NCBI GenBank assembly: GCA_022510485.1
Contig: JAFLTI010000007.1
Location: 1-64,000 of the forward strand
Reading direction: 5' to 3'
Source of the DNA: Lentimicrobiaceae bacterium
Lineage (GTDB): Bacteria > Bacteroidota > Bacteroidia > Bacteroidales > P3
Length of the DNA stretch: 64,000 nucleotides
Shown: positions 1 to 64,000 of the stretch, piece after piece
Layout: every line of letters begins with the position of its first letter
How positions within the stretch are numbered: the stretch's first letter is position 1
Made by a program: the position numbers and the translations under genes
The notes under the pieces: model-generated
What the model saw: the letters and a program-made list of their open reading frames with translations, nothing else
What the model was told of the DNA's origin: nothing
The model's database searches: none

Positions 1-2
1 AA

Positions 3-107
3 GTTGATATGACTGACGCGGAAAGCAAGGCTTTTGTGGCTGCAAACATCAAGAGGATGGTATATCGACGGAAATTCGCTTTCAGTTTAGTGTCTTTGGG
101 ATATTGA
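3..107 (+). CDS. possible C-terminal end of an upstream gene (partial)
   Basis: A reading frame is open from the window edge to a TGA at 105-107, about 34 residues, ending in SLVSLGY. The visible part (DAESKAFVAANIKRMVYRR) is helical and basic at its end. Its last 13 codons are written inside the 47-bp repeat copy at 68-114, so the repeat may have been inserted at, or may form, the end of this gene. No family is recognised. It may also be a chance frame; the call depends on sequence upstream of the window. Confidence 0.25.
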   Translation, partial: VDMTDAESKAFVAANIKRMVYRRKFAFSLVSLGY

Positions 108-114
108 TAACGGC
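68..114 (+). repeat. 47-bp CRISPR-like repeat, copy 1 (degenerate 5' end)
   Basis: Matches the repeat best seen at 637-683 and 1065-1111 (starts GTTGTGATTCGC, ends TTGATAACAGC). The first six bases here have drifted, and the internal box reads TGTCTTTG instead of TATCTTTG. It shares the variant GTCTTTGGGATATTG with copy 3. The small gene at 142-474 starts 27 bp after it. Confidence 0.75.
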
Positions 115-117
115 TAT

Positions 118-133
118 GTTGCTAAAATAAAGA
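118..133 (+). repeat. 16-nt leader shared with 2569-2584
   Basis: GTTGCTAAAATAAAGA occurs here and, identically, at 2569-2584, each time directly in front of the start codon of a small hypothetical gene (142 and 2589). The AT-rich AAAATAAAG part could act as the weak ribosome-binding region usual in Bacteroidetes. An identical 16-mer suggests a shared origin of the two 5' ends. Confidence 0.55.
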
Positions 134-141
134 TGGGAATC

Positions 142-474
142 ATGGCTAAAATGGAAGATTTATTAAAACACTGTCGGTATTACAATGGTGCTGAACATTG
201 CCCAGATGACGTACACCCTATGTTTTGGGCTATTGAGAGGCATTGGGTAAAAGCGAAAACAACAAGTCCGGAACCAAAGGATTCCGATTGTTGCATAATG
301 AAGGACTATATTGATGCAGGGCTTGAAAATTTTGAAAAAGATGATGATGTCTCAATAGTGATAAAGGTATTGATTTATGAATGGTACCAAAAAATTGCAG
401 GATTTAACCGTGAAAATGCAATAAAAGGTTTTCCGAAGTTCTATGCTTATTACAAAAATGGAGGAACTAAATAG
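142..474 (+). CDS. small hypothetical protein, CRYY paralogue family
   Basis: Encodes 110 residues. The N-terminus LLKHCRYYNG, followed about 15 residues later by FWAIE, is shared with the next gene at 703-969 (LIKQCRYYKG ... FWQEE), so the two are paralogues. The protein is acidic, has no signal peptide or membrane segment, and its second half looks helical, ending in FPKFYAYYKNGG. I chose the ATG at 142; an in-frame ATG at 133 lies inside the shared 16-nt leader and is less likely. The gene follows repeat copy 1 (68-114), whose box could drive it. Function is unknown. Tandem arrays of small, diverging soluble paralogues are often immunity-protein arrays, but nothing here proves that. Confidence 0.65.
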   Translation: MAKMEDLLKHCRYYNGAEHCPDDVHPMFWAIERHWVKAKTTSPEPKDSDCCIMKDYIDAGLENFEKDDDVSIVIKVLIYEWYQKIAGFNRENAIKGFPKFYAYYKNGGTK

Positions 475-636
475 GCTATACCTTGATTACCGTTATTCCG
501 CCATCAATATGTATTGCTTTTTCGGTTGAGATTTTAATAATACGATAACGATTCCTGAGCGAGCATAAAACTTCACACTCTCAGCAAAATGAGACATATG
601 GCTTATACTTGTTCAGTTTTGCCCTTTTTCGCATAT

Positions 637-683
637 GTTGTGATTCGCTTTCATTTTAGTATCTTTGAAATATTGATAACAGC
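637..683 (+). repeat. 47-bp CRISPR-like repeat, copy 2, with embedded promoter
   Basis: A full 47-bp copy, nearly identical to 1065-1111. It contains GTTG at 637-640, 19 bases, then TATCTTTG at 660-667. That is the Bacteroidetes promoter layout (TTTG-like element, about 19 bp, TAnnTTTG), so transcription should start near 674 and run into the small gene at 703. No second repeat lies 30 bp before or after it, so this copy is solitary. Length, start and end resemble repeats of Bacteroidetes type II-C CRISPR arrays (from general knowledge of those repeats). Confidence 0.8.
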
Positions 684-702
684 TTTAAACAGCGCTTCAA
701 CT

Positions 703-969
703 ATGAATAGAAACGAACTGATAAAGCAGTGCCGGTATTATAAGGGTGAGGATAAATCTCCTTTTTCAGACTATTGGAATACGGTTTTTTGGCAAGAGGA
801 AGCCTTTTTTATTCACAAATTTGAAACTGGTTTTTTTGGAAATCTGAATATAGAAGATGCACTAAAAAAGCATATGGAACTTTTCTTTGAGCACCTTGCC
901 GATATGCACGAGACCATGGATGATGGTAAACTGTATAGGGATAAATACCTAAATATCAAATCTGCTTGA
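703..969 (+). CDS. small hypothetical protein, CRYY paralogue family
   Basis: Encodes 88 residues. LIKQCRYYKG and FWQEE are shared with 142-474, but this protein is shorter and the C-terminal half differs. An in-frame ATG at 589 would translate straight through the repeat at 637-683, so I start at 703, 19 bp after the repeat. The repeat's TATCTTTG box would give a short 5' leader of about 30 nt. Its stop at 967-969 is 19 bp before the next repeat copy (989). Cytosolic, function unknown; possibly an immunity-type or regulatory small protein. Confidence 0.6.
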   Translation: MNRNELIKQCRYYKGEDKSPFSDYWNTVFWQEEAFFIHKFETGFFGNLNIEDALKKHMELFFEHLADMHETMDDGKLYRDKYLNIKSA

Positions 970-988
970 TAACCTCAATATCAACATA

Positions 989-1111
989 GTTGTGATTCGC
1001 TTTATTTTAGTGTCTTTGGGATATTGATAACAGCAAGCGTTTCAAACTGGTTCTATAAGTTTTCGTTGTGATTCGCTTTCATTTTAGTATCTTTGAAATA
1101 TTGATAACAGC
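989..1111 (+). CRISPR. minimal repeat-spacer-repeat unit (copies 3 and 4)
   Basis: Copy 3 is 989-1034 (46 bp, one C lost from the CTTTC run, box TGTCTTTG) and copy 4 is 1065-1111 (47 bp, TATCTTTG at 1088-1095 with GTTG 19 bp upstream). They are separated by exactly 30 bp (1035-1064), the spacer length expected of type II-C arrays with 47-bp repeats. No cas gene lies in the window and there is only one spacer, so this is a remnant or an array end. Caution: short similarity between the sequence after copy 2 (AGCGCTTCAACT) and in the putative spacer (AGCGTTTCAAACT) could mean the 30 bp is leftover gene-leader DNA and not an acquired spacer. Confidence 0.55.
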
Positions 1112-1169
1112 GATTCAAAGGAGGAAAGTTCTTATGGAAAGCTGAAAAGTTTCCATAAATATAAACGCC

Positions 1170-2012
1170 ATGACAATTTACAGGGTACTGAACAACAAGA
1201 CGAAAGAGTATTTTGACTTCGACACCCCGGAAGCCGCGCTCGACTACGCGGAGCTGTTTAACGGCCGCCGCTCGGCGCATATCATAGAGATGCCGGAGCC
1301 CGGTATCTCCATCGACATGGGCGAAATGAAATATGAAATACTGCATAAAGAGTCCAAAACCTTGGATTTAGGCAGCCACTGGCATAAGGTATACAGGATA
1401 AGGGCGCTGCGCGATTTTACCACTTACGATACCGGCAGCGTCAAGGCCGGTGACCTCGGAGGCTGGGTCGAGTCGTACGACAACCTCGACCAGAACGGTA
1501 ACTGCTGGCTGTTCGACGACGCGGCGGTGTGTCGGGCCGCCGCCGTGCGTGAAGACGCCGTCATGCGCGGAAATGCCGCCGCTTTCGACCGTGCCGACAT
1601 ATCCGGCCGCGCCTGTGTTTACGATAAGGTCTATATTTATAACTTTGCGCGTATAGAAGGTCACGCGCAGGTGAAAGGCATATCGCACATCCATGGCTCC
1701 GCCTGTATCAGGGACCATGCGTATGTTGAAGATGCAAATATAAGATTTGGCCCTGACAACTGCGCCGTCGGCGGCACGGCCACTGTCATAGGCGCAGGTA
1801 CCGCTGACCGTTTGCTTTATATAGACAACCTGTGCGGCGGTAAGAAAAGCCTGACGGCCTATTCCACCACCTTCAGCGCGGGTAATGTCTGTTTTGACGG
1901 CAGGCACTTCGAAAGTTATGAAGAATTTGCCAAGTATGTGGATAAAACATTTTTCACAAGTGTCCACAGGGACCAGATGAAAACGGTTGTTGAACTTATT
2001 AAAGCTTACTAG
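1170..2012 (+). CDS. beta-helix / hexapeptide-like protein
   Basis: Encodes 280 residues. After a poorly conserved N-terminus (1-50), the protein has YEILHKES and YRIRALRDF, then GDLGGWVES followed by a run of short turns (GNCWLFDDAAV, DAVMRGNAAAF, ADISGRACVYD). This spacing of G/N/D and small aliphatic residues is typical of left-handed beta-helix or polymer-forming repeat proteins found in phage and accessory regions of gut bacteria. No signal peptide. The coding sequence is clearly more GC-rich than the small AT-rich genes around it, which points to separate acquisition. It lies 58 bp after repeat copy 4, whose promoter could drive it. Biochemical role unknown. Confidence 0.7.
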   Translation: MTIYRVLNNKTKEYFDFDTPEAALDYAELFNGRRSAHIIEMPEPGISIDMGEMKYEILHKESKTLDLGSHWHKVYRIRALRDFTTYDTGSVKAGDLGGWVESYDNLDQNGNCWLFDDAAVCRAAAVREDAVMRGNAAAFDRADISGRACVYDKVYIYNFARIEGHAQVKGISHIHGSACIRDHAYVEDANIRFGPDNCAVGGTATVIGAGTADRLLYIDNLCGGKKSLTAYSTTFSAGNVCFDGRHFESYEEFAKYVDKTFFTSVHRDQMKTVVELIKAY

Positions 2013-2095
2013 ATGGGAATGTATGCCAGATTACCCATCTGCAGCCGTATATTCTCCCGGGGAAAAGAGTTGCACCACTAATCGTGATGTCCATA

Positions 2096-2368
2096 CTATA
2101 CATGCCCTTCTGCTCTCATTCTTTGTAAAAAATCTGCCAAGGATTCCCCCGGCTTCATGGCATATCCCAACCCTTGTTGTGCGTGTTCCTTAGCACGTTC
2201 TATTTTGGCATAGAATTCCTCCTTGCTCATCAAGGTATCGTCTTTCTCAACCCTCGATAACTTAAAGGCGTCTTTCTTTCGAGTGATAAGCAGTTCTATG
2301 CCCTGCGCCACTTGGTCTAAGTAATGGCGTTGGTTTGTTCGGAACTCACGGGAACTGACAGCAAGCAT
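2096..2368 (-). CDS. Phd/YefM-type antitoxin, orphan
   Basis: Encodes 90 residues. The N-terminus MLAVSSREFRTNQRHYLDQVAQG and ELLITRKKDAFKLSR have the pattern of the Phd/YefM DNA-binding domain; the C-terminal part (ADFLQRMRAEGHV) would be the toxin-neutralising tail. Such antitoxins bind an operator in their own promoter, and a matching inverted repeat lies at 2412-2428. A RelE-, Doc- or Fic-type toxin would be expected just downstream (below 2096), but only 83 bp remain before the end of the 1170-2012 gene and no toxin frame is visible, so the antitoxin appears to stand alone. Confident on family, less on partner loss. Confidence 0.75.
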   Translation of the reverse strand: MLAVSSREFRTNQRHYLDQVAQGIELLITRKKDAFKLSRVEKDDTLMSKEEFYAKIERAKEHAQQGLGYAMKPGESLADFLQRMRAEGHV

Positions 2369-2388
2369 ATCATTATGATTTTATGATA

Positions 2389-2428
2389 CAAAGATACAAG
2401 AAAAAATAAAATGTACCAAAATGGTACA
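2389..2428 (-). promoter_or_regulatory. promoter and operator of the Phd-like gene
   Basis: On the minus strand TTTG (2417-2420) is followed after 20 bp by TATCTTTG (2389-2396), a good Bacteroidetes promoter 21 bp before the ATG at 2368. An inverted repeat TGTACC-AAAAT-GGTACA (2412-2428) covers the -33 element, as expected of an autoregulating antitoxin. Confidence 0.7.
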
Positions 2429-2518
2429 CGGTGTGTTCACTTCCGGCATCTTAACAACGGTATTTTAATAAGTATAAAGTTTTCGGAAGGAGTGTTAAAA
2501 TTCAATTAAGAATATGGC

Positions 2519-2584
2519 TATATTTGCATAACAATGGAACGTATAAAACTGAATGTTTGTTAGTGTACGTTGCTAAAATAAAGA
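2519..2584 (+). promoter_or_regulatory. promoter and leader of the 2589 gene
   Basis: TATATTTG at 2519-2526 fits the -7 box. The leader then carries the 16-mer GTTGCTAAAATAAAGA (2569-2584), identical to 118-133, five bases before the ATG. No convincing -33 element is seen. Confidence 0.45.
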
Positions 2585-2588
2585 AACC

Positions 2589-2810
2589 ATGACAGAAGAA
2601 GAATTTGAAAAAGCATGGGAAAGGGTGAAAGCCCACGATGCAAAAATGAAAGCGGAATGGGATGCATTACCTGAAGAAGAAAAAAAACGTCGCGAGGAAG
2701 CTCTCAAAAAACAATACGGAGCGGGGTTTTTGTATAGGATATCTAGTCCTGTAAATGATGATTGCGTAGACCCTTATGATGGAAATGAAGATTTTTTCGA
2801 TGGAAATTAA
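2589..2810 (+). CDS. small highly charged hypothetical protein
   Basis: Encodes 73 residues. Residues 1-45 are almost all charged or helix-favouring (TEEEFEKAWERVKAHDAKM, then EEEKKRREEALKKQYG), predicted as one long helix. The tail is acidic (DPYDGNEDFFDGN). No signal peptide or membrane segment. No homology to the CRYY paralogues in the protein itself, but it shares their 5' leader 16-mer with the gene at 142. Function unknown. Confidence 0.55.
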   Translation: MTEEEFEKAWERVKAHDAKMKAEWDALPEEEKKRREEALKKQYGAGFLYRISSPVNDDCVDPYDGNEDFFDGN

Positions 2811-2868
2811 ATCTCGTGCATAAAAATACGATCGTTCCGTTTTTGTTTTCAACCTTTTCAACCCTCAA

Positions 2869-2886
2869 TTTGATTCCGGAATCAAA
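2869..2886. promoter_or_regulatory. perfect 18-bp palindrome
   Basis: TTTGATTCCGGAATCAAA is its own reverse complement. It sits where the -33 region of a TATCTTTA box at 2897-2904 would be, so an operator is the simplest reading. There is no T-run after it on the plus strand, which argues against a terminator for the gene at 2589-2810. Confidence 0.45.
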
Positions 2887-2941
2887 AAGGAGTTCGTATC
2901 TTTAGCTTCGCTTCGCTGAAGATGTGACGTTTCGGCATCCC

Positions 2942-3046
2942 CCAAGCCAAGTGTGAACTTGGCTTGGTAACGGGCACTGCCTTGTCAGTTCCAAAGCAAG
3001 CTTTGTCCCTGCTGCGGCAGTGCCCGTTACCCAAACAAGTTTTGGG
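2942..3046 (+). other. cluster of three hairpins, possible structured RNA or mobile palindrome element
   Basis: Hairpin A: perfect 10-bp arms 2942-2951 / 2958-2967. Hairpin B: perfect 14-bp arms 2968-2981 / 3016-3029 with an inner AAAGC/GCTTT stem. Hairpin C: 6-bp arms 3030-3035 / 3041-3046. They follow one another without gaps. GGCTTGG at 3051-3057 could alternatively pair with CCAAGCC at 2942-2948. If transcribed from the box at 2897-2904 this would be a structured leader; it could equally be a non-autonomous repeat element. Confidence 0.5.
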
Positions 3047-3053
3047 GGGAGGC

Positions 3054-3084
3054 TTGGTTTCTGCTCTCAACTTTTGTATCTTTG
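3054..3084 (+). promoter_or_regulatory. promoter of the bcd-etfBA operon
   Basis: TTGG (3054-3057), 19 bp, TATCTTTG (3077-3084), about 108 bp before the ATG at 3192. The -7 box is perfect, the -33 element approximate. Confidence 0.6.
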
Positions 3085-3191
3085 ACCCTTTATATGCCTA
3101 AACGGGCTTCAAGGCATTCCAAAACAGGGTGTCCAAGCGTTCAGGTGTAAAAAACAGGGTATTGTAAAATAAACATTTAACAGTAGATAAC

Positions 3192-4331
3192 ATGGATTTT
3201 AGTCTCACAAAACAAGAAGAACTTTTCTTGCAGATGATTAGGGAATTTGCGGAAAAGGAAGTGAAGCCGCTGGCTGCCGAAATAGACGAGCAGGAAAGAT
3301 TTCCGGAAGAAACCGTCGCCAAGATGGCTAAGTTGGGCATTATGGGTATTCCCATTCCCGTAGAATACGGCGGAGCGGGTTCCACCAACCAAATGTACAG
3401 TATGGCGGTAGAGGAACTTTCGCGTGCCTGCGCCACCACGGGCGTGGTTGTTTCGGCTCACACCTCGCTTTGCTGCGCGCCCATTCTGGAACACGGAACC
3501 GAAGAACAGAAGAAGAAATATCTTCCCAAATTGGCTTCCGGCGAATGGATTGGGGCTTTCGGTCTTACCGAACCCAATGCCGGTACCGATGCCGCCGCCC
3601 AGCAGACTATGGCGGTAGAAGACGGCGACAGCTACATTCTCAATGGGTCTAAAATCTTTATCACCAACGCCGCTTACGCCCATGTGTTCATTGTGGCGGC
3701 TATGACCGACAAATCGCAAGGCGTAAAAGGCATCACCACCTTTATCGTAGAAAAGGATATGCCCGGTTTCAGCATCGGTAAGAAAGAGTTGAAGTTGGGT
3801 ATACGTGGTTCTGCCACCAGCGAGTTGATTTTTGAAAACGTGCGCGTTCCCAAAGAAAACGTATTGGGCAAGATAGGCGGCGGTTTTGCCGTAGCTATGA
3901 AGACCCTCGACGGCGGTCGTATCGGTATCGCCTCGCAGGCTGTAGGTATTGCTCAGGGCGCGATGGACGAAACGGTAAAATACACCAAAGAACGTAAGCA
4001 GTTCGGCAAGCCTATCGCCAAGTTTCAGAACACCCAGTTCCAGATGGCGGATCTCGAAACCAAGGTTCAGGCAGCCCGTCTGCTGGTTCGCAGCGCGGCA
4101 TACAAAAAGGATATGCACCTGCCTTTCTCGGTAGATGCCGCCATGTGTAAGCTTTTTGCTGCCGAAACGGCTATGGAGGTTACCACCAAGGCTGTTCAGT
4201 TCCACGGCGGTTACGGTTACACCCGCGAATATCCGGTAGAACGCATGATGCGCGATGCCAAGATTACCGAAATCTACGAAGGAACTTCCGAAGTTCAGCG
4301 TATGGTTATCGCCGGCAAATTGTTCAAATAG
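3192..4331 (+). CDS. bcd: short-chain (butyryl-CoA) acyl-CoA dehydrogenase
   Basis: Encodes 379 residues, the usual length. It is a soluble FAD enzyme that interconverts butyryl-CoA (or a similar short acyl-CoA) and the 2-enoyl-CoA. Visible are the N-terminal helical domain, the flavin-loop motif GLTEPNAGTDA (about 122-132), TKERKQFGKPIAKFQ, and the catalytic base in IYEGTSE (Glu about 363). Its immediate neighbours are etfB and etfA, the usual partner of butyryl-CoA dehydrogenases in anaerobes, where the complex can bifurcate electrons between crotonyl-CoA and ferredoxin. Substrate is inferred from context; a general acyl-CoA dehydrogenase is the alternative. Thiolase, crotonase and butyrate-release genes are not in this window. 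Confidence 0.9.
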   Translation: MDFSLTKQEELFLQMIREFAEKEVKPLAAEIDEQERFPEETVAKMAKLGIMGIPIPVEYGGAGSTNQMYSMAVEELSRACATTGVVVSAHTSLCCAPILEHGTEEQKKKYLPKLASGEWIGAFGLTEPNAGTDAAAQQTMAVEDGDSYILNGSKIFITNAAYAHVFIVAAMTDKSQGVKGITTFIVEKDMPGFSIGKKELKLGIRGSATSELIFENVRVPKENVLGKIGGGFAVAMKTLDGGRIGIASQAVGIAQGAMDETVKYTKERKQFGKPIAKFQNTQFQMADLETKVQAARLLVRSAAYKKDMHLPFSVDAAMCKLFAAETAMEVTTKAVQFHGGYGYTREYPVERMMRDAKITEIYEGTSEVQRMVIAGKLFK

Positions 4332-4358
4332 TAATCCTCACTAAAAAAAGAAATAACC

Positions 4359-5141
4359 ATGAATATAGTAGTTTGTATCAAACAAGTGCCGGATACCACC
4401 GAAATCAAGCTTGATCCGGTAAAAGGCACGCTTATCAGGGACGGTGTTCCCAGTATTATGAACCCCGACGACAAGGGCGGTCTGGAATTGGCTTTGCAGC
4501 TCAAAGACCAGTACGGTGCCCACGTTACGGTCATCACTATGGGACCTCCCCAAGCCGACGCTATCCTGCGCGAAGCTTTCGCTATGGGTGCCGACCGTGC
4601 CATTCTGCTTACCGACCGTAAGTTTGCCGGTGCCGATACCTTGGCTACCAGCCACGCTCTGTATGCGGCTCTCAAAAAGTTAGACTTCGATATGGTGATT
4701 GCCGGTCGTCAGGCGATTGATGGTGATACCGCTCAGGTAGGACCCGAATTGGCTGAGTTGCTGGATCTGCCGCAGGTAAGCTACGTAGAAGGCGTAAAAT
4801 ACGACGGCAAAAAGACCCTCGATGTCCGCAAACAGACCGAAGAAGGCTATCAGGTTTGGGAAGTTGAGATGCCCTGCCTGCTTACCGTTCTTGCTTCTGC
4901 CAACAAGGCGCGCTATATGTCGGTTGCCGGCATCGTTACCGCTTTCGACAAGGAAGTTGAAATCTGGACCGCCGACAGCGTGAACGCCGATCCCGCCACC
5001 TTGGGCTTGAACGGCTCGCCCACCCGCGTAAAGAAATCGTTTACCAAAGGCGCCAAGGCTGCCGGTAAGGTTTTTGAAGTGGAACCCAACGAAGCCGCCG
5101 ACCTGATCGTAAGCAAACTCAAAGAAAAATTCATCATCTAA
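4359..5141 (+). CDS. etfB: electron transfer flavoprotein beta subunit
   Basis: Encodes 260 residues. The start MNIVVCIKQVPDT and the motifs ELALQLKD and GRQAIDGDTAQVGPELAE are typical of EtfB, which binds AMP or, in bifurcating complexes, a second FAD. It lies 27 bp after bcd and 12 bp before etfA, same strand, so the three form one operon. With EtfA it forms the soluble electron carrier that couples the acyl-CoA dehydrogenase to NADH and ferredoxin or to the membrane. Whether this pair bifurcates cannot be decided by eye. Confidence 0.92.
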   Translation: MNIVVCIKQVPDTTEIKLDPVKGTLIRDGVPSIMNPDDKGGLELALQLKDQYGAHVTVITMGPPQADAILREAFAMGADRAILLTDRKFAGADTLATSHALYAALKKLDFDMVIAGRQAIDGDTAQVGPELAELLDLPQVSYVEGVKYDGKKTLDVRKQTEEGYQVWEVEMPCLLTVLASANKARYMSVAGIVTAFDKEVEIWTADSVNADPATLGLNGSPTRVKKSFTKGAKAAGKVFEVEPNEAADLIVSKLKEKFII

Positions 5142-5153
5142 AAAACAGGAGCA

Positions 5154-6161
5154 ATGGATATTACAGCATATAAAAACGTATATGTCTTTGCCGAACAGAG
5201 AGAAGGCAAGATTCAGAGTGTAGCCTACGAATTGCTCGGAAAGGCTCGTGATTTGGCAGATGCCTTGGGTCAGGAAGTATGTGCCATTTTGTTGGGGCAT
5301 AACATCAAGGGCGAAGCCAAGTCTTTGATTGCACAGGGTGCCGACCGCGTTTTGGTAGTAGACGACAAGGATTTGGAAGTATATACCACCGAGCCTTACG
5401 CACAGGCGATTGTGGGAATTGTGGAACAGAAAAAGCCGAGTGTTATCCTTATGGGTGCCACCACAATCGGCCGCGACCTCGGTCCCCGCGTTTCGGCTCG
5501 TCTTAACACCGGTCTTACCGCCGACTGTACCGAACTGGGTATCGAAGAAGAAACCAAACATCTGATGATGACCCGTCCCGCTTTTGGCGGTAACTTGATG
5601 GCAACCATTATGTGTACCGAACACCGTCCGCAGATGAGTACGGTTCGTCCGGGCGTTATGATGGCTCTCAAGCCCGATGCCAGCCGCAAGGGAGAAGTAG
5701 AAGAAGTAAAGATTGAATTTAACCGCGCCAAATTCCGCGTTAAGGTTAAGGAAATCGTTAAGGAACAGAAGAACCTTGTGGATATTACCAAAGCCCGCGT
5801 TTTGGTTTCCGGAGGTCGTGGTGTGGGCAGCAAGGAAGGTTTTGCCGAATTGCAGAAATTAGCAAGCTGCTTGGGCGGAGAAGTTTCTTCCTCGCGTGCT
5901 ATGGTAGATGCCGGCGTAATGGAACACAGCCGTCAGGTAGGTCAGACCGGAAAGACGGTTCGTCCCGACCTTTATTTCGCTATGGGTATTTCGGGAGCTA
6001 TCCAGCACCTTGCCGGTATGGAAGGTTCCGAATGTATCATCGCCGTCAATAAAGACAAATACGCGCCCATTTTTGAAGTGGCAGACCTCGGTATCGTTTG
6101 CGACTTAAAGAAAGTGGTGCCCGCTTTGGTAGAAAGACTCAAAAAAGAACAGGCTCACTAA
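5154..6161 (+). CDS. etfA: electron transfer flavoprotein alpha subunit
   Basis: Encodes 335 residues. The N-terminal domain (1-190) contains GATTIGRDLGPRVSARL and RPAFGGNLMATI; the C-terminal FAD domain has VLVSGGRGVGSKEGF (about 222-236), SSSRAMVDAG and GQTGKTVRPDLYFAMGISG, the FAD-binding signature. Last gene of the bcd-etfB-etfA operon, followed by a terminator hairpin at 6189-6221. No ferredoxin-like N-terminal extension is present. Confidence 0.93.
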   Translation: MDITAYKNVYVFAEQREGKIQSVAYELLGKARDLADALGQEVCAILLGHNIKGEAKSLIAQGADRVLVVDDKDLEVYTTEPYAQAIVGIVEQKKPSVILMGATTIGRDLGPRVSARLNTGLTADCTELGIEEETKHLMMTRPAFGGNLMATIMCTEHRPQMSTVRPGVMMALKPDASRKGEVEEVKIEFNRAKFRVKVKEIVKEQKNLVDITKARVLVSGGRGVGSKEGFAELQKLASCLGGEVSSSRAMVDAGVMEHSRQVGQTGKTVRPDLYFAMGISGAIQHLAGMEGSECIIAVNKDKYAPIFEVADLGIVCDLKKVVPALVERLKKEQAH

Positions 6162-6188
6162 TCGGGTCGGAATCTTTGTTTTAACGGT

Positions 6189-6221
6189 AATGCCCGGCGG
6201 CTCAGGCTGTCGGGCATTTTT
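6189..6221 (+). terminator. rho-independent terminator after etfA
   Basis: Arms AATGCCCG (6189-6196) and CGGGCATT (6211-6218), a 14-nt loop and a short T-run to 6221. It separates the etf operon from glyS. Confidence 0.75.
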
Positions 6222-6236
6222 GAATAAGAAAGAACA

Positions 6237-7754
6237 ATGGCAAATCACGAAGAACAGTTCAAAAAATTGGTTTCCCACGCCAAGGAATATGGCTTTATCT
6301 TTCCTTCGAGCGAGATTTACGACGGTTTGGCTGCCGTTTACGACTATGCGCAATACGGATCCGAACTCAAAAAGAATATCCGCGACTATTGGTGGAAGTC
6401 GATGGTGCAGATGCACGAAAATATTGTCGGTATAGATTCGGCTATCTTTATGCACCCCACCGTATGGAAGGCTTCCGGTCATGTGGATGCGTTCAACGAC
6501 CCTATGATAGACAACAAGGATTCCAAGAAACGTTATCGTGCCGATGTTCTTATAGAAGATTACTGTGCCAAATTAGAAGGCAAGATTGAAAAGGAAATTG
6601 AAAAGGCAGCCAAGAAATACGGCGATGCGTTCAATAAGGAAGAGTTTGTGAACACCAACGGCAGGGTGCTTGAATATACTGCCAAAATCAAGGAAATCAG
6701 CCATCGCATGAACCACGATTTGGAGGTGAACGATTTGGCGGATCTCAAAAAACTGATTGAGGAACTAGAAATCGTATGCCCTGTTTCGGGTTCGCGCAAC
6801 TGGACCGATATACGGCAGTTCAACCTTATGTTCTCCACCAAGGTTGGCTCGGTGAGCGAAGATGCCAACACGATTTATCTGCGCCCCGAAACGGCACAGG
6901 GTATCTTTGCCAATTTCCTCAACGTTCAGAAAACAGGACGTATGAAGATTCCTTTCGGCATTGCCCAGACAGGCAAGGCTTTCCGCAACGAAATCGTGGC
7001 ACGCCAGTTTATTTTCCGCATGCGGGAGTTCGAGCAGATGGAAATGCAGTTTTTCTGCGCTCCCGGCACCGAAATGGAATGGTTTGAATATTGGAAGAAA
7101 GAACGTATGGCATGGCATCTTTCGTTGGGTATGCCGGCACAGAACTACCGTTTCCACGACCACGAAAAACTGGCACACTATGCCAATGCCGCCACCGACA
7201 TAGAGTTTGATTTTATGTTCGGCTTTAAGGAACTGGAAGGTATACACTCGCGTACCAACTACGACTTGAGCCGTCATCAGGAGTTCAGCGGCAAAAAATT
7301 GCAGTATTTCGACAGCGAGCGCAACGAAAGCTACGTGCCTTATGTGGTAGAAACCTCTATCGGGCTTGACCGTATGTGCTTGGCGGTTTTGAGTCAGGCG
7401 TACACCGAAGAAAAATTAGAAGACGGCAGCGAGCGTGTGGTGATGCGGATTCCCGCCAAGGTGGCACCCTACAAGGTGGCGATTCTGCCTTTGGTAAAGA
7501 AAGACGGAATGCCCGAAAAGGCGCGTGAAATCATGCAGGGACTGCAACCGCTCTTTATGTGCCAATACGACGAAAAAGACGCCATAGGTCGCCGCTACCG
7601 CCGTCAAGATGCGATAGGAACTCCTTTCTGCATTACGGTAGATACCGATACGATGAGCGACGATACGGTTACGGTGCGCGAACGCGACACAATGAAGCAG
7701 GAACGCATCGCCATTAAGGAAATTGCGGCTTATGTAGCCGAAAAACTGCGGTAA
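6237..7754 (+). CDS. glyS: glycyl-tRNA synthetase (single-chain, alpha2 type)
   Basis: Encodes 505 residues. A class II aminoacyl-tRNA synthetase that charges tRNA-Gly. Motif 2 is seen as FRNEIVARQFIFRMREFEQME (about 245-265) and motif 3 as VVETSIGLDRMCLAV; GIHSRTNYDLSRHQ lies between. The C-terminal anticodon-binding domain starts at PAKVAPYKVAILPLVKK. This is the eukaryote-like form used by Bacteroidetes, not the alpha/beta form. The ATG is 15 bp after the etfA terminator. The SUI1-like gene follows 13 bp later and is probably co-transcribed. Confidence 0.95.
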   Translation: MANHEEQFKKLVSHAKEYGFIFPSSEIYDGLAAVYDYAQYGSELKKNIRDYWWKSMVQMHENIVGIDSAIFMHPTVWKASGHVDAFNDPMIDNKDSKKRYRADVLIEDYCAKLEGKIEKEIEKAAKKYGDAFNKEEFVNTNGRVLEYTAKIKEISHRMNHDLEVNDLADLKKLIEELEIVCPVSGSRNWTDIRQFNLMFSTKVGSVSEDANTIYLRPETAQGIFANFLNVQKTGRMKIPFGIAQTGKAFRNEIVARQFIFRMREFEQMEMQFFCAPGTEMEWFEYWKKERMAWHLSLGMPAQNYRFHDHEKLAHYANAATDIEFDFMFGFKELEGIHSRTNYDLSRHQEFSGKKLQYFDSERNESYVPYVVETSIGLDRMCLAVLSQAYTEEKLEDGSERVVMRIPAKVAPYKVAILPLVKKDGMPEKAREIMQGLQPLFMCQYDEKDAIGRRYRRQDAIGTPFCITVDTDTMSDDTVTVRERDTMKQERIAIKEIAAYVAEKLR

Positions 7755-7767
7755 ACAGCATTTAAGA

Positions 7768-8106
7768 ATGAGCAAGAAGATGCCCATAGGGGTAGTGTAT
7801 TCCACCGACCCCAATTTTCAGTACCGCTACGAGGAAACCCAAGAGGAAGAAACCTTGGAGCCCGCCCGCCAAGATTTGCGCGTAATGCGCGACAGCAGGC
7901 GGCGGGCGGGCAAAACCGTAACCTTGATTACCGGTTTTGTGGGCACGGCAGCCGATTTGGAAAAGTTGGGCAAGATGCTCAAGACACGCTGCGGTATCGG
8001 AGGCACTGCCAAAGACGGCGAAATTGTGCTGCAAGGCGATGTGCGCGACAAGGTTTGCGAGATATTAACCAAAGAGGGCTACCGCTTTAAGCGTGCCGGT
8101 GGCTGA
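7768..8106 (+). CDS. SUI1/eIF1-family translation factor (YciH-like)
   Basis: Encodes 112 residues. The C-terminal two thirds have the eIF1/SUI1 fold signature: GKTVTLITGF, a lysine-rich LGKMLKTRCGIGGTAKDGEIVLQGD, and ICEILTKEGYRFKRAGG-like ending. YciH proteins bind the small ribosomal subunit and can influence start-codon selection in the way eIF1 does; the physiological role in bacteria is uncertain. It lies between glyS and the dGTPase gene, overlapping or abutting the latter, which fits a translation/nucleotide housekeeping operon. Confidence 0.85.
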   Translation: MSKKMPIGVVYSTDPNFQYRYEETQEEETLEPARQDLRVMRDSRRRAGKTVTLITGFVGTAADLEKLGKMLKTRCGIGGTAKDGEIVLQGDVRDKVCEILTKEGYRFKRAGG

Positions 8107-8116
8107 TGTAAAGAAG

Positions 8117-9340
8117 ATGCGAAACGATATACAGAAACATCGGGATTCGTTTGCCGGACTGGCAATGAAACCGGGTCATCCTGCATGGAAGCAGGCAATC
8201 AAAAGACAGCAGGAATCACCGCTCAAAACCGACGAGATACGCAGCGAGTTCGGGCGCGACAACGACCGTATTCTCCATTCGCTGGCGTATTCGCGCCTTA
8301 AGTCTAAAACGCAGGTTTTTTTCCATACCAACGACGACCGCATCTGTACCCGTATCGAACACGTAAACCACGTTATTTCGGTTAGCAGCACCATTGCCCG
8401 CTTTCTCGGGCTTAATTCGGAACTTACCTACGCTATTGCTATGGGGCACGATTTGGGTCACGCTCCTTTCGGTCATTCTGGCGAGGTATTTTTAGACGAC
8501 CTCTGTAAAAAATACGGTTTGGGCGAGTTCTGGCACGAAAAAAATTCGCTGCGGGTGGTGGATGATATAGAACTGTTAAACGATACGCAGGGGCAATATA
8601 AAAACTTGAACCTTACTTACGCCGTGCGCGACGGTATCGTTTCGCATTGCGGCGAGGTGAACCAATCCATGCTGCGTCCTCGGCAGGAAGCCATCGACTT
8701 GAATGCTTTTACCAAGCAGAACCGTTTTGAACCTTATACTTGGGAAGGCTGCGTGATGAAAATTTCGGATAAGATCGCTTATCTGGGGAGGGATCTGGAA
8801 GATGCGCAGTGCTTGGGAATACTGTCGGATGCTCAAATTCAGGAACTGAATCATATATTGCTTGGTTTTCCCCTTGTGGAAACGGCAAACAACACCAATT
8901 TCATCCATATCTTCATTACCGACCTGTGCCGCAACAGTTCTCCCGAAAAAGGGCTTTGTTTCAGCAAGGAGGTGTATAACCTGATGAAGACCTTGATGAA
9001 GTTCAATTACACGCACATCTACAAGCATCCGCGCCTAAAGAACTACGAGGCATATGCCAAGTTGGTGATAGAATCTCTGTACGAAGCCTTGTCGCAGTGT
9101 TTTAGCGGAGAAAATACATTGACCCGTATCGAAAAGGAATTTGAGCCGGTTTATCCCAAACTGGGCGGGGCTTTCCTTTCGTGGATAAGGTTGCTGGCAA
9201 AAACAGGCGAACCCTCTTTTCATAAACGTCTGTACAATCTAAAGGAAGAAATACAGTACAACCGCGCGATTATCGACTTTTTGTCTTTGCTTACCGACCG
9301 CGCCGCAATAGAATATTTTAACGAACTGACTTCATTTTAA
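8117..9340 (+). CDS. dgt: dNTP triphosphohydrolase (dGTPase family, HD domain)
   Basis: About 407 residues from the ATG at 8117; a GTG at 8093 inside the previous gene would add eight residues. HD-domain metal ligands are visible: RIEHVNHVISVSS (first His), then AMGHDLGHAPFGHSG, the HD pair and following histidines. RNDRILHSLAYSRLKSKTQVF is the dGTPase N-terminal signature. The enzyme releases tripolyphosphate from dGTP or other dNTPs and helps set the nucleotide pool. Its 3' end overlaps the 3' end of the convergent sensor kinase gene by 23 bp. Confidence 0.88.
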   Translation: MRNDIQKHRDSFAGLAMKPGHPAWKQAIKRQQESPLKTDEIRSEFGRDNDRILHSLAYSRLKSKTQVFFHTNDDRICTRIEHVNHVISVSSTIARFLGLNSELTYAIAMGHDLGHAPFGHSGEVFLDDLCKKYGLGEFWHEKNSLRVVDDIELLNDTQGQYKNLNLTYAVRDGIVSHCGEVNQSMLRPRQEAIDLNAFTKQNRFEPYTWEGCVMKISDKIAYLGRDLEDAQCLGILSDAQIQELNHILLGFPLVETANNTNFIHIFITDLCRNSSPEKGLCFSKEVYNLMKTLMKFNYTHIYKHPRLKNYEAYAKLVIESLYEALSQCFSGENTLTRIEKEFEPVYPKLGGAFLSWIRLLAKTGEPSFHKRLYNLKEEIQYNRAIIDFLSLLTDRAAIEYFNELTSF

Positions 9341-11762
9341 GGCTGAAGGTGGTACCTTTGGGCGAAGAACTTTCTATGTTGAGTTCTCCGTTCATGCTTT
9401 CGGCAAGACGGCGGCAGATAGCCAGCCCTAAGCCCGCTCCCTTGCTGCGTGTGGTAAAGCGGGGTTCAAAAATACGTTCCTGATTTTCGGTGCTGATACC
9501 CGGGCCGTTGTCGCTCACATAAATAGTGCAGACACCTTCGGATTCTTTTAATCCCACCCGTATTTCGGGAGCGGGGGTCTGCGCTTCGGTAAGGGCTTGC
9601 ACGGCGTTACGTATCAGATTGATTAAAATCTGTTCCAAAAATCCGGCATCCGCATAGAGGCGCAACGCTTCGTTTTGCGGCGGTATTTCCGCGTGGAAAG
9701 CAATCTTTTCGTCTGCCTTGAACAGTTCGAGCGTTTCGAGGATAAGCCGTGAGGGTGAAATCTCTTCCATGTGGGCTTTCTGCCATTGGGAAAATTGGGA
9801 GAAGGTGCCGGCTATATGCGCCAATCGGTCTATCTGCGCGGTAAGCATTTCGGCAAAACGGTCTAAGCGTTCCTTAAAATCGGCGTGTTCACCGTCGTTA
9901 TACGCTCTTTGCAGCAGTTGAACCTGCAAGCGCATAGGCGTAAGCGGATTTTTTATTTCGTGAGCCACCTGCCGCGCCATTTCGCTCCATGCGTTCTCGC
10001 GTTCCGATTCCGCCAACTTGCGCAGGCTCGTTTCCAATTCGTCTACCAAAAGGTTGTATTGCTTTACCAACACGCCTATTTCGTCTTTGCGCTTCCATTG
10101 CAGACGGTTGTTCTTCTGCCCCGGCTTAATCTGCGCCACCATGCGGGTAACCAATTGCAGCGGCTTGGTAATGCGCCTTGCAAGGAGAGAAGAAAACACA
10201 AAGGTGATAAGGCTCAGCAGCACCATAATGTTGAGGTAGGTGCATAAAAAGCGACCCATTTCGGCACGCTGGCGTTCCACTTGCAGATAGCGGGGTATGC
10301 AGAGCAAACCGAGCACTTCGCCGCCTGCATTGCGAAAAGAGGCAAAAGCAAGCAGTGCGCCCTGTCTTTGTAAGATAAGCAGATGGTTTTGTTCTTCGGC
10401 TATTTGCTGGAGGATTCCGGCATCCAAATGTTCCGGCAAAAGGCTTTCGGGGCGTGGGCTGGAAACCAATTCTCCCTCTGTGGAGTACAGATAAATGTCT
10501 TGACGGAACAGGTTGCCGAGTTGCTCCGTTTCGGTATGGAGTTTTTGAACCATACTGTCGTTTCGCGGTGTAAGCAGGCAATCTCCGGGCAGGTTCATAT
10601 AGCGGTTTTCCATTTCGGCAAGAATGGAAAGGCTTTGGCTACGCAACAGGTTTGAGTTTTCGTTAAGGTTAAGCTGGCGTATAAAGAACAATGCCACCGC
10701 TCCGAACACAAACACTACCGAGAGCAGCAACACAAAGGTTCCGCTGCGCAGTTGGCGGGCGTAGGTGCCGGCGATTCCAAAAAAGTTTTTGTCGAACAAG
10801 GCTAAAACGAGCGTGCCGAGAATACCGAACAGGATAAAAAACAGCGAGAAGTCAGGCAGTATATCGGTGGGATCCGCTTGGGGCGTGCTCAATACCAAAA
10901 GGCGGTCTTGCGGCAGAGGATAAAACAGGTGGTCGTAACCTTGCCTATTAAAGAACCGTAACGAATCGGGAGCATTTCTTTTTAGGCGGAAAGGGTAGAG
11001 AAAACTGCCGTTGTAACTCCATAATTCGTTTTCGGAATAAAAGGCGTAGGAATAGGCGGGGGGCAGCCGCAAGCCTTCGTCGCCCGGAACATCGGCAAAT
11101 TTCTTGCGCCCCAGTTCCACGTTCATCATCAGGGTGTCTTCGCCCGAAAAAACAGGTATTTGAAACAGATAGGCGTAATATTCTATGCCGTAGTCTATGC
11201 CGTACAGCCCATCTATTCCGGTGGCAGTTCCCGCCTGCACTTTCCGCTCAAAAAAACTCCGGCAGTTTTCGGTCATGCTGTCGTCTAACAGCAGCAGTTC
11301 TTCCGGTTCACAAAAGGTAAAGAAGCAGCGGTAGTGGCTAAAAGAGGGAGAAAAAACGCGCTCTTGCCAACAGGCAGCCAAGTTGTCTTTGTTGTAAAGG
11401 CTGTCGATGATAAAAAAATCCGGGAGCGGATTTTGGTCTTGTTGCAGGTCTTGCAATATAAGAGAAAACCTTTCTTCGGCAGGCAGGTCGCGTTCCAAAG
11501 CGATTTCGCTTGCCCATTGCAGGCGGTCTTGTTGCTCTTGCCTAACACCGTTCAGATAGACCGCTATGGCGCAAAGCAGGCTGTAAACGCTTAAAAACAA
11601 GGTTCTGAACACTACTTTTGCAGAAACCTTGAAAATCTTTTCGCACAAAAGCAGCAGCCCGAAACCGAGCAGGAAAAATCCGCCCACACATACCGCGCTC
11701 CAAAGGTTAAAATTCAGGAGTTCTTTTGCCTGTAGCGGTATGTGCGGCAGAAAAGGAGGCAT
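9318..11762 (-). CDS. membrane sensor histidine kinase (NtrY-like architecture)
   Basis: Encodes 814 residues. N-terminal membrane segments (about 18-38 and 48-70), a large periplasmic region, two more segments in the middle and one near 530 leading into a HAMP linker (RRITKPLQLVTRMVAQIKPG). The dimerisation box is RQVAHEIKNPLTPMR with the phospho-acceptor His at about 601. The ATPase domain shows LEQILINLIRNAVQAL (N box), VSDNGPGIS (G1) and GAGLGLAICRRLAES (G2). No response regulator lies next to it, so its partner is elsewhere. It is 9 bp downstream of the epimerase gene and may be co-transcribed. The signal is unknown. Confidence 0.88.
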   Translation of the reverse strand: MPPFLPHIPLQAKELLNFNLWSAVCVGGFFLLGFGLLLLCEKIFKVSAKVVFRTLFLSVYSLLCAIAVYLNGVRQEQQDRLQWASEIALERDLPAEERFSLILQDLQQDQNPLPDFFIIDSLYNKDNLAACWQERVFSPSFSHYRCFFTFCEPEELLLLDDSMTENCRSFFERKVQAGTATGIDGLYGIDYGIEYYAYLFQIPVFSGEDTLMMNVELGRKKFADVPGDEGLRLPPAYSYAFYSENELWSYNGSFLYPFRLKRNAPDSLRFFNRQGYDHLFYPLPQDRLLVLSTPQADPTDILPDFSLFFILFGILGTLVLALFDKNFFGIAGTYARQLRSGTFVLLLSVVFVFGAVALFFIRQLNLNENSNLLRSQSLSILAEMENRYMNLPGDCLLTPRNDSMVQKLHTETEQLGNLFRQDIYLYSTEGELVSSPRPESLLPEHLDAGILQQIAEEQNHLLILQRQGALLAFASFRNAGGEVLGLLCIPRYLQVERQRAEMGRFLCTYLNIMVLLSLITFVFSSLLARRITKPLQLVTRMVAQIKPGQKNNRLQWKRKDEIGVLVKQYNLLVDELETSLRKLAESERENAWSEMARQVAHEIKNPLTPMRLQVQLLQRAYNDGEHADFKERLDRFAEMLTAQIDRLAHIAGTFSQFSQWQKAHMEEISPSRLILETLELFKADEKIAFHAEIPPQNEALRLYADAGFLEQILINLIRNAVQALTEAQTPAPEIRVGLKESEGVCTIYVSDNGPGISTENQERIFEPRFTTRSKGAGLGLAICRRLAESMNGELNIESSSPKGTTFSLKMKSVR

Positions 11763-11771
11763 AGCGATTTG

Positions 11772-12173
11772 CTATTTGCAGCAAAATTCGGTAAGAACGC
11801 CGTGTGTGGATTTGGGGTGGAGAAAGCCGATATTGAGACCTTCCGCACCTTTGCGGGGCGTTTTGTCTATAAGTTGAATGCCTTTTTGTTCGGCATCGCT
11901 CAAAGCAGTTTGCGTATCTTCTACGGCAAAGGCGATATGGTGTATTCCTTCGCCTTTCTTTTCAACAAACTTGCCGATAGGACCTTCGGGGTCGGTAGAT
12001 TCCAAGAGTTCGATTTTGGTATCGCCAAGACGGAAGAAAGCGGTGCGTACCTTTTGGTCTTTAACTTCTTCTATGTTGTAACATTCAAGACCTAATACGT
12101 CTTCGTAATAACGGATAGATTCTTCGAGATTCTTTACGGCAATGCCGAGATGTTCGATGTGCGTAGGTTTCAT
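11772..12173 (-). CDS. mce: methylmalonyl-CoA epimerase
   Basis: 133 residues from the ATG at 12173, typical length. A VOC/glyoxalase-fold enzyme that interconverts (R)- and (S)-methylmalonyl-CoA between decarboxylation to propionyl-CoA and the B12 mutase. The two VOC repeats start at HIEHLGIAVKNLEESIRYY (metal ligand His in EHLG) and GIHHIAFAVED (second His), and GFLHPKSTHGVLTEF holds the last ligands. Extending the start to 12305 would run across the divergent promoter region. Divergent from the sirtuin gene, 73 bp apart. MutA is at 26732-28588; MutB and decarboxylase genes are not in the window. Confidence 0.93.
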   Translation of the reverse strand: MKPTHIEHLGIAVKNLEESIRYYEDVLGLECYNIEEVKDQKVRTAFFRLGDTKIELLESTDPEGPIGKFVEKKGEGIHHIAFAVEDTQTALSDAEQKGIQLIDKTPRKGAEGLNIGFLHPKSTHGVLTEFCCK

Positions 12174-12246
12174 GCTAAAAATTTTTCCGGACTCAAGTCC
12201 GTTTTTTCTAAATACAAAAATACGGCAAAAATCGTACATTAGCCGC
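12174..12246. promoter_or_regulatory. divergent promoter region between mce and the sirtuin gene
   Basis: 73 bp serve both genes. On the minus strand TATTTTTG fits the -7 box for mce (about 12218-12225). A small inverted repeat GGACT..AGTCC lies near 12189-12200. No clear box was found for the sirtuin gene, so it may have a very short leader. Confidence 0.45.
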
Positions 12247-13002
12247 ATGAAGAAGATAGTTGTTTTTACCGGTGCCGGAGTGAGCGCCGACAGTGGAATA
12301 GCCACTTTTCGCGATTCAGACGGACTTTGGGCAAACTATAGGATAGAAGACGTATGCACGCCGGAAGCCTTGGCTATGAACCGTTCTACGGTAATAGAAT
12401 TTTACAATATCCGCCGCCGCGAACTCTTGCAAAAACGTGCCAACGCGGCGCATACCGCCATTGCTTCTTTAGAAAGCCGCTACGAGGTGGAGGTGATAAC
12501 CCAGAATATAGACGATTTGCACGAAAGGGCGGGCAGTTCCAAAATTACCCATCTGCACGGAGAACTGAGCAAGCTGCGCAGTATGGCGGATTCGGAAAGG
12601 ATTTACGATATTCCCGGCTGGAAAGAAGCGGCAAAAGCGGTAGAAAACGGAGCGGATGTAGACGATTATGCTTCCGTTTGGAAAGAAGAATTGGAGGCTA
12701 AGGATCCGTATGGAGACTTGCTCCGCCCGCATGTGGTGTTTTTTGGAGAGCAGGTTCCCAACTACGATTTAGCCTGCCGTATCGCCGCTACCGCCGATAT
12801 ATTGATTGTATGCGGAACTTCTTTGGCGGTTTATCCGGCGGCGGCATTAGTGTTTGCCGTAAAAAAAGATATTCCTGTGTATTTGGTCGATCCCGGCAGC
12901 CCCGATACGAGCCGCATTGCCAATCCGGTTCACTTTATACAAAAAAAAGCGGCAGAGGGGATGCCCGAACTCTGCCGCCGTCTATTGGAACAAGCCGTTT
13001 AG
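12247..13002 (+). CDS. cobB: CobB-type sirtuin, probable lysine deacylase
   Basis: 251 residues from the ATG at 12247. NAD-binding motifs: VVFTGAGVSADSGIATFRD (5-23), TQNIDDLHERAG, the catalytic His in HLHGEL, and ICGTSLAVYPAA. The stretch EFYNIRRRE carries the Tyr-x-x-Arg pair that, in E. coli CobB and human SIRT5, binds acidic acyl groups (succinyl, malonyl). The four zinc cysteines of classical sirtuins are absent, as in some other bacterial family members. It removes acyl groups from lysines using NAD. It shares a divergent promoter region with methylmalonyl-CoA epimerase and overlaps by 4 bp the 3' end of the convergent dehydrogenase gene. Confidence 0.88.
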   Translation: MKKIVVFTGAGVSADSGIATFRDSDGLWANYRIEDVCTPEALAMNRSTVIEFYNIRRRELLQKRANAAHTAIASLESRYEVEVITQNIDDLHERAGSSKITHLHGELSKLRSMADSERIYDIPGWKEAAKAVENGADVDDYASVWKEELEAKDPYGDLLRPHVVFFGEQVPNYDLACRIAATADILIVCGTSLAVYPAAALVFAVKKDIPVYLVDPGSPDTSRIANPVHFIQKKAAEGMPELCRRLLEQAV

Positions 13003-13931
13003 TTAACCACGTTGGTGGGTCGTTTGGCAAAGAAGTTGATGATGTTGAACAGGGCTTCCTTGCTCGTGGCTTCGCGGGTTTCGTAAGTAGCCGTGCCTAA
13101 GTGGGGCACCAAAACTACGTTCGACAGCTTGTAAAGGCGCTCGTTTACTATAGGTTCCTTTTCAAAAACATCCAGACCGGCACCGGCAATTTCGCCTGTT
13201 TCCAAGGCATTCGCCAAAGCGTCTTCGTCTACTACGGCACCGCGCGCGGTATTGATAAAGAAAGCCGAAGACTTCATCTTGGCAAACTCTTTCTTGCCTA
13301 TAAGTTTAGTGTTTTCGGCGGTAAGCGGCACATGAACCGAGATTATGTCGGCGGTTTGCAGCAATTCGTCCATACTGAGCCTGCGGTAGCCGGGCACTTC
13401 GGTCTGGCGGTTGCAGTAAACCACTTTCATACCGAAAGCTTCGGCTTTTTTAGCCAAATTCTGTCCGATTCTGCCCATACCGATAATGCCCAAGGTCTTT
13501 CCCTCCAAGGTATGGCCGAGCAGATTGGTTTTCCAAAGGGCTTCTTTCTGCAAGCGAATCTTGATGTTCATTTCTCCGATACGGCGGCTAACGGCAAGCA
13601 TCAGCCCCATAGCGTGTTCGGCAGTGGGGTTGCAGACCGCATCGGGCGTATTGGTAACCGCTATCTTTTTACTGCGGGCGTATTCAATGTCGATATTGTT
13701 GAAACCCGCTCCGAAATTGGAGATAATCTTAAGGCGTTGGGCGGCATCGATTACCGAGTTGGGTACAGGATCGGTAAAGAAAGAAATCAGCGCGTCGTAA
13801 GAAGGAATGAGTTTAATCAGTTCTTCAGGCGAAAAATTGGTTTTCCCCTCTTCGGGAAAAGTAATCACCCAGTCGGCAGGCATATTGATAAATGGCGCCT
13901 TGGGGATTTGATGGGCAATAAGGATTTTCAT
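12999..13931 (-). CDS. D-2-hydroxyacid dehydrogenase (glyoxylate/hydroxypyruvate reductase-like)
   Basis: Encodes 310 residues. NAD(P)-dependent Rossmann enzyme of the D-isomer 2-hydroxyacid dehydrogenase family. Visible: nucleotide-binding GIIGMGRIGQNLAKKAE (about 145-162), the catalytic Arg in INTARGAVVDEDAL, Glu in DVFEKEP and His in LVPHLGTAT. Cytosolic. It overlaps the upstream DUF1893-like gene by 4 bp (ATGA-type coupling), so it is the last gene of the 17297-12999 operon. Substrate cannot be fixed; glyoxylate, hydroxypyruvate or phenylpyruvate are possible. Confidence 0.88.
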   Translation of the reverse strand: MKILIAHQIPKAPFINMPADWVITFPEEGKTNFSPEELIKLIPSYDALISFFTDPVPNSVIDAAQRLKIISNFGAGFNNIDIEYARSKKIAVTNTPDAVCNPTAEHAMGLMLAVSRRIGEMNIKIRLQKEALWKTNLLGHTLEGKTLGIIGMGRIGQNLAKKAEAFGMKVVYCNRQTEVPGYRRLSMDELLQTADIISVHVPLTAENTKLIGKKEFAKMKSSAFFINTARGAVVDEDALANALETGEIAGAGLDVFEKEPIVNERLYKLSNVVLVPHLGTATYETREATSKEALFNIINFFAKRPTNVVN

Positions 13932-14356
13932 ATATTCGTTTGGTTTCGGTGTTGTTGCGATTCAATAAAGCCGGCAATGGCAGTTAAACATTCTTGCGGC
14001 GTCTTAAGCGAAAAGCATAGGTTTTCGAGCGGACACCAGCCGTTTCTGTTGCGGTTTTCGATATGCGGAACTTCCTGCCCGAAAGCCACCTCTACAGGAT
14101 ATTCTCGCAAAAGTTCAAGCGCCGGGCGGCTTATCAGGGGCGTTTGCAGTTTGCTTACGCCGCCCAAAACCATTAATGCCGCCGCCGCTTTGCCTACCGC
14201 CTTGTCGGCAATCTGAGCCCCTTTCAAAAATTCGGGTTCTTGGAGGTAGAGCCGATAAAGGTCGGATACGCCACGGGAACAAAAGGTCCTTAGCCCGCCG
14301 TTTTGAACCACCAGCGAGTAATTACCTGTTTGCAATATGTTGAGCAGATCCGTCAC
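13928..14356 (-). CDS. DUF1893-like protein
   Basis: Encodes 142 residues. The pattern TGNYSLVVQNGGLRTFCSRGVSDLYRL, then GAQIADKAVGKAAAALMVLGGV and YTPLISRPAL-like ending, matches the family annotated as DUF1893 in Bacteroidetes. No signal peptide. It lies 1 bp after the Fe-S aldo/keto reductase and overlaps the dehydrogenase by 4 bp, so it is translationally linked to redox enzymes. The biochemical role of the family is not established. Confidence 0.7.
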   Translation of the reverse strand: MTDLLNILQTGNYSLVVQNGGLRTFCSRGVSDLYRLYLQEPEFLKGAQIADKAVGKAAAALMVLGGVSKLQTPLISRPALELLREYPVEVAFGQEVPHIENRNRNGWCPLENLCFSLKTPQECLTAIAGFIESQQHRNQTNI

Positions 14357-14357
14357 G

Positions 14358-15788
14358 TTATACTTGTTTAAGGGCGGGAACCAAGTCGAGACCTTGTTTT
14401 AGGAACTCGGCAAAGTTGTTTATTCTCTGTAATTCTTCGGGAATATTGATGCCTTGCGGGCAGTGGTGCACACACATACGGCATCCGATGCAATGGTCTG
14501 CCTGACGCAGTTTGGGAACGCTGCGGTCGTAGCCCACCAAAAACGCACGGCGAGCCTTGCGGTAATTCTCCGCCTGCTTGCTTTCGGGCAGGTTGCCTTC
14601 GTTTACGCATTTGTTGTAGTGCAACAGGATGCCCGGAATGTCGATGCCGTAAGGGCAGGGCATACAGTATTTGCAGTCGTTGCAGGGCACGGTGGGATAA
14701 CGCATCATCATATCTGCCGTATCGTACAAAAACTGCATTTCTTCATCGGTAAGGGCTTTCAAGGGAGCGTAGGAACGCAGGTTGTCCTGCAGGTGTTCCA
14801 TATAAGTCATACCGCTCAACACGGTAAGCACGCCCGGAAAAGTGCCTGCAAAACGGAAAGCCCAAGAAGCCACGCTCCGTTCCGGTTCGCGCTGTTTGAG
14901 GCGGGCTGCCACATGGTCGTGAACTTTCGATAGCCTGCCACCCAAAAGCGGTTCCATAATCACGGCTGGAATATTGCGCTTTTGCAGTTCCTCGTAAAGA
15001 TATTCGGCGTTTGTGTTGCGTTCGTTCAGTTCTTTGGCGTGTTTCCAGTCTAAGTAATTAAGCTGAATCTGAACAAAATCCCATTGGTATTTGTCGTGTT
15101 CTGCCAACGCCCGGTCAAACACGGCTATATCGCCGTGATACGAAAAACCGAGGTTACGGATACGCCCCGCCTTGCGTTCTTCTAACAAAAAGTCGAGAAT
15201 ACCGTTGTCGATATAGCGTTCTTCAAACTCTTTCATTCCGTCGTTGCCCATACCGATGGCGTGCAGCAGCAGATAGTCGATATAGTCGGTCTGCAACTCC
15301 TTGAACGAATTGCGGTACATGGCGATAGATGCCTCGCGGCTCCATGTGGAGGGTGCGAAATTAGACAGCTTGGTGGCGATAAAATATTTGTTTCGCGGAT
15401 GCCTGCTGAGAGCGATACCGGTAACACGTTCCGACTTGCCTTTGCAATAAGCCGGGGAGGTGTCGAAGTAGTTTACGCCGTGTTCAATGGCGTAGTCCAC
15501 CAAACGGTTCACGGCTTCTTGATCTATTTCGTCGTTGGTTTCGCGTGCGCTGCCGTTGCTTACCGTAGGCCAGCGCATACAGCCGTAGCCTAATATCGAA
15601 ACCTTGTCTCCTGTTTTGGGATTGGTGCGGTAGGTCATCTGGTCGGTGGGAATTTCTCCCTCTGTCACGGATTGTTTGCCGCCTTTTGGAGTACAACCCG
15701 AAAGAGCTACAGCAGAAACAGCCGCGCCGGCTCCCAAACGGCTTAAAAATTCGCGGCGGTTCATTCCTTTTTTATTATTTTCACTCAT
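14358..15788 (-). CDS. Tat-exported aldo/keto reductase with ferredoxin domain
   Basis: Encodes 476 residues. The N-terminus MNRREFLSRLGAGAA has the twin-arginine pattern followed by VALSGC, a possible lipobox. The central domain is an aldo/keto reductase barrel (KVSILGYGCMRWP, YFDTSPAYCKGKSE with the Asp and Tyr of the active site, IGMGNDG). The C-terminus carries CNDCKYCMPCPYGIDIP and CIGCRMCVHHCPQGINIP, binding Fe-S clusters. It should reduce a carbonyl using electrons from the adjacent membrane polyferredoxin (15801-17297, 12 bp upstream). Substrate unknown. Confidence 0.88.
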   Translation of the reverse strand: MSENNKKGMNRREFLSRLGAGAAVSAVALSGCTPKGGKQSVTEGEIPTDQMTYRTNPKTGDKVSILGYGCMRWPTVSNGSARETNDEIDQEAVNRLVDYAIEHGVNYFDTSPAYCKGKSERVTGIALSRHPRNKYFIATKLSNFAPSTWSREASIAMYRNSFKELQTDYIDYLLLHAIGMGNDGMKEFEERYIDNGILDFLLEERKAGRIRNLGFSYHGDIAVFDRALAEHDKYQWDFVQIQLNYLDWKHAKELNERNTNAEYLYEELQKRNIPAVIMEPLLGGRLSKVHDHVAARLKQREPERSVASWAFRFAGTFPGVLTVLSGMTYMEHLQDNLRSYAPLKALTDEEMQFLYDTADMMMRYPTVPCNDCKYCMPCPYGIDIPGILLHYNKCVNEGNLPESKQAENYRKARRAFLVGYDRSVPKLRQADHCIGCRMCVHHCPQGINIPEELQRINNFAEFLKQGLDLVPALKQV

Positions 15789-15800
15789 CTTTCTTGTAGC

Positions 15801-17297
15801 TTAAATAGTTTTGTGAACCTCGTGCCCTTCTACGTAAATGGCGCTGAAAGGGCGGGCGGGGCAAAGGTTTTCGCAGGCTCCGCAGCCTATGCAACGTTCT
15901 TCGTTTACAACGGGAATCTTTGCCGAGAGTTCATTTCCCGGTTCGGAGTGAACCATCGTGATGGCTCCGCTGGGACAATGGCGGGCGCAGTTGCCGCAAG
16001 ATACGCCATTGGTAAGGGGCAGGCAGTTTTGCTTTACCCACACCGCATGACCTATCTGTATGGATGATTTCTGTTCGGGCGTGATTTTGAGGATAGCACC
16101 GGCAGGACATACTTCGGAACACTTTACACATTCGGGGCGGCAGTAACCGCGTTCATAGGAGGATTCGGGCTGCATAAGCGTCAGCAGCGAAGAAGAGGGG
16201 CGCAGCACGCCGTTGGGGCAGACCGAAACGCAAAGTTGGCAACCGGTGCAATGTTGTTGCAGGTTCTTGATGCTTTCGGCACCGGGAGGCACAATCGGCG
16301 TGCTGCGCTTGGCGGCATCCTTGCCTAAGATGGCGGCAAGACCTCCATCTACCGTTTTTTCCTGCGCTTTCAAGGCAGAGGCACCTATAAGCAATCCTGT
16401 TCCGGTAAGAAAACTCCGCCGGGCGGTATCTACCTTGCCTTGCATATCGTTTGCGTTGCCTTTTGCGCGTTTGCCATAGCGAAACTGGTATTGAATAGCA
16501 CCGTGAGTGCACGTATCTATGCAATCCATACACGAAATACAACGGCTGTAATCGATTTTATGTTGTTCTCCGTTTATGCAGGATGCCTTGCAGCGGCGGT
16601 AGCAAAGCCCGCAGGCGTTGCATTTGCTTTCGTCAATAACAGGCTGAAAGAGGGAAAATCTTGAAATCGCCCCCAATACCGTACCTACCGGGCAAATCGT
16701 ATTGCAGTAGGTTCTGCCGTTGCGCCAAGCCAATACCACGATAACTACAAGCGTAAGGGCAGCGATGATGAAAACGGGCAGGCTGCGGAGCCATACATCC
16801 GTGCGGTAAAAGGCATAGCTGTCGGCGCGTTCGGCAAAGTAGGCAAGGAGGTTGTTGCCCCATTGCCAAATCGGGCTAAAAAGGTTCTGAACAATCCTTC
16901 CATACGCGCTGTACGGTTCCAAAAGAGCCACGAATGAACCTATTCCGAACACGAGGGCTAAGATGAACAAAGCTAAAATTCCGTAGCGGAGCCATGAAAT
17001 GGCGGGAGAATAGGAAAAGCGGTATTTTTTCTTTTTTCTCATACCGCTGAGGCACGAAACCGAATCTTGGCAAACCCCCAAGGGGCAGATAATAGAGCAA
17101 TAGAAACGCCCAAAAATCAAGGTAAAAAGCACCAAGACAACGATAACGCCCGCATTGAGTGCCAAAACGGCGGGCATAAACTGAATTTTGGCGAGCCATC
17201 CGAACCAAGCGTGCAGCGTTCCCGTAAAATCGAGAAACATCAGGGTAAGCAACGCGAGGCAGAGAATCGCCAAGGTGATTCTGATTTTGCGTAACAT
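15801..17297 (-). CDS. membrane polyferredoxin (NapH/NapG-like 4Fe-4S protein)
   Basis: Encodes 498 residues. Four or more membrane segments (about 8-24, 40-62, 105-130, 172-192) with the NapH-type cysteine motifs FYCSIICPLGVCQDS and TYCNTICPVGTVLG after the second and fourth. Then several 4Fe-4S clusters: CNACGLCYRRC, CISCMDCIDTC, an internal Tat-like RRSFLTGTG, CTGCQLCVSVCP, CVKCSEVCP, CGNCARHCP and CIGCGACENLCP. It looks like a fusion of a NapH-like quinol-linked membrane part with a NapG-like ferredoxin. First gene of a four-gene operon, and probably the electron donor for the exported reductase next to it. Confidence 0.85.
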   Translation of the reverse strand: MLRKIRITLAILCLALLTLMFLDFTGTLHAWFGWLAKIQFMPAVLALNAGVIVVLVLFTLIFGRFYCSIICPLGVCQDSVSCLSGMRKKKKYRFSYSPAISWLRYGILALFILALVFGIGSFVALLEPYSAYGRIVQNLFSPIWQWGNNLLAYFAERADSYAFYRTDVWLRSLPVFIIAALTLVVIVVLAWRNGRTYCNTICPVGTVLGAISRFSLFQPVIDESKCNACGLCYRRCKASCINGEQHKIDYSRCISCMDCIDTCTHGAIQYQFRYGKRAKGNANDMQGKVDTARRSFLTGTGLLIGASALKAQEKTVDGGLAAILGKDAAKRSTPIVPPGAESIKNLQQHCTGCQLCVSVCPNGVLRPSSSLLTLMQPESSYERGYCRPECVKCSEVCPAGAILKITPEQKSSIQIGHAVWVKQNCLPLTNGVSCGNCARHCPSGAITMVHSEPGNELSAKIPVVNEERCIGCGACENLCPARPFSAIYVEGHEVHKTI

Positions 17298-17322
17298 AAT
17301 GATGGTTTGTTATTTTCGCGCC

Positions 17323-17330
17323 CAAATATA
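17323..17330 (-). promoter_or_regulatory. -7 box of the polyferredoxin operon
   Basis: TATATTTG on the minus strand, 25 bp before the ATG at 17297. No clear -33 element at the expected distance. Confidence 0.5.
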
Positions 17331-17416
17331 CAAAAAACATCAAAAGAACCAGATGTGTAGTTTAGTGCATTTTCTTATAGCAAGCTCCAACGTCAAGTTG
17401 TTAAGAGAGGATATCC

Positions 17417-18022
17417 TTATTCCGGTAAGTTAATCAGATTCGGTGTATGCAGGCTGGTATAATCGTTATTCATAATCGCGCCGTTGGAAAAGAGGGTTAT
17501 ACCATTGTCGGTTATGGCGTGCTGGCTGTGGATATGGCCGAACAGGTGCAGACGCGGTGAGACGGCAATAACACGTTGCAGCAACTCTTCCGAGCCATAG
17601 CGGATATTGTTGTCGCAGTCCAAAATGCCGTATGGCGGCGTATGCGTGATAAGTACATCGGTGTCATCGGGAATAGCGGCATAGTTGCGGTCTTGCCTCT
17701 CCGATGCGCAATCCGCAATAAACATCGGCACGCCGTAGAACTTTACGCCCTCAATTTCCACCCCCGAATTGCAGAGGTAGTGAACATTGCTGTCCAGACC
17801 GTCGATATTTGCGCCATAAAGACATTCATCGTGGTTGCCGCAGATAAAAATCTTGTGCGGGTGCGGCAGGTCGCAGAACCAGTTGAGAAAGTCTATGGCT
17901 TCAGCCTCGCTGTCCGCCATCGTAAAGTCGCCCGAATGTACAACTACATCGGCAGCAGGCAGTTCGCCGAGCCGCCTGTGTGCGCCGTGCGTATCGGAGA
18001 TATGAAGTATGGTGTTTATCAC
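17417..18022 (-). CDS. calcineurin-like metallophosphoesterase
   Basis: Encodes 201 residues, no signal peptide. All phosphoesterase blocks are present in order: HISDTHG (9-14), HSGDF, ICGNHDE, ITHTPPYG and LFGHIHSQH. These bind two metal ions. The family cleaves phosphomono- or diesters, including nucleotides and nucleic acids. The start codon overlaps the stop of the PD-(D/E)XK-like gene by 4 bp, so the two are made together. The pair lies at the edge of an accessory island, which makes a nucleic-acid or signalling-nucleotide role possible. Confidence 0.85.
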   Translation of the reverse strand: MINTILHISDTHGAHRRLGELPAADVVVHSGDFTMADSEAEAIDFLNWFCDLPHPHKIFICGNHDECLYGANIDGLDSNVHYLCNSGVEIEGVKFYGVPMFIADCASERQDRNYAAIPDDTDVLITHTPPYGILDCDNNIRYGSEELLQRVIAVSPRLHLFGHIHSQHAITDNGITLFSNGAIMNNDYTSLHTPNLINLPE

Positions 18023-18987
18023 AGTGAATAAAATATTTTGACGTTTTTGTCCAAATGTCGGTAACCCTTAAACAGTTCCTGATAGGTAAAACAGTTCTCG
18101 ATGACCTTGAATTTCGATTCGGTCAGCGTATTCAGTCCTTTTGCCAATTTCCCGTATAGCTTTGTATAGTCTTCGAACCTCTTATCTTTGTCGACTGTAG
18201 GAAATTTTTCAAAATCATATAGAATTGTACCAAGATAAATATCCGCATCCGAATACTTTCCTTTCTCTATCTCTTTTTTCAGACCGATAAAATGGGAAAT
18301 CATCTGCTTGATACCTCCGGCATAATGTCGCGTATATCTTTTAGCCGAGCATAGGGTGCGGTTATTATAGGCAAGTTCCATATCGGCAAAAGTACTCTCC
18401 AACTGCTTGTAAGTAGTGCCATAGAGATCATCCGAGATGTCGGTATATTTGCCCCATTTCAGATACTCCGAGAATTTGGATTCGAGAAACAATATTACTT
18501 TCTTTCCGCTATTGTCCACTCCGCAAAGAACAACGTCTATATTTGAGCAATGGCTTTTTCCGTCTTTGTCTTTCCCAACTTCATTTTTGACTTCAAATCT
18601 GGAGTTTGAAAAAGTAACCTTGCGGTTGTCTAATTCCAACTCCAACGGTTTTTCTTTCGAGATGCCGTAAAAGCAGAGCAGACAGAGCAGAGCCGATGAG
18701 TGCAATGTGCGGATTCTTTTATGTTCCTGTCCGTCGCCTTTAATCGCCTCATTGAATTTTTTATTGAAATCGCCGTTTAGCGCAAAAATCTCTATTAAAT
18801 CTTTCGGGTCTTTTGTGTCCGCACATTCAATACTCAAAGACCTTTGCGAATATCTGTCTCTCCACGGAGTTCTTGTAATGGTGCGGTTGTCAAAAAGTTT
18901 GCAAATTTCATCATTGTTAAAAATCTCGTAAACAGCATTCTCTTTAATAGTCTCTTTAATAAGATCTTTCAATTCTTCGTTTTTCAT
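18019..18987 (-). CDS. hypothetical protein with PD-(D/E)XK nuclease-like motif
   Basis: 322 residues from the ATG at 18987; an upstream start at 19044 would add a hydrophobic stretch written in AT-rich intergenic DNA. In the middle, CSNIDVVLCGVD is followed by KVILFLESKFSEYLKWG, giving the D...ExK arrangement of the PD-(D/E)XK nuclease core. SLLCLLCFYG and FKVIENCFTYQELFKGY are further recognisable blocks. The gene is AT-rich compared with the metabolic genes on either side, and translationally coupled to the metallophosphoesterase. A restriction-endonuclease-like role is a reasonable guess, not proven. Confidence 0.6.
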   Translation of the reverse strand: MKNEELKDLIKETIKENAVYEIFNNDEICKLFDNRTITRTPWRDRYSQRSLSIECADTKDPKDLIEIFALNGDFNKKFNEAIKGDGQEHKRIRTLHSSALLCLLCFYGISKEKPLELELDNRKVTFSNSRFEVKNEVGKDKDGKSHCSNIDVVLCGVDNSGKKVILFLESKFSEYLKWGKYTDISDDLYGTTYKQLESTFADMELAYNNRTLCSAKRYTRHYAGGIKQMISHFIGLKKEIEKGKYSDADIYLGTILYDFEKFPTVDKDKRFEDYTKLYGKLAKGLNTLTESKFKVIENCFTYQELFKGYRHLDKNVKIFYSL

Positions 18988-19036
18988 AACTATATCAATT
19001 ATTTCGGGGGTTTTTAACAAAATTATAATTTTTAAT

Positions 19037-19183
19037 CTAATCATCTAAAAGTTCCTCTGCCAATTCATTGCTGATCTTTATTAACTCTTTAAGCGCATCT
19101 TCAAATTTTCGTCTGAGAAGCATGCCCTCGACCACCACACCCAATAAGGCATTGTGCAATCCTGAATCGAGAGGACCTACAAA
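19037..19183 (-). pseudogene. fragment of a coding sequence
   Basis: On the minus strand a 48-codon frame after a TAA (19184-19186) reads ...GPLDSGLHNALLGVVVEGML, then KFEDALKELIKISNELAEELLDD and a TAG at 19037-19039. It reads like the helical C-terminus of a real protein, but there is no start codon except an internal ATG. The parent gene is not in the window. Probably a leftover of island rearrangement. Confidence 0.35.
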
Positions 19184-19211
19184 TTAACTGTGCTTTAATT
19201 TCTAGTTAAAC

Positions 19212-19925
19212 TTAGTTCTTTAGAAACTGAAACTCGTCTCCTAACAAATCCTTGAGTTGCTTCTCTGAAAGAAACGAATCTCCTCTATTATCAAAATTCC
19301 ATCTTGATGTGACAGATACTATTTCGCCTGCTTCTACTCCTACCATTATTAGAGACAAACCATAGTCGTCTAAAGGAAAATCTTTACCCTTCTGCTTTGG
19401 CACCTTATCAAAATCATCTCGTTCGATAACTTTGTAGGTTATACCTGAAGAAGTATAACTATTAAATACTTCTTCATCTAAAATACACCACCCTGCTTTT
19501 CCTTGATACTGACTTAGTTCATCAAAATCTGTAATATCCCAAACCTCATAGGTATGATTACCTGAGTAGACGTAGTCCTCAGCATCAAGATTTAGCTCTA
19601 AAGTCATCGCTATATCGTCGATAGACTGACCATTGAAGTCCTTATCGTACAAATCTACAAAAGGTGTCCCTTTTAGATTGTATAAAAGCTTGTTAAGCTT
19701 AGCAACAGAAATGTTGCTACCTAACTTAACCTGCTCTTCGATAACCCATCTAGCAATGCCCTGATAGAATTTTCGTAACTCACCGTTCAGGTTAGGAAGC
19801 TTACTTAAAATATCCTGAAAATATAAGGTGGCTTCCTCTTCAGAGATCCCGGACTCCATCAGTCTGTTTATTGCAGCGTGTTTAGAACGTTGCACTATAC
19901 CGTCTACTATTTTCTTCAAATCCAT
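19212..19925 (-). CDS. phage-like hypothetical protein
   Basis: Encodes 237 residues, AT-rich. The N-terminal 90 residues are helical (ESGISEEEATLYFQDILSKL). The C-terminal half has GKAGWCILDEEVFNSYTSSG, then DDYGLSLIMVGVEAG and VTSRWNFDNRGDSFLS; a Trp-Cys followed by a Tyr-rich segment and a (T/S)xRWN segment is a pattern I associate with proteins of tailed phages and related elements. No signal peptide. It has a 5' region with inverted repeats (19981-20060). Base composition differs from neighbours, so it was probably acquired by transfer. Function unknown. Confidence 0.55.
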   Translation of the reverse strand: MDLKKIVDGIVQRSKHAAINRLMESGISEEEATLYFQDILSKLPNLNGELRKFYQGIARWVIEEQVKLGSNISVAKLNKLLYNLKGTPFVDLYDKDFNGQSIDDIAMTLELNLDAEDYVYSGNHTYEVWDITDFDELSQYQGKAGWCILDEEVFNSYTSSGITYKVIERDDFDKVPKQKGKDFPLDDYGLSLIMVGVEAGEIVSVTSRWNFDNRGDSFLSEKQLKDLLGDEFQFLKN

Positions 19926-19980
19926 TGTAGTGCTACCTTAATCTTAGTGGTAATTAGATTTAGTACAAATTCACAAATAC

Positions 19981-20060
19981 ACAGGTGCCATAAACCTCAG
20001 CTCTAATATAGAGGGGTTCTACGCTTACCTGCTCTAACCGGTTAGCTAAAACTACAGCTT
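19981..20060 (-). other. structured leader with palindromes
   Basis: Upstream of the phage-like gene the minus strand has a perfect 12-bp palindrome CTAACCGGTTAG (20034-20045 region), a CTCTA-TAT-TAGAG hairpin enclosed by AACC/GGTT, and CAGGT/ACCTG outer arms. The first part looks like a tRNA D-arm, but no acceptor or anticodon stem can be drawn. It may be a structured 5' leader or an integration-site remnant. Confidence 0.35.
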
Positions 20061-20125
20061 GTTCTTTATCTTTGCACAAGATTGTTCCTTATGGCGACGA
20101 CGCATTGTCAAGCGATGCAATTTAG

Positions 20126-20620
20126 TTATAAAATTTTCAATGCTATCGCTGCCGCAGCCTCGGCATCGGCAAGGGCGTGATGGTGGGCTGTAAGGTCGTA
20201 GCCGCAAGCCAGCGCTGTAGTGTGCAGTTGGTGGTTCGGCAGTGTATTGCCGAAAGTTCGACGCGAAGCCTGCAAGGTATCGTGAAATTCGTATTCGGGG
20301 TAATCCATCCCGTATGCGCGATGCACCTCGCGCAGGCATCCTTCGTCGAACATCGCATTGTGTGCCACAAGCGGTAAGCCCTCAATCAGCGGCTCAATTT
20401 GCCGCCACACTTCGGGAAACAAGGGTGCATTGCCTGTGTCGTTGTTGCATAAGCCGTGTACCTTGCTGCAAAAATAGCGGTAATACTCGGGAATCGGTCG
20501 AATCAGGCTGTAAAACCGCTCGACAATCTCGCCCTCGCGCACGACCACAACTCCCACTGAGCAGACACTGCTGAGGCATTCGTTGGCTGTCTCGAAATCT
20601 ATTGCTGCAAAATTTTTCAT
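20126..20620 (-). CDS. DEDDh 3'-5' exonuclease (DnaQ-like)
   Basis: Encodes 164 residues. Exo I AAIDFETAN (Asp and Glu), exo II LVAHNAMFDEG (Asp) and exo III HHALADAEAAA (His and Asp) give the complete DEDDh active site. The protein is a stand-alone exonuclease domain, like the epsilon-type proofreading domain but without polymerase contacts visible. The start overlaps the stop of the AAA+ ATPase gene by 4 bp, so the two are translated together, and both are under the promoter at 22363-22397. This suggests the nuclease works with the ATPase; a general DNA-repair exonuclease is the alternative. Confidence 0.85.
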   Translation of the reverse strand: MKNFAAIDFETANECLSSVCSVGVVVVREGEIVERFYSLIRPIPEYYRYFCSKVHGLCNNDTGNAPLFPEVWRQIEPLIEGLPLVAHNAMFDEGCLREVHRAYGMDYPEYEFHDTLQASRRTFGNTLPNHQLHTTALACGYDLTAHHHALADAEAAAAIALKIL

Positions 20621-22347
20621 ATTCGTTTATTGACAAAACCTATTTTGCGGCGTTTGCCATTTTCCGACAACTGCTCGGCGCGGCACATCGAGTGCAACTG
20701 CTCAGACGAGGGTTCCTCGCCGTTCAAAATCAATGCGACTGTGCGCTTGCGGGCGATATTCTCGATTTGACCGCCGCTGAAATCGTACTCCGCCGCCAAC
20801 TGCTCCGCCAGCGGTGTTGCCAACGAAGGTATCATCGACTGCCAGATAGACCGCTTCGCCTCCAGCGAAGGGCGGGAGAACCCTATCTTGTAGATAAACC
20901 GTCGCTCGAATGCCTTGTCCAAATTCTGTGTAAGGTTGGTCGTGGCTATCATAATGCCGTCCAACTGCTCCATCTCCTGCAAAATGATATTCTGAATCGA
21001 ATTCTCCATCTTATCCACCGCACGCTGCGCACCCTCCTGACGGATTCCCAGCACGGCATCGGCTTCGTTGAAGAGTAATATCGGTGCACATTCGCACTGC
21101 TTGACATAATTGCGGTAACGGTCGAACGCCGCCTTGATATTCTTCTCGCTCTCGCCGACCCAGCAACTCTTGATTTGCGAAACGTCGATGACCATCAAGT
21201 CGCGCTGCGTGCGGCGTGCCAGTTGGTAGACCGTTTCGGTCTTGCCCGTACCGGGCGAGCCGTAAAAAAGGCAGGCAAAGCCTTTGCGCATACCGTTCTC
21301 CTCCAAACGCTGCTGCACCGACGCAAACTTTTCGGGCATCAGCAATTCCGACAACTGCTCGATTTGCGATTGCTCGTGCGGATTGTAGAATAGCGACTTC
21401 TCGGCAAAAGAGGTATGTTTAAGCAACTCCTTTTGATTTTTGGTTTGCTGCTGCCCGATATCCAAATCTTTGAACAGCATATTCTTTGCCTTGTCCGTGA
21501 GTTTGAAATGCTTGCTGTCAACCATACCATCGGAGTTGTAATTTTCTATAATTCCCTCGCGTTGCAGCACGCTGGTCTGCCGTTTCAATTTGCCGCGCAG
21601 GAAGCGACGTATCGAATTTGACTCGAAATAGTCCTCCCAGTCGTTCTCATCGATTATATTGTCATCATCGTTTACGAAACGGTTGCAGAATACGTAAAAC
21701 AGTAGACGTTCTTCGTTACTGAGTTTATTAAGGCTGAGGCTCTTGGCGGCTAAACAAAATTCCAACGCTGCATTATTCTCGACAAGCATATCGAGACTCT
21801 GAACGATATTGTCGCCCGATTCGTAGTCATCGAAAATTTTCGCCATCGTGTCGAAAAACTTTTCCGCCGACAAGCCTTTTGTAGATTCGGGTGTATATAC
21901 TTTATTGTCTTTGAACGCCGTTACTACAGCTGTCGGCATACGGTAGCTCGTCGAGCCGTCCGACTCCTTGCGGCGGCGTACCAGTCCGCGTTCGACCAGC
22001 GCATCGACCTCCGATATCAGCGAGATGATGCGGATTGTGCGGCATCTGAGCATACTGGAGAAGTCGCTAATCATAATGCGGCGGTCGCTGCTCTTTTCAA
22101 GGAACAGCGAGAGCAGCAGCGCCTGCTTCTCGGTAATCGACATCCGATCGGTGATATAAGCCAGATAGGGCTGTGCCTTGCTGTTGAATGTCTCGCCGAG
22201 GTGCGTGATTTCTGCCAACTCCACCACACGCTCCATATTTGCCACTAATGTCGGTTCGACAGGGGTCAGCAGATTTTCGGGAATTTCCGTTGTGTCTGTT
22301 TTCGACTGGTTTTGGGTGCTTTTTCTTACCATTCTCATATCCGTCAT
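20617..22347 (-). CDS. AAA+ ATPase with N-terminal winged-helix-like region
   Basis: 576 residues from the ATG at 22347. A TTG at 22365 cannot be the start because it overlaps the -7 box at 22363-22370. Residues 60-300 contain helix-rich segments resembling winged helices (LLLSLFLEKSSDRRIMISDF; DALVERGLVRRRK). The AAA+ core follows: Walker A YGSPGTGKTETV (about 362-373), Walker B ILLFNEADA (Asn replacing the usual Asp), sensor 1 MIATTN and the arginine finger in AFERRF. ClpX/FtsH-like single-ring motor of unknown client. It is coupled to the exonuclease gene and preceded by an operator that is duplicated in front of the WYL regulator. A defence role is possible by analogy with other WYL-controlled systems. 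Confidence 0.85.
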   Translation of the reverse strand: MTDMRMVRKSTQNQSKTDTTEIPENLLTPVEPTLVANMERVVELAEITHLGETFNSKAQPYLAYITDRMSITEKQALLLSLFLEKSSDRRIMISDFSSMLRCRTIRIISLISEVDALVERGLVRRRKESDGSTSYRMPTAVVTAFKDNKVYTPESTKGLSAEKFFDTMAKIFDDYESGDNIVQSLDMLVENNAALEFCLAAKSLSLNKLSNEERLLFYVFCNRFVNDDDNIIDENDWEDYFESNSIRRFLRGKLKRQTSVLQREGIIENYNSDGMVDSKHFKLTDKAKNMLFKDLDIGQQQTKNQKELLKHTSFAEKSLFYNPHEQSQIEQLSELLMPEKFASVQQRLEENGMRKGFACLFYGSPGTGKTETVYQLARRTQRDLMVIDVSQIKSCWVGESEKNIKAAFDRYRNYVKQCECAPILLFNEADAVLGIRQEGAQRAVDKMENSIQNIILQEMEQLDGIMIATTNLTQNLDKAFERRFIYKIGFSRPSLEAKRSIWQSMIPSLATPLAEQLAAEYDFSGGQIENIARKRTVALILNGEEPSSEQLHSMCRAEQLSENGKRRKIGFVNKRI

Positions 22348-22362
22348 TTTTTTATCACGCTG

Positions 22363-22409
22363 CAAAGATAACGAGGGAAACTGCCAAAAAGTGGCAGAGT
22401 ATAAAAATA
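22363..22409 (-). promoter_or_regulatory. promoter and WYL-type operator of the AAA+/exonuclease operon
   Basis: TATCTTTG (minus strand, 22363-22370). Ten bp upstream lies the inverted repeat CTGCCA-AAAAG-TGGCAG (22381-22397), then, three bases later, ATAAAAATA. The same three elements with the same 10-bp and 3-bp gaps stand in front of the WYL gene (23375-23420). The operator covers the -33 region, so binding should repress. Confidence 0.8.
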
Positions 22410-22436
22410 CTGCAATGTGCGAAATTCTATCTTTAA

Positions 22437-23351
22437 TTATCCTTTATATATTTCCGTCAACATCGCTGCCTCCTTGATAAATATATTCCGCAACCATTGC
22501 GGAGATAGCACCTCGATTTCCGACCCGTAGCGGCGCAATTCCTGCACGAAATCGAATGTTGGACGCAGACGGAATGTGAATACTGAATAATCATCGGTCG
22601 TTTCATTTTCATACTGCGACGGGTGCAGCGGCAGTGTGCGGAAATACTCGCGCTGGCTGCCCATAACCTTCACCTCGACACGCTCCACCTTGTAATTTTT
22701 TTTGTCGACAATGGCTCCGAATGCATCGGCAAAATACTCCTTTGCATCGAAATTTTTTGGCAGTTTGAAATGTGTTTCTGTGGATTCGACAGCAAGAATC
22801 CGGTCAAGTGCATAGATGCGTAAATCGTTGTAATATGGACTATATGCAACCATATACCAACGCTGTTTGAAAACCTTGACACAATAGGGGTGTACCTCGA
22901 AAGTGTTCGGTTTGTTGCTGTTGAAACTTTGATAAGTCAGCATTATGGTCAGAGAATCGCGCATCGCTTCAATAATCGTTGTTAGAAAATGCTGCCCCGA
23001 CGGTATTTCCTCGAACAGAATGCGGCGTTTGAGGAGGTGGCTTTCGTTAATCAGGTTGTTGACGGCAAAAGTGTTGAGTAGCCACGTGCGCACACCGCCC
23101 TGATTCATATCATCGGCATTGGCTATAGTGTAGCAGCCGGTGTGTTTGTCGCACTTGATGTCGATATCGAACATCTCTTTTATGGCGTTCTTGTGGCGGT
23201 GGAACGAGCGTTCGGGGTAGTTTTCGTCTGTCTCGTTGTACTGCGATCGTACCCAGCGGCGATTGATTTCTTCGAGCGTAATGCCCCGCTCACCGGCACG
23301 GAGGATATTGTCTACCAACCAAATATAACGGTTAAAAAGAGTTGCTGCCAT
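22437..23351 (-). CDS. WYL-domain transcriptional regulator
   Basis: Encodes 304 residues. N-terminal winged helix (residues 1-90; ITLEEINRRWVRSQ, RSFHRHKNAIKEMF), a WYL domain in the middle (TIMLTYQSF ... FEVHPYCVKVFKQRWYMVAYS, where RWYMVAY holds the WYL-like motif, and IYALDRI) and a C-terminal WCX region (YEVEVKV-like, LRPTFDFVQELRRYG, WLRNIF). WYL proteins sense ligands such as nucleic acids or nucleotides and often control phage-defence genes. It probably regulates itself and the AAA+/exonuclease operon 74 bp downstream through the identical operators. Confidence 0.88.
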   Translation of the reverse strand: MAATLFNRYIWLVDNILRAGERGITLEEINRRWVRSQYNETDENYPERSFHRHKNAIKEMFDIDIKCDKHTGCYTIANADDMNQGGVRTWLLNTFAVNNLINESHLLKRRILFEEIPSGQHFLTTIIEAMRDSLTIMLTYQSFNSNKPNTFEVHPYCVKVFKQRWYMVAYSPYYNDLRIYALDRILAVESTETHFKLPKNFDAKEYFADAFGAIVDKKNYKVERVEVKVMGSQREYFRTLPLHPSQYENETTDDYSVFTFRLRPTFDFVQELRRYGSEIEVLSPQWLRNIFIKEAAMLTEIYKG

Positions 23352-23374
23352 ACTTTGTCCGTTTTAATTTTCCA

Positions 23375-23420
23375 CAAAGATAGCAAACAAAGCTGCCAAA
23401 AAGTGGCAGATGATAAAAAT
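23375..23420 (-). promoter_or_regulatory. promoter and operator of the WYL gene
   Basis: TATCTTTG (minus, 23375-23382), 10 bp, inverted repeat CTGCCA-AAAAG-TGGCAG (23393-23409), 3 bp, ATAAAAATA. Same sequence and geometry as 22363-22409, which supports autoregulation. Confidence 0.8.
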
Positions 23421-23450
23421 ATTAACGGCTACAATTTATACGCTATAGTT

Positions 23451-24014
23451 TTACAGCCTCTTGATGATTTTTGCGGGAATGCCGGCAACGACGGTGCGGG
23501 GGGCGACATCTTTGGTTACTACCGCGCCGGCAGCCACGATGGCGCCTTCTCCTATGCTTACTCCCGGAAGAATGGTTGCGTTTGCGCCAATCCAGACCTT
23601 GTTGCCGATATGCACAGGCTTGGGATCCATATCTCCGCGCGAATCCGGATCCATAGCGTGGTTCAAGGTAGCAATCACCACGTTTTGACCAATCAGCACA
23701 TCATCGCCGATGGTAATGCCCCCTTGGTCCTGAAACTTGCAGCCGGAATTGACAAACACCCGCTTGCCGAACACAAGATTTTTACCGCAGTCGGTATTGA
23801 AAGGCGGAAAAAGCCTAAAGGATTCATCTACTTTTCTGCCCGTGAGTTCAGACATAATCTCAACAACTTCTTCGGGCGTATGATAGCTGCCGTTGAGCCT
23901 GAGTGTAATGCGTATCGCTTCTTGGCTGAGGCGGTGCATGACCTCATGAACGGGCGAACCGGCGGTAACCGTTTTGCCCGTATTCATGCAGTCAATAAAT
24001 TCTTGATTCGTCAT
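23451..24014 (-). CDS. sugar O-acetyltransferase (maltose/NodL-type)
   Basis: Encodes 187 residues. The N-terminal helical region (EFIDCMNTGK) is followed by a left-handed beta-helix of hexapeptide repeats (ITIGDDVLIGQNVVI, VHIGNKVWIGANATILPGVSIGEGAIVAAGAVVTKDV). The catalytic His lies in ATLNHAMD. These trimeric enzymes move acetyl from acetyl-CoA to sugars such as maltose or galactosides. It is 14 bp downstream of the flavodoxin-like gene and ends the leftward gene series. Exact acceptor is not predictable. Confidence 0.88.
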   Translation of the reverse strand: MTNQEFIDCMNTGKTVTAGSPVHEVMHRLSQEAIRITLRLNGSYHTPEEVVEIMSELTGRKVDESFRLFPPFNTDCGKNLVFGKRVFVNSGCKFQDQGGITIGDDVLIGQNVVIATLNHAMDPDSRGDMDPKPVHIGNKVWIGANATILPGVSIGEGAIVAAGAVVTKDVAPRTVVAGIPAKIIKRL

Positions 24015-24028
24015 TGCTTGTAAAGCCG

Positions 24029-24598
24029 TTAGAGGGATTCAATCCAATCGTTGATTTCTTTCTCACCCGCATCATTGAGAACCTTGCCGGGCTTAAAAAT
24101 GGCTTGGGGTGCCGAAACCCGCAAGTCTTTTTCGGTATCGCCGTAGCCACTTCCCCCCGAGGTGGCAAAGGGAATAATTGTCTTTCCTTCGGTATTGTAA
24201 CTTTCCAAAAAGGTATTGACGATGGTGGGGGCTGTGTACCACCAGATAGGAAAACCGAGGTAAATCACATCATATTGGTCAAAATCATCCATCTTGTTCT
24301 TGATTTCCGGGCGAAGGCTGCGGTCTTTTGCTTCGAGCGTGGAGCGGCTGTTTTCGTCCCATCCGTCAAGATCCGCTTCGGAGTAGGGAACAAGCGGTGC
24401 TATTTCAAAGAGGGTTCCGCCGGTTACATCGGCAATTTTTTGAGCGAGGGCAGCCGTATGACCTTGCGCCGAGAAATAGGCTACCAATACTTTGGTTTCT
24501 TCTTTTGTGCTGTGGCTTTTCTTTCCGGAGGTGCATGAGCAGCCCATAACTGCCAAACTTACGGCAGCAATAAAGGTGAAGATGGTTTTTGTTTTCAT
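24029..24598 (-). CDS. flavodoxin-like lipoprotein
   Basis: Encodes 189 residues. The N-terminus is hydrophobic and ends in VMGCSC, a lipobox, so the protein is exported and lipid-anchored. The flavodoxin fold follows: FMN phosphate loop VAYFSAQGHTAALA (about 39-52), YLGFPIWWYTAPTIV and PFATSGGSGYGD. Exported flavodoxins of this type sit beside ApbE, which attaches FMN covalently to partner proteins; the apbE gene is the next one upstream (24631-25641). Likely an extracytoplasmic electron carrier or quinone/flavin reductase. Substrate unknown. Confidence 0.85.
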   Translation of the reverse strand: MKTKTIFTFIAAVSLAVMGCSCTSGKKSHSTKEETKVLVAYFSAQGHTAALAQKIADVTGGTLFEIAPLVPYSEADLDGWDENSRSTLEAKDRSLRPEIKNKMDDFDQYDVIYLGFPIWWYTAPTIVNTFLESYNTEGKTIIPFATSGGSGYGDTEKDLRVSAPQAIFKPGKVLNDAGEKEINDWIESL

Positions 24599-24630
24599 TT
24601 GTTTAAGTTGTATTTATTAGTTATTAGTAA

Positions 24631-25641
24631 TCAATCTATTAATGGAAAGCTGGCGGTGTGCCAAGTTTTGAGGCTGTCGGATTCGGCGTAAATCAAAAAG
24701 ATTTCGTAGCGGTTAGAAAAACGCCCGGCAAAGCTTACGGCACTGTCTTTTCCCATCACCATACAGGCGGTGGCAATGGCGTCGGCTTCCCAACAATCTT
24801 GGCAGAGCACGGTGGCACTCAAAAGGCTGTTTTGTGAAGAAACTCCCGTTTGTGGGTCGATAGTGTGGGCGTAGCGTTTACCGTTTTCCTCAAAATACTT
24901 TCGGTAGTTGCCCGAAGTTACCAAAGAGCGGTCTTGAAGCTGTAATTTCTGCAAGATGCTGCGTTCCGACATAGCATCGGGTGCGGGGCGTTCTATACCC
25001 ACAATCCAAGGTTTTCCATCGGTTTTGCTGCCTTGGCTGCGTATCTCACCGCCTATATCCGTCAAAAAGCGCACTATACCCACGCCGTTAAGAAATTCCG
25101 CCACCACATCGGCACAGTAGCCTTGCGCAATGGCGTTAAAATCCAACTGCAACTTCGGATTGTCCTTTTCGATTTTGCCATCCTTTATGCGGACCTTTTG
25201 CCAGCCTACATAAGAAAGTATTTCGTTGAGTTCTTCCTTGCCCGGTTTTTTCTTTTCTGCCGCTCCGAAACCGTATGCCCGCGTAAGCGGTCCTACCGTA
25301 ACATCAAAAGTGCCATTGGTGATTTGAGAAATCTGTTGCGCCTTTTCAAACATATCGCAAAACATATCGCTCGGATAAAAATCTTCGTTGCGGTTTATCC
25401 GGCAGATTTCGGAACTGTCGTTCCAAAGCGAGGCGCAGAGGTCAAAAGCCTGCAAGAGAGAATCGATGCGAGGCTGCAATTTATCGGCGTGCAAGCTTTC
25501 GTTTTCCGTGTAATAACTAAGGGCATAATAAGAGCCTTGTGCAATGCCTGTCATTTTTTCCATCTGCTCTTTCTTTACCGAGCAGGCAGAAAGCAACAGG
25601 GCGCAAGATGTGCAAAAGGCAAAAAAAGTTTTAGGATTCAC
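24631..25641 (-). CDS. apbE: FAD:protein FMN transferase
   Basis: Encodes 336 residues. A lipoprotein signal ends in LLSAC. ApbE motifs: GIAQGSYYALSYY, VTVGPLTRAYGFG, LQLDFNAIAQGYCADVV and YAHTIDPQTGVSS, which bind FAD and magnesium. The enzyme transfers FMN from FAD to a threonine of exported flavoproteins such as Nqr/Rnf subunits. Its stop is 32 bp before the flavodoxin-like lipoprotein gene, and its start overlaps the end of the QueD-like gene by 11 bp. Confidence 0.92.
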   Translation of the reverse strand: MNPKTFFAFCTSCALLLSACSVKKEQMEKMTGIAQGSYYALSYYTENESLHADKLQPRIDSLLQAFDLCASLWNDSSEICRINRNEDFYPSDMFCDMFEKAQQISQITNGTFDVTVGPLTRAYGFGAAEKKKPGKEELNEILSYVGWQKVRIKDGKIEKDNPKLQLDFNAIAQGYCADVVAEFLNGVGIVRFLTDIGGEIRSQGSKTDGKPWIVGIERPAPDAMSERSILQKLQLQDRSLVTSGNYRKYFEENGKRYAHTIDPQTGVSSQNSLLSATVLCQDCWEADAIATACMVMGKDSAVSFAGRFSNRYEIFLIYAESDSLKTWHTASFPLID

Positions 25642-26098
25642 TTTCGTAATCGGTATAAGAAGTGGAGGTTTCGTAAAGCCGTAATTTTTTTAGCGAGATA
25701 CCCTGCGGCAATACTTTTTGCAGTCTGCCGGCAAAGTCGAGCAGCAGATTTTCGCTGGTGGGCTGGTAGGGCACATAAATCACGCGCAAGGCGTTTTTTT
25801 GCAGGGCTTCCGATAAGTCATTATCGATATTACGGTTCAGAATCAGACTATGGTCAAAAGGTTCGATAATGGTTTGGTTCACGAGCTTTTTCAACTCCGA
25901 AAAATCGAACAGCATACCGTTTTTGGGGTCGTTTTCGTGCGATTGCAGAAAACTGCCCGGCTCTACGGAATGTAAGGCGGAAACACTTACTTCCAATCGG
26001 TACGAATGACCGTGAATGTTGGCGCACAAGCCATCGTAGCCTTTAAGGATATGGGCGGCTTCAAACGTAAAGATCTTGGTGATGCTGAGTTTTGCCAT
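25631..26098 (-). CDS. 6-pyruvoyl-tetrahydropterin synthase / QueD family
   Basis: Encodes 155 residues. The zinc histidines are in FEAAHIL and NIHGHSYRLEV, and the catalytic Cys is just before (GLCANIHGH). Further DFSELKKLVN and DHSLILN are family signatures. The QueD branch turns dihydroneopterin triphosphate into 6-carboxy-tetrahydropterin for queuosine; the PTPS branch makes tetrahydropterin. Other queuosine genes are not adjacent, so the branch is left open. Twelve bp separate it from mntP upstream. Confidence 0.85.
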   Translation of the reverse strand: MAKLSITKIFTFEAAHILKGYDGLCANIHGHSYRLEVSVSALHSVEPGSFLQSHENDPKNGMLFDFSELKKLVNQTIIEPFDHSLILNRNIDNDLSEALQKNALRVIYVPYQPTSENLLLDFAGRLQKVLPQGISLKKLRLYETSTSYTDYESES

Positions 26099-26109
26099 AG
26101 CCAGTGTTT

Positions 26110-26727
26110 TTAAGCGTAAAGGTGGCTTATGAGGATACGCACTCCGATTCCTATAAGCACGATTCCGCCGATGATGTTTACGGTTCTAATCGACATTTTC
26201 TGCATCTGACGGTGGGCGAAATAGCCGCCCGCCATACCGATAAAGCTGAACAGAAATACGGTAATGGCAACGCTAGTACAGAGGCGGAACAGAGGAACCT
26301 GCACCATTTGCATGCTCACGCCTACGGCAAAAGCGTCTATGCTTACCGCCAAAGCCAAAAGCAGCATGGATTTCCACTCAAACATGGCATGAACCTTAAT
26401 CGAAGAATCTTTAGACGAAAAGCCGTCGATAAAGGTTTTTAGCCCTATGCCGGCAAGCAGCCCGAATGCCAGCCAATGGTCGTAGCGAGCCACGATGGCG
26501 TTCATACTCCAGCCCAAGAGCCAGCCCGCCACGATAAGCAGAATATGGAACAAGGCAAAGATGCCACTTGCCTGCAAGGCGTTCCAGACTAAGGGAGGAA
26601 AAGGATCTTTTTCGCCTTTTTTCAGCGATTTTTTCCATGCCGAACGCTGCATACCGAAAATCAGGCATACGGTAAAGCAGTCCAAAGACAGGGCAATCGA
26701 TAAAAGAATAAGCGAAAAAAGGCTCAT
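26110..26727 (-). CDS. mntP: MntP-family manganese efflux pump
   Basis: Encodes 205 residues, nearly all hydrophobic: six predicted membrane segments. Paired motifs SIALSLDCFTVCLIFG (10-25) and LALAVSIDAFAVGVSMQ in the second half carry the conserved aspartates of the family and reflect its internal duplication. It exports Mn2+. In E. coli mntP is controlled by an Mn riboswitch; no such leader is seen here, since the gene starts only 4 bp after mutA. The protein is about 15-20 residues longer than E. coli MntP, with a charged insert KKSLKKGEKD between segments. Confidence 0.85.
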   Translation of the reverse strand: MSLFSLILLSIALSLDCFTVCLIFGMQRSAWKKSLKKGEKDPFPPLVWNALQASGIFALFHILLIVAGWLLGWSMNAIVARYDHWLAFGLLAGIGLKTFIDGFSSKDSSIKVHAMFEWKSMLLLALAVSIDAFAVGVSMQMVQVPLFRLCTSVAITVFLFSFIGMAGGYFAHRQMQKMSIRTVNIIGGIVLIGIGVRILISHLYA

Positions 26728-26731
26728 CGCT

Positions 26732-28588
26732 TTATTTAATCAGGGTCTGCTGAAAAGAACGCAAGGTTTCAAGCACGTTGCTACGAACATGAATAAAACA
26801 TTCCACGCCCAAAGCCCTGAAAGGTTCTTCTTCGGCAGCCGCTCCGGCATACACGATATGGGTTTTGCCTTTCAAAAGCGGGCAGGCTTGTGCTGCCAAA
26901 TCGGCGTATTCCTCGTCGCTGCTGCACAAAACGGTAATATCCGCCTTGCTTTCCAAGGCAGCCTTAGCCCCTTGTTCTCCGTTTTCAAAACCGGCGTTGT
27001 CTATAATTTCGTAACCCAAGCAACCGAAAAAGTTGGTGGCAAAACCGGCACGTGCCTTGCGCATGGCAAGGTTTCCGTAGGTAAGCAGGAACACTTTGGG
27101 GCGTTTTCCGGTCTTTTGTGCAAAAGCTTCCGTTTGCAGGCGCAACTGTTCAAAAGCCTGTGCCGCATGATAGGGTCTTATGGTCTTGAACTTGCCGTTT
27201 GCTGCCGGTTCTTCCTGCTTTTTCTGAATGTTCTGCGCCTCGGTTTCGTTGAGGTTGGGAAATTGGTTCACCCCGGTAAGCACAATCTTGCGTTTTGCCA
27301 AGTCTTCGTTGCGTTTAGCGGCGCAAGCCTCTACGGTATCTTGAATAAAACCGTTTTCGTAGCAAGCGGCAAATCCGCCTTTTTCTTCTACTTCCAAAAA
27401 CAGTTTCCACGCATGGAAAGCCATTTCCGCCGTAAGGTTTTCGATGTAGTAGGAACCGGCGGCAGGGTCTACGATACGGTTAAAGAAAGATTCTTCTTTA
27501 AGTATAATCTGCTGGTTGCGGGCGATACGCGCCGAAAATTCATCCGAATCGCGCAAGGCTTCCGAAAAATCGCTTACAAAAATGGAGTTGGCGCCGCCTA
27601 TTGCCGCGCTCATGGCTTCGGTAGCCGAACGGAGCAGGTTTACGTAAGGATCGTAAACCGATTTGTTCCAAGTAGACACCTCGGCATGGATAAATGCTGC
27701 CTTGCTGTTGTCTTGCCCGGGCTTGAACTCACGCACCATATACGCCCACAAAAGACGGGCGGCACGCAGTTTTGCCATTTCCATAAAATAGTTCGAGCCT
27801 ATGCCCAATACCAAGGTGGTTTTAGGGGCAATCAGGTCTATGCTTATGCCCTTGTCGGTAAGGCGCGAAAAATATTCTACCGCCCAGTTGAGTGCCAAGG
27901 CAAGTTCCTGCACCCCGTAAGCACCGGCATTGTGCAATAACGAAGCGTTGATGCTCAACAGCCTGAAATTGGGCAGAAGTTCAGCATAGTCCTTAAAAAG
28001 AGCCACAGCTTCGTCTATATTCTTTTCAAGGCTTTGGTAGTAATCGCCGTGCAGGAGAGCGTAGGCGAGCGGGTCAAAATTGATGGAACCCTTTACCTGT
28101 TCGGGTTTGATGCGGTTCTTTTTAAGGTATTCGGTAAAGAGCTGCAAGGTTTCGGAATAGTTGCGGCTGCCGATAAAATGAACGGCAGTGTGGGTAAGGT
28201 CGATACCGGCAAGCAGTTGTTCTATCTGCGCAAGGCTGTTTACGCCCTTAACGCAAAGCCCCACCGCTTCGGCACCTTTAGCGGCGGCTTGGGCAGCCAA
28301 ACGGTTGCAGGCGGCTATATCCGAAACATGAAAATCCTGCCGGATTTCCCAATCGTTGCCTTGGGTCTTGTTTCCGCGCACGTAGGGAAACTGCCCCGGT
28401 TCGGCATCCGTATAAGCTATGTTTTCGAGGTCTTGAGCGCGGTAAAAAGGATTTACATTAAAGCCCTCCGGCGTTTTCCAAACCAATTTCTTGTTAAAAT
28501 CGGCACCTTTGAGATCTTTTATAATGGCATCCATCCACTCTTGGGTGGAAACGGCCGGAAATTCAGAAAACAATCTTTCTTTTTCCAT
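26732..28588 (-). CDS. mutA: methylmalonyl-CoA mutase small subunit
   Basis: Encodes 618 residues. The TIM-barrel domain includes VKGSINFDPLAYALLHGDY, EVSTWNKSVYDPYVNLLR and VDPAAGSYYIENLT. The C-terminal domain resembles a B12-binding domain but lacks the DxHxxG cobalamin motif (the corresponding place reads YGNLAMRKARAGF), as expected of the non-catalytic small subunit. With MutB it rearranges succinyl-CoA to methylmalonyl-CoA in propionate formation. mutB is usually directly downstream; here mntP follows, so mutB is outside the window. Confidence 0.92.
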   Translation of the reverse strand: MEKERLFSEFPAVSTQEWMDAIIKDLKGADFNKKLVWKTPEGFNVNPFYRAQDLENIAYTDAEPGQFPYVRGNKTQGNDWEIRQDFHVSDIAACNRLAAQAAAKGAEAVGLCVKGVNSLAQIEQLLAGIDLTHTAVHFIGSRNYSETLQLFTEYLKKNRIKPEQVKGSINFDPLAYALLHGDYYQSLEKNIDEAVALFKDYAELLPNFRLLSINASLLHNAGAYGVQELALALNWAVEYFSRLTDKGISIDLIAPKTTLVLGIGSNYFMEMAKLRAARLLWAYMVREFKPGQDNSKAAFIHAEVSTWNKSVYDPYVNLLRSATEAMSAAIGGANSIFVSDFSEALRDSDEFSARIARNQQIILKEESFFNRIVDPAAGSYYIENLTAEMAFHAWKLFLEVEEKGGFAACYENGFIQDTVEACAAKRNEDLAKRKIVLTGVNQFPNLNETEAQNIQKKQEEPAANGKFKTIRPYHAAQAFEQLRLQTEAFAQKTGKRPKVFLLTYGNLAMRKARAGFATNFFGCLGYEIIDNAGFENGEQGAKAALESKADITVLCSSDEEYADLAAQACPLLKGKTHIVYAGAAAEEEPFRALGVECFIHVRSNVLETLRSFQQTLIK

Positions 28589-28619
28589 ATTGTTTGTTTT
28601 TGCTCTTAAAAAGCGAGGG

Positions 28620-28643
28620 CAAATTTACGCTTTTTCGGCGTAA
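28620..28643 (-). promoter_or_regulatory. mutA promoter with hairpin
   Basis: TAAATTTG (minus, 28620-28627) fits the -7 box, 31 bp before the mutA ATG. A hairpin TTACGC/GCGTAA (about 28624-28643) overlaps it and may end engB transcription. Confidence 0.45.
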
Positions 28644-28654
28644 GGCATATTTTG

Positions 28655-29251
28655 TCAGATGCTTTTGTTTGCCCGGTCAATAAAATCCAATATTTCGTCT
28701 CTTCCCGCTCCGGTTTGCGAAGAAGATACGATAAAGGGCGGCAGCGGCTCCCATTGTTCGGAAAGGGCAGCCTTAAGATCCTGCACCGATTTTGCCAGTG
28801 CGTTCCTGCCCAATTTGTCGGCTTTGGTACCCACAATGCAGCAGGGCACTTGGTTCTCTCCCAAAAACTGTAAAAACTCCAAGTCTATCTTTTGGGGCGG
28901 AATACGTAGGTCTACCAGTACAAAAACGCAATAAAGCTGAGGACGTTTGAGCAGGTATTCGCGGGTCATCTGTTGCCATTGCTCGCGAAGCTTCTTGCCG
29001 GTCTGCGCATAGCCGTAACCCGGCAAATCGGCGATATGCCAAGCCTTGTTGATTAAAAAATGTACGATGCACTGTGTTTTTCCCGGCGTGGAACTGGTCT
29101 TTGCCAATTCCTGACGTTTGCAAAGGCAATTGATAAGCGAAGACTTTCCTACGTTGGAACGCCCGATAAAGGCATATTCCGGAAGATTGCCCGGCGGACA
29201 TTTCCGATAATCCGCGCAGCAGGCAACGAATTCGGCGTTTTTTATTTCCAT
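28655..29251 (-). CDS. engB: ribosome biogenesis GTPase YsxC/EngB
   Basis: Encodes 198 residues. G1 FIGRSNVGKSSLIN (about 29-42), G3 DLPGYGYA, G4 GTKADKLG and a final VSSSQTGAGRDEIL (G5) mark a TRAFAC GTPase of the EngB type, which acts in 50S subunit assembly. Six bp separate it from the GNAT gene upstream. Confidence 0.93.
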   Translation of the reverse strand: MEIKNAEFVACCADYRKCPPGNLPEYAFIGRSNVGKSSLINCLCKRQELAKTSSTPGKTQCIVHFLINKAWHIADLPGYGYAQTGKKLREQWQQMTREYLLKRPQLYCVFVLVDLRIPPQKIDLEFLQFLGENQVPCCIVGTKADKLGRNALAKSVQDLKAALSEQWEPLPPFIVSSSQTGAGRDEILDFIDRANKSI

Positions 29252-29257
29252 AATGCC

Positions 29258-30208
29258 TTAAAGGGTCTTGGTTTTCTTTACACGTACTTCTTCGATGGTA
29301 TGCGGTATGTGCCGCTCCTTTTTATCGGAGTAGATTTCGTCTAACTCAATCAGGATACCCGTTTCTTCCACCCCTCCGAAATGAGGGTTGATACAGGTTC
29401 CGAAAGAGCGCATTTTAGGCGAAAGTTTGATATACGAATTGAACAAGGGAGGAATGTTTTCTCCCAATTCGCGGATCCGTTTGGAAGCGGTCTGATAGGC
29501 ATCCTCCAGTTCCAATCCGTTAAAGAGAGCCTGTAACTTTTCTATCGGGGTTACCGCATGGATCGGTTTGATGGGCAGAATGAGCTTATCCGGATCTTTA
29601 TGATAGTTAGATACGTAATAGAGCAGGGTATCGCGGGCTTCCTTATTAAAGGAGGTGTACATGGTTACCTTTCCGAAAAAGTAACGCAGCCAGCTTTTGT
29701 TTATGGTAACCAAACCGCCTAAACCGTCCCAAAGGTTGTCGAGGGAAAAAACGCCGTTGCGCGAGGATTGGTACTTGACTTGCACGAAAGAACGCCCCAA
29801 CTCAATGGTTTGAGGCAGGTATTCTTTAATGAAGCGGTCTGAAAACGTAAAGATTTCGGTAGTGGAAAGCAAGGGCGTTCCGTTGTCGGTAAAACGAACG
29901 CGATTACCTTCTATAAAACGGTAGCCGCCCACGATTTCCCTGTCTTGGGAATCCCATACCACAAGCTGTTTGTAGGGGTCGGGCATGGTGTCGAACTCGT
30001 CTATATCCACTTCTTTGCCGGTGCCGCCTCCGCCTGTGCGGAAAGCCTCCTCCCGAAGCCTGCCCAGCTCGCGCATGACGTTAGGCGCATCGTGTGCCGT
30101 AACCACATAAATCATACGCTCACCGAAATTGGTGTAGCGCAGAAATTTGTCTTGCGAGAGTTCCTGTTCAAGCAAATGCCGCTCTACAGGAGGTATAATG
30201 GGTTGCAT
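29258..30208 (-). CDS. glsB: GNAT/hemolysin-family N-acyltransferase, glycine-lipid type
   Basis: Encodes 316 residues. The N-acyltransferase (OlsB/hemolysin) fold is suggested by LVVWDSQDREIVGGYRF, the TIELGRSFVQ strand, and WDGLGGLVTINKSWLRYFFGKV. In Bacteroides, GlsB attaches a 3-hydroxyacyl chain to glycine to start glycine-lipid (and flavolipin) synthesis, and GlsA adds the second acyl chain. The gene is 10 bp downstream of the PlsC-like acyltransferase gene, matching the glsB/glsA pair. Assignment is from context and family; an ornithine-lipid role is less likely. Confidence 0.75.
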   Translation of the reverse strand: MQPIIPPVERHLLEQELSQDKFLRYTNFGERMIYVVTAHDAPNVMRELGRLREEAFRTGGGGTGKEVDIDEFDTMPDPYKQLVVWDSQDREIVGGYRFIEGNRVRFTDNGTPLLSTTEIFTFSDRFIKEYLPQTIELGRSFVQVKYQSSRNGVFSLDNLWDGLGGLVTINKSWLRYFFGKVTMYTSFNKEARDTLLYYVSNYHKDPDKLILPIKPIHAVTPIEKLQALFNGLELEDAYQTASKRIRELGENIPPLFNSYIKLSPKMRSFGTCINPHFGGVEETGILIELDEIYSDKKERHIPHTIEEVRVKKTKTL

Positions 30209-30218
30209 AAGCGTCGTT

Positions 30219-31070
30219 TTAGTACTTGAACTCAGCCTCCGGATCGGTAGAGAGCCGATAAACGTGCTCCCTTACCAAGGCTGCCCATTCTTTATCGGTA
30301 TGACGGCTGTCGAAAGTTCCGCAAGGAATGGGGGTGCCTACAGTGAGCCGGATTTCTTGGTCGTGGAGCTTAAACATCTCGTTTACCAAAAAAGCCTGCT
30401 CAATATTGGCTTTTAGTCCCAGTTTGGTTCTGAGGTTTGCTAAGTTATAAAAAAAATTGGAGTTCTTTCCGGAAATATGCACCGGAATTACATCTCGCTG
30501 CGACTTACGTGCCTGTGTTATAAAGGTTTTTTTCCATTCCAAATCGGCAATCACGCCTTTTTTTCCTTTGCGGGAACATTTGCCGGCAGGAAAGTAGAGT
30601 ATGGTAGCAGAACCGTTAAAGGCGTCTTCTAAGGCGCGGCGGTTCTCGGTGTTCTTTTGCAAGGTGTTGATAGGTAAAAAAACCGATTGGAAAGGAGGCA
30701 AGGCTAACAGAATACTGTTTACTGGAAAGAGCAGGTTTTTGCGCCACTGCCCCATGCGGCTGAGAAATGCCATGCCGTCCAAGCCACCCAAAGGATGGTT
30801 CGCACACAAGAGAAAACGCCCTTCCGGGGGCAACTTCTCCATACCTGTAACACTTACCTTGCAACCGAAATCCTCTAAAATGGCGGTGGCGAAATCAATG
30901 CCTGTCTTGTCGCGCTCCTTGTAAAGAAACCCGTTCACTTCCTTTTCGTGCAAGATTTTGCGAAGGAGAGGGAACACAAAGCCCGGAAGTTTCCTATACA
31001 CTTTGGGTGCCTTTTCCTTCAGTGTCTGTTGGACATCGATGGTCCGTTCCGAAATGGTAAAAGTAAACAT
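30219..31070 (-). CDS. glsA: PlsC-like O-acyltransferase, glycine-lipid type
   Basis: 283 residues from the ATG at 31070 (an upstream TTG at 31127 lies in AT-rich non-coding DNA). Acyltransferase block I is CANHPLGGLDGMAFL (His and Asp separated by five residues), block III-like YFPAGKCSRKGKKG. It should acylate the hydroxyl of the lyso-lipid made by the neighbouring N-acyltransferase. A TATCTTTA box lies close to the start (31076-31083), so the leader is very short or the true start is slightly further in. Divergent from mraZ. Confidence 0.78.
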   Translation of the reverse strand: MFTFTISERTIDVQQTLKEKAPKVYRKLPGFVFPLLRKILHEKEVNGFLYKERDKTGIDFATAILEDFGCKVSVTGMEKLPPEGRFLLCANHPLGGLDGMAFLSRMGQWRKNLLFPVNSILLALPPFQSVFLPINTLQKNTENRRALEDAFNGSATILYFPAGKCSRKGKKGVIADLEWKKTFITQARKSQRDVIPVHISGKNSNFFYNLANLRTKLGLKANIEQAFLVNEMFKLHDQEIRLTVGTPIPCGTFDSRHTDKEWAALVREHVYRLSTDPEAEFKY

Positions 31071-31210
31071 GGTGTAAAGATACCTCGGAAATTCGTTTTG
31101 GCATAATTTCAAACAATTTATCAACAATTTAACACAAAATTGTTAATAACTTTTGGGTGAAATTTTTGCAAGTAATTGATACACACAAAAATCTTGGAAT
31201 TTTGTAAAAA

Positions 31211-31282
31211 TGGGAGTTTTTGGGTCTAAAAGGAAAATTTATGAACAAAATGGGAGAACAAGGGATTTTATACATACTTTTG
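31211..31282 (+). promoter_or_regulatory. mraZ promoter with helically phased MraZ boxes
   Basis: TGGGA at 31211, TGGGT at 31221, AGGAA at 31231, TGGGA at 31251 and AGGGA at 31261 fall on an exact 10-bp register (the 31241 slot is degenerate). MraZ from other bacteria binds TGGGN repeats spaced by 5 bp, as seen here. They cover the -33 area of a TACTTTTG box at 31275-31282. This points to autoregulation of the dcw operon by MraZ. Confidence 0.7.
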
Positions 31283-31324
31283 TCCATGTGAAAGTTGAGA
31301 ACAAAATTCTTTCACAAAGCGTTT

Positions 31325-31786
31325 ATGGCTTATTTAGTAGGAAAAGAGAACTGTAAGGTGGATGCCGGAGGCCGGTTCAAGTTCCCCGCCGCGATAAAAA
31401 AGGCGTTGGGTGCTTGCGTTGACGAAGGCTTCGTTATCAAGGAGAGCATTTTTGATGCCTGCCTGGAGCTCTATCCGCGTGCCGAGTTTGAAAAAGAGAT
31501 AGAAACCAAAATAGCCAAGCTCAATCACTACAATCCGCAAGACAGGCTGTTGATCCGCAAGCTTTCGGAAGGTAATCCGGTGTACCTCGACACCAACGAC
31601 CGCCTGCTCATTCCCGTGGATTTGAAAAAGAGTAAGAACATCGACAAGGATATAGTGCTTATTTCGAAAATCAACATTATCGAAATATGGGATGTCGATA
31701 CGTATAAGAAGATGGACGAGGCGCATTTCGACTTTGCGAAAATGGCTGCCGAACGTTTGGGTCAGATCGATACACAAGAAATATAG
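31325..31786 (+). CDS. mraZ: transcriptional regulator MraZ
   Basis: 153 residues from the ATG at 31325. Two swapped-hairpin AbrB-like domains are visible: NCKVDAGGRFKFPAAIKKAL (DAxGR motif) and GNPVYLDTNDRLLIPVDLKK. MraZ binds repeated TGGGN boxes upstream of the dcw cluster and represses it; such boxes are at 31211-31265. rsmH follows 11 bp later. Confidence 0.93.
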   Translation: MAYLVGKENCKVDAGGRFKFPAAIKKALGACVDEGFVIKESIFDACLELYPRAEFEKEIETKIAKLNHYNPQDRLLIRKLSEGNPVYLDTNDRLLIPVDLKKSKNIDKDIVLISKINIIEIWDVDTYKKMDEAHFDFAKMAAERLGQIDTQEI

Positions 31787-31797
31787 GAGCTCATGCC

Positions 31798-32724
31798 ATG
31801 TGTAACGATGACTATCATGACCCGGTTCTGTTAGGGGAAAGTTTAGAGGGGCTTTGCATCATTCCGGAGGGAACTTACGTAGATGTTACTTTTGGCGGAG
31901 GTGGTCATTCCCGCCGTATTCTTTCGCAATTGGGCGACAAGGGGAGGCTTTTGGCTTTTGACCGCGACCCTGACGCCTTGCAGCGGGCATCGCAAGACCC
32001 CGTTTTTAATACCGACAGCCGTTTTACACTAATCGGTGAAAATTTCCGTTACCTCAAAAATCATCTCCGCTTTTATAAGGCGGTTCCCGTAAATGGAATT
32101 TTGGCGGATCTGGGCGTTTCTTCCCATCAGTTCGATACGCCGCAGCGCGGTTTTTCCATCCGTACCGACGGTCCTCTGGATATGCGTATGGATAAAGAAG
32201 GGAGCCTTACGGCGGCTACGGTGCTCAATACCTATCCGCAAGAACGGCTTGCCGATATTTTTTTTCAATTCGGAGAGATTCCTTTTGCGCGGAAATTGGC
32301 TTTTGAGGTAGAAAAGGCGCGTGCGGAGAAAGCCTTTAGCAATACGGCGCAGACGGTGGATTTCTTTAAGAAGTTCGCTCCCCGGGGCAGGGAAAACAAG
32401 TTTTTGGCAATGGTTTTTCAATCCTTGCGTATCGAGGTAAACGGCGAGATGGAAAACTTGCAGGAGTTTTTGAAACAAAGTTTGGATGTGCTTGCTCCCG
32501 GAGGCCGCCTTGCGGTGATTTCCTACCATTCGCTGGAAGACCGTACGGTAAAGAACTTTATGCGTTCGGGCAATCTGCAAGGGGAGATAGAAAAAGATTT
32601 TTACGGCAACAATCTTTCGCCTTTCGAGCTGGTTACCCGTAAGGCTGTGGTGCCTGCACAGGAAGAAACGGAACGTAATCCGCGCTCACGCAGTGCCAGA
32701 TTGCGGGTGGCGCAAAAAAAGTAG
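31798..32724 (+). CDS. rsmH: 16S rRNA (cytosine1402-N4)-methyltransferase
   Basis: Encodes 308 residues. SAM-binding YVDVTFGGGGHSRRIL (about 27-42), DRDPDAL, LADLGVSSHQFD, FSIRTDGPLDMRM and ISYHSLEDRTVKNF are RsmH signatures. It methylates the decoding-site cytosine of 16S rRNA. Second gene of the dcw operon. Confidence 0.95.
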   Translation: MCNDDYHDPVLLGESLEGLCIIPEGTYVDVTFGGGGHSRRILSQLGDKGRLLAFDRDPDALQRASQDPVFNTDSRFTLIGENFRYLKNHLRFYKAVPVNGILADLGVSSHQFDTPQRGFSIRTDGPLDMRMDKEGSLTAATVLNTYPQERLADIFFQFGEIPFARKLAFEVEKARAEKAFSNTAQTVDFFKKFAPRGRENKFLAMVFQSLRIEVNGEMENLQEFLKQSLDVLAPGGRLAVISYHSLEDRTVKNFMRSGNLQGEIEKDFYGNNLSPFELVTRKAVVPAQEETERNPRSRSARLRVAQKK

Positions 32725-32733
32725 GAGGCGGAT

Positions 32734-33210
32734 ATGGGAAAAAACAAGTTTAGACCTAAACCGATGGTTGAAGACCCTCTGCCCGAACCCGAACTGGTAA
32801 TGGAGTTTGAGGGTAGAAAGCCTGAAAAAGAAGAGAAAGAAGAAGTACAGCAAGTTGACGAAAATGAATTGCGGCGCAAGGAACAGCGGCGTTTGCGCAG
32901 AAAAAAAATCCGTTCTGCATTAGACGGGTCGGCAGTTCTAGACGGAGGTTTGCAAAAATACGGTTGGTTGGTATTGTACGCATTCTTTTGGGCGATGTTG
33001 CTTATAACCAACAATTATGTGTCTGAATCGGTGGTGCGTGAAAGTTCGCGCATCAAGGGAGAACTGAAAGAATTACAGTTCCGGCAGATATCCAGTCAGA
33101 CGGAATTGTTGCAGATAAGCCGTCAATCTTCGGTGGCTGACAAACTACAGGGAACGGGTGTAAAGGAATCCTTGATTCCGCCGTATAAGATAAAGGAAGT
33201 AAAAGAATAA
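32734..33210 (+). CDS. ftsL: FtsL-like division protein
   Basis: Encodes 158 residues. A charged cytoplasmic region of about 75 residues (KPEKEEKEEV, RRKEQRRLRRKK), one membrane segment (about 76-95, WLVLYAFFWAMLLI), then a periplasmic coiled-coil-like region (SSRIKGELKELQFRQISSQT). Size, topology and position between rsmH and ftsI fit FtsL, which recruits FtsI/FtsW. Sequence similarity in FtsL is always low; the call rests on context. The cytoplasmic part is long for FtsL, as is common in Bacteroidetes. Confidence 0.75.
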   Translation: MGKNKFRPKPMVEDPLPEPELVMEFEGRKPEKEEKEEVQQVDENELRRKEQRRLRRKKIRSALDGSAVLDGGLQKYGWLVLYAFFWAMLLITNNYVSESVVRESSRIKGELKELQFRQISSQTELLQISRQSSVADKLQGTGVKESLIPPYKIKEVKE

Positions 33211-33223
33211 AAGAGGACAGCCG

Positions 33224-35341
33224 GTGGGTAAAGACAAAAAACATACAGCGCCGTCAGACAAAAGAACGGGCTTTTCGAGAAAGGTGTATTTGGTATATGC
33301 CTTTTTGCTCGTTTTTGCCGTAGCGGTGGTTTTTCGTATGAGCAGGGTGATTTTTGTGGAAGGGCGCGGCTTGTTGGAGAAATCAGACAGGCAGAGCCTG
33401 CGTTATCAGAAGACCCCTGCCGTAAGGGGCAATATCTATTCGGCGGATAATTCTCTTCTGGCGGTGTCTGTGCCGTATTTTGACGTACGCTTGGATTTGC
33501 ATCCCGATGTGGTTTGCAACGATACCTTTAATCAGAATCTGCGCCCCTTGTGCGACAGCCTGCATAAGATGTATCCCGAAAGGAGCAGTGCCGGTTATCG
33601 TCAGATGTTGGAAAAGGCACGCAAGGAGCGCAAGCGCAATTTTCTCTTGCGTAGAAATGCAACCTATTCCGAAATGAGCCGTCTCCGTACTTTTCCCATT
33701 TTCAATAAAGGGCAGTATAAGGGTGGCTTTATAGTGGAAGAAAAAGAAAGACGGGTCCGTCCGCATGGCTTATTGGCAAGCCGTACCATAGGCTACTATA
33801 ATCAGGAATCCGCTACGGGAGTGGGTTTGGAACAGGCTTATCAGAAAGAGTTGTGCGGCATTGACGGAAGACGCTTGGAACAAAAGGTTTCTAACGGTGT
33901 GTGGCGGCCGGTGTATAACTCAGACGCGGTGCAGGCTGAAAATGGAAAGGATTTGTTTACCACCATCGACATACGTATACAAGACGTGGCGGAATCTGCC
34001 TTGAAGGATTGTATGGAGATAAACGAAGCTGAACACGGTTGCGTGGTATTGATGGAGGTAAAGACGGGCAAGGTGGTGTCTATCGCCAATCTACGCAAGG
34101 AAGAAAACGGTACGTATCACGAAAGCATGAATTATGCCGTAGGCGAGGCGGTGGAACCCGGCTCTACCTTTAAGTTGGCTTCTACCATAGCCATTTTAGA
34201 AGACAGTCATTGTTCACCCTCCATCATAGTGCCTACTGGAAAAATGCAGTTCTATAACAGATGGATGCGGGATTCGCACAAAGGAGGCTGGGGTAATGTA
34301 AGCCTGCAGGAAGCCTTTGAGAAATCGTCGAACGTGGGTATTTCTTATTTGGCAAACGAAGTGTTTCATAAAAAGCAGGCGCGCTTTGTGGAATATTTCA
34401 AGAAAATGCGTTTGCATAAACCTCTCGGAGTGGAGATTGCCGGGGAGGGAGTGCCGTATATCAAAGACCCTTCTGACAAAACTTGGTCGGGGGTTTCCCT
34501 GCCTTGGATGTCGATTGGCTACGAATTGAAGCTTACCCCCTTGCAGATTTTGACTTTGTACAATGCGGTGGCTAACGACGGCAAGATGATGAAGCCGCTT
34601 TTTGTGAATGAAATCCGCCAAGGGGATGAGGTGGTAAAGAAGTTTGAACCTCAGGTGTTGGTGGATAGGATTTGCAGTAAGGAAACCTTGGAAAAGGTAA
34701 AGACCATGCTGGAAGGGGTTGTGGAAAACGGAACGGCAACCAATCTGAAGAATGACCTGTATAAAGTGGCTGCCAAAACGGGAACAGCTCAGATAAACTA
34801 TGGCAAAAGGGGAAGCGAAAAGATGACCTATCGGGCTTCGGTTGCCGGTTATTTTCCTGCCGATAATCCTCGCTATTCGTGCATTGTGATGATTACCAAT
34901 CCGCAGAAGAACCGTATTTACGGCGGTGCGGTGGCAGGACCGGTATTTAAGGAGATTGCCGATAAAGTGTACGCTACCCTGATGAAGGGCGGTTTGCAAA
35001 CTGAAAGTTTGCCCCCGGCAGAAGCCGGCGCGCCGGCTTCTGCCGGGTACGCCGCCGATATATCTACGGTGTTTGCCCATATCGGCTTGCGCGACCCCAA
35101 ATTGGAGCCGACCTCGTTTGTTAAGCTGCGCGGCGGCGCAAACCGCCCCGGCGAGATTGTGCTGATGAAAGAGGTAATGCCCGATGTAAGGGGGCTTGGT
35201 TTGCGTGATGCTGTGTATCTGTTAGAAAAAAACGGACTCAAAGTGCAGGTAAGCGGCAAAGGAAAAGTAAAAAGGCAAGAGCCGGAGGCAGGTAGAACTT
35301 GTGCCAAAGGTCAGCAAGTTTTTTTGGAATTGGCAGGATAA
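33224..35341 (+). CDS. ftsI: division transpeptidase PBP3/FtsI with PASTA domain
   Basis: Encodes 705 residues, GTG start at 33224. One membrane segment (about 20-42), a dimerisation domain (RGNIYSADNSLLAVSV), and the transpeptidase domain with SxxK in EPGSTFKLAS, SxN in KSSNVGISY and KTG in AAKTGTAQINYG. A C-terminal PASTA domain follows (MPDVRGLGLRDAVYLLE). Cross-links septal peptidoglycan. Odd: between the two domains, nucleotides 35014-35047 form a perfect 34-bp palindrome encoding an Ala/Gly/Pro-rich patch (about residues 597-608). The stop is 1 bp before the murE start codon. Confidence 0.94.
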   Translation: MGKDKKHTAPSDKRTGFSRKVYLVYAFLLVFAVAVVFRMSRVIFVEGRGLLEKSDRQSLRYQKTPAVRGNIYSADNSLLAVSVPYFDVRLDLHPDVVCNDTFNQNLRPLCDSLHKMYPERSSAGYRQMLEKARKERKRNFLLRRNATYSEMSRLRTFPIFNKGQYKGGFIVEEKERRVRPHGLLASRTIGYYNQESATGVGLEQAYQKELCGIDGRRLEQKVSNGVWRPVYNSDAVQAENGKDLFTTIDIRIQDVAESALKDCMEINEAEHGCVVLMEVKTGKVVSIANLRKEENGTYHESMNYAVGEAVEPGSTFKLASTIAILEDSHCSPSIIVPTGKMQFYNRWMRDSHKGGWGNVSLQEAFEKSSNVGISYLANEVFHKKQARFVEYFKKMRLHKPLGVEIAGEGVPYIKDPSDKTWSGVSLPWMSIGYELKLTPLQILTLYNAVANDGKMMKPLFVNEIRQGDEVVKKFEPQVLVDRICSKETLEKVKTMLEGVVENGTATNLKNDLYKVAAKTGTAQINYGKRGSEKMTYRASVAGYFPADNPRYSCIVMITNPQKNRIYGGAVAGPVFKEIADKVYATLMKGGLQTESLPPAEAGAPASAGYAADISTVFAHIGLRDPKLEPTSFVKLRGGANRPGEIVLMKEVMPDVRGLGLRDAVYLLEKNGLKVQVSGKGKVKRQEPEAGRTCAKGQQVFLELAG
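35014..35047. repeat. perfect 34-bp GC-rich palindrome inside ftsI
   Basis: The 17-bp arm CCCGGCAGAAGCCGGCG (35014-35030) is followed without a gap by its exact reverse complement (35031-35047). 28 of 34 bases are G or C, far above the flanks. In frame it reads PAEAGAPASAG. It looks like a small palindromic element inserted into a permissive linker. Confidence 0.85.
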
Positions 35342-35342
35342 G

Positions 35343-36857
35343 ATGAAAAACGGAAATCCGACATTAGAGGCATTGCTTGCCGAATGTAAACCCGCTGTTG
35401 TGGGTTCTTGGCAAAGCACAGGAACATTGAACAAGGAGGTGCTTGGTCTGGCGCAGGATTCGCGTGCCGTTGCACCCGGTTTTGTGTTCTTTGCCATTAA
35501 AGGTACGGTGGTAGACGGACACGATTATATCGCCAAGGCTATTGAATCGGGAGCTGTGGCGGTGGTATGCGAAAGGCTGCCGGAGCAGGTTCAAGAAGAT
35601 ATTACCTATATCCGTGCAAGCGACAGCAGTATGCTTATGGGCTATATGGCTTCGGCTTTCTATGGGCATCCTTCGCAAGAACTGCAATTGGTAGGCATTA
35701 CCGGTACCAACGGAAAGACTACTACGGTAACGCTCCTATACCGCCTTTTCAGGCAGCTGGGCTATAAGACGGGGCTGCTTTCTACAATAGAAAACCGTAT
35801 CGACACCCAAGTGGTTGCCAGCACCCATACCACCGGCGATGCTTTGGAGCTCAACGCGCTTTTGCGCCGTATGGTAGACGAAGGCTGTGAGTATGCCTTT
35901 ATGGAAGTAAGTTCCCACGCGGTGGTGCAAAACCGTATAGCCGGCTTGCAGTTCAAGGGCGGCATCTTCAGCAATATCACGCGCGACCATTTAGATTACC
36001 ACAAGACTTTCGATGCCTATATCAAGGCAAAGAAATTGTTTTTTGACCGTTTGCCCGCTACGGCTTTTGCCTTGGTGAATACAGACGACCGCAACGGAGA
36101 GGTGATGTTGCAGAATACCGAGGCTCTTTGCCGCACGTATTCGCTGCGGTCGCCCGCCGATTTTAATGTAAAGGTGCTGGAAAATACCCTTGAGGGTTTA
36201 TTGTTGGAAATTGACGGAACCGAAGTGAATATGCGCTTGGTGGGTCGGTTCAACGCCTATAATCTTGCTGCCATTTATGCTTGTGCCATCTTGTTGGGTA
36301 TGGAAAAAAACGAGGTGTTGTGCGCTATGAGCCGCCTTACCGAAGCACCGGGGCGTTTTGAAACATTAAAGTCGACTGCCGGCAATAAATTGGGTATAGT
36401 AGACTACGCCCATACGCCCGATGCCTTGCAGAATGTGCTTTCTACCATCAACAGTATGCGTGATCATCTGCGTGAGGTAATCTGCGTGCTGGGTTGCGGC
36501 GGAAACCGCGATTCGGGCAAACGCCCCGTCATGGCGCAGATTGCCGCCGATTTGAGCGACCGCCTTATCATCACTACCGATAATCCTCGCTTTGAAGAGC
36601 CTCAAGCTATCATAGACCAGATGTTGACAGGGCTTTCGCCTACCCAACGAGCCAAAACGCTCTGCATAACCGACCGCAGGGAGGCTATCAGAACGGCTTG
36701 CGCCTTGGCAGGAGATGGCGATGTGGTTTTGGTGGCAGGCAAGGGTCACGAAAACTATCAGGAGATAAAAGGCGTAAAACACCATTTCGACGATAGGGAA
36801 GTATTGGCTGAATGTCTTCCTGCCGTATGGAATAATGCACCTAAAAGTGATGAATAA
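35343..36857 (+). CDS. murE: UDP-MurNAc-L-Ala-D-Glu:meso-DAP ligase
   Basis: 504 residues from the ATG at 35343, which directly follows the ftsI stop. Visible: [16 protein letters not shown] (UDP-binding), ATP loop [21 protein letters not shown], the TRDHLDYH motif, [14 protein letters not shown] and [11 protein letters not shown]. The last region corresponds to the DNPR-containing domain ([10 protein letters not shown]), the signature for meso-diaminopimelate specificity, which agrees with a complete dapF in this window. Confidence 0.95.
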
Positions 36858-36874
36858 TTAAAGCAAGAAAAGAG

Positions 36875-38125
36875 ATGTTGTATTACCTATTTTCTTATTT
36901 ACACGAAGAATTTGGACTGCCGGGAGCGGGTGTGTTCAACTACATTTCGTTCCGTGCGGGATTCGCCATCGTGCTTTCGCTTATTATCATGATGATGGGC
37001 GGTAAGCGTATGATAGTTTATCTGCGCAAAAAACAGATAGGGGAAACCGTGCGCGAATTGGGCTTAGACGGTCAGAAAGAAAAAGAAGGTACTCCCACTA
37101 TGGGCGGTCTTATCATCATTGCCGCCATTCTCATTCCGGTACTGTTGCTCTGCCGGTTGGACAACATCTATGTTTTGCTTATGCTGTTCACCACCGTGTG
37201 GCTGGGTATTATGGGTTTTATGGACGACTATATCAAGGTGTTCAAGCATAACAAGCAGGGTCTTCAAGGAAAGTTCAAGGTGTTCGGGCAGGTAGGCTTG
37301 GGGCTTATCGTGGGTTTGGTAATGTGTTTTCATCCCGATGTGGTGGTATCTCAAAAAAACAATACCGCCTATGTAAAAACGCATAATGTGCTGAATGAAA
37401 CCGCCTACGATGAAGCTACGGCAGAATTTGAAAGCAATGTGGAGAAATCTATGGTTACCACCATTCCTTTTGTAAAGGGGCATGAACTCGACTACGAGGG
37501 CATTATGGAGTTCTTTCATACCGGCTGGGGCAAATACACGTGGATATTGTTCGTGCTGGTGGTGATATTGGTAATTACCGCCGTATCAAACGGCAGCAAC
37601 CTTACCGATGGCATCGACGGGCTTGCCACCGGTACTTCGGCTATTATCGGGGCTACTTTGGCTATCCTCTCTTGGGTTTCGGGCAATATTGTCTTTGCCG
37701 ACTACCTCAACATTATGTATATCCCCCACGTAGGAGAGCTTACCATATTTATCTCCGCCTTTGTGGGAGCCACCATCGGTTTTCTGTGGTACAACACCTA
37801 TCCGGCGCAAGTGTTTATGGGCGATACGGGCAGCCTTACCATAGGCGGCATCATTGCCGTATTTGCCCTGTTGATCCGTAAGGAACTGCTTTTGCCCATT
37901 CTTTGCGGAATATTCTTGGTAGAAAGCCTGTCGGTAATTATGCAGGTATCTTATTTCAAATACACTAAAAAACGTTGCGGGGAGGGAAAGCGCATCTTCA
38001 AGATGACGCCTATACACCACCACTATCAGGTAATCGGATACAAAGAGCCCAAAATCGTGATGCGGTTCTTCATTATCGGACTCCTCTTGGCGGTAGTAAC
38101 CTTGGTAACCTTAAAACTTAGATAA
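36875..38125 (+). CDS. mraY: phospho-MurNAc-pentapeptide translocase
   Basis: Encodes 416 residues with about ten membrane segments. Active-site motifs: [19 protein letters not shown] (two Asp), [13 protein letters not shown] and [11 protein letters not shown], plus MTPIHHHYQ near the end. Makes lipid I from UDP-MurNAc-pentapeptide and undecaprenyl phosphate. A periplasmic insert (about 155-205) typical of Bacteroidetes MraY is present. Ends 10 bp before the truncated murD. Confidence 0.95.
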
Positions 38126-38135
38126 ATACACAGAT

Positions 38136-38684
38136 ATGAAAATGAATATAGAAACATTGGCAAAACAAGGGTATGTTTCGGCTTCTATGGCAGAAACGGT
38201 AGCTGCTCATATTCAGAATTTGCGCAAGCGTACCATACAGGAAAGTTTCCGTGACTTCCGTCAGGCAGGTCATCGTATGGAATACGTGGCGCGTGTGCGG
38301 GGTGTGGAGTATATAGACGATGCCAAATCGTATAATGTAAACGCTACATGGTTCGCGCTCGAAAGCATGACCCGGCCGGTAGTTTGGATTGTGGGCGGAA
38401 AGACCAAAGATGTTGACTTTACCGCATTGCGTTCCTTGGTGGCTAAAAAAGTAAGCCGTATCATTTGCTTGGGTACGGATAACGCGCCTATCTTAAAAGC
38501 TTTTGGAGATTTGGTTCCCGATATTGTGGAAACCGACACTATGGTGAATGCCGTGCAGGCGGCTTATTTGATGGCCAACGAAGGGGAAGTGGTGTTGCTT
38601 TCGCCCTCCTGTCCCAGCTTCGATTTGTTTGAAAGCTATCAGGACAAGGGCACTCAGTTCAAGAAGGCTGTTTACGAATTGTAA
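38136..38684 (+). CDS. stand-alone MurD C-terminal (ligase) domain
   Basis: Encodes 182 residues, where MurD usually has about 440. It aligns, from my knowledge of MurD, only with the C-terminal domain: IQESFRDFRQAGHRMEYVARV, VEYIDDAKSYNVNATWFALE, WIVGGKTKDVDF, LLSPSCPSFDLFESY and QFKKAVYEL. The UDP-binding domain and the whole ATPase domain (GTNGKTT loop) are missing, and there is no room for them: mraY ends 10 bp upstream. Motifs are also altered: DSKATN reads DAKSYN, GGxDKGxD reads GGKTKDVD, SPxCASFD reads SPSCPSFD. It cannot act as MurD by itself. Either a full murD is elsewhere and this domain has a new role, or the gene is decaying; the intact frame favours retention. Confidence 0.85.
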   Translation: MKMNIETLAKQGYVSASMAETVAAHIQNLRKRTIQESFRDFRQAGHRMEYVARVRGVEYIDDAKSYNVNATWFALESMTRPVVWIVGGKTKDVDFTALRSLVAKKVSRIICLGTDNAPILKAFGDLVPDIVETDTMVNAVQAAYLMANEGEVVLLSPSCPSFDLFESYQDKGTQFKKAVYEL

Positions 38685-38696
38685 ACCTTGACAATC

Positions 38697-39860
38697 ATGT
38701 CGAACAAAGGTACGGGCATATTCAAATATTTGCGCGGAGACAAGGGTATCTGGACTATTATGATAATACTCTCCTGTATCTCCATTGCGGCGGTATATAG
38801 TTCTACCGGACGCTTGGCGTACCTTAAACAAGGGGGCGACACCACCTATTATATGTTCAAGCATTTGGGCATTTTAATGGTGGCGTGGGGTATCATGTAT
38901 CTGGTGCACCGTGTCAGATACACTTATTTTTCCCGCTTTTCGCTGCTTATGATATTGCCGGCATTGGGTTTGTTGGCAGTAACCCTTACTATGGCAACCG
39001 TAAACGACGCCGCCCGATGGATTAAGCTCGGACCTCTCTCGTTCCAGCCCTCTGAATTAGCCAAATTGGTGATATTAGTGTTTTTGGCGAGACAACTTAC
39101 CAAATACCAGCCGGTAATCAAAGAAAGACAGACCTTGTTGCGGCTTTTATGGGCTCCTTTGTTGGGAGCCGCGCTTATTTTCCCCGAGAACCTTTCCACT
39201 TCCTTATTGCTGTTGGTTTCCTGTTTTGTAATGATGATTGTGGGCGGTGTGGCGTTGCGTTATATTTGGAGCATGCTGGGAGCGGGCGTGCTGTTTGTGG
39301 GCTTGTTTGTTACCATATTGCTTGCTGTTCCGGCAGAGAACCTGCCCGGTCGCCTTCCCACATGGAAAGCCCGCGTGGAAAGATTTTTCGGTGGCGAAGG
39401 AGAAGAAGCCTATCAGGTTACCCAATCCAAGATAGCCATTGCCGGAGGGGGTGTATTCGGAAAGGGTCCCGGCAACAGCACGCAGCGCAACTTCTTACCT
39501 CACCCGTATTCCGATTACATTTATTCGTCGATTGTTGAAGAATACGGAATGCTTGCCGGCGTGGGCGTGATGCTGCTCTACCTTTGGTTTCTTATGCGCG
39601 GAATCCGTATTGCCAGAAGGTGCAAAGGTTCATTTGGCAGCTATATGGTATTGGGCATTACCTTTATGCTTACCTTGCAGGCGTTCATCAATATGGGGGT
39701 GGCGGTAGACCTGCTGCCTGTTACGGGGCAGCCTCTGCCGTTTTTGAGTATGGGCGGAACCTCACTGTTCTTTACCGCTTGCGGTATAGGGATTATTTTG
39801 AGCGTGAGCGCGGATGTGGAGCAAAAAGAAATGGAAGAAAAATCACAACAAGAAAAATAA
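38697..39860 (+). CDS. ftsW: septal peptidoglycan polymerase FtsW
   Basis: 387 residues from the ATG at 38697. SEDS-family membrane protein with about ten segments; SFQPSELAKLVILVFLARQL is the family signature, with GKGPGNSTQRNFLPHPYSDYI and VATGVAVDLLPVTGQPLPFLSMGG-like region later (INMGVAVDLLPVTGQPLPF). Polymerises glycan strands with FtsI. Twelve bp after the MurD-domain gene. Confidence 0.93.
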   Translation: MSNKGTGIFKYLRGDKGIWTIMIILSCISIAAVYSSTGRLAYLKQGGDTTYYMFKHLGILMVAWGIMYLVHRVRYTYFSRFSLLMILPALGLLAVTLTMATVNDAARWIKLGPLSFQPSELAKLVILVFLARQLTKYQPVIKERQTLLRLLWAPLLGAALIFPENLSTSLLLLVSCFVMMIVGGVALRYIWSMLGAGVLFVGLFVTILLAVPAENLPGRLPTWKARVERFFGGEGEEAYQVTQSKIAIAGGGVFGKGPGNSTQRNFLPHPYSDYIYSSIVEEYGMLAGVGVMLLYLWFLMRGIRIARRCKGSFGSYMVLGITFMLTLQAFINMGVAVDLLPVTGQPLPFLSMGGTSLFFTACGIGIILSVSADVEQKEMEEKSQQEK

Positions 39861-39866
39861 ACGGGA

Positions 39867-40964
39867 ATGCAGAAGAAAACGTTAAAGGTGATTATCAGCG
39901 GCGGTGGAACAGGAGGACATATTTTTCCAGCCATTGCCATAGCCAACGAGATAAAGCATCGCGAACCCGATGCCGACATTCTTTTTGTGGGTGCCGAAAA
40001 CCGTATGGAAATGGAAAAAGTTCCGGCGGAGGGTTATAAAATTGTAGGCTTGAATGTAATAGGTTTTGACCGTAAGCATTTTTTGAAAAACCTTTCGTTG
40101 CCGTTCAAGTTGATTAAAAGCTTGAGGCAGACACGCAAGATTATAGGCAATTTTGCGCCGGAAGTGGTGATAGGCGTAGGCGGTTATGCCAGTGCTCCTA
40201 CGCTGTATACAGCCCAAAGGCTTAAGATTCCCACCTTGATACAGGAACAAAATTCGCTTCCGGGAATGACCAACCGTATTTTGAGTAAAAGGGCAAACTG
40301 CATTTGTGTGGGCTACCATGATATGGAGAGGTTCTTTCCGCGCGAAAAAATCGTTTGGACAGGTAATCCCATACGGCAGGATATTTCAAATATCAATGCC
40401 AAGAGAGAAGAAGCCTATACATTCTATAACCTCAAAAAAGATATGCCCACGCTTTTGGTTATGGGCGGAAGCTTAGGAGCGCGCACGATCAACGAGGGTA
40501 TGAAAGAAAATATAGACTATCTGCTCAACAAAGGTTTCCAAGTGGTTTGGCAGACGGGAAAATATTACTACCAGCGTATGTTGCCCTATGCCGAGGGTAA
40601 GGAAAACCTTGTGCTGCTCGATTTCGTGCGCAGGGTGGATTTAGCGTATGCGGCAGCCGATATTATCGTTTCGCGTGCCGGAGCCATTACCATTTCGGAG
40701 CTTTGTGTGGTAGGAAAACCCTTGATTCTGATTCCTTCGCCCAATGTGGCTGAAGATCACCAGACCCGCAATGCGGAGGCTTTGAGTTCCCGCAATGCCG
40801 CCATTCTGCTGCACGATGACCGCACGGTAGAAGATTTGGGCAAGGCAGTAGACGAACTTTGGCAGAATGAACGCCGCAGGGAACTGCTTGCGCAGAACAT
40901 TTCGCGCATGGGTACCACCTCGGCAGCCAAGATGATTGTAGACGAAGTGATGAAATTGATATAA
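39867..40964 (+). CDS. murG: UDP-GlcNAc transferase MurG
   Basis: Encodes 365 residues. SGGGTGGHIFPAIAIANE (glycine loop), GVGGYASAPTL, QEQNSLPGMTNRIL, VMGGSLGARTIN and SRAGAITISEL are MurG motifs. It converts lipid I to lipid II at the inner face of the membrane. Six bp after ftsW, 3 bp before murC. Confidence 0.95.
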   Translation: MQKKTLKVIISGGGTGGHIFPAIAIANEIKHREPDADILFVGAENRMEMEKVPAEGYKIVGLNVIGFDRKHFLKNLSLPFKLIKSLRQTRKIIGNFAPEVVIGVGGYASAPTLYTAQRLKIPTLIQEQNSLPGMTNRILSKRANCICVGYHDMERFFPREKIVWTGNPIRQDISNINAKREEAYTFYNLKKDMPTLLVMGGSLGARTINEGMKENIDYLLNKGFQVVWQTGKYYYQRMLPYAEGKENLVLLDFVRRVDLAYAAADIIVSRAGAITISELCVVGKPLILIPSPNVAEDHQTRNAEALSSRNAAILLHDDRTVEDLGKAVDELWQNERRRELLAQNISRMGTTSAAKMIVDEVMKLI

Positions 40965-40967
40965 GAC

Positions 40968-42356
40968 GTGGATAGGCTTACCATAACATATCCGTATTTT
41001 TTGGGAATAGGCGGCATCGGAATGAGTGCCTTGGCTTGCCATTACCTGCACGCAGGTTGTAAGGTGGCAGGCTACGACCGCATTTCAACGCCGCTTACCC
41101 GAAAATTGGAAGCTATGGGAGCGGAAATCCATTATACCGAATCGCCCGGATTGATTCCTGCCGGCATTGATGCAGTGGTTTATACTCCGGCTGTACCGTC
41201 TACCCACGCCGAATGGGCAGAAATAAAACGGCGGGAACTGCCGGTTTACAAACGGGCGCAGGTGTTGGGAATGTTGAGCCGTCAATACAAAACCTTGGCA
41301 GTGGCAGGCACGCATGGAAAAACCACCACTTCGGCTCTACTGGCATATCTGCTGCACGGCAGCATAGGCTGCAAAGCCATTTTGGGAGGTATTGTTCCCG
41401 ATTTGGGCGGCAACTATCTGCACGATGAAAAAAGCTCCTATCTTGTAACGGAAGCCGATGAATACGACCGTTCATTCCTACAGTTGCATCCATGGTTTTC
41501 GGCGGTTACGGCATGGGATGCCGACCATCTTGATATTTACGGCAATGTAGAGTCCATGCGTGAGGCATACCTGCAATTTATGCGGCAGTCGGAGCATTTT
41601 ATAGCCGAGTGCTCGTTGCAGCTGCCTTTGCAGCCCGACTATGTTTACGGCATACAGAACCAAGCGCACGCAGATTGCGGTACAAAGGCGGCTTTTGCCT
41701 ACAACCTGCAAGTAAAAGATTGTTGTTACAACTTTGATTATTCGGGTCCGAAAGCCGTTATCGAAAATTTGAACCTGTCTTGTCCGGGCAGGCATAATAT
41801 CCAAAATGCGGTGGCGGCAGTAAGCCTTGCCTTGGAAGCCGGAGTGGAACCGCAGGAAATACGCAGGCTTTTGCCCCTTTTCAGGGGAGTTTGCCGCAGG
41901 CTGGAACGCTGCTTTTCGCAGCCGGGATTAGCGTATTACGACGATTATGCCCATCATCCGGCAGAAATAACGGCAAGTTTCAATGCCTTGCGGGAATTTT
42001 ATCCCGATTACCGCCTTGCGGTAATGTTCCAGCCGCATCTGTATTCGCGCACACGCGACTTGGCGCAAGATTTTGCCTTGAGCCTGAGCCAAGCCGATGA
42101 ACTTTGCCTGATAGATATTTATCCGGCACGCGAAGAACCGATTGCAGGTGTTGATACGCGCCTGATAGGCGAAAAAATAACGAACATTCCGGTGCGTTAT
42201 GCCAACAGGAAAAACGCCCTGTTGCAGGTAGAACGTTATCTGGAAGAACAAAAAAAGAAGCAAGAAAAACTGTTGCTCATTACCATGGGTGCCGGCGACA
42301 TAGATACTTTGGTTGAACCCATAGTAGGCTGTTTGCAGAAAGGAGGGGCGGTATGA
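40968..42356 (+). CDS. murC: UDP-MurNAc:L-alanine ligase
   Basis: Encodes 462 residues, GTG start. FLGIGGIGMSALACHYL, ATP loop VAGTHGKTTTSALLA, EADEYDRSFLQL, AWDADHLDIYG and YDDYAHHPAEI are MurC signatures, all three domains present. Adds L-Ala to UDP-MurNAc. Its last 4 bp overlap the ftsQ start. The cluster therefore contains complete MurC and MurE but an incomplete MurD. Confidence 0.95.
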   Translation: MDRLTITYPYFLGIGGIGMSALACHYLHAGCKVAGYDRISTPLTRKLEAMGAEIHYTESPGLIPAGIDAVVYTPAVPSTHAEWAEIKRRELPVYKRAQVLGMLSRQYKTLAVAGTHGKTTTSALLAYLLHGSIGCKAILGGIVPDLGGNYLHDEKSSYLVTEADEYDRSFLQLHPWFSAVTAWDADHLDIYGNVESMREAYLQFMRQSEHFIAECSLQLPLQPDYVYGIQNQAHADCGTKAAFAYNLQVKDCCYNFDYSGPKAVIENLNLSCPGRHNIQNAVAAVSLALEAGVEPQEIRRLLPLFRGVCRRLERCFSQPGLAYYDDYAHHPAEITASFNALREFYPDYRLAVMFQPHLYSRTRDLAQDFALSLSQADELCLIDIYPAREEPIAGVDTRLIGEKITNIPVRYANRKNALLQVERYLEEQKKKQEKLLLITMGAGDIDTLVEPIVGCLQKGGAV

Positions 42357-43162
42357 AAAGGGTGATACGGACAGTTTTGATTCTTTTCTTTTTCGCGCTC
42401 TTGGCAGGAACGGCAGTAGTTATGCTGCGGTATTCGGCACAGCAGGGAGAAGAAACGCCCTGCACGGCTTTGGAAATAGATATAGAGCGTGGAAATTTTG
42501 AAGTCTATCTGCAAAACCGCGACATTGAGAAATGGTTGGCAAAGCACGGTATATCCATATCGGGTAAAAAAATTGCGGAAGTAAGCACCTCCAATATAGA
42601 ACAAGTGTTGTTGCAGAATCCCTATGTGGGCGGAGCGCAAGTGTTCCTGACACTCGACGGTATATGCCACCTCAGAGTGGAGCAGCGCAATCCGGTACTC
42701 AAAGTGGTTTCTTCCAAGGGGCAGATGTTCCAGATAGACAGGAACGGCATCGAGATGCCTGTCAATACAGACTATGCGGTTCGTCTGCGCGTGGCAAACG
42801 GTTATATTCCAGTTACGCCGCAATATGGTCTGGATGTTACCCGAATTGCCGATACCTTGCGCAAATCCGTATTGAAAAGGCTTTACGAAATCAATGCGTT
42901 CTTGAGCGCGAATCCGTTCTACGACGCCATGTTTGAGCAGATATACGTAAACCATTCGGGCGAATATGAACTTGTGCCTAAGGTAGGCGGACAATTGGTA
43001 AAGCTTGGAAAGGTGGCGGACTTGGCGGATTTGGAAAACAAAATGAAACGCTTGGATCTTTTTTACCGTCAAGGAGTGAATATGGGCGGCTGGGAAAAGT
43101 ATTCGGTATTGAACCTAAAGTACAGGAACCAGTTGGTGGCTACAAAACGTGCAAATTTTTAA
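42353..43162 (+). CDS. ftsQ: division protein FtsQ
   Basis: Encodes 269 residues. Short cytoplasmic N-terminus, one membrane segment (7-24, VLILFFFALLAGTAVVML) and a periplasmic POTRA-like domain (SGKKIAEVSTSNIEQVLLQNPYVGGAQVFL-type region), then the beta domain (RVANGYIPVTPQ). Scaffold of the divisome between FtsA/Z and FtsL. Call rests on topology, motif pattern and position between murC and ftsA. Confidence 0.88.
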   Translation: MKRVIRTVLILFFFALLAGTAVVMLRYSAQQGEETPCTALEIDIERGNFEVYLQNRDIEKWLAKHGISISGKKIAEVSTSNIEQVLLQNPYVGGAQVFLTLDGICHLRVEQRNPVLKVVSSKGQMFQIDRNGIEMPVNTDYAVRLRVANGYIPVTPQYGLDVTRIADTLRKSVLKRLYEINAFLSANPFYDAMFEQIYVNHSGEYELVPKVGGQLVKLGKVADLADLENKMKRLDLFYRQGVNMGGWEKYSVLNLKYRNQLVATKRANF

Positions 43163-43193
43163 CAAGTAGAAATAATCTAAAAACTTAAAGGCT

Positions 43194-44582
43194 ATGGCAG
43201 ACACAGCAAAATTGCAGACTAATCCCGATGAGGAAATTATTGTGGTGGGGCTTGATATCGGTACAACCAAAGTGGTTTCTGTAGTGGGGCAACGCGATGA
43301 AACTACCGGCAAAATCAATATTCTGGGATATGGAAAAACCGAATCCACCGGTGTGGTACGCGGGGCGGTCATCAATATAGAAAGAACGGCAGAGGCGATA
43401 AAACGTGCCGTTGAACAGGCAACCGTAACTTCAAATGTGGAGATAAAAGAAGTATATGTGGGAATTGCCGGGCAGCATATCGAAACCGAAATACGCGACT
43501 ATACCTATGTGCGTGAAAACGGTGAGGCTGTTTTTTCGCGCAAGGAAATCGAAGATCTCAAGCTTATGGTAAGCCGAGGCTCGGTTTCTCCCGGTCGTAA
43601 GATACTTCACGTTATTCCCCGCACTTTTTCGGTAGATGGCGAAGGAGAGTTTTCAGAAGACAGTATCGTGGGTATGGTGGGGACTGACATCCACGTAAAG
43701 TTCAATGTTATTACCGCCGATGAGGTAGCCATGCGCAATATCCAGCGCAGTGTGGAAATGGCGGGTTTGGAATTGAACGGTTTTATTCTTGAACCCTTGG
43801 TAAGCGCCGAAGCGGTTTTGGATGAAAGCGACAAGGAAGCCGGTGTGGTGTTGGTGGATATAGGCGGCGGTACTACCGACGTGGCGATGTTTCTCAACGG
43901 AATTTTGGTACATACTGCTGTGATTCCTTTGGCAGGGAACGCTATCACCAACGATGTCAAGGTCACTTGCACGATTCTGCCCAAGCAGGCGGAAGCCCTA
44001 AAAGTAAAGTTCGGCTCGGCATTACCCGAAAAAAGCAGCGATGAACAGTTTGTTTCCATACCTATTGTGAGAGGGAGCACCTCCAAAGAGATTTCGCTCA
44101 AACTGCTATCCACGATTATCAGATCGAGGGTAGACGAAATATTTACCAGCGTTGCTTGCGAAATAGCCAACTGTGGGTACAATTTTGAGCGGTTTTTAGG
44201 CGGAGTGGTGCTTACCGGCGGTGGCTCCAAACTGAAACACGTGGGTGTGGTATGCGAGTTTCATACGCAACTGGAAACCCGTTTAGGCTCTCCTAAGGAG
44301 CATATTACCGCCGATTCGCCGGCAGAGTTGGCAGATCCTATCTTCGCCACCGCTATCGGATTGGTGCTTTACGGTGTACGCAGCGAGGAAGAAGCCTTCC
44401 TTATGGCAGAAAAAGAGAACAAGACAGCACCGATTCCGGAGACTGAAACCGAAATGCCTGAACAGTCTGAAACAGCACTTCAGTCCCAACCAACGCCCAG
44501 ACAGAAGAAAGTTTGGGGAGGCTTTATAAAGGCGAGAGAATGGATTGTGGGCATGCTTGATGACGAAAATATCGACAGGTAA
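43194..44582 (+). CDS. ftsA: division protein FtsA
   Basis: Encodes 462 residues. Actin-like ATPase: VVGLDIGTTKVVSVVGQ (phosphate 1), VVLVDIGGGTTDVAMFL (phosphate 2) and VVLTGGGSKLKHV (adenosine). SHS2/1C domain between. The C-terminal residues (GGFIKAREWIVGMLDD) form the amphipathic membrane-binding helix. Tethers FtsZ to the membrane. Confidence 0.95.
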   Translation: MADTAKLQTNPDEEIIVVGLDIGTTKVVSVVGQRDETTGKINILGYGKTESTGVVRGAVINIERTAEAIKRAVEQATVTSNVEIKEVYVGIAGQHIETEIRDYTYVRENGEAVFSRKEIEDLKLMVSRGSVSPGRKILHVIPRTFSVDGEGEFSEDSIVGMVGTDIHVKFNVITADEVAMRNIQRSVEMAGLELNGFILEPLVSAEAVLDESDKEAGVVLVDIGGGTTDVAMFLNGILVHTAVIPLAGNAITNDVKVTCTILPKQAEALKVKFGSALPEKSSDEQFVSIPIVRGSTSKEISLKLLSTIIRSRVDEIFTSVACEIANCGYNFERFLGGVVLTGGGSKLKHVGVVCEFHTQLETRLGSPKEHITADSPAELADPIFATAIGLVLYGVRSEEEAFLMAEKENKTAPIPETETEMPEQSETALQSQPTPRQKKVWGGFIKAREWIVGMLDDENIDR

Positions 44583-44674
44583 TAAACAAAAACTTGTTTA
44601 TAAATCCCCTTAGAAAAAGAAAGAGCGCGCTCATAGTCATAGTAACTTTAACACTGAGAAATACCCATGAGAAT

Positions 44675-46486
44675 ATGAACGAGATGAGTAATCAAACTGG
44701 TGATATTCTGAATTTTGTATCGCCGAAAGAAGAGTCTTCCTACATCAAGGTGATTGGAGTGGGCGGCGGTGGAAGCAATGCGGTTAACCACATGTACCAT
44801 GCTGGAATCAAGGGTGTGGATTTTATTGTGTGCAACACCGATGCTCAGGCGTTGGAAGGAAGTCCTGTTCCGGTAAAGGTGTATTTAGGAAAAGGCTTAG
44901 GTGCCGGTAACATACCTGAGGTTGCCAAGGCTGCGGCAGAAGAAAAGCGCGAAGAAATCAAAGACAAGATAAAGGATGCCCGTATGTTGTTCATTTCCGC
45001 CGGTATGGGTGGAGGAACGGGAACAGGTGCCGCTCCTGTGGTGGCATCTATTGCCAAAGAAATTGAATTGACAAGCGATGAAGTTCCCAGCATACTTACG
45101 GTAGCCATCGTTACCACGCCCTTTAGCTTTGAAGGTCGTAGGCGTATTGAGCAAGCCAAGCTCGGTATAGCCGAGCTGCGCAAGAATGTGGATGCTATTT
45201 TGGTAATCAACAACGACAAGCTGCGCGGATTTGGCGATCTGTCGCTCAAGGAAGCCTTTGCTATGGCGGACAACGTGCTTACTACGGCAGCCAAGGGTAT
45301 TGCGGAAATCATTACCGTGCGTTCTTACGTGCAGATTGACTTTAAGGATGTAAACACCGTAATGCAGAACAGTGGCGTGGCTTTGATGGGCTTCGGTACG
45401 GCAAGCGGTGAATCGCGGGCAAAAGAAGCGGTTATGTTGGCAATGGATTCTCCCTTGTTGAACGACAACAGTATAGAGGGAGCTAAGAATATGTTGCTCT
45501 ATCTGGGCTACAGTCCCGAAGCTCCTTTGCGTATGGACGAAATAGACGCTATCACCAGTTTTATTAAGAAGAATGCAGGCGATAGTATGGATTTGATTTG
45601 GGGCGCGGGCGAAGACGAAACCTTGGGCGGCAACCTCAACATTACCTTGATCGCTACCGGTTTTAATGAACGCAAGGCTTTGGGAGAGCGTAATAAAATT
45701 TGCGTTCCTATAGACGGAAAGTTTGAAGATTCCGAAAATGCAGATAAAGTTCAGCAAGTGTATTCGGCTCCGGAATCTCCCGTAGTTCATACAGCTCCCG
45801 TGCAGCAAACCGCACCGGTACAGCCGGTGGCTCCGGTTGCCCCGGTTGTTGCGGAAACTCCTAAACGTCAGGTGGTGGTTTTGGATATGGATTCAAACGA
45901 AGAGCCTATCTTCCGCGACGAAAAGAAAGAAGAAACTCCTTTCTTGGATTTTGCCCTGCCTAAACAACAGGTTGAAAAACAAGAAGAGGCTCCGGTGGCA
46001 CAGACAACGGTGTCGGAGGCGGTAACGGAAGAAGCCGACAGCTGGTTCGATCAATTCAATAAGAAAGAAACCCAAACGGAATATCAGTCCGAAGAAAAGC
46101 AGGAAGACCTCTTTTCTACCGTTTCTAAACCGATGATGGAAAAACAGATGAACGCGCCGGAAAGCACGTTTGAACCGGCTCCTATTGTAGAAGTGGCAGA
46201 ACCGGTGGCTCAGATAGAGCAGCAAAGCACGGTAAAAGACAACCTTGTGTCTATGCGTTGCGAAGCAACTAACGAAAGGATGCAGCGTTTGCGTGAGTTC
46301 TCAAAGCTTATCCGCAATCCTAAAAGTTTGCGTAAGATAGAAGAAGAACCGGCATATATGCGTCAGAACATTACGTTAGAACCGGTGGTTCCGTCTTCTT
46401 TTTCGGAAGCTAACCGCAATACCATTAGCAAAGACGGCAGCGTAAACTACAATACGCCGCCTTTCCTCACCGATCAGGCAGACTAA
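44675..46486 (+). CDS. ftsZ: tubulin-like division protein FtsZ, long C-terminal linker
   Basis: 603 residues from the ATG at 44675 (another in-frame ATG at 44684; a TTG at 44594 would add an unrelated basic stretch). GTPase core: VGGGGSNAVNHMY, SAGMGGGTGTGAAPVVA (tubulin signature), NNDKLRGFGDLSLKEAF. After about residue 345 comes a 230-residue Pro/Glu/Gln-rich linker (APVQQTAPVQPVAPVAPVV), then the conserved tail (FSEANRNTISKDG, TPPFLTDQAD) that binds FtsA. The linker is longer than in the Bacteroidetes FtsZ proteins I know (about 430-460 residues in total). Last gene before the terminator. Confidence 0.94.
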   Translation: MNEMSNQTGDILNFVSPKEESSYIKVIGVGGGGSNAVNHMYHAGIKGVDFIVCNTDAQALEGSPVPVKVYLGKGLGAGNIPEVAKAAAEEKREEIKDKIKDARMLFISAGMGGGTGTGAAPVVASIAKEIELTSDEVPSILTVAIVTTPFSFEGRRRIEQAKLGIAELRKNVDAILVINNDKLRGFGDLSLKEAFAMADNVLTTAAKGIAEIITVRSYVQIDFKDVNTVMQNSGVALMGFGTASGESRAKEAVMLAMDSPLLNDNSIEGAKNMLLYLGYSPEAPLRMDEIDAITSFIKKNAGDSMDLIWGAGEDETLGGNLNITLIATGFNERKALGERNKICVPIDGKFEDSENADKVQQVYSAPESPVVHTAPVQQTAPVQPVAPVAPVVAETPKRQVVVLDMDSNEEPIFRDEKKEETPFLDFALPKQQVEKQEEAPVAQTTVSEAVTEEADSWFDQFNKKETQTEYQSEEKQEDLFSTVSKPMMEKQMNAPESTFEPAPIVEVAEPVAQIEQQSTVKDNLVSMRCEATNERMQRLREFSKLIRNPKSLRKIEEEPAYMRQNITLEPVVPSSFSEANRNTISKDGSVNYNTPPFLTDQAD

Positions 46487-46506
46487 AACGGTTTAGTCCG
46501 GATAAA

Positions 46507-46540
46507 AAAATCCCGTGGAAATCTCCACGGGATTTTTTTT
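46507..46540. terminator. bidirectional terminator between ftsZ and rpoD
   Basis: Perfect arms TCCCGTGGA (46511-46519) and TCCACGGGA (46524-46532), loop AATC, flanked by AAAAAAA on the left and TTTTTTTT on the right. It should stop both the dcw operon and the leftward rpoD transcript. Confidence 0.9.
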
Positions 46541-46598
46541 GCGCTCAACTTTTGTAACCACTGACTACGCTACGTTTCGTTGATAGTCGGGGCGTTTT

Positions 46599-47465
46599 TT
46601 ACTCTCCCAAAAAGGTTTTTAGATGTTTACTTCGGGATGAATTTTTGAGGCGACGTATAGCCTTTTCTTTGATTTGGCGCACCCTTTCGCGGGTAAGGTC
46701 AAACTTGGCGGCAATTTCGTCGAGCGTAAGCCCGTGATGCCCGCCAATACCGTAAAAGAGGTTGATTACGTCTCGTTCCTTATCGGTAAGCGTAGCCAAA
46801 GCGCGTTCGATTTCGCGGGACAGCGATTCCTTCATAAGCGACTGGTCGGTAGAAGGCGCGTCGTCGGATACGTAAACGTCTATAAAGTTGGTTTCCTCGT
46901 CTTGCACCAAAGGCGCGTCCATCGAAATGTAGCGCGTGGTGATGTTGAGCACCTCGGCAATCTTTTCTTTGGGCATATCGAGGCTGGCAGCCAATTCGTC
47001 GATAGAGGGGGGGCGTTCGTATTTCTGTTCGAGTTTAGACGATTCTTTCTTGATTTTATTGAGCGAGCCTACTTGGTTCAACGGCAAGCGCACGATACGC
47101 GACTGTTCTGCCAAGGCTTGCAGGATAGACTGACGGATCCACCACACAGCGTAAGAAATGAACTTGAACCCTCGGGTTTCGTCAAAACGCTTGGCAGCCT
47201 TAATCAGACCCAAATTGCCTTCGTTGATAAGATCGGGCAGGCTCAGACCCTGATTTTGGTATTGCTTGGCTACCGACACCACAAAACGCAGGTTCGATTT
47301 TACCAGTTTGTCTAAGGCTTGCGTGTTGCCCATTCGGATCAGCCCTGCCAAACGCACTTCTTCTTCTGCCGATATAAGTTCTTCTTTACCTATATCTTGC
47401 AGATATTTATCCAAGGAGGCGGTTTCGCGGTTGGTAATGGATTTTGAAATTTTGAGTTGTCTCAT
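46599..47465 (-). CDS. rpoD: primary sigma factor RpoD/SigA
   Basis: Encodes 288 residues, the short form typical of Bacteroidetes. Region 1.2 [16 protein letters not shown], region 2 [41 protein letters not shown]-type (2.1-2.4, WWIRQSI), region 3 and region 4 ([24 protein letters not shown] helix-turn-helix). It recognises the TTTG / TAnnTTTG promoters found across this window. No region 1.1. Confidence 0.95.
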
Positions 47466-47489
47466 CTCTCTGGTTTTATGGCGTAATTA

Positions 47490-48575
47490 CTACTTGATTC
47501 CTCTATTGTTAAGCTCCTTTTGGTAAGCCCGGGCGTTTGCCAGATGCTGGGAATAGGTTTCTGCAAAGGCGTGCGTGCCCGAAAAGTCGGCTTTGGCGCA
47601 AAAGTACAAATATTTGGTGGGTTTATTTTGCAAAACGGCATCGATGCTCGAAACCGAAGGCGTGCAGATAGGACCGGGAGGCAGCCCCTGCGTTCTATAC
47701 GTGTTGTAGGGCGATTCCTTTTTCAAGTGCTCCTTGCGGATGCGCCGGAGGGCAAAATCCCCTACGGCGAATTTTACCGTGGGGTCTGCCTGCAAAAGCA
47801 TACGTTTGCGGTAGCGGTTCAGATAAACCGAAGCCACATCGGGGCGTTCTTCCTTGTTGAGCGTTTCTTCCTCTACGATAGATGCCAGTGTGGAAACCTG
47901 CACGCGGTTTAGCCCCATCGCACGTGCCTGCCCGCGACGGAATCCGTTCCAAAAGCGATTCTGTTCGTAAAACATACGCGAAAAGAAGCTCTTGGCGTCC
48001 ATATTCCAAAAACAGTAGTATGTATCGGGAATAAAGCAGCACATTACCGTTTGCGCATTGAGCGGCAGGGTGTCGGAAATATCGTCGGGATTCTCACATT
48101 CTTGGGCGGGGAACCAAAAGCCGCTCAAAAAGGCGCTGTCGGTCAGGAGTTGCACGATAGAGGCTGAATCGGCTTCTATCTGAGAGGAAACGATGCTTGC
48201 CAAAACCTCCGGCGTGCGCACCTTTCGTAAGGTAAGCCGCACCTGATCCTGCATGCCTATACGCAGCTTGTTCACTACCGCCATAGCCGTAGAACCGCGT
48301 TGCAGCACATACCGCCCCGGCTTTACATAAGACGGATATTTCTTTATGCGGGAAATGATCTCAAACTTGAACATCTTTACGTTGCCGCTCGCCCGCAGGC
48401 TGTCTTGCACCTGCGCGTAAGAGGCGCCTGTGGGGATAAAGAGTTCGGTGCGGTGCCTTACCGCAGAACCAAGCCCCACCGAGGCAACCGTCACCATCAG
48501 GGCAAAGATGCCTACAGCCACTGCATACAATGCGTATTTGAGCTTTTTTCCGAATTTCTTCTTCTTTTTTGCCAT
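47490..48575 (-). CDS. mltG: endolytic murein transglycosylase MltG
   Basis: Encodes 361 residues. One N-terminal membrane segment (about 12-34), a LysM-like domain (FIPTGASYAQVQDSLRAS) and the YceG catalytic domain with the conserved Glu in LASIVEEETLNKEERPDVASVY and LLQADPTVKFAVG. Cuts nascent glycan strands and sets their length. Three bp downstream of metG; rpoD follows 24 bp later. Confidence 0.92.
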   Translation of the reverse strand: MAKKKKKFGKKLKYALYAVAVGIFALMVTVASVGLGSAVRHRTELFIPTGASYAQVQDSLRASGNVKMFKFEIISRIKKYPSYVKPGRYVLQRGSTAMAVVNKLRIGMQDQVRLTLRKVRTPEVLASIVSSQIEADSASIVQLLTDSAFLSGFWFPAQECENPDDISDTLPLNAQTVMCCFIPDTYYCFWNMDAKSFFSRMFYEQNRFWNGFRRGQARAMGLNRVQVSTLASIVEEETLNKEERPDVASVYLNRYRKRMLLQADPTVKFAVGDFALRRIRKEHLKKESPYNTYRTQGLPPGPICTPSVSSIDAVLQNKPTKYLYFCAKADFSGTHAFAETYSQHLANARAYQKELNNRGIK

Positions 48576-48578
48576 GTC

Positions 48579-50648
48579 CTATCGTATCTGCATACCCGGT
48601 TCGGCATCGGCGGCAGGCTCAACAAAGCACAGCTTGCCGTCGGGATTCTCGCTCATAAGGATCATGCCGTGCGATTCAATACCCTTGAGGTTCTTGGGTT
48701 CGAGGTTGGCAAGCAGGCAAACCTTTTTGCCGATAACCGCTTCCGGTTCGTAATACTCGGCTATGCCGCTCACCACCGTGCGCGTGTCTAAGCCCGTATT
48801 AAGCGTAAGTTTAAGCAGTTTCTTGGTTTTAGCCACCTTTTCGGCAGCCACGATTTGCGCCACGCGCAAGTCTATCTTGCCAAAATCGTCAAAACTTACC
48901 GGGCTTTTCTGCGCCTGATATTCGATAGCGGCGTTCTGACGGTTGGCTTCTTTGGTTGCCTGCAATTTGTCTATCTGCTTTTGAATCGTTTCGTCTTCTA
49001 TCTTTTCAAACAGGAATTCGGCGGGATTCAACCGGTGTCCGTCGGGCAGCAGGGTGCTTTGTTCCGCTTCGTTCCATGCCTTTTCCTCCATATTCAGGAT
49101 GCGGCGGAGTTTTGCTCCGGTAAAGGGCAGGAAAGGCTGGCAGAGCACGCCAAGATGCGCGGCAATCTGCAAAGAAACGTTAAGCACCGTCTTTACCCGT
49201 TCCGGATCGGTCTTAAACACTTTCCAAGGTTCGTTGTCGGTAAGGTATTTGTTGCCCAAGCGCGCCAAGTTCATCAGTTCGTTCAGGGCTTCCCTAAAAC
49301 GGTATTGCTCTATGCTGGCGGCTATGCGTTCGGGATAGGCGCACATTTCTTCCAGCACCGCCTTGTCTGCGTCTGTATATGCGCTTGCCGCAGGTAGATT
49401 GCCTTCAAAATACTTGTGGGTCAACACTACGGTACGGTTCACAAAATTGCCGAAAATAGCCAGCAGTTCGTTATTGTTGCGTGCCTGAAAATCCTTCCAC
49501 GTAAAGTCGTTGTCTTTCGATTCGGGCGCGTTGGCGGTAAGCACGTAGCGCAAAACATCCTGTTTTTCGGGAAAATCTTCCAAGTATTCGTGCAGCCATA
49601 CCGCCCAGTTGCGCGAGGTGGAAATCTTCTCGCCCTCAAGGTTCAGAAACTCGTTTGCCGGCACGTTGTCGGGCAGGATATAGCTGCCTTCTGCCTTGAG
49701 CATACAGGGAAAGATGATGCAGTGAAAAACGATGTTGTCCTTGCCGATAAAGTGCACCAGCTTGGTGTCTTGGTCTTTCCAGTATTTTTCCCAATCCTGC
49801 GGCAAAAGTTCCTTGGTGGCGGAGATATAGCCGATGGGCGCGTCAAACCACACGTAAAGCACCTTGCCTTCGGTATCGGGCAGGGGAAGAGGCACGCCCC
49901 AGTCTAAGTCGCGGGTAACGGCGCGGGGCTGCAAGCCTTGGTCTATCCACGATTTGCACTGACCGTAAACATTGGTGCGCCAATCGTTCTTATGTCCGTC
50001 TAAAATCCATTCGCGCAAGAAATCTTCGTAACGGTTGAGCGGCAGATACCAGTGTTTGGTTTCTTTCTTTATGGGAGCGTTGCCGCTGATGGCGCTCTTG
50101 GGATTGATGAGTTCATCCGGGCTGAGAGCCGAACCGCATTTTTCGCATTGATCTCCGTAAGCCCCCTCGCTGTTGCACTTGGGGCAGGTGCCGGTAATGT
50201 AGCGGTCGGCAAGAAACTGCTTGTTTTCCTCGTCATAATACTGCCATGAGGTCTTTTCTATAAAGCAGCCCTTGTCGTAGAGCTTCTTGAAGAAATCGGA
50301 TGCTGTGGCGATATGGGTGGGCGCGGAAGTGCGCGAATAGATGTCGAACGAGATGCCGAACTTTTCAAAAGAGTCTTTGATAAGCGCGTGATACCAGTCT
50401 ACGATGGCTTGAGGCGTGGTATGCTGCTTGCGAGCCTTGATGGTGATGGGAACGCCGTGTTCGTCGCTGCCGCCTAAAAAGACCACGTCGCGACCTTTAC
50501 TGCGCAGATAGCGCACGTAGATGTCGGCAGGCACATAAACACCTGCCAGATGGCCTATATGCACAGGTCCGTTGGCGTAGGGAAGCGCGGAGGTTACCGT
50601 ATATCGCTTGGGAGCGCAATTATCAACGCTTGTATGTTGAGAATTCAT
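48579..50648 (-). CDS. metG: methionyl-tRNA synthetase
   Basis: Encodes 689 residues. HIGH motif in [12 protein letters not shown], zinc knuckle [23 protein letters not shown] equivalent [12 protein letters not shown], and a C-terminal tRNA-binding (OB, EMAP-like) domain starting at [20 protein letters not shown]. Charges tRNA-Met. First gene of metG-mltG-rpoD, divergent from the serine hydrolase gene. Confidence 0.95.
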
Positions 50649-50697
50649 CGCAGGTTATTTTTTTAAGCCTTTCTTTTCAAGATAAATTTGCCAATTG

Positions 50698-50710
50698 GCG
50701 TATTATACGC
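50698..50710. promoter_or_regulatory. 13-bp palindrome in the metG / hydrolase divergent region
   Basis: GCGTAT-T-ATACGC is a perfect inverted repeat in the middle of the 80-bp divergent region; CCAATTGG lies next to it (50691-50698). Possible operator; no regulator can be named. Confidence 0.35.
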
Positions 50711-50728
50711 GCCGCGAAGATAACAAAT

Positions 50729-52024
50729 ATGAAACATTTTTCCGCATCTGTCTTGTTGCTTGTGTTCGGCATAATGCTGTTTACCCCGTTCCCGTGGAAT
50801 AAGGTTCAGAGCTGCCCGCAAGAAGATTTTGTAGTTACCGAAAGCGAGGAGGAAATCTTGCGCGCCTTGTACGAGAAAGCCCTCGATTCTGCCAAGTATG
50901 CCCGCATAGACCAGCTCCTTACCCATGTTTACAAAAGGGGAGGTTTTAGCGGACAGGTGCTTTTGGCAGAAAAAGGCAAGGTGCTTTACGACAGATGTTT
51001 CGGATTTTCCAATATCCGTGCCGGCAGGGATTCCATACTTCCCGAAAGTTCCTTTCAGTTAGCGTCGCTGTCTAAGCCCTTTACCGCCACGGCAGTGATG
51101 TTGCTTTACCAACAGGGCAAGATAGACCTCAATGCCCCTGTAAAAGAATATCTGCCCGATTTTCCTTTCGACAACATTACCGTTACCCATCTTCTCCAAC
51201 ACCGTTCAGGGCTTAAGAACTACATTTACCTTGCCGACAACTACTGGCCCGACAAGAAAAAATACCTCAGGAACACCGACCTCTCGCCGCTTTTGGCGCG
51301 CTATGGAAAAACGCTCGATTTCAAGCCGGGAACCCGCTTTAAGTATTGCAACACCAACTACGCCTATCTGGCGCTTTTGGTGGAAAAAATATCGGGGCAG
51401 AGCTTTCCGGAGTATTTTGCCGAGAATATTGCTGAACCATTGGGTATGCAGAACACTTTTCTGTTCGACCCTCAAGATCCGCAGATGTCCGATAAAAAGG
51501 TGGTAAACGGATATTCGTATTCGCGCCGTACGGGATTCTACAAACGCTATCCCGACTATTTAGACGGCGTGCTGGGCGATAAGGGGCTTTTTTCCACTGC
51601 CCGGGACATCTTTCTGTTTGATCAGGCTCTGTATCGTTCCGATTTTCTTGCCGACAGCATCATCGAACTTATGTTTACCCCTGCCGAAGAACTTAACCCC
51701 AAGCACGACAATGATTATGGCATGGGCTTCCGCATACGTCAGGATACAGTCGGTCACCATACGGTATTCCACAACGGTTGGTGGAAAGGCTTCCGCACCT
51801 ATTTTATTCACGATTACCAATGCCAGCGCACGGTTATATGGCTCAACAACCGCAGCGACGTAACCATCAATCCATATATTTCCAAGATTTTTGAGATAGT
51901 GGATTCCTCGCAGCTCCATCTACCGTCGCCCGAACCTATGATAGCCAAAGACGAACACTTCGTGGCGGATTCGGTAAGCCGGCAGATTGTAGAAGAAACC
52001 TACGGATCGCAAGAACAAGAATAA
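50729..52024 (+). CDS. secreted serine hydrolase (class C beta-lactamase fold)
   Basis: 431 residues from the ATG at 50729, which gives a signal peptide (MKHFSASVLLLVFGIML); the longer frame from 50630 would overlap metG. Active-site motifs of the penicillin-binding/beta-lactamase fold: SxxK in LASLSKPFTATAV, YxN in FKYCNTNYAY and HxG in FHNGWWKGFR. Periplasmic or exported; could act on peptidoglycan peptides or esters. It is not necessarily a beta-lactamase. The next gene starts 4 bp downstream. Confidence 0.85.
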   Translation: MKHFSASVLLLVFGIMLFTPFPWNKVQSCPQEDFVVTESEEEILRALYEKALDSAKYARIDQLLTHVYKRGGFSGQVLLAEKGKVLYDRCFGFSNIRAGRDSILPESSFQLASLSKPFTATAVMLLYQQGKIDLNAPVKEYLPDFPFDNITVTHLLQHRSGLKNYIYLADNYWPDKKKYLRNTDLSPLLARYGKTLDFKPGTRFKYCNTNYAYLALLVEKISGQSFPEYFAENIAEPLGMQNTFLFDPQDPQMSDKKVVNGYSYSRRTGFYKRYPDYLDGVLGDKGLFSTARDIFLFDQALYRSDFLADSIIELMFTPAEELNPKHDNDYGMGFRIRQDTVGHHTVFHNGWWKGFRTYFIHDYQCQRTVIWLNNRSDVTINPYISKIFEIVDSSQLHLPSPEPMIAKDEHFVADSVSRQIVEETYGSQEQE

Positions 52025-52028
52025 AGAT

Positions 52029-52733
52029 ATGTCTAAAGGAAGAACCGCCATCGGCATTTCGCTCATCGTTATCGGAACTGCGGTATTGTTGCTGCTGTTC
52101 CTTTGGTTGAGGGGTGTCCGTCTGTCAGACATCGGATTGGAATCTTGGTTTCCAAAAGAAGAAGACACGGAAAGTTCCTTTTGGGAACGCCCGCAGATTG
52201 TGGCGCCCGTGCCTACCGGAAACTCGGAGCTGGAGGAATTTTACGCCCGGCATCCGCGTATCGAAACCCGCAAAAAAAAGGAAGAAAGCCTCGATACCTC
52301 GCTTTGGGAAAACAACTATTTTACAAGCCCGGAAGGTGTGTCTTGGCAGCGGGACAGCAATTCTGAAAAAGTGCTTTCCGATACCAAGAAAGGCGAACAG
52401 GAATATGCCACCTCCAAACCGGAACTTCCGGCAGCGGAAGAACGACCGCAACAGTCGCTGCGCGTGGAATTTTGGGAATCGCCCATCAATTACAAAGGCT
52501 ATAAGTTAGAGAATCTGCATCTGATTGTTTTCGGCATATCTCCCGAAGCCCCCCTGCGTTTTGAAAACCATGAAGACGGTATCTGGATGCACCACGACCA
52601 AAAGATATACGTGTTGAAGTCGGGCGTGGGCTATATGCCTTTTGTAGAAAGAGGTTCACAACTTTCCGCGCAAGATTCCATACAGGCGGTTCAAGCCGGA
52701 TTGGCTGCCGAAAAAAGTTTAATGGAACAGTAA
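52029..52733 (+). CDS. hypothetical membrane-anchored protein
   Basis: Encodes 234 residues. One membrane segment (about 7-28, AIGISLIVIGTAVLLLLFLWL), a low-complexity charged region (about 60-145, rich in E and K), and a folded C-terminal part (VEFWESPINYKGYKLENLHL; GYMPFVERGSQLSAQ). Lies between the serine hydrolase (4 bp) and dapF (10 bp), so it may be part of cell-envelope metabolism. No family recognised. Confidence 0.6.
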   Translation: MSKGRTAIGISLIVIGTAVLLLLFLWLRGVRLSDIGLESWFPKEEDTESSFWERPQIVAPVPTGNSELEEFYARHPRIETRKKKEESLDTSLWENNYFTSPEGVSWQRDSNSEKVLSDTKKGEQEYATSKPELPAAEERPQQSLRVEFWESPINYKGYKLENLHLIVFGISPEAPLRFENHEDGIWMHHDQKIYVLKSGVGYMPFVERGSQLSAQDSIQAVQAGLAAEKSLMEQ

Positions 52734-52743
52734 ACGGCAAGGT

Positions 52744-53634
52744 ATGAAAAAGACACAAAAACTGCACATCTATAAATATCAGGGCGCAGGCAACGACTTT
52801 TTGTTGCTCGACAACCGTAAGGGAATCTATTCACATCTGGATTACAAACAGATTGCCCGCTTGTGCGACCGGCGTTTCGGCGTGGGAGCCGATGGTTTGA
52901 TGTTGTTGGAAGATCATGCGGAATATCCGTTCTGTATGCGTTTCTTTAACAGTGATGGTATGCCCGGCAGCATGTGCGGCAACGGCGGTCGCTGCATTTC
53001 CGCTTTTGCCTTGAAATTGGGCATAGTGCAGGAAAATACGCCTTTTTCTTTTTGGAGCAGCGACGGAGCGCATCAGGCAAGCGTAATTTCGCGGCACGAC
53101 GAGCAGTGTATGGTACGTCTTCAGATGCGGGATTTGGAGTGCTACGCCTTTAATAAGAACAGCGATGTGTTTTTGTTGGATACGGGTTCTCCCCATTATG
53201 TGATGTTCCGTAAGGATATTCAGAACATAGATGTGGTTTCAGAGGGCAGGAAAATACGTTTTTCGGAAGACTTTCCTTTGGGCGTGAACGTTGACTTTGC
53301 AGAGAGAGAAGGGGAGTTGCTGACGGTTCGCACCTACGAGCGCGGTGTGGAAGACGAAACCTTTTCGTGCGGCACGGGCGCGGTGGCTTCTGCCATAGCG
53401 GAATCCTTGCGGGAGTATACCTTGCCGGGAAAGCATAGAACGGATATTTCTACCAAGGGAGGGCAGTTGCAGGTGGATTTTGAAATCGTTATCGCTCCCA
53501 AGAATCCGCCCGAAACGAATTTTTTTGCCTGCCCGCCCCATTTCTCGCTCTACCGCCACCGTGTATTCAAGAACATCTTTTTAGAAGGCTTTGCCACCTT
53601 TGTGTTCGAGGCGGAAGTGCAACCGGATTTGTAA
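52744..53634 (+). CDS. dapF: diaminopimelate epimerase
   Basis: Encodes 296 residues. The two catalytic cysteines lie in PGSMCGNGGRCISAFA and in ETFSCGTGAVASAIA; the N-terminal YQGAGNDFLLLDN is also diagnostic. It converts LL- to meso-diaminopimelate for lysine and peptidoglycan, matching the MurE seen here. A C-terminal extension of about 15 residues after ENPPETNFFACPP-like region is slightly longer than usual. Confidence 0.94.
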   Translation: MKKTQKLHIYKYQGAGNDFLLLDNRKGIYSHLDYKQIARLCDRRFGVGADGLMLLEDHAEYPFCMRFFNSDGMPGSMCGNGGRCISAFALKLGIVQENTPFSFWSSDGAHQASVISRHDEQCMVRLQMRDLECYAFNKNSDVFLLDTGSPHYVMFRKDIQNIDVVSEGRKIRFSEDFPLGVNVDFAEREGELLTVRTYERGVEDETFSCGTGAVASAIAESLREYTLPGKHRTDISTKGGQLQVDFEIVIAPKNPPETNFFACPPHFSLYRHRVFKNIFLEGFATFVFEAEVQPDL

Positions 53635-53644
53635 ACCTTTTTTT

Positions 53645-54187
53645 ATGGAAACCGAACTGTTTTCGGGCAAGATTTTTCTACGGGCGCTGGAGCCTGAAGA
53701 CGAATCCTTGCTTTACGATATCGAAAACCGGGAAGAAGCCTTTCTTTCGGGAGCCAACCATATTCCTTTCTCGCACGATTACCTACAGCGGTTTATCTAC
53801 GCTTCCTTGCAGGAAAATTTTTTTTCCACAGGGCAATTGCGTTTGGTGGCTTGTTGCGGCGAGAACAACAAAAAAGAAATAGCCGAGCCGGTTGGCGTTC
53901 TCGATATTTTCAATTACGAAGCCCTTCACCGCCGTGCCGAAACAGGCATCGTGGTCTGCCCCGCCTATCGAAATAAGGGCGTGGGCGAAAAAATATTGGC
54001 ATTGGCGTGTACCTACGCCCAAAACCGACTAAATTTGCACCAACTTTATGCCGAAGTGCCGGCAAACAACAAAAACAGCCTCAAACTGTTCGCCAAATGT
54101 GGCTTTGAGCGTTGCGGCATCCGTAAAGAATGGCTGTTGCGGGCAGACCGATGGACGGATACGGTGCTTTGGCAAAAGATTTTTTAA
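53645..54187 (+). CDS. GNAT-family N-acetyltransferase (RimJ/RimL-like)
   Basis: 180 residues from the ATG at 53645, 10 bp after dap[20 protein letters not shown], the strand [19 protein letters not shown] and the acetyl-CoA loop [17 protein letters not shown], then [17 protein letters not shown], are GNAT motifs A and B. Transfers acetyl from acetyl-CoA to an amine, protein N-terminus or small molecule. Target unknown. Precedes gltX by 16 bp. Confidence 0.85.
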
Positions 54188-54203
54188 GCAAAGAAACACT
54201 ACT

Positions 54204-55766
54204 ATGAATACCGAAAGAAAAGTAAGGGTGCGTTTTGCTCCCAGCCCCACAGGTCCGCTGCACATAGGCGGTGTGCGCACGGCATTGTTCAACTATCTCT
54301 TTGCCAAACAGCACGGCGGAGATATGTTGCTCCGTATAGAAGATACCGACTCCAACCGCTTTGTTCCCGGCACCGAAGAATATATCATAGAAGCCTTTCG
54401 CTGGCTCGGCATTCCCTTTGACGAAGGGGTGGGGATAGGCGGTCCGCACGGTCCTTACCGACAGTCGGAAAGGCGCGATATTTACCGCCAATACGTAGAA
54501 CAGCTGTTGCAATCGGGTCATGCCTACTACGCTTTCGATACGCCCCAAGAATTGGAAGCCATGCGCAAACGCTTGGAAGAAAGCAAATCGAGCAGCCAGC
54601 AATACGATGCAAGCACCCGTATGGAGATGAAAAACTCCTTAAGTCTGCCGCAGGCTGAGGTAAAGGCTCTTTTGGAAGCCAAAATCCCCTACGTGGTGCG
54701 TATCAAGATTGATCCGGGCAGGCAGATTACGGTAAACGACATGATACGTGGGGAAGTAACGGTAAACTCCGATATATTAGACGATAAAGTGCTTTACAAG
54801 AGCGCAGACGACCTGCCCACCTATCATTTGGCAAATATCGTCGACGACCATTTAATGGAGATTTCGCATGTGATACGAGGCGAAGAATGGCTGCCCTCGG
54901 CACCCCTTCACGTATTGCTCTACGAATGTTTAGGCTGGAAAGATACCATGCCCCGCTTTGCCCACCTGCCGCTTCTGCTCAAGCCCGACGGCAACGGCAA
55001 GCTTAGCAAGCGCGACGGCGACAGGCTCGGCTTTCCTGTATTTCCTTTGGCTTGGACAGACCCTAAGACAGGCGAGAGGAGCAGCGGTTACCGCGAAAGC
55101 GGCTATTATCCCGAAGCGGTGGTCAATATGCTGGCGTTCTTGGGCTGGAATCCCGGCACGGAAGAAGAAATTTTTGATCTGCCCGGATTGGTAAAATGTT
55201 TCCAAATAGAAAAAGTAAGCAAGTCGGGAGCCAAGTTCAACCTTGAAAAGGCGCATTGGTATAATCATCAGTATCTGCAAAAACACGGCGATGCCGAATT
55301 TGCCGCTTTGCTTAAAGAACGCTGCGCCCAACTCGATGTAAAGGGTGGTTTGGTGCGTGCGGCAAACAGTTTTAGCGATGCCGAACTTCAGAAAATAGTT
55401 TCTTTGGTAAAGGAACGCCTCCGCTTTCCGCAGGAAATATGGGAACAAAGCTTTTTCTTCTTCAATGCGCCCGAATCCTACGACGAAAAAGTGGTAAAGA
55501 AACGCTGGAGCGAAGATATGCCGCAGATTTTGCGCTTATGGAGCGAAGCGGCAGGCAAAACAAGTTTCAAGGCTGCCGAACTCGAAGACCTTACGCAGCA
55601 GATGATAGGTGCCAACGCTTGGAATGCGGGCAAGGTGTTCAACAGTATGCGCTTAGCCTTAGTGGGGGCGTCTATGGGGCCGCATATCTTCGATATTATG
55701 GAGATTTTGGGCAAGGAAGAAACATTGGCACGTCTTGATGCCGCCTGCCAAAAAATCAAAGCTTAG
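54204..55766 (+). CDS. gltX: glutamyl-tRNA synthetase
   Basis: 520 residues from the ATG at 54204; a longer frame from 54048 would overlap the acetyltransferase in another frame. HIGH in [27 protein letters not shown], and KMSKS equivalent [12 protein letters not shown]. The C-terminal helical anticodon domain follows. Class I enzyme charging tRNA-Glu (and possibly tRNA-Gln if gatCAB is present). Its stop is 6 bp from the convergent ispF stop. Confidence 0.95.
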
Positions 55767-55771
55767 ATATT

Positions 55772-56260
55772 CTATTTCCAAACCAAAGCTACGGCAGAGG
55801 CGGAGGCTCCTTCGCCCCTGCCTTCAAATCCCATTTCTTCGGTGGTGGTGGCTTTTACGGAAATCTGCCCGGATTCAACGCCAAGGGCTTGGGCAAGATT
55901 GTGCTGCATAGCGGGTACGTAGGAGGCAATCTTAGGTTTCTGCATACGCAAGCTAACATCTATATTACCCACACGGTAGCCTTGCCGCGCTATTAATTCG
56001 CCTGTTTTTTTTAGAAGAATCAAACTGTCTATGCCTTTGTAGGCGGGATCGGTATCGGGAAAATGCCTGCCTATATCGCCCAAGGCGAGCGCGCCCAACA
56101 AGGCATCGCAAACGGCATGCACCAATACATCGGCATCCGAATGACCATCCAAACCTTGTTCGTAAGGCACATGAACACCTCCTAAAATCAATTTACGTTT
56201 AGGAGCGAACCGATGAGCATCGTAACCGTAACCGACTCTGAAATTAATCGTCGGCACCAT
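55772..56260 (-). CDS. ispF: 2-C-methyl-D-erythritol 2,4-cyclodiphosphate synthase
   Basis: Encodes 162 residues. Zinc ligands in GYGYDAHRF (Asp, His) and GHSDADVLVHAVCDALLGA, and the KATTTEEMGFEGRGEG loop. Fifth step of the MEP isoprenoid pathway. Overlaps the 3' end of porV by 17 bp, so it is co-transcribed with it. Confidence 0.95.
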   Translation of the reverse strand: MVPTINFRVGYGYDAHRFAPKRKLILGGVHVPYEQGLDGHSDADVLVHAVCDALLGALALGDIGRHFPDTDPAYKGIDSLILLKKTGELIARQGYRVGNIDVSLRMQKPKIASYVPAMQHNLAQALGVESGQISVKATTTEEMGFEGRGEGASASAVALVWK

Positions 56261-57521
56261 ATTTCCTGGATAGCCGTGCTGCCCTGTCGAGGCGGTGGAA
56301 GTTAAAGGAAACTCCTACACGCAAGGTATTTTTAAGCGGATTGGAACCCGATATGGTGGAAGTGGGAATCAGATAAGAGAAATCCAGTCCGACCATCTTG
56401 TAGCGTAAGCCTACGCCCAAGGTAACGTATTGACGCCAGCCCTTGTATTTGCTTTCGTGAAAATATCCGGCACGCACCGCTACGAGATTATTCCACCAAT
56501 ATTCGGCGGCAAGGCTCCACTGTATTTCACGCATTTCTTCCTTGAAGCCGCCGGGGGCATCGCCAAAAGATTGGAAAATACCCTTCATTACATTTACATT
56601 GTTGTCTTTTCCGGCTGTGATTTTCCATTCGCCCGTTGCCGTGTCGTATTCGGTAAGAGGAGGCGTGGGTACGAGCAGCTTATAGGCTTCGGCATAAAAC
56701 CCTATTGAGTTGTAGTCATCGATATGCCAGTTGAAGCCGATACCTAAACGTAAGGTGGCGGGAAGAAAGTTCTTCTCCATATCTTCGTCTAAGGCGGTAC
56801 CGTTTACATAACTTACTTTATTCCCCAAATTGGTAATGCTTAAACCGGCGGTTAAAGTACCTCCTTTGTATTTTCTGCCCAAATCGAAATCTTGGCAGTA
56901 ATACAGACCTATGTCCGCCGCACCTGCCAGCCCGGCTTTGGTGTCAAGTCCGCCTACGAATTGACCCAAGGTAAGGTTTGAATAGATAAAACGACCCGTA
57001 ACGGCAATCGACAAAACATCGATTAGGCGGCGCGAATAGCTTACGTCGATAGCAAATTCGTTGGGCTTGAAAGTGGTTGCTCCATTTCCTTGGGCATCGG
57101 TAAAAGTTACCGAACCCATGCTGAAATAAAGCAGCGAGAATCCGATTACGTTGCGGTCGTCGTTAAACTTGTATGCTCCCGAAAGATATGCCAGCGACAT
57201 ATCGGGCACCAAATTGATAAGCCAAGGGCTATAGGTAAGCGAAAGCCCGAACTGGTCTTTCATAAAAGCATATTTGGCAGCGTTGTAGTGCTGGGAATTG
57301 AGGTCTGCCGAGGTGGCAACCCCTACATCCGCCATACCGCCTGAGCGGGCGTCGGGCGAAAGGGAGAGGAACGGTACGGCAGTGGAAATCGGGTTATTGT
57401 ACCCTCCCTTGGACATATCTTGTCCGGTGGTAGGGTCAAACCCTCCCGGAATCTGTGCGTATGAGAAACTTCCAAAGGTTAAAAAAACTATGGCAAAAGC
57501 CACCCACAATTGTCTGTGCAT
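56244..57521 (-). CDS. porV: type IX secretion outer-membrane protein PorV (LptO)
   Basis: Encodes 425 residues. Signal peptide (IVFLTFGSFSYAQ), then AVPFLSLSPDARSGGMADVGVATSADLNS, the PorV signature, and an FadL-like beta-barrel with many alternating strands ending in LRVGVSFNF. PorV shuttles T9SS cargo from the translocon to the PorU sortase. porU usually sits directly upstream of porV; here nrdJ is upstream, so porU is elsewhere. T9SS presence means C-terminal-signal proteins are secreted. Confidence 0.92.
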   Translation of the reverse strand: MHRQLWVAFAIVFLTFGSFSYAQIPGGFDPTTGQDMSKGGYNNPISTAVPFLSLSPDARSGGMADVGVATSADLNSQHYNAAKYAFMKDQFGLSLTYSPWLINLVPDMSLAYLSGAYKFNDDRNVIGFSLLYFSMGSVTFTDAQGNGATTFKPNEFAIDVSYSRRLIDVLSIAVTGRFIYSNLTLGQFVGGLDTKAGLAGAADIGLYYCQDFDLGRKYKGGTLTAGLSITNLGNKVSYVNGTALDEDMEKNFLPATLRLGIGFNWHIDDYNSIGFYAEAYKLLVPTPPLTEYDTATGEWKITAGKDNNVNVMKGIFQSFGDAPGGFKEEMREIQWSLAAEYWWNNLVAVRAGYFHESKYKGWRQYVTLGVGLRYKMVGLDFSYLIPTSTISGSNPLKNTLRVGVSFNFHRLDRAARLSRKYGADD

Positions 57522-57544
57522 TGTCGCAAATTTTTAAAAGCGGA

Positions 57545-57580
57545 CAAAGATAACACTATCCGCGAAAAAAAAAAGCGGAT
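57545..57580 (-). promoter_or_regulatory. porV promoter and preceding hairpin
   Basis: TATCTTTG (minus, 57545-57552), 23 bp before the porV ATG. Just upstream is a hairpin ATCCGC/GCGGAT (57558-57563 / 57575-57580) with a T-rich loop on the minus strand; it may attenuate nrdJ read-through. Confidence 0.55.
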
Positions 57581-57609
57581 TATTTACCGAAATTCCATTA
57601 TAAGGTATC

Positions 57610-60255
57610 TCAACCGCACTTGGAGTAGCCGCAGGAGGGGCAGGTAAGGCAGCCTTCCTTATATACCAGACCGGCTTCGTTACATTCGGGGCACTTGGTC
57701 TTTTCGGCTATGGTTCCGTTGGGAATATATTTCTTCAAAGCGCGAACCACGCCATTTTTCCAAGTGTTGATTTGGTCGTCAGAACCCAATTTTAGCCCGC
57801 TGATGAGGTCGATAATCTTGGGCAGATCGGCGCCTTGACGCAAAATGCTGGAAATCAATATGGCGTAATTCCAATAGGTTTCGTCGAAAGTGCGCGAGAG
57901 ACCTTCCCAATGCACGCCGTAACCGTCGCGGTCTTTGAACTCAAAGTCGTAGCGGGCAGGCGAGTTTTCGTCTTTGCGCACGCGGATTATCTCGCCTTTG
58001 TTCACAAAAGAGGGCAGGGGAAAATCATCGGCGCGACCGGTAAATATTTCGTATGGGCGACCTTCGTATAGACCTACTACGGCAATCCATTTTTCGTAGT
58101 CGTTCTGGAAACGTACCACATCGGCTTTGAGCACGTCGGGACGAGACGAAGGCTTTTTGGCAGGAGTTTCAGGGGTTTCTTTCTTCTTGTCCGCCACCAA
58201 AACGCCCGAACGCGAACCGTCGCGGTAAATGGTCATACCCTTGCAGCCACATTCCCAAGCGGTCTGATAAATTTGGCTCACCAAGGCTTCTTCGGTTTGG
58301 TTGGGTATGTTTACGGTAACGCTGATAGAGTGGTCTACCCATTTCTGAACCGCGCCCTGCATCTTTACCTTGCTCACCCAGTCGATATCGGTAGAAAGTG
58401 CCTTGTAATAAGGCGACTGCGCGATAATCTGCTGCAACTGCTCTTCGCTGTAAGCGTTCAGATTGGAGGTATCCAATCCGGAAATCTTCATCCATTCCAA
58501 GAATTTGGGATGAACTACGGTGTATTCTTCAAAGGAATCGCCTACTTCGTCTACAAAATCAACACGTACGCCTTTTTCTCCCGGATTTACCTTGCGGCGG
58601 CGCTTGTATGCCAGCATAAATGCCGGTTCAATGCCGGAAGTGGTTTGGGTACAGATACTTACGCTACCGGTAGGAGCAACCGTAAGCAGGGCGATATTGC
58701 GGCGGCCGAATTTCGCCATGTTTTCGTAAAGTTCGGGTTCGGCTTCCTTAAGGCGGTTTACAAAAGGATTATCGGCTTCGCGTTTGGTGTCGTAAATAGG
58801 AAAAGCACCTCTTTCTTTTGCCATTTCAACCGAAGATCCGTAAGCAGCCAAAGCCAAGTTCTTGTGTACTTCCACCGAAAAATCGGTGGCTTCGTCTGTG
58901 CCGTAGCGCAAGCCCAAGGCAGCCAGCATATCCCCTTCGGCAGTGATGCCCAAACCGGTGCGCCGACCTTGCCGGCTGCGGTCTTTTATCTTAAGCCAAA
59001 GTTCGGTTTCGGTGCGTTTTACATCTTCGTTTTCGGGGTCGCTGTTAATCTTTTCCAAAATACGGTCTACGTGCTCAAGTTCAAGGTCGATGATATCGTC
59101 CATAAAACGTTGGGCAATCCTTACGTGTTGGCGGAAAAGCGGCATATTGAATTTAGCCTCTTTGGTAAAAGGATTTTCCACATAGCTGTAGAGGTTCAAA
59201 GCCAAGAGGCGGCAGCTGTCGTAGGGACAGAGGGGTATTTCGCCGCAAGGGTTGGTGGAAACGGTGCGGAATCCGAGGTCGGCATAGCAGTCGGGCAGAG
59301 ACTCGCGGGTAATGGTGTCCCAAAAGAGCACGCCCGGTTCTGCCGATTTCCATGCGTTGTGGATAATCTTGTCCCATATCTTGCGGGCATCCACCTTTTT
59401 AACGTACTGGGGATGCTTGGAGTCGATAGGATATTGCTGTATAAAAGGAGAACCCGAAACAACCGCCTGCATGAATTCATCGGTAAGCTTTACCGAAACA
59501 TTGGCTCCGGTAACCTTGCCTTCTTCGAGTTTGGCATCTATAAAGCGTTCCGAATCGGGATGTTTAATGCTGATACTCAACATCAAGGCACCGCGGCGGC
59601 CGTCTTGCGCCACCTCGCGGGTAGAGTTGGAGTACCGTTCCATAAAAGGCACGATGCCGGTGCTGGTGAGCGCGCTGTTCTTAACCGGGCTTCCTGCAGG
59701 ACGGATATGCGAAAGGTCGTGCCCCACGCCGCCGCGGCGCTTCATAAGCTGCACCTGTTCTTCGTCTATCTTCATAATGCCGCCGTAGGAGTCGGAATTA
59801 CCCTTGTTGCCGATAACAAAACAGTTGGAAAGGGAGGAAATCTGAAATTTATTGCCGATGCCCGCCATAGGACTTCCTTGCGGAATGATATAGCGGAAGT
59901 CTTTCATAAGTTGGTATGCTTCTTCTTCCGAAACGGGATTGGGGTAGCGGCTTTCGATGCGTGCCAGTTCCTTGGCTATACGACGGTGCATTCCGTCGGG
60001 GGTCTTTTCGTAAATATGCCCGTCGCTGTCTTTAAGGGCGTACTTGTTCATCCAAACGGTGGCAGCCAAGGCATCTCCCTTAAAATATTCGGTAGAAGCC
60101 TCTAAAATCTCTTCGTGCGAAAACTCTTGGAGTTCCGTATGTTCCTTGTTCATATCCAAATTCGCTCTATGTTCTCTTAATTTCCGGTAGGGACTTTCCT
60201 GTTGGGCTTCGCCTTGTTGGCTTTCCGCTACCATAGAGAATAATTCACCTTGCAT
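57610..60255 (-). CDS. nrdJ: class II adenosylcobalamin-dependent ribonucleotide reductase
   Basis: Encodes 881 residues. Ten-stranded reductase barrel motifs: LSNCFVIGNKGNSDSYGG, RRGGVGHDLSHIRP, STNPCGEIPL (catalytic radical-site region), LLTVAPTGSVSICTQTTSGIEP and KGMTIYRDGSRSG. The C-terminus ends in CPECNEAGLVYKEGCLTCPSCG, a zinc-ribbon tail with the redox cysteines. Makes deoxynucleotides with B12, without oxygen. No NrdR box could be identified with confidence upstream. Confidence 0.95.
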   Translation of the reverse strand: MQGELFSMVAESQQGEAQQESPYRKLREHRANLDMNKEHTELQEFSHEEILEASTEYFKGDALAATVWMNKYALKDSDGHIYEKTPDGMHRRIAKELARIESRYPNPVSEEEAYQLMKDFRYIIPQGSPMAGIGNKFQISSLSNCFVIGNKGNSDSYGGIMKIDEEQVQLMKRRGGVGHDLSHIRPAGSPVKNSALTSTGIVPFMERYSNSTREVAQDGRRGALMLSISIKHPDSERFIDAKLEEGKVTGANVSVKLTDEFMQAVVSGSPFIQQYPIDSKHPQYVKKVDARKIWDKIIHNAWKSAEPGVLFWDTITRESLPDCYADLGFRTVSTNPCGEIPLCPYDSCRLLALNLYSYVENPFTKEAKFNMPLFRQHVRIAQRFMDDIIDLELEHVDRILEKINSDPENEDVKRTETELWLKIKDRSRQGRRTGLGITAEGDMLAALGLRYGTDEATDFSVEVHKNLALAAYGSSVEMAKERGAFPIYDTKREADNPFVNRLKEAEPELYENMAKFGRRNIALLTVAPTGSVSICTQTTSGIEPAFMLAYKRRRKVNPGEKGVRVDFVDEVGDSFEEYTVVHPKFLEWMKISGLDTSNLNAYSEEQLQQIIAQSPYYKALSTDIDWVSKVKMQGAVQKWVDHSISVTVNIPNQTEEALVSQIYQTAWECGCKGMTIYRDGSRSGVLVADKKKETPETPAKKPSSRPDVLKADVVRFQNDYEKWIAVVGLYEGRPYEIFTGRADDFPLPSFVNKGEIIRVRKDENSPARYDFEFKDRDGYGVHWEGLSRTFDETYWNYAILISSILRQGADLPKIIDLISGLKLGSDDQINTWKNGVVRALKKYIPNGTIAEKTKCPECNEAGLVYKEGCLTCPSCGYSKCG

Positions 60256-60441
60256 AATCCGCTCTCTGTTAAAGGTTTGTAGTACTTAATCCACTTGTAA
60301 GACCCGCTATCCTCACCACAATTTGCAAAAGTAAATGTTTTCCATGCGGCGGCATTGCCACTTTGTTCAATGTTATAAACAAGGGTTGTTTGTTAAATTT
60401 TTAAGTGTAATGTTATCAATGCTATGTAGTGTTAAAAGCAT

Positions 60442-60462
60442 TTATCAACAATGTGTTGATAA
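60442..60462. promoter_or_regulatory. palindrome of two DnaA-box-like halves
   Basis: TTATCAACA (60442-60450), 3 bp, TGTTGATAA (60454-60462): perfect 9-bp arms. Each arm is one mismatch from the DnaA box TTATCCACA. TGTTATCAAT lies at 60411-60420. Could bind DnaA, which in other bacteria controls ribonucleotide reductase genes, or another dimeric regulator. Confidence 0.45.
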
Positions 60463-60541
60463 CTTGATCTTCCGTTTGGCAGCCCCCCTCGTTTGCAGCA
60501 AAGGGAGGAGGGTAATGTGTTCCGTATCGGATAAAAATATG

Positions 60542-60549
60542 TACCTTTG
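60542..60549 (+). promoter_or_regulatory. -7 box for the M49-like peptidase gene
   Basis: TACCTTTG fits TAnnTTTG, 55 bp before the ATG at 60605. No clear -33 element. Confidence 0.5.
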
Positions 60550-60604
60550 CTATTTACGTAAACTTGTTACGTATTGTTTGAATTAAACTTAACTATATAA
60601 CAAG

Positions 60605-62242
60605 ATGAAAAAGTTGATTTGGGGCGTGGCTGCGGGCACGCTTCTGCTGAGCTCCTGCTGTAACAAGCAAAAGTGTAACCTCCAAGACGAGGACGTGGTA
60701 AACGGCTATGCCCGTGTGGAACTTACCGCCGATTTGAGCCGTTTTAGCGAACAGGACAAAAAAATGATGGCTTATCTGTGCGACGCGGCGGAACTGATGG
60801 AAAAGATATTCTGGAAAGAAGCCTTTCCGGGCGAGCGCGAGGATTTTCTCGCTTCGATAAAAGACCCCCTTACCCGCAAGTTTGCCGAAATAAACTATGG
60901 CCCTTGGGATAGGTTAGACGGCAACCGCGCCTTTATGGAATATGCCGGCATAAACGGCACTGAAAAGCCGCGTGGAGCCTGCTTTTATCCGGAAGATATG
61001 ACGGTAGAGGAGTTTGAGTCTTGGTTGGACGAAAACAAGGATTCTCACTATACGGTAATCTGCCGCGACGAAGACGGAACGTTGCGCTCGGTATGGTATC
61101 ACGATTTTTTTAAGGAAGAAATAGAACAGGCTGCGGCATTGCTCGATTCGGCGGCTGCTTTGGCAAGCGATGCCGGTTTTGCCAAATATCTGAGCCTGCG
61201 CGCCCAAGCCCTGCGCACCGACGATTACTTTGAAAGCGATTTGGCGTGGATGGATGCCAAAACCTCGGAAATAGATTTTGTGGTAGGTCCTATCGAAGAC
61301 TACGAAGACGACCTTTTCGGCTACAAGTCGGCTCACGAATCTTTCTTGTTGATAAAAGATCCCGAATGGAGCGCCAAACTGGCTAAGTTTGCCGATATGC
61401 TGCCCGTGTTGCAAAGCGAATTGCCGGTGGATCCCAAATACAAGAGCGAGATGCCCGGCACCGATTCGGATTTGAATGTTTACGATGTGGTGCTGTATCG
61501 CGGCGACTGCAATGCCGGCGGCAAGACTATAGCCATCAACCTGCCCAACGACGAGCGGGTTCACATTCAGAAAGGCACGCGCAAACTACAGCTCAAAAAC
61601 GCTATGAAAGCCAAGTTCGACAAGATTCTCATGCCCATCTCCGATATCGTGATGGATGCCGAACAGCAGCAGATGGTAGATTTCGATTGCTTTTTTGAAA
61701 ACGTTACCTTTCACGAAGTGGCGCACGGTTTGGGTGTAAAGAACACTATCAACGGCAAGGGCACGGTTCGTTCCGCCCTTAAGGAAGCCTATTCCGCCCT
61801 CGAAGAAGCCAAAGCCGACATTATGGGTCTTTATATGGTGGAACAGTTATACGAAAAGGGAGAAATGAGCGGTTCTGACGTAAACAGGAACTACATTACT
61901 TTCTTTGCCGGCATTTTCCGCTCCATCCGCTTCGGTACGGCAAGCGCGCACGGCAATGCCAATATGCTTTGCTTTAACTTTATGAAAGACCACAACGCCT
62001 TTACCCGCAGCCAAGACGGTATCTATACCGTGAACCTGCCCGAAATGAAAGCCGCCACGATAGCCTTGATGGCAGAGATTCTCAAATATCAGGCAGAGGG
62101 CGATTACGAAGGGGTTTGCCGCTGGATGGCAGAAAAAACGGTAATGGGCGAAGAACTGAAAGCCGATTTGGCGCGGATTGCCGCCGCCGATATAGCCAAA
62201 GACATCTACTTTGTGCAAGGTAAGTCGGTTTTAGGTCTGTAA
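60605..62242 (+). CDS. lipoprotein zinc peptidase, M49-like (dipeptidyl-peptidase III family)
   Basis: Encodes 545 residues. Lipobox in LLLSSCC (Cys 18-19), so it is anchored in the envelope. Zinc motif HEVAHGLG (about residue 377) is HExxH, where classical DPP III has HExxGH, and the third ligand lies in EEAKADIMGLY. The spacing and the CDAAELMEKIFWKEA N-terminus match the shorter M49-like Bacteroidetes proteins often annotated as Zn-dependent hydrolases. Cleaves dipeptides from peptides, or a related substrate. The gpsA gene starts 1 bp after its stop. Confidence 0.82.
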   Translation: MKKLIWGVAAGTLLLSSCCNKQKCNLQDEDVVNGYARVELTADLSRFSEQDKKMMAYLCDAAELMEKIFWKEAFPGEREDFLASIKDPLTRKFAEINYGPWDRLDGNRAFMEYAGINGTEKPRGACFYPEDMTVEEFESWLDENKDSHYTVICRDEDGTLRSVWYHDFFKEEIEQAAALLDSAAALASDAGFAKYLSLRAQALRTDDYFESDLAWMDAKTSEIDFVVGPIEDYEDDLFGYKSAHESFLLIKDPEWSAKLAKFADMLPVLQSELPVDPKYKSEMPGTDSDLNVYDVVLYRGDCNAGGKTIAINLPNDERVHIQKGTRKLQLKNAMKAKFDKILMPISDIVMDAEQQQMVDFDCFFENVTFHEVAHGLGVKNTINGKGTVRSALKEAYSALEEAKADIMGLYMVEQLYEKGEMSGSDVNRNYITFFAGIFRSIRFGTASAHGNANMLCFNFMKDHNAFTRSQDGIYTVNLPEMKAATIALMAEILKYQAEGDYEGVCRWMAEKTVMGEELKADLARIAAADIAKDIYFVQGKSVLGL

Positions 62243-62243
62243 T

Positions 62244-63236
62244 ATGGAAAAAAGAAAGATAGCGGTTATCGGCGGCGGCAGCTGGGCAACGGCGGTAGCC
62301 AAGATACTCCTGCATAATCACGAGCATCTTTATTGGTGGGTTCGTGAGGAAGAAATAAAGCAGGGGCTGCAAACGAAAGGAGTCAATCCCCTGTACCTCT
62401 CTTCGGTGGAGTTTCCTGTTGCGCGCATTACGGTAAGCAACGATATAAACGAAATAGCGCGGCAGGCGCAGACCTTGGTATTGGTGGTGCCTGCCGTCTA
62501 CCTGCCGGGGGCATTGCAGGAGCTGGAGCCGGACTTGCTGCGCTCCAAACTGATTTGCTCCGCCACCAAGGGCATCGTACCCGAAAAAAATCAGGTGGTG
62601 TGCGAGTATCTGCGCGATTTTTACGGCGTTCCGGAAGAGAATATGGCAGTTATCAGCGGTCCTTCCCATGCCGAGGAAGTTGCCTTGAACCGGCTTACCT
62701 ACCTTACTGCCGCTGCCCGCCATACCGAGTTGGCACAGTATGTGGCGCGTTGTTTCTCGTGCGAATACGTAAATACCCGTTGCAGCGACGACCTTTACGG
62801 CATAGAATATGCGGCGGTGCTTAAAAACGTCTACGCCTTGGCGGTGGGTATCGCCAAAGGCTTGGGTTATGGCGATAATTTCGTATCGGTGCTGGTAAGT
62901 TGCGCTGCCGATGAAATGAACCGTTTTCTGTGCCTGATTCACGATATAGAACGCAATCTTCATTCCGCGCCCTATTTAGGCGATTTGCTGGTAACGGCTT
63001 ATTCGCAGTTTAGCCGCAACCGTACTTTCGGCAATATGATAGGGCTGGGCTATTCGGTGCGTTCTGCTATATTGGAAATGAAGATGGTGGCAGAAGGTTA
63101 TTATGCGGCAGGAAGCCTCAACGAAGCCAAGAAGAACTTTGACATCAGGATGCCTGTTTTTGAAGCCGTGCACGCCATTCTGTACCAAAACAGATCGCCC
63201 CGTCAGGAGTTCAGGAAATTGTCCGACCTACTATAA
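62244..63236 (+). CDS. gpsA: glycerol-3-phosphate dehydrogenase [NAD(P)+]
   Basis: Encodes 330 residues. Nucleotide loop IAVIGGGSWATAVAKIL (6-22), SATKGIVPE, ISGPSHAEEVAL, and the catalytic Lys in EYAAVLKNVYALAVGIAKGLGYGDN. Makes sn-glycerol-3-phosphate from dihydroxyacetone phosphate for phospholipids. Cytosolic. Confidence 0.95.
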   Translation: MEKRKIAVIGGGSWATAVAKILLHNHEHLYWWVREEEIKQGLQTKGVNPLYLSSVEFPVARITVSNDINEIARQAQTLVLVVPAVYLPGALQELEPDLLRSKLICSATKGIVPEKNQVVCEYLRDFYGVPEENMAVISGPSHAEEVALNRLTYLTAAARHTELAQYVARCFSCEYVNTRCSDDLYGIEYAAVLKNVYALAVGIAKGLGYGDNFVSVLVSCAADEMNRFLCLIHDIERNLHSAPYLGDLLVTAYSQFSRNRTFGNMIGLGYSVRSAILEMKMVAEGYYAAGSLNEAKKNFDIRMPVFEAVHAILYQNRSPRQEFRKLSDLL

Positions 63237-63248
63237 ATTCTAATAACG

Positions 63249-64000
63249 ATGAAAAGACTCGGTTTATTTGTATCGGTTTTTATTGTAGCGGTCTTTACGA
63301 GCCTTACCGCACAAGAAGTGGTTTCCATAGCTCAAATTCAAGGCACGGGAACGGTATCTCCGTATGTAAACCGGCAGGTGCGCACCCAAGGGGTGGTTTC
63401 CTTTACATTGTTCGGTCAAGACGAGCTGAACGGCTTTTTTTTGCAAGATACGGTAGTTGATAAGGCGGCATCCTGCGGTATTTTTGTGTATGGAAAAGCC
63501 GATGTGAAGCAGGGCGACTGGATTGTTTTGGATGCCACGGTTCAAGAGTACAGCCAACGTACCGAACTTAACAAAGTAGAGAACCTGCAAGTTCTATCAC
63601 AAGGTCTTGCCATTCCCTATCAGACCGTAAGATTTCCCGAAGATTTTGCTTCGCCCGCCGATTATGAACGCTACGAAGGTATGGCGTTGCGCATCGCCCA
63701 TCCTATGTATATCGTTTCTAATTACCAAGTTTTGTCGGATGCTTCGATAGAACTGAGTGCCAAACGCCTGCGCTCGCCCACCGACTACAATATGCCCGGC
63801 AGCGAAGAATATCGCCGGGTGGTGGATTCCAACCGCAACAACCGCCTTGTCTTAGACGACGGCAGCAATACCCGCAATCCTTCAAAAAATCCTTGGTTAG
63901 ATGCCGACGGAACCTGCCGCACCGGTCAGAAGACAGACAGTTTGCTGGTTGTGGTAGACCAGTCGGATTCGCGATACAAGGTGTATGCGGTTCAGAAACC
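63249..64000 (+). CDS. secreted nuclease-like protein, 5' part (partial)
   Basis: The ATG at 63249 opens a frame that runs to the window edge (250 residues). Signal peptide MKRLGLFVSVFIVAVFTSLTAQ, then SIAQIQGTGTVSPYVNRQVRTQGVVS, NGFFLQDTV and GIFVYGKADVKQGDWIVLDATV, an OB-fold domain found in front of endonuclease/exonuclease/phosphatase domains of extracellular nucleases (ExeM/NucH type). The later LDDGSNTRNPSKNPW and DSLLVVVDQ fit that family. The catalytic domain would lie beyond the window. Probably secreted, and a candidate T9SS cargo. Confidence 0.75.
   Translation, partial: MKRLGLFVSVFIVAVFTSLTAQEVVSIAQIQGTGTVSPYVNRQVRTQGVVSFTLFGQDELNGFFLQDTVVDKAASCGIFVYGKADVKQGDWIVLDATVQEYSQRTELNKVENLQVLSQGLAIPYQTVRFPEDFASPADYERYEGMALRIAHPMYIVSNYQVLSDASIELSAKRLRSPTDYNMPGSEEYRRVVDSNRNNRLVLDDGSNTRNPSKNPWLDADGTCRTGQKTDSLLVVVDQSDSRYKVYAVQK

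Follow-up and report, generated by a model that had tools for sequence, protein, structure and literature searches.

The DNA analysed here (the window, 64,000 nucleotides) comes from a Bacteroidales genome of 1.96 Mb, where it occupies contig C64 from base 1 on; near that edge it carries four copies of a repeat on the forward strand, at positions 68-114, 637-683, 989-1034 and 1065-1111, all of which the original prediction had located correctly. Copies 2 and 4 are identical 47-mers, and both matched the Rfam family CRISPR-DR49 (RF01362) at 54.2 bits, where gathering is 41. The degenerate copy 3, at 46 nt one base short, reached 28.6 bits, under gathering, and the degenerate copy 1 was absent from the Rfam match list. 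When a 39-nt core was searched with at most 3 mismatches, 2 matches were found in the window and 0 in 100 shuffles. The full Bacteroidetes promoter that had been proposed for copies 2 and 4 was recovered as well, since GTTG-N19-TATCTTTG is exact in both, with TTG at 638-640 and TATCTTTG at 660-667 in copy 2, and TATCTTTG at 1088-1095 in copy 4. Copies 1 and 3 have TGTCTTTG in place of TATCTTTG, and copy 1, which lacks TAnnTTTG, is also missing the -33 TTG. The gaps between successive repeats are 522, 305 and 30 bp, and only the last (1035-1064, forward strand) is a spacer of normal length, as had been noted earlier; with spacing this far from regular and uniform, the array is an irregular remnant. 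The 30-bp spacer had no exact match in the viral contigs. Copy 4 together with a downstream hairpin (1088-1188) weakly resembled the Rfam DUF2693 RNA, at 20.1 bits, far under its gathering value of 81.3.

Protein genes, two of them paralogous, had been expected between the repeats, and this expectation held. The first gap (insert 1, 115-636) has 522 bp where a spacer would be expected, and contains ORF1 (142-474, forward, 110 aa, alternative start at 133), a member of phrog_19606 (3.1e-15). The second (insert 2, 684-988) has 305 bp in place of a spacer, and ORF2 (703-969, forward, 88 aa, phrog_19606 at 5.7e-7), a distant paralogue of ORF1, is its sole content, so that each of the two inserts holds one complete phrog_19606 gene in repeat direction. 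We read ORF1 and ORF2 as phage cargo standing in place of 30-bp spacers. In the phage genomes L101, L103 and Versailles, phrog_19606 adjoins an ADP-ribosylglycohydrolase gene and faces a minor-head/ADP-ribosyltransferase gene. The 160 bp behind ORF1 (477-636, reverse) are probably the decayed C-terminal end of such a minor-head/ADP-ribosyltransferase gene, cut at repeat 2; the evidence is weak to modest, a score of 8.6 bits against maxima of 6.2 for 400 window pieces and 3.6 for 200 shuffles, together with a position and strand that match phages L101, L103 and L105. A tblastn search with ORF1 found one phage relative, Versailles, and the same search with ORF2 found no relatives among named phages and plasmids. 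L104, one of four viral loci, looks like a chance match, and such a gene is absent from its ORF list. The AlphaFold2 model of ORF1 is all-helical, with five helices and a pLDDT of 79; it resembled one siphophage protein (E 1e-4), and nothing in the PDB fell below E 0.001. The start codons of ORF2 and ORF3 lie 19 and 58 bp past the preceding repeat, in agreement with the distance of about 20-60 bp given before. ORF3 (1170-2012, forward, 280 aa) encodes a hexapeptide-type phage accessory protein (phrog_5070/7964) with a distant YdcK-like match below cut-off, and an antitoxin-like gene downstream matched phrog_13227. To the left, the 3' end of an open frame (3-107, forward) enters at the contig edge and has its stop inside repeat copy 1; it had no PHROG match, leaving a phage gene end unsupported.

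The resemblance to type II-C repeats was also upheld, both by the CRISPR-DR49 match and by genome G005 of the same genus, in which a near-identical repeat belongs to a cas9-cas1-cas2 locus. This locus, spread over two contigs, comprises a 1,422-aa cas9, cas1, cas2 and 20 near-identical repeats with spacers of 29-31 bp; its genes were named from sequence and gene order, and Cas9 by serving as the search query. Next to the outermost repeat of the G005 array (L038, 804-1055) there is a phage-type gene, phrog_10608, without its own start codon. The repeat pattern was present in 2 of 190 family genomes, those being G005 and the window's own, and a search of the whole assembly placed it at the window locus only. 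Absence of the repeats elsewhere had been named as grounds for abandoning the original prediction; such absence holds within the genome itself and does not hold among relatives. Recombination of gene cassettes within this genome was rejected, the repeat being confined to one locus. The cas gene search of the genome covered Cas9, which was absent from the assembly (96.5% complete) both by TIGR01865 and by the G005 Cas9 query. Given this absence and the G005 locus with its near-identical repeat, we take the window array to be an orphan, worn type II-C remnant at the contig edge, and since the window begins at base 1 of its contig, the array may extend further to the left. The array sits on the upstream side of an acyl-CoA dehydrogenase gene, a region that differed in 8/8 same-genus genomes compared. 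Because other CRISPR arrays occupy the same site in two same-genus genomes, G007 and G010, the site is a variable spot tending to house defence loci. In G007 (L071) about 36 repeat copies are found there next to a 2,609-aa ORF; G010 (L072) has about 45, accompanied by cas-like genes and a cas2-like ORF. A defence-system scan by PADLOC gave no match.

A broad II-C repeat pattern was present in 49 of the 393 genomes of the order, and 74 II-C-type loci were read (2 from G005, 24 from a contig scan and 48 fetched by place), a set that covers part of the 49 genomes and includes some arrays twice (e.g., L038/L078 and L086/L192). Seven of these loci had a stretch of 500 bp or more inserted between repeats: 505 bp in G143, 655 bp in G505, 1,096 bp in L090, 1,116 bp in G370, 1,162 bp in G495, 2,282 bp in G114 and 3,632 bp in G131. 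Six of the seven occupied gap 1 or 2 from the 5' end, the insert of G114 being in the seventh gap. The relative ranks summed to 1.47 over the 7 arrays, with 0 of 200,000 random draws as low; the G370 array, which has one gap only, is uninformative for this test. II-C arrays are described as being transcribed toward the variable end (PMC8092290), and the repeat at the 5' end was degenerate in 24 of 46 arrays in which this end was visible; for both reasons the 5' end is the old, leader-distal end of the array. Family scans gave no support for a phage origin of the G143, G505 and G370 inserts, and no phage match of weight for that of G114. The G143 insert encodes a Phd/YefM antitoxin (Pfam 1e-11). 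The G505 insert (L184, 6869-7523), between the terminal repeat and the array, holds a ParE-like toxin gene (0.0075, under the Pfam cut-off) and a small antitoxin-like gene upstream, both sense. The first and last bases of the inserts share no common signature, and their first and last 30 bp do not match, on which ground Campbell-type integration at a spacer was rejected. Self-targeting was rejected too, since array spacers had no close match to the inserts of their own array (best 8-13 mismatches).

In three genomes (G131, G474 and that of L090) a phage gene is cut exactly at the edge of a repeat. The 3,632-bp insert of G131 contains a head gene that has no frame before the repeat; its residue 1 falls at the repeat and aligns with residue 174, 176 or 137 in three phage head proteins of full length, to which its identity is, in that order, ∼40, 41 and 30%. 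Three genes are represented in the L090 insert, one by its end, a neck gene in full and a third by its first 32 aa; a faecal phage carries the neck gene and the third gene in the same order, the latter being 150 aa long there. For gene A of L090, the named phages gave no match. The neck gene of G474 reaches the repeat over all of its visible length, whereas the 210-aa gene of phage p00 continues. The insert of G495 ends in what is presumably the start of a tape-measure-like gene, read by eye from the letters, and in the viral contig L210 a capsid-like gene ends at a repeat; neither had a named-phage match, and both were left out of the count of genes cut at repeats. A cassette system moving genes between repeats had been suggested for this locus, and it is disfavoured by the single locus in its own genome and by several inserts elsewhere that are mid-gene phage fragments.

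The phrog_19606 family gave 20 matches in 16 of the 393 order genomes, and in five of the 16 the gene lies between II-C repeats at the 5' end of the array, in sense orientation. These are the window genome, where it occurs twice, G131, G495, G396 and G474, the last two having been found via the gene and not via the repeat pattern. G495 has two phrog_19606 genes, of which the upstream one matched weakly (0.0038), the G474 copy carries a stop codon, and in G396 the gene is the sole content of a 362-bp insert. G396 also has an extra 276-aa ORF between cas1 and cas9 (L231, reverse complement, 10400-11230). For the other 11 genomes, no array was found in 12 stretches reaching ∼8 kb to each side where the contig allows; in one of these, L244, phrog_19606 itself was unmatched by tblastn. 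With 17 places outside the window, 52 arrays and a slot of 2 kb per array, which is our own generous assumption, 0.0013 coincidences would be expected by chance against 4 seen. In a tree of 21 phrog_19606 proteins, array copies stood beside non-array ones (G131 with G407; G495a and G474 with G368), which suggests that the family may have been recruited into arrays separately, while the well-supported branches still allow one origin. Its repeated presence in arrays suggests that the gene is kept for use. The one-gene inserts of 305 and 362 bp seem too gene-shaped for chance fragments, a hint in favour of selection or retention, or of another route.

The original prediction held that repeats had become gene promoters, and among the alternatives to the reading we prefer, this exaptation, in which selection would keep a repeat before small genes for its Bacteroidetes promoter, fares best, unlikely as it is. 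Copies 2 and 4 place a full promoter ahead of ORF2 and ORF3, repeat promoters of Flavobacterium II-C arrays are believed to drive transcription in the direction of the variable end (PMC8092290, PMC10309648), and the first gene after the 5' repeat was sense in 10 of 12 inserts, the exceptions being L090 and insert 2 of G474. By our own arithmetic this bias has a one-sided p of ∼0.02, a modest sign that expression matters. Against exaptation, TTG-N18-21-TAnnTTTG is part of the consensus in 66 of 66 arrays of three or more repeats and is found in 1,111 of 1,152 repeats, a census that is partly circular in that the repeat search pattern includes both boxes; the consensus repeat of G474, which was found via the gene, also has TTG and TATCTTTG. 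The putative promoter is thus a general property of the repeat type, and its origin is not tied to these genes; promoters in repeats had been proposed earlier for Flavobacterium II-C arrays (PMC8092290, PMC10309648). It was moreover lost in 23 of 24 degenerate 5' terminal repeats, being kept in one, and among the 12 repeats that immediately precede an insert just 4 retain it (window copy 2, G131, one in G474, and G114, where it was inferred from zero mismatches to the consensus). In the window, copies 1 and 3 carry a broken version, and ORF1 therefore has no promoter in its repeat.

An ordinary insertion, in which a phage or other element entered a 30-bp spacer and then decayed until a gene was left between two repeats, is improbable. 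Old spacers are under little constraint, Sulfolobus offers a documented insertion sequence within a spacer (PMC4390879), and repeats of G400, G435 and G396 contain short palindromic elements, but such an insertion should leave spacer halves, whereas in L090, G131 and G474 phage frames extend to the final bases adjoining the repeat, and the scanned insert ORFs matched no transposase family. The palindromic elements (L185 in G400, L176 in G435, L231 in G396) lie inside several repeats and recur along the array, and in G400 and G435 they are directly 3' of the TATC of the -7 box. Slightly less probable again is that repeats borne by phages, alone or as mini-arrays, recombined with host repeats and drew phage DNA into the arrays. 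The viral contigs L207, L208 and L209 each carry one complete II-C-type repeat alone, and solitary repeat units are known in phages (PMC10651486); yet the DR49 patterns had 0 matches in the viral contigs, the broad pattern occurred in 4 contigs out of 2.9 million, the viral loci L101-L104 have no repeat-like site, and genes cut midway at repeats do not fit repeats located between phage genes. The repeat of L207 (2306-2351) fills the gap from one gene's stop to the next gene's start codon, and the solitary repeats of the three contigs are candidate RNA anti-CRISPRs for II-C. It is very improbable that repeats led the assembler to join unrelated phage and array contigs, for although the window repeats are at a contig edge and several of the genomes are metagenome bins, the inserts of G131, G474, G396, G114 and G505 are internal to contigs of 63-263 kb, a false join requires a phage piece that already touches repeats on both sides, and the same gene family recurs in five genomes.

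We lean toward the reading that the locus is the old end of a type II-C array at which phage pieces, captured as oversize spacers, were retained, possibly with transcription from the repeat promoters. What the data show directly is the repeat identity, the phage gene family, the recurrence, the exact cuts in several other genomes and the clustering at the old end, while the route of capture, the protection by decay and the transcription are inferred. On the evidence of the assembly, the array would have lost its remainder and its cas genes. The pieces would have entered when Cas1-Cas2 joined an untrimmed phage fragment and copied the repeat as for a normal spacer, although to our knowledge oversize integration in vivo has not been established for II-C. 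For the related type II-A, it has been described that Cas1-Cas2 without Cas9 integrates unprocessed lengths, and that the supercomplex alone trims to 30 bp (PMC8034620). At the old end the pieces may then have persisted with a decayed terminal repeat at their flank, which would block loss by recombination. Long inserts between identical repeats can be lost via recombination, and such a block would account for the position at the old end as well as for the degenerate flank. That pieces go in at the young end and survive until they stand at the old end is conjecture. The repeat promoters would be a legacy of the II-C array, and ORF2 could be transcribed from copy 2 and ORF3 from copy 4. A bolder proposal, which we offer as a tentative possibility, is that the old end of Bacteroidales II-C arrays serves as a cargo slot, where kilobase-sized giant spacers store phage genes in addition to phage addresses, and where useful genes, phrog_19606 recurrently among them, are kept and transcribed by the repeat promoters.

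In the standard account, a CRISPR array is a ledger of short spacers under a strict length ruler. Repeat-bounded phage pieces of up to 3.6 kb with mid-gene cuts suggest that the ruler fails visibly often, or that there is another route for long DNA. The promoters in II-C repeats could allow such pieces to be expressed, and expressed inserts could give hosts ready-to-use phage genes. The recurrence of phrog_19606 at the array slot makes it a concrete candidate gene for testing.

Several known systems resemble parts of this locus. CreTA, a CRISPR-regulated toxin-antitoxin, likewise has its gene beside degenerate repeats, but the window has no guide-like spacer match nearby, the best in its first 20 kb having 12 mismatches out of 30. 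With Bacteroidetes II-C arrays (CRISPR-DR49) it shares the sequence and length of the repeat, the 30-bp spacer, the repeat promoter and the degenerate 5' terminal repeat; it differs in having phage genes, in inserts of 522 and 305 bp, in two of its three gaps and in that no Cas9 was found. The II-C locus of Flavobacterium columnare also includes small accessory genes, the toxin-antitoxin pair ParDE, although these are described between cas9 and the array and not between repeats (PMC8092290). Solitary repeat units of phages, the RNA anti-CRISPRs, are similar in placing a repeat next to small phage genes (PMC10651486), whereas the window has a host array of four repeats and a spacer, with repeats on both sides of the genes. 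In locus F of Sulfolobus solfataricus, an 899-bp fragment of a conjugative plasmid lies between two repeats (PMC4390879), a long foreign fragment bounded by repeats as here. We found no report in the open-access literature of recurrent long inserts in II-C arrays, or of such genes in arrays. Within that literature, then, a single long repeat-bounded foreign fragment was known from one archaeal case, as described for Sulfolobus (PMC4390879), and what is new is that it recurs among Bacteroidales, at the old end of II-C arrays and together with one gene family.

Follow-up and report, generated by a model that had tools for sequence, protein, structure and literature searches.

Comparison of the aligned genes shows that two adjacent hairpins within the coding sequence of ftsI, a perfect 34-bp palindrome (P3) and its neighbor (P2), have been retained in five sister species despite sequence change, which always affects both sides of a base pair. 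The covariation goes beyond what phylogeny and composition would produce, as judged from five species only. On balance, we interpret the hairpins as parts of a structured mRNA element that is specific to this clade and lies in the transpeptidase-PASTA linker, where selection for the RNA fold maintains it and template switching probably provides the matching mutations. The broader reading, in which the RNA is functional whether or not template switching contributes, is one we consider a little more probable. More tentatively, the element could be a recent regulatory RNA three-way junction within an essential division gene, the fold of which would dictate linker residues (E-S, A-A, and P-G covarying by base pairing and not by protein contact).

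The ftsI gene lies on the forward strand at positions 33224-35341 of the window, the whole 64,000-nucleotide stretch of Lentimicrobiaceae DNA that was analyzed. Its open reading frame (ORF) encodes a PBP3-type transpeptidase of 705 amino acids with a C-terminal PASTA domain (Pfam matches: PBP_dimer, 64-218; Transpeptidase, 272-579; PASTA, 651-704). A homolog was present in every genome of the genus (13/13), which takes in a record named Candidatus Pullibacteroides excrementavium (Bacteroidales). A record titled Ruminococcus flavefaciens (JAMPAI010000001.1, L028) also carries an ftsI that is 78% identical to the Bacteroidales ftsI of the window; as its coding sequence equals that of one of the sister species (G004), this record is very likely mislabeled. 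The strongest silent-site conservation of ftsI across the five species was found at 34061-34123 (residues 280-300), where 8 of 12 codons are invariant, which could reflect another overlapping signal or codon selection.

The palindrome occupies positions 35014-35047, and the first-pass annotation had described it correctly as perfect and gapless, with 17-nt arms and 82% GC (a hand count found G or C at 14 of the 17 arm bases). It is also in frame, encoding PAEAGAPASAG (residues 598-608) between the transpeptidase and PASTA domains, and the ftsI linker there does tolerate change, in agreement with the permissive linker that had been proposed. That such a palindrome is unlikely to arise by chance was likewise borne out. 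Random pairing predicts 4e-6 palindromes of this kind per 64 kb, or about 1e-4 per 2 Mb; with the window protein fixed and codons redrawn by codon usage, the chance of a 17-nt arm in its register was 0.0008 (0.0008-0.002 for each of the four species with perfect palindromes). No other gapless palindrome in the window exceeds 18 bp. A separate inverted repeat, with perfect 16-nt arms and a 34-nt loop, lies at 2966-3031.

Perfect palindromes of 32 bp were found at the same codons in three sister species, with arm sequences that all differ from one another and from those of the window species (G000): CCGGAGGCA-GCCGGCGCGCCGGC-TGCCTCCGG in G010, CCGGAGGCG-...-CGCCTCCGG in G004, and CCGGAAGCT-...-AGCTTCCGG in G003. 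Arms are thus perfect in four of the five species; the fifth, G008, has an imperfect palindrome, comprising an 11-bp stem and a rearranged top with a bulged inner stem. G010, G004, and G003 encode an identical peptide (PEAAGAPAASG), and the differences between them are silent, each matched by a partner change in the opposite arm. E and S have both shifted by one codon in the window species and still stand opposite each other. Paired changes fall at both silent and amino acid-changing positions. The palindrome is set in a register in which codon third positions oppose third positions, while first positions oppose second positions. Alignment columns 33-54 take three pair types and columns 36-51 all four Watson-Crick types. 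Over P2 and P3 together, seven pairs differ among the five species, each at both partners and never at one alone, and the five covariation measures were reached by 0, 1, 0, 0, and 0 of 500 shuffles. At the outermost position of P3, three species have G-U, one has C-G, and one has U-A; this pair forms as sense RNA, whereas as DNA it would be mismatched in the three G-U species. At codon positions 1 and 2, linker GC content was 88%-92% in the hairpin species vs 54%-71% in other members of the genus, which indicates that the amino acids follow the pairing.

The whole predicted RNA element is a three-way junction of 69 nt (34988-35056, forward strand), based on an RNAalifold consensus of the five sequences and a covariance model that matched 34988-35059 at 98.5 bits, this sequence being in its training set. 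The consensus comprises P1 (6 bp), P2 (7-8 bp with a GAA loop), and P3 (15 bp). In the window, the 5' strand of P1 (GGCGGT) is at 34988-34993 and its partner (GCCGCC), placed by the consensus and by folding in flank contexts, is at 35051-35056. P2 is a 7-bp hairpin at 34996-35012 with an invariant GAA loop at 35003-35005, and P3 is the palindrome itself, which as RNA would form 15 bp and a CGCG loop. Pairs changed on both sides number five in P3 and two in P2. All pairs formed in four species (28/28), compared with 22/28 in G008, and the predicted fold of the window species reaches about -51 kcal/mol per 72 nt. P2 covaries independently (ACT/AGT, ACC/GGT, and ACG/CGT; CAA/TTG vs GAA/TTC), with a mean pair probability of 0.77-1.0 in every sense context folded, and P2 and P3 persist whatever flank is folded with them. 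P1 is without covariation support because it never varies. Its codons (GGC GGT and GCC GCC) are invariant, silent sites included (joint P of 0.0014 by amino acid), while elsewhere invariance was found at 21 of 157 Gly sites, 33 of 119 Ala sites, and 0 of 46 GGT sites. Scored codons just outside the element vary without exception (13/13; eight at residues 580-588 and five at 612-625). Nonetheless, P1 was out-competed in most species once 60-100 nt of flank was included in the fold, and may accordingly be conditional or absent.

To place these hairpins against background rates, stems of at least five pairs formed in every species were surveyed in 12 aligned genes (14,559 columns; all five species in 7 of the 12 genes and four species in the others, with the antisense ORF row at 42239-43072 left out). 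P3 ranked at the top of the 550 stems paired in all species: 445 had no covarying pair, 96 had one, 8 had two (including P2), and P3 had five. A neutral simulation of silent sites on the tree, with branch lengths set by hand and roughly fitted to observed fourfold-site identities, yielded P ~1.4e-6 for all four outer third-third pairs being paired with at least three covarying. Codon-fixed folding gave z-scores of -4.7, -3.6, -3.1, -3.1, and -3.5 in the five hairpin species, against a range of -1.3 to +1.2 among the remaining eight members of the genus. A sliding fold scan along ftsI on a coarse grid also placed the element at the extreme in the window species, and not in L007 or L008. Throughout about 260 kb of the window and its relatives, gapless inverted repeats with arms of at least 11 nt were confined to the four in ftsI (ORF labels in this count are loose, being taken from stop-to-stop frames). 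A 300-kb sample of G003 contained seven hairpins with arms of at least 13 nt, of which one sits at an ORF's 5' edge and the other six lie outside any ORF, and no coding hairpin comparable to that of ftsI.

Two other repeats were observed in the sister genomes. Two near-identical 28-bp inverted repeats (GCAAAAAACAAGC..GCTTGTTTTTTGC) lie 75 bp apart at an ORF 5' edge in G003 (L077:7055-7157). In G008, a 12-bp hairpin with a 4-nt loop (L061:17072-17099) falls within the ortholog of the window gene at 36875-38125 (read as mraY), a gene in which the other species have no listed hairpin with arms of at least 11 nt.

When the linker was excluded from the ftsI tree, the five hairpin species formed one group (support 83/99; 87% of bootstrap trees). 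On the distribution of these sequences, the element maps to a single origin at the base of this five-species clade. No hairpin was found at the ftsI linker in the eight other genus members. Searches with the covariance model (R1) under strict filters recovered the element in 5 of 190 family genomes, which are the known five, and matched the window species alone in an order sample of 393. Among wider-family ftsI loci (14 of 17), the best listed C-terminal hairpins with arms of at least 8 nt were five short AT-rich ones at four loci, and none was comparable to the GC-rich linker hairpin. Viral contigs yielded no further element sequences, and among open PMC papers, none was found that describes a palindrome or structured RNA within ftsI of Bacteroidales.

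We propose that selection acts on the fold of the sense-strand RNA, with matching double changes probably arising by template switching from one arm to the other and selection keeping those that preserve the fold. The two processes are compatible, in line with the argument that Monttinen and Loytynoja make for RNA genes (PMC8794818). Selection on the RNA fold would explain why both hairpins are retained, why the P1 codons are frozen, why three species have a G-U closing pair, and why the element is isolated in the genome. Template switching would explain why the arms are perfect, why one-sided changes are lacking, and why silent change is raised between G004 and G003. The very stable predicted fold would act in cis on the ftsI/dcw mRNA, most likely by slowing ribosomes after the transpeptidase domain and before the PASTA domain is made, or, as the next likeliest action, by marking where the mRNA is processed or protected.

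Several conventional identities were also considered for the element. A Rfam search of 34500-35600 gave three sub-threshold matches and none at the gathering score. An intrinsic terminator was rejected, as TACGCCGCCGATATA comes after the hairpin and a T run is absent. A programmed -1 frameshift was likewise rejected, with no in-frame X XXY YYZ upstream in the listed sequences (inspected by eye); the -1 frame at the element is open for 8 to 88 codons with an end that is not conserved, and the +1 frame meets an immediate stop. No Bacteroidetes-type promoter motif was seen near the element. Given the lack of a T run, slippery site, or nearby promoter motif, a cis effect on elongation or on dcw operon mRNA processing is our first guess.

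A serious rival to a structured mRNA element, if on the whole an unlikely one, is a functionless mutational palindrome in a permissive linker, in which template switching during replication (quasipalindrome correction) would keep the two arms matched irrespective of any effect. It is serious in that arms tend to be either flawless or missing altogether. Four palindromes match at every base, a perfection that extends through the unpaired CGCG loop, and one-sided G-C to G-U steps are absent, although selection on RNA should permit them. Silent change between G004 and G003 is also raised within the palindrome (4 of 12 palindrome codons vs 75 of 693 in the rest of ftsI, p 0.036), and all of it is compensated, which conversion fits better than constraint. 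Template switching has been proposed to create and maintain hairpins (PMC8794818), arm homogenization by template switching has been proposed in yeast coding DNA (PMC8604942), and the near-total perfection of Nematomorpha coding palindromes is read in a similar manner (PMC6649704). Moreover, the evidence for a structured mRNA comes from five species only, two of which are closely related, and these same five served to train the covariance model. Counting against a functionless palindrome are the joint retention of two neighboring hairpins, the frozen P1 codons, the want of any comparable coding hairpin in the 300-kb G003 sample, and the pairing retained in G008 despite its imperfect palindrome.

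Two further explanations fare less well. An ORF-internal small RNA cut from the ftsI mRNA, by analogy with FtsO of Escherichia coli, is improbable. There is precedent in the same gene, since FtsO is described as an ORF-internal sRNA sponge in ftsI, but FtsO conserves wobble sequence (91% vs 67%; PMC7815308), whereas structure is kept more than sequence here, and no Rfam match reached the gathering score. It is very improbable that the PAEAGAPASAG linker was selected as a peptide, with the palindrome as a by-product of A, P, and G codons. The linker is indeed GC-rich, and the residue combinations P-G, E-S, and A-A account for the pairing of first with second codon positions. Nonetheless, the E and S residues shift together, the chance given the protein is only 0.0008-0.002 in each perfect-palindrome species, and covariation between the arms extends to silent third positions (columns 33-54 and 36-51). 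This silent covariation, within the sequences compared, already contradicts a by-product of the protein.

The first-pass annotation had viewed the palindrome as inserted in ftsI and as a possible mobile repeat of the Rickettsia kind, and had suggested searching the genome for the arm and comparing ftsI in relatives. Neither further copies nor an insertion relative to the sister species was found. The arm occurs at a single place in its own genome (1.96 Mb, 66 contigs), in which no second copy of the arm or palindrome was detected with up to three mismatches, and a generalized form of the palindrome occurs at one place each in G000, G003, G004, and G010 and is absent from G008. Codon alignment gave equal lengths for the window species and all four sisters that bear the hairpin, and in place of an empty site the sisters have palindromes with other arms; the codon count is also equal in most genus members, with L014-L016 being two codons shorter nearby. 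The annotation had further held that a unique arm, with its residues conserved through non-palindromic codons, would refute a mobile repeat. The arm is unique, while the second part is reversed, with the codons of relatives being palindromic and covarying. A mobile palindromic repeat or an assembly artifact is suggested by shape alone and can be dismissed with near certainty, given one place per genome, sister species without an indel, and four separate assemblies with different palindromes at the same codons and an open frame in all.

Rickettsia palindromic elements are in-frame palindromes in protein genes. They are mentioned alongside coding palindromes in a study of Nematomorpha mitochondria, and are there stated to lose arm identity over time (PMC6649704), whereas the ftsI palindrome is unrepeated, involves no insertion, and has arms that are perfect rather than decaying. 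The ftsI palindrome also resembles the Nematomorpha coding palindromes themselves, which that study describes as perfect inverted repeats in essential protein genes, with arms that vary between species and are mutually identical, as in ftsI. Those palindromes are, however, numerous, up to 284 bp long, and mitochondrial, with multiple gains and losses (PMC6649704), while ftsI has one 34-bp site on a bacterial chromosome, with one origin and a second covarying hairpin adjoining it. RNA hairpins maintained by template switching similarly show compensatory stem changes, and are described for RNA genes (PMC8794818), whereas the ftsI case is protein-coding. The ftsI element offers a compact natural test of hairpin perfection through RNA selection vs self-correction of palindromic DNA, and it displays residue covariation that stems from base pairing, a trap for covariation-based methods of predicting protein contacts. 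FtsO (PMC7815308) resembles the proposed element, by analogy, in having an RNA function that overlaps the ftsI coding sequence, and differs in that wobble sequence is conserved in FtsO and pairing is conserved here. If functional, the element would represent a further RNA function layered on ftsI after that of E. coli FtsO, in an unrelated lineage and with a different design.

Follow-up and report, generated by a model that had tools for sequence, protein, structure and literature searches.

Why is the murD position of a dcw operon occupied by an intact gene for only the C-terminal part of MurD? Mur ligases are essential enzymes and antibiotic targets and have been studied mainly as catalysts. 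In the window, i.e. the whole stretch of 64,000 nucleotides that was analysed, this position between mraY and ftsW holds a short protein, referred to here as MurDc. The relevant features are located as follows.

35301..36857, plus strand: murE, part of the same dcw operon
36875..38125, plus strand: mraY, the upstream neighbour, with a 10-bp gap to the ATG of MurDc
38136..38684, plus strand: MurDc, a stand-alone C-terminal MurD protein with intact relatives in 12 genera and dN/dS of 0.01-0.14
38136..38138, plus strand: ATG start of MurDc, two codons before the conserved internal Met; MurDc orthologues begin here too
38136..38267, plus strand: what is left of the central domain, namely its end (about E. 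coli residues 256-299); the HN/N271 ATP motif is gone
38319..38336, plus strand: DAKSYN, residues 62-67, the counterpart of DSKATN (D317-N322)
38601..38624, plus strand: SPSCPSFD, residues 156-163, the counterpart of SPACASFD in the Glu-binding loop
38688..39860, plus strand: ftsW, the downstream neighbour (TTG at 38688; the ATG at 38697 is the likelier start)
39867..40964, plus strand: murG, part of the same dcw operon
40968..42356, plus strand: murC, part of the same dcw operon

The MurDc frame is open, starts with ATG and encodes 182 amino acids followed by a stop codon, directly after which ftsW begins (a gap of 3 to 12 bp, depending on the ftsW start). An earlier note on this DNA had described a 182-residue C-terminal MurD frame in the murD slot, and the profile search bears this out: the match to the murD model TIGR01087 is limited to positions 268-439 of 441 (E 2.4e-47), the last ~40% of the model, and its 162 bits stay below the curated cut-off of 211.95 bits for a MurD equivalog. 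The Pfam domain Mur_ligase_C (PF02875) is recognised with 47.7 bits against a cut-off of 28.4. The description as the C-terminal domain only was right about the C-terminal part but incomplete, as MurDc consists of MurD domain 3 preceded by some 45 residues that formed the end of the central domain (from about E. coli residue 256). The UDP-binding and ATPase domains are missing, as had been noted before, and the P-loop K115, E157, H183 and K198 region by which a MurD ligase is recognised is absent. Both motif changes seen previously, DAKSYN for DSKATN and SPSCPSFD for SPACASFD, were found again. The best Foldseek matches of MurDc were MurD structures, with a low-confidence model as the query; this AlphaFold2 model had a mean pLDDT of 56.6 and a better core at residues 65-160, and was poor because it was built from only four sequences.

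The roles of the MurD residues considered here are those that we take from established MurD structures. In the window copy the adenine/ATP motif H267/N268/N271 is lost, and the set of ATP and glutamate ligands (N268, N271, R302, D317, K319, T321, K348, S415) is incomplete, with N268, N271 and T321 lost and R302, D317, K319, K348 and S415 retained. Among all MurDc copies, H267, N268 and N271 are lost in most, and K319, T321, K348 and the S415 loop in many genera; distant genera have lost most ATP and glutamate ligands of the retained part of MurD, and also the SPxCASFD-type Glu-binding loop (SPSCPSFD in the window). Because of these losses in the ATP motif and at K319, T321, K348 and the S415 loop, MurDc, judged by its residues, cannot be a ligase by itself. 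K319 and K348 of MurD are also treated in PMC8788868.

MurDc was found in the mraY-ftsW slot in all 12 sampled genera of the window's family, and a full-length dcw murD in none of them. The short frame is present in all 13 genomes of the window's genus, in four of genus g7 and in members of g8 and g10, and where the slot was read, the MurDc of other genera is 28-39% identical to the window copy. Protein lengths are mostly 174-186 aa (range 161-200; one copy is cut by a contig end), and all frames in the family are open, the stops inside a few matches being located upstream of the start. Such a recurrence of the same ORF in the same slot is far beyond chance. Pairwise dN/dS values of MurDc (0.01-0.14) are comparable to those of mraY and murG, and most are lower than those of ftsQ and murC. 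We are nearly certain that MurDc is a conserved, functional non-ligase protein. The survey of dcw clusters in relatives and the measurement of selection had both been proposed in the earlier note; neither brought up what the note had named as counter-evidence, a full-length dcw murD in the family or a decayed frame in a sister strain.

At first sight, finding a truncated gene in the place of murD would suggest a decaying pseudogene or an assembly deletion, but the ORF is open in ~80 separate assemblies from about 20 families and under strong purifying selection, which leaves this reading with a negligible chance. The earlier argument against a frameshift also holds, as mraY indeed ends at 38125, 10 bp before MurDc, and the ORF recurs intact in many assemblies. 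A frameshift or assembly deletion was rejected on this recurrence, and a pseudogene on the dN/dS values. The stretch might also be kept for the operon rather than for a protein, either for translational coupling of mraY and ftsW or as regulatory DNA or RNA, and the tight packing in the window, with gaps of 10 bp and 3 to 12 bp, would suit this. However, the flanking gaps vary widely among relatives, no excess of a promoter motif occurs at the Met, and the frames remain open at ~30% protein identity with dN/dS of 0.01-0.14, so that selection largely refutes an operon element and makes it highly improbable. One of the loci read (L061, JAMPAI010000001.1) is titled Ruminococcus flavefaciens and contains a Bacteroidales-type dcw cluster with a MurDc 88% identical to that of the window; the title is probably wrong.

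For an organism that still needs MurD, the earlier note had offered two solutions, a full copy elsewhere with the short domain kept for a new job, or two separate proteins sharing the MurD reaction. The genome of the window (1.96 Mb, 96.5% complete) was searched for a complete murD as the note had proposed, and one was found as the C-terminal half of a 946-aa protein on contig C20 (13934-16800; L001 1489-4329, minus strand), the N-terminal half of which is MurL-type (E 1.3e-72; ligase half MurD, E 5.5e-81). The MurL half reaches 244.7 bits over positions 66-398 of 447 of NF041275, below the 700-bit cut-off of what is an equivalog model for Xanthomonadales; by sequence it is a clear MurL relative. 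The ligase half carries the MurD2 residues, E182 and R348 in E. coli numbering, which are also found in most MurD2 copies of the family that were read. The L-Glu specificity determinants of X. oryzae MurD2 are E197 and R358 (PMC8788868). Nearly every catalytic residue checked is retained in the C20 ligase, with Ile in place of K319, and it has its own C-domain. MurI was not found in this genome (TIGR00067 profile, E 0.001) or in any of 121 family genomes (cut-off 1e-10), 112 of which have MurL. By homology and diagnostic residues, the genome is thus assigned a predicted MurL/MurD2 (L-Glu) pathway. In Xanthomonas, MurD2 and MurL are an L-Glu ligase and an ATP-dependent epimerase, and their distribution is given as Proteobacteria, Actinobacteria and low-similarity relatives, with Bacteroidales unmentioned in the available portions of PMC8788868 and PMC5808125.

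The first solution is supported by the MurL-fused MurD on C20 and the purifying selection on MurDc, whereas the second is left unsupported, the C20 ligase being complete with its C-domain; a split ligase in which the C20 protein lacks this domain was rejected for the same reason. Across the family, MurL and MurD2 are fused in many genera and separate in g2, g6, g7, g8, g9 and g10, and fission or fusion has therefore recurred. In one genome a MurD-like piece without the N-terminal domain (L059, G055:C7:2363-3223; model positions 140-439) lies at a contig end; the same genome also has a MurL-MurD2 fusion and MurDc.

The distribution was then read from 393 Bacteroidales genomes, largely fragmented assemblies of this order alone. 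MurDc occupies the mraY-ftsW slot in at least 48 of them, from about 20 families; MurL relatives occur in 123 and MurI in 252. Six genomes appear in both lists, with weak MurI matches (E 1e-11 to 1e-22). MurL and MurI are thus nearly mutually exclusive in the sample, which suggests, at the level of gene content, a widespread D-Glu-free route in Bacteroidales. The 123 genomes with MurL comprise 48 with MurDc only (in G026, G191 and G451 judged from the short frame alone, not from the adjacent genes), 70 with full-length MurD or contig-edge pieces, and five without a dcw MurD piece, possibly owing to assembly gaps. By comparison, MurDc alone was found in none of 156 frame-checked genomes without MurL, i.e. 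79 from the first frame list and 77 of 80 further MurI-positive controls, each of which has a single long MurD frame; among the three remaining controls, two gave no hit and one had MurD in two pieces on two contigs, the N-terminal part included. The association of MurDc-only genomes with MurL gave a Fisher p of 0.0003 for the first frame list alone, calculated on related genomes that are not independent samples. Unusually long MurD frames of 865 and 659 aa were seen in G155:C61:11814-13133 and G194:C42:79720-81039, respectively, and are possible fusions.

In most of the ~70 MurL-positive genomes, a full-length D-Glu-type MurD stands beside MurD2 without a convincing MurI. Catalytic decay of this dcw MurD ahead of truncation was looked for and not found: in the 40 MurL-positive genomes read (L094-L133) it is full-length with its catalytic residues kept, and therefore not simply dead weight before truncation.

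The main rival explanation starts from this distribution. MurDc might be a dedicated partner of MurD2/MurL in trans that binds, activates, stabilises or feeds the ligase or the epimerase, given that every MurDc-only genome of the order sample has MurL and that the domain derives from a homologous ligase. However, the same co-occurrence would arise just as well if MurD2 had simply taken the ligase duty over from murD; moreover, MurD2 is complete in its catalytic residues and C-domain, and ~70 MurL-positive genomes have no separate MurDc gene but a full-length dcw MurD or contig-edge pieces. We consider such a partner role unlikely, though it deserves more weight than the other alternatives, and prefer the reading that MurDc was set free from a murD that had lost its ligase duty.

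The best tree of 106 C-domains requires at least 11 changes between the full and the short state, at least three of them forced by strongly supported branches, and truncation has therefore recurred, although its exact count is unsure because several MurDc sequences form long branches. Since a short gene cannot regrow, repeated loss is the simplest account of these changes. The full and the short form group as sisters in the families f120 and f50 (97% support), and in f117, f6 and f13 they lie close together in the tree. The start of the MurDc frames coincides with the counterpart of one Met, in the context M-(T/S/N)-(I/L)-E-x-LALQG, or lies only a few codons from it, with extra upstream codons or a shifted start in a few copies. 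Of 60 full-length MurDs of Bacteroidales, 97% have this Met, whereas E. coli has Leu there. We hold it to be highly likely that the dcw murD was truncated recurrently after a takeover by MurD2/MurL.

A further question is whether the Met already serves as a start within the full-length gene. Translation starts of Bacteroidota are tuned by upstream A and low mRNA structure (PMC6847099). Full-length murD genes were scanned from end to end for an excess of synonymous codons ending in A, with amino acid and gene corrected for. In 40 MurL-positive murD genes this excess had its gene-wide maximum just before and after the internal Met, while in 53 MurI-positive genes the true start was highest and the Met region was raised more weakly. 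The codon percentile of the Met region within its own gene averaged 0.96 in MurL-positive versus 0.76 in MurI-positive genes, and it was at or above the 95th percentile in 27 of 37 MurL-positive genes. In windows of 39 bases, the mean folding energy of MurL-positive murD was weakest just upstream of and at the Met, so that codons and structure there resemble those of a Bacteroidota start codon. No such signal was found at the homologous site of MurD2 of the same family. The promoter motif TAnnTTTG was not enriched at the internal Met, and an internal promoter in place of an internal start was rejected on this ground. The N-terminal two-thirds are less conserved relative to the C-terminal part in MurL-positive than in MurI-positive murD (identity difference 0.102 versus 0.052).

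These statistical signals on related genes make it probable that the full-length murD of MurL-positive genomes contains an internal start. That Bacteroidales murD in general is a two-product gene, encoding the ligase and an internally started C-terminal protein that would have a separate and perhaps essential part in wall synthesis, is a reasonable conjecture to which we give slightly less than even odds; literature searches for a C-terminal isoform or pseudoenzyme of MurD found none among the papers listed. If true, the replacement by MurD2-MurL would expose the inner frame, and the gene would shrink to it again and again.

More than 90% of MurDc copies keep D317, N324, W327, W341, I342, V363, G370, A393, V394, S410, P411 and F429 (letters are those of E. 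coli or of the Bacteroidales consensus), and Trp 327 and Trp 341 are present in Bacteroidales proteins but absent from E. coli MurD. D317 is kept in 97%, K319 and T321 in 46% each, and DSKATN is intact in MurDc of genus g7 and several other families. The kept D317 and the intact DSKATN would fit a small-molecule sensor, in which the old pocket binds glutamate, a UDP-MurNAc peptide or a nucleotide and signals precursor supply to MraY, MurG or FtsW. We regard such a sensor as rather improbable, since many genera lack K319, T321, K348 and the S415 loop although the protein stays conserved.

We propose instead that MurDc is a non-ligase protein derived from the C-terminal third of MurD and kept for a second function of this domain. 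The first two steps of this explanation we regard as documented: the genome has a MurL-MurD2-type fusion with MurI not found, and alongside MurL-MurD2 the dcw murD was repeatedly cut to an ORF that begins at the conserved Met or a few codons from it, and that strong purifying selection has preserved between mraY and ftsW. In the third step, for which the codon and mRNA-structure signals speak, full-length murD would already have made MurDc from the internal start, and the deletion of the 5' two-thirds would have removed just the redundant ligase part. We assign these three steps together a probability of about 0.65. The fourth and least certain step is that MurDc may act as a docking or regulatory subunit of a cytoplasmic complex around MraY, MurG and FtsW. 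In the loci that were read, its gene keeps its place next to mraY and ftsW, and a contact role is suggested because the ATP and glutamate ligands are lost while the fold core and several Bacteroidales-specific residues are kept; we put it forward tentatively. Binding of MurD and other Mur ligases by MurG and MreB has been reported (PMC6420597, PMC4929429), which makes it plausible that a domain of MurD could serve in binding.

Independently of this contact role, the C-terminal domain of MurD very probably has a second job, because the same last third is repeatedly retained and strictly conserved in many gut-type Bacteroidales in which the substitute enzyme pair serves cell-wall synthesis. The order thus offers a natural experiment that has recurred: another enzyme takes over as ligase, yet the same piece of murD is nearly always kept. 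Through MurDc, it can be tested directly what keeps the cytoplasmic Mur complex together. Furthermore, a D-Glu-free route by MurL/MurD2, often fused, is indicated in roughly one in three of the Bacteroidales genomes sampled, and its prevalence matters for predicting the sensitivity to inhibitors of MurI and MurD.

MurDc shares with MurD, by homology, the C-terminal domain and the final part of the central domain, and it has the same dcw position between mraY and ftsW, but is devoid of the UDP-binding and ATPase domains, and the ATP ligands and, in many genera, the glutamate ligands are gone. In the Mur complexes scaffolded by MurG and MreB, as far as the available text of PMC6420597 and PMC4929429 describes them, a free MurD domain does not appear. 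With the MurD2/MurL pathway of Xanthomonas (PMC8788868, PMC5808125, as represented in their available portions), the genome analysed here shares the predicted enzyme pair and the diagnostic residues of MurD2, with MurI not found; unlike in that pathway, MurL and MurD2 are here fused in one protein.
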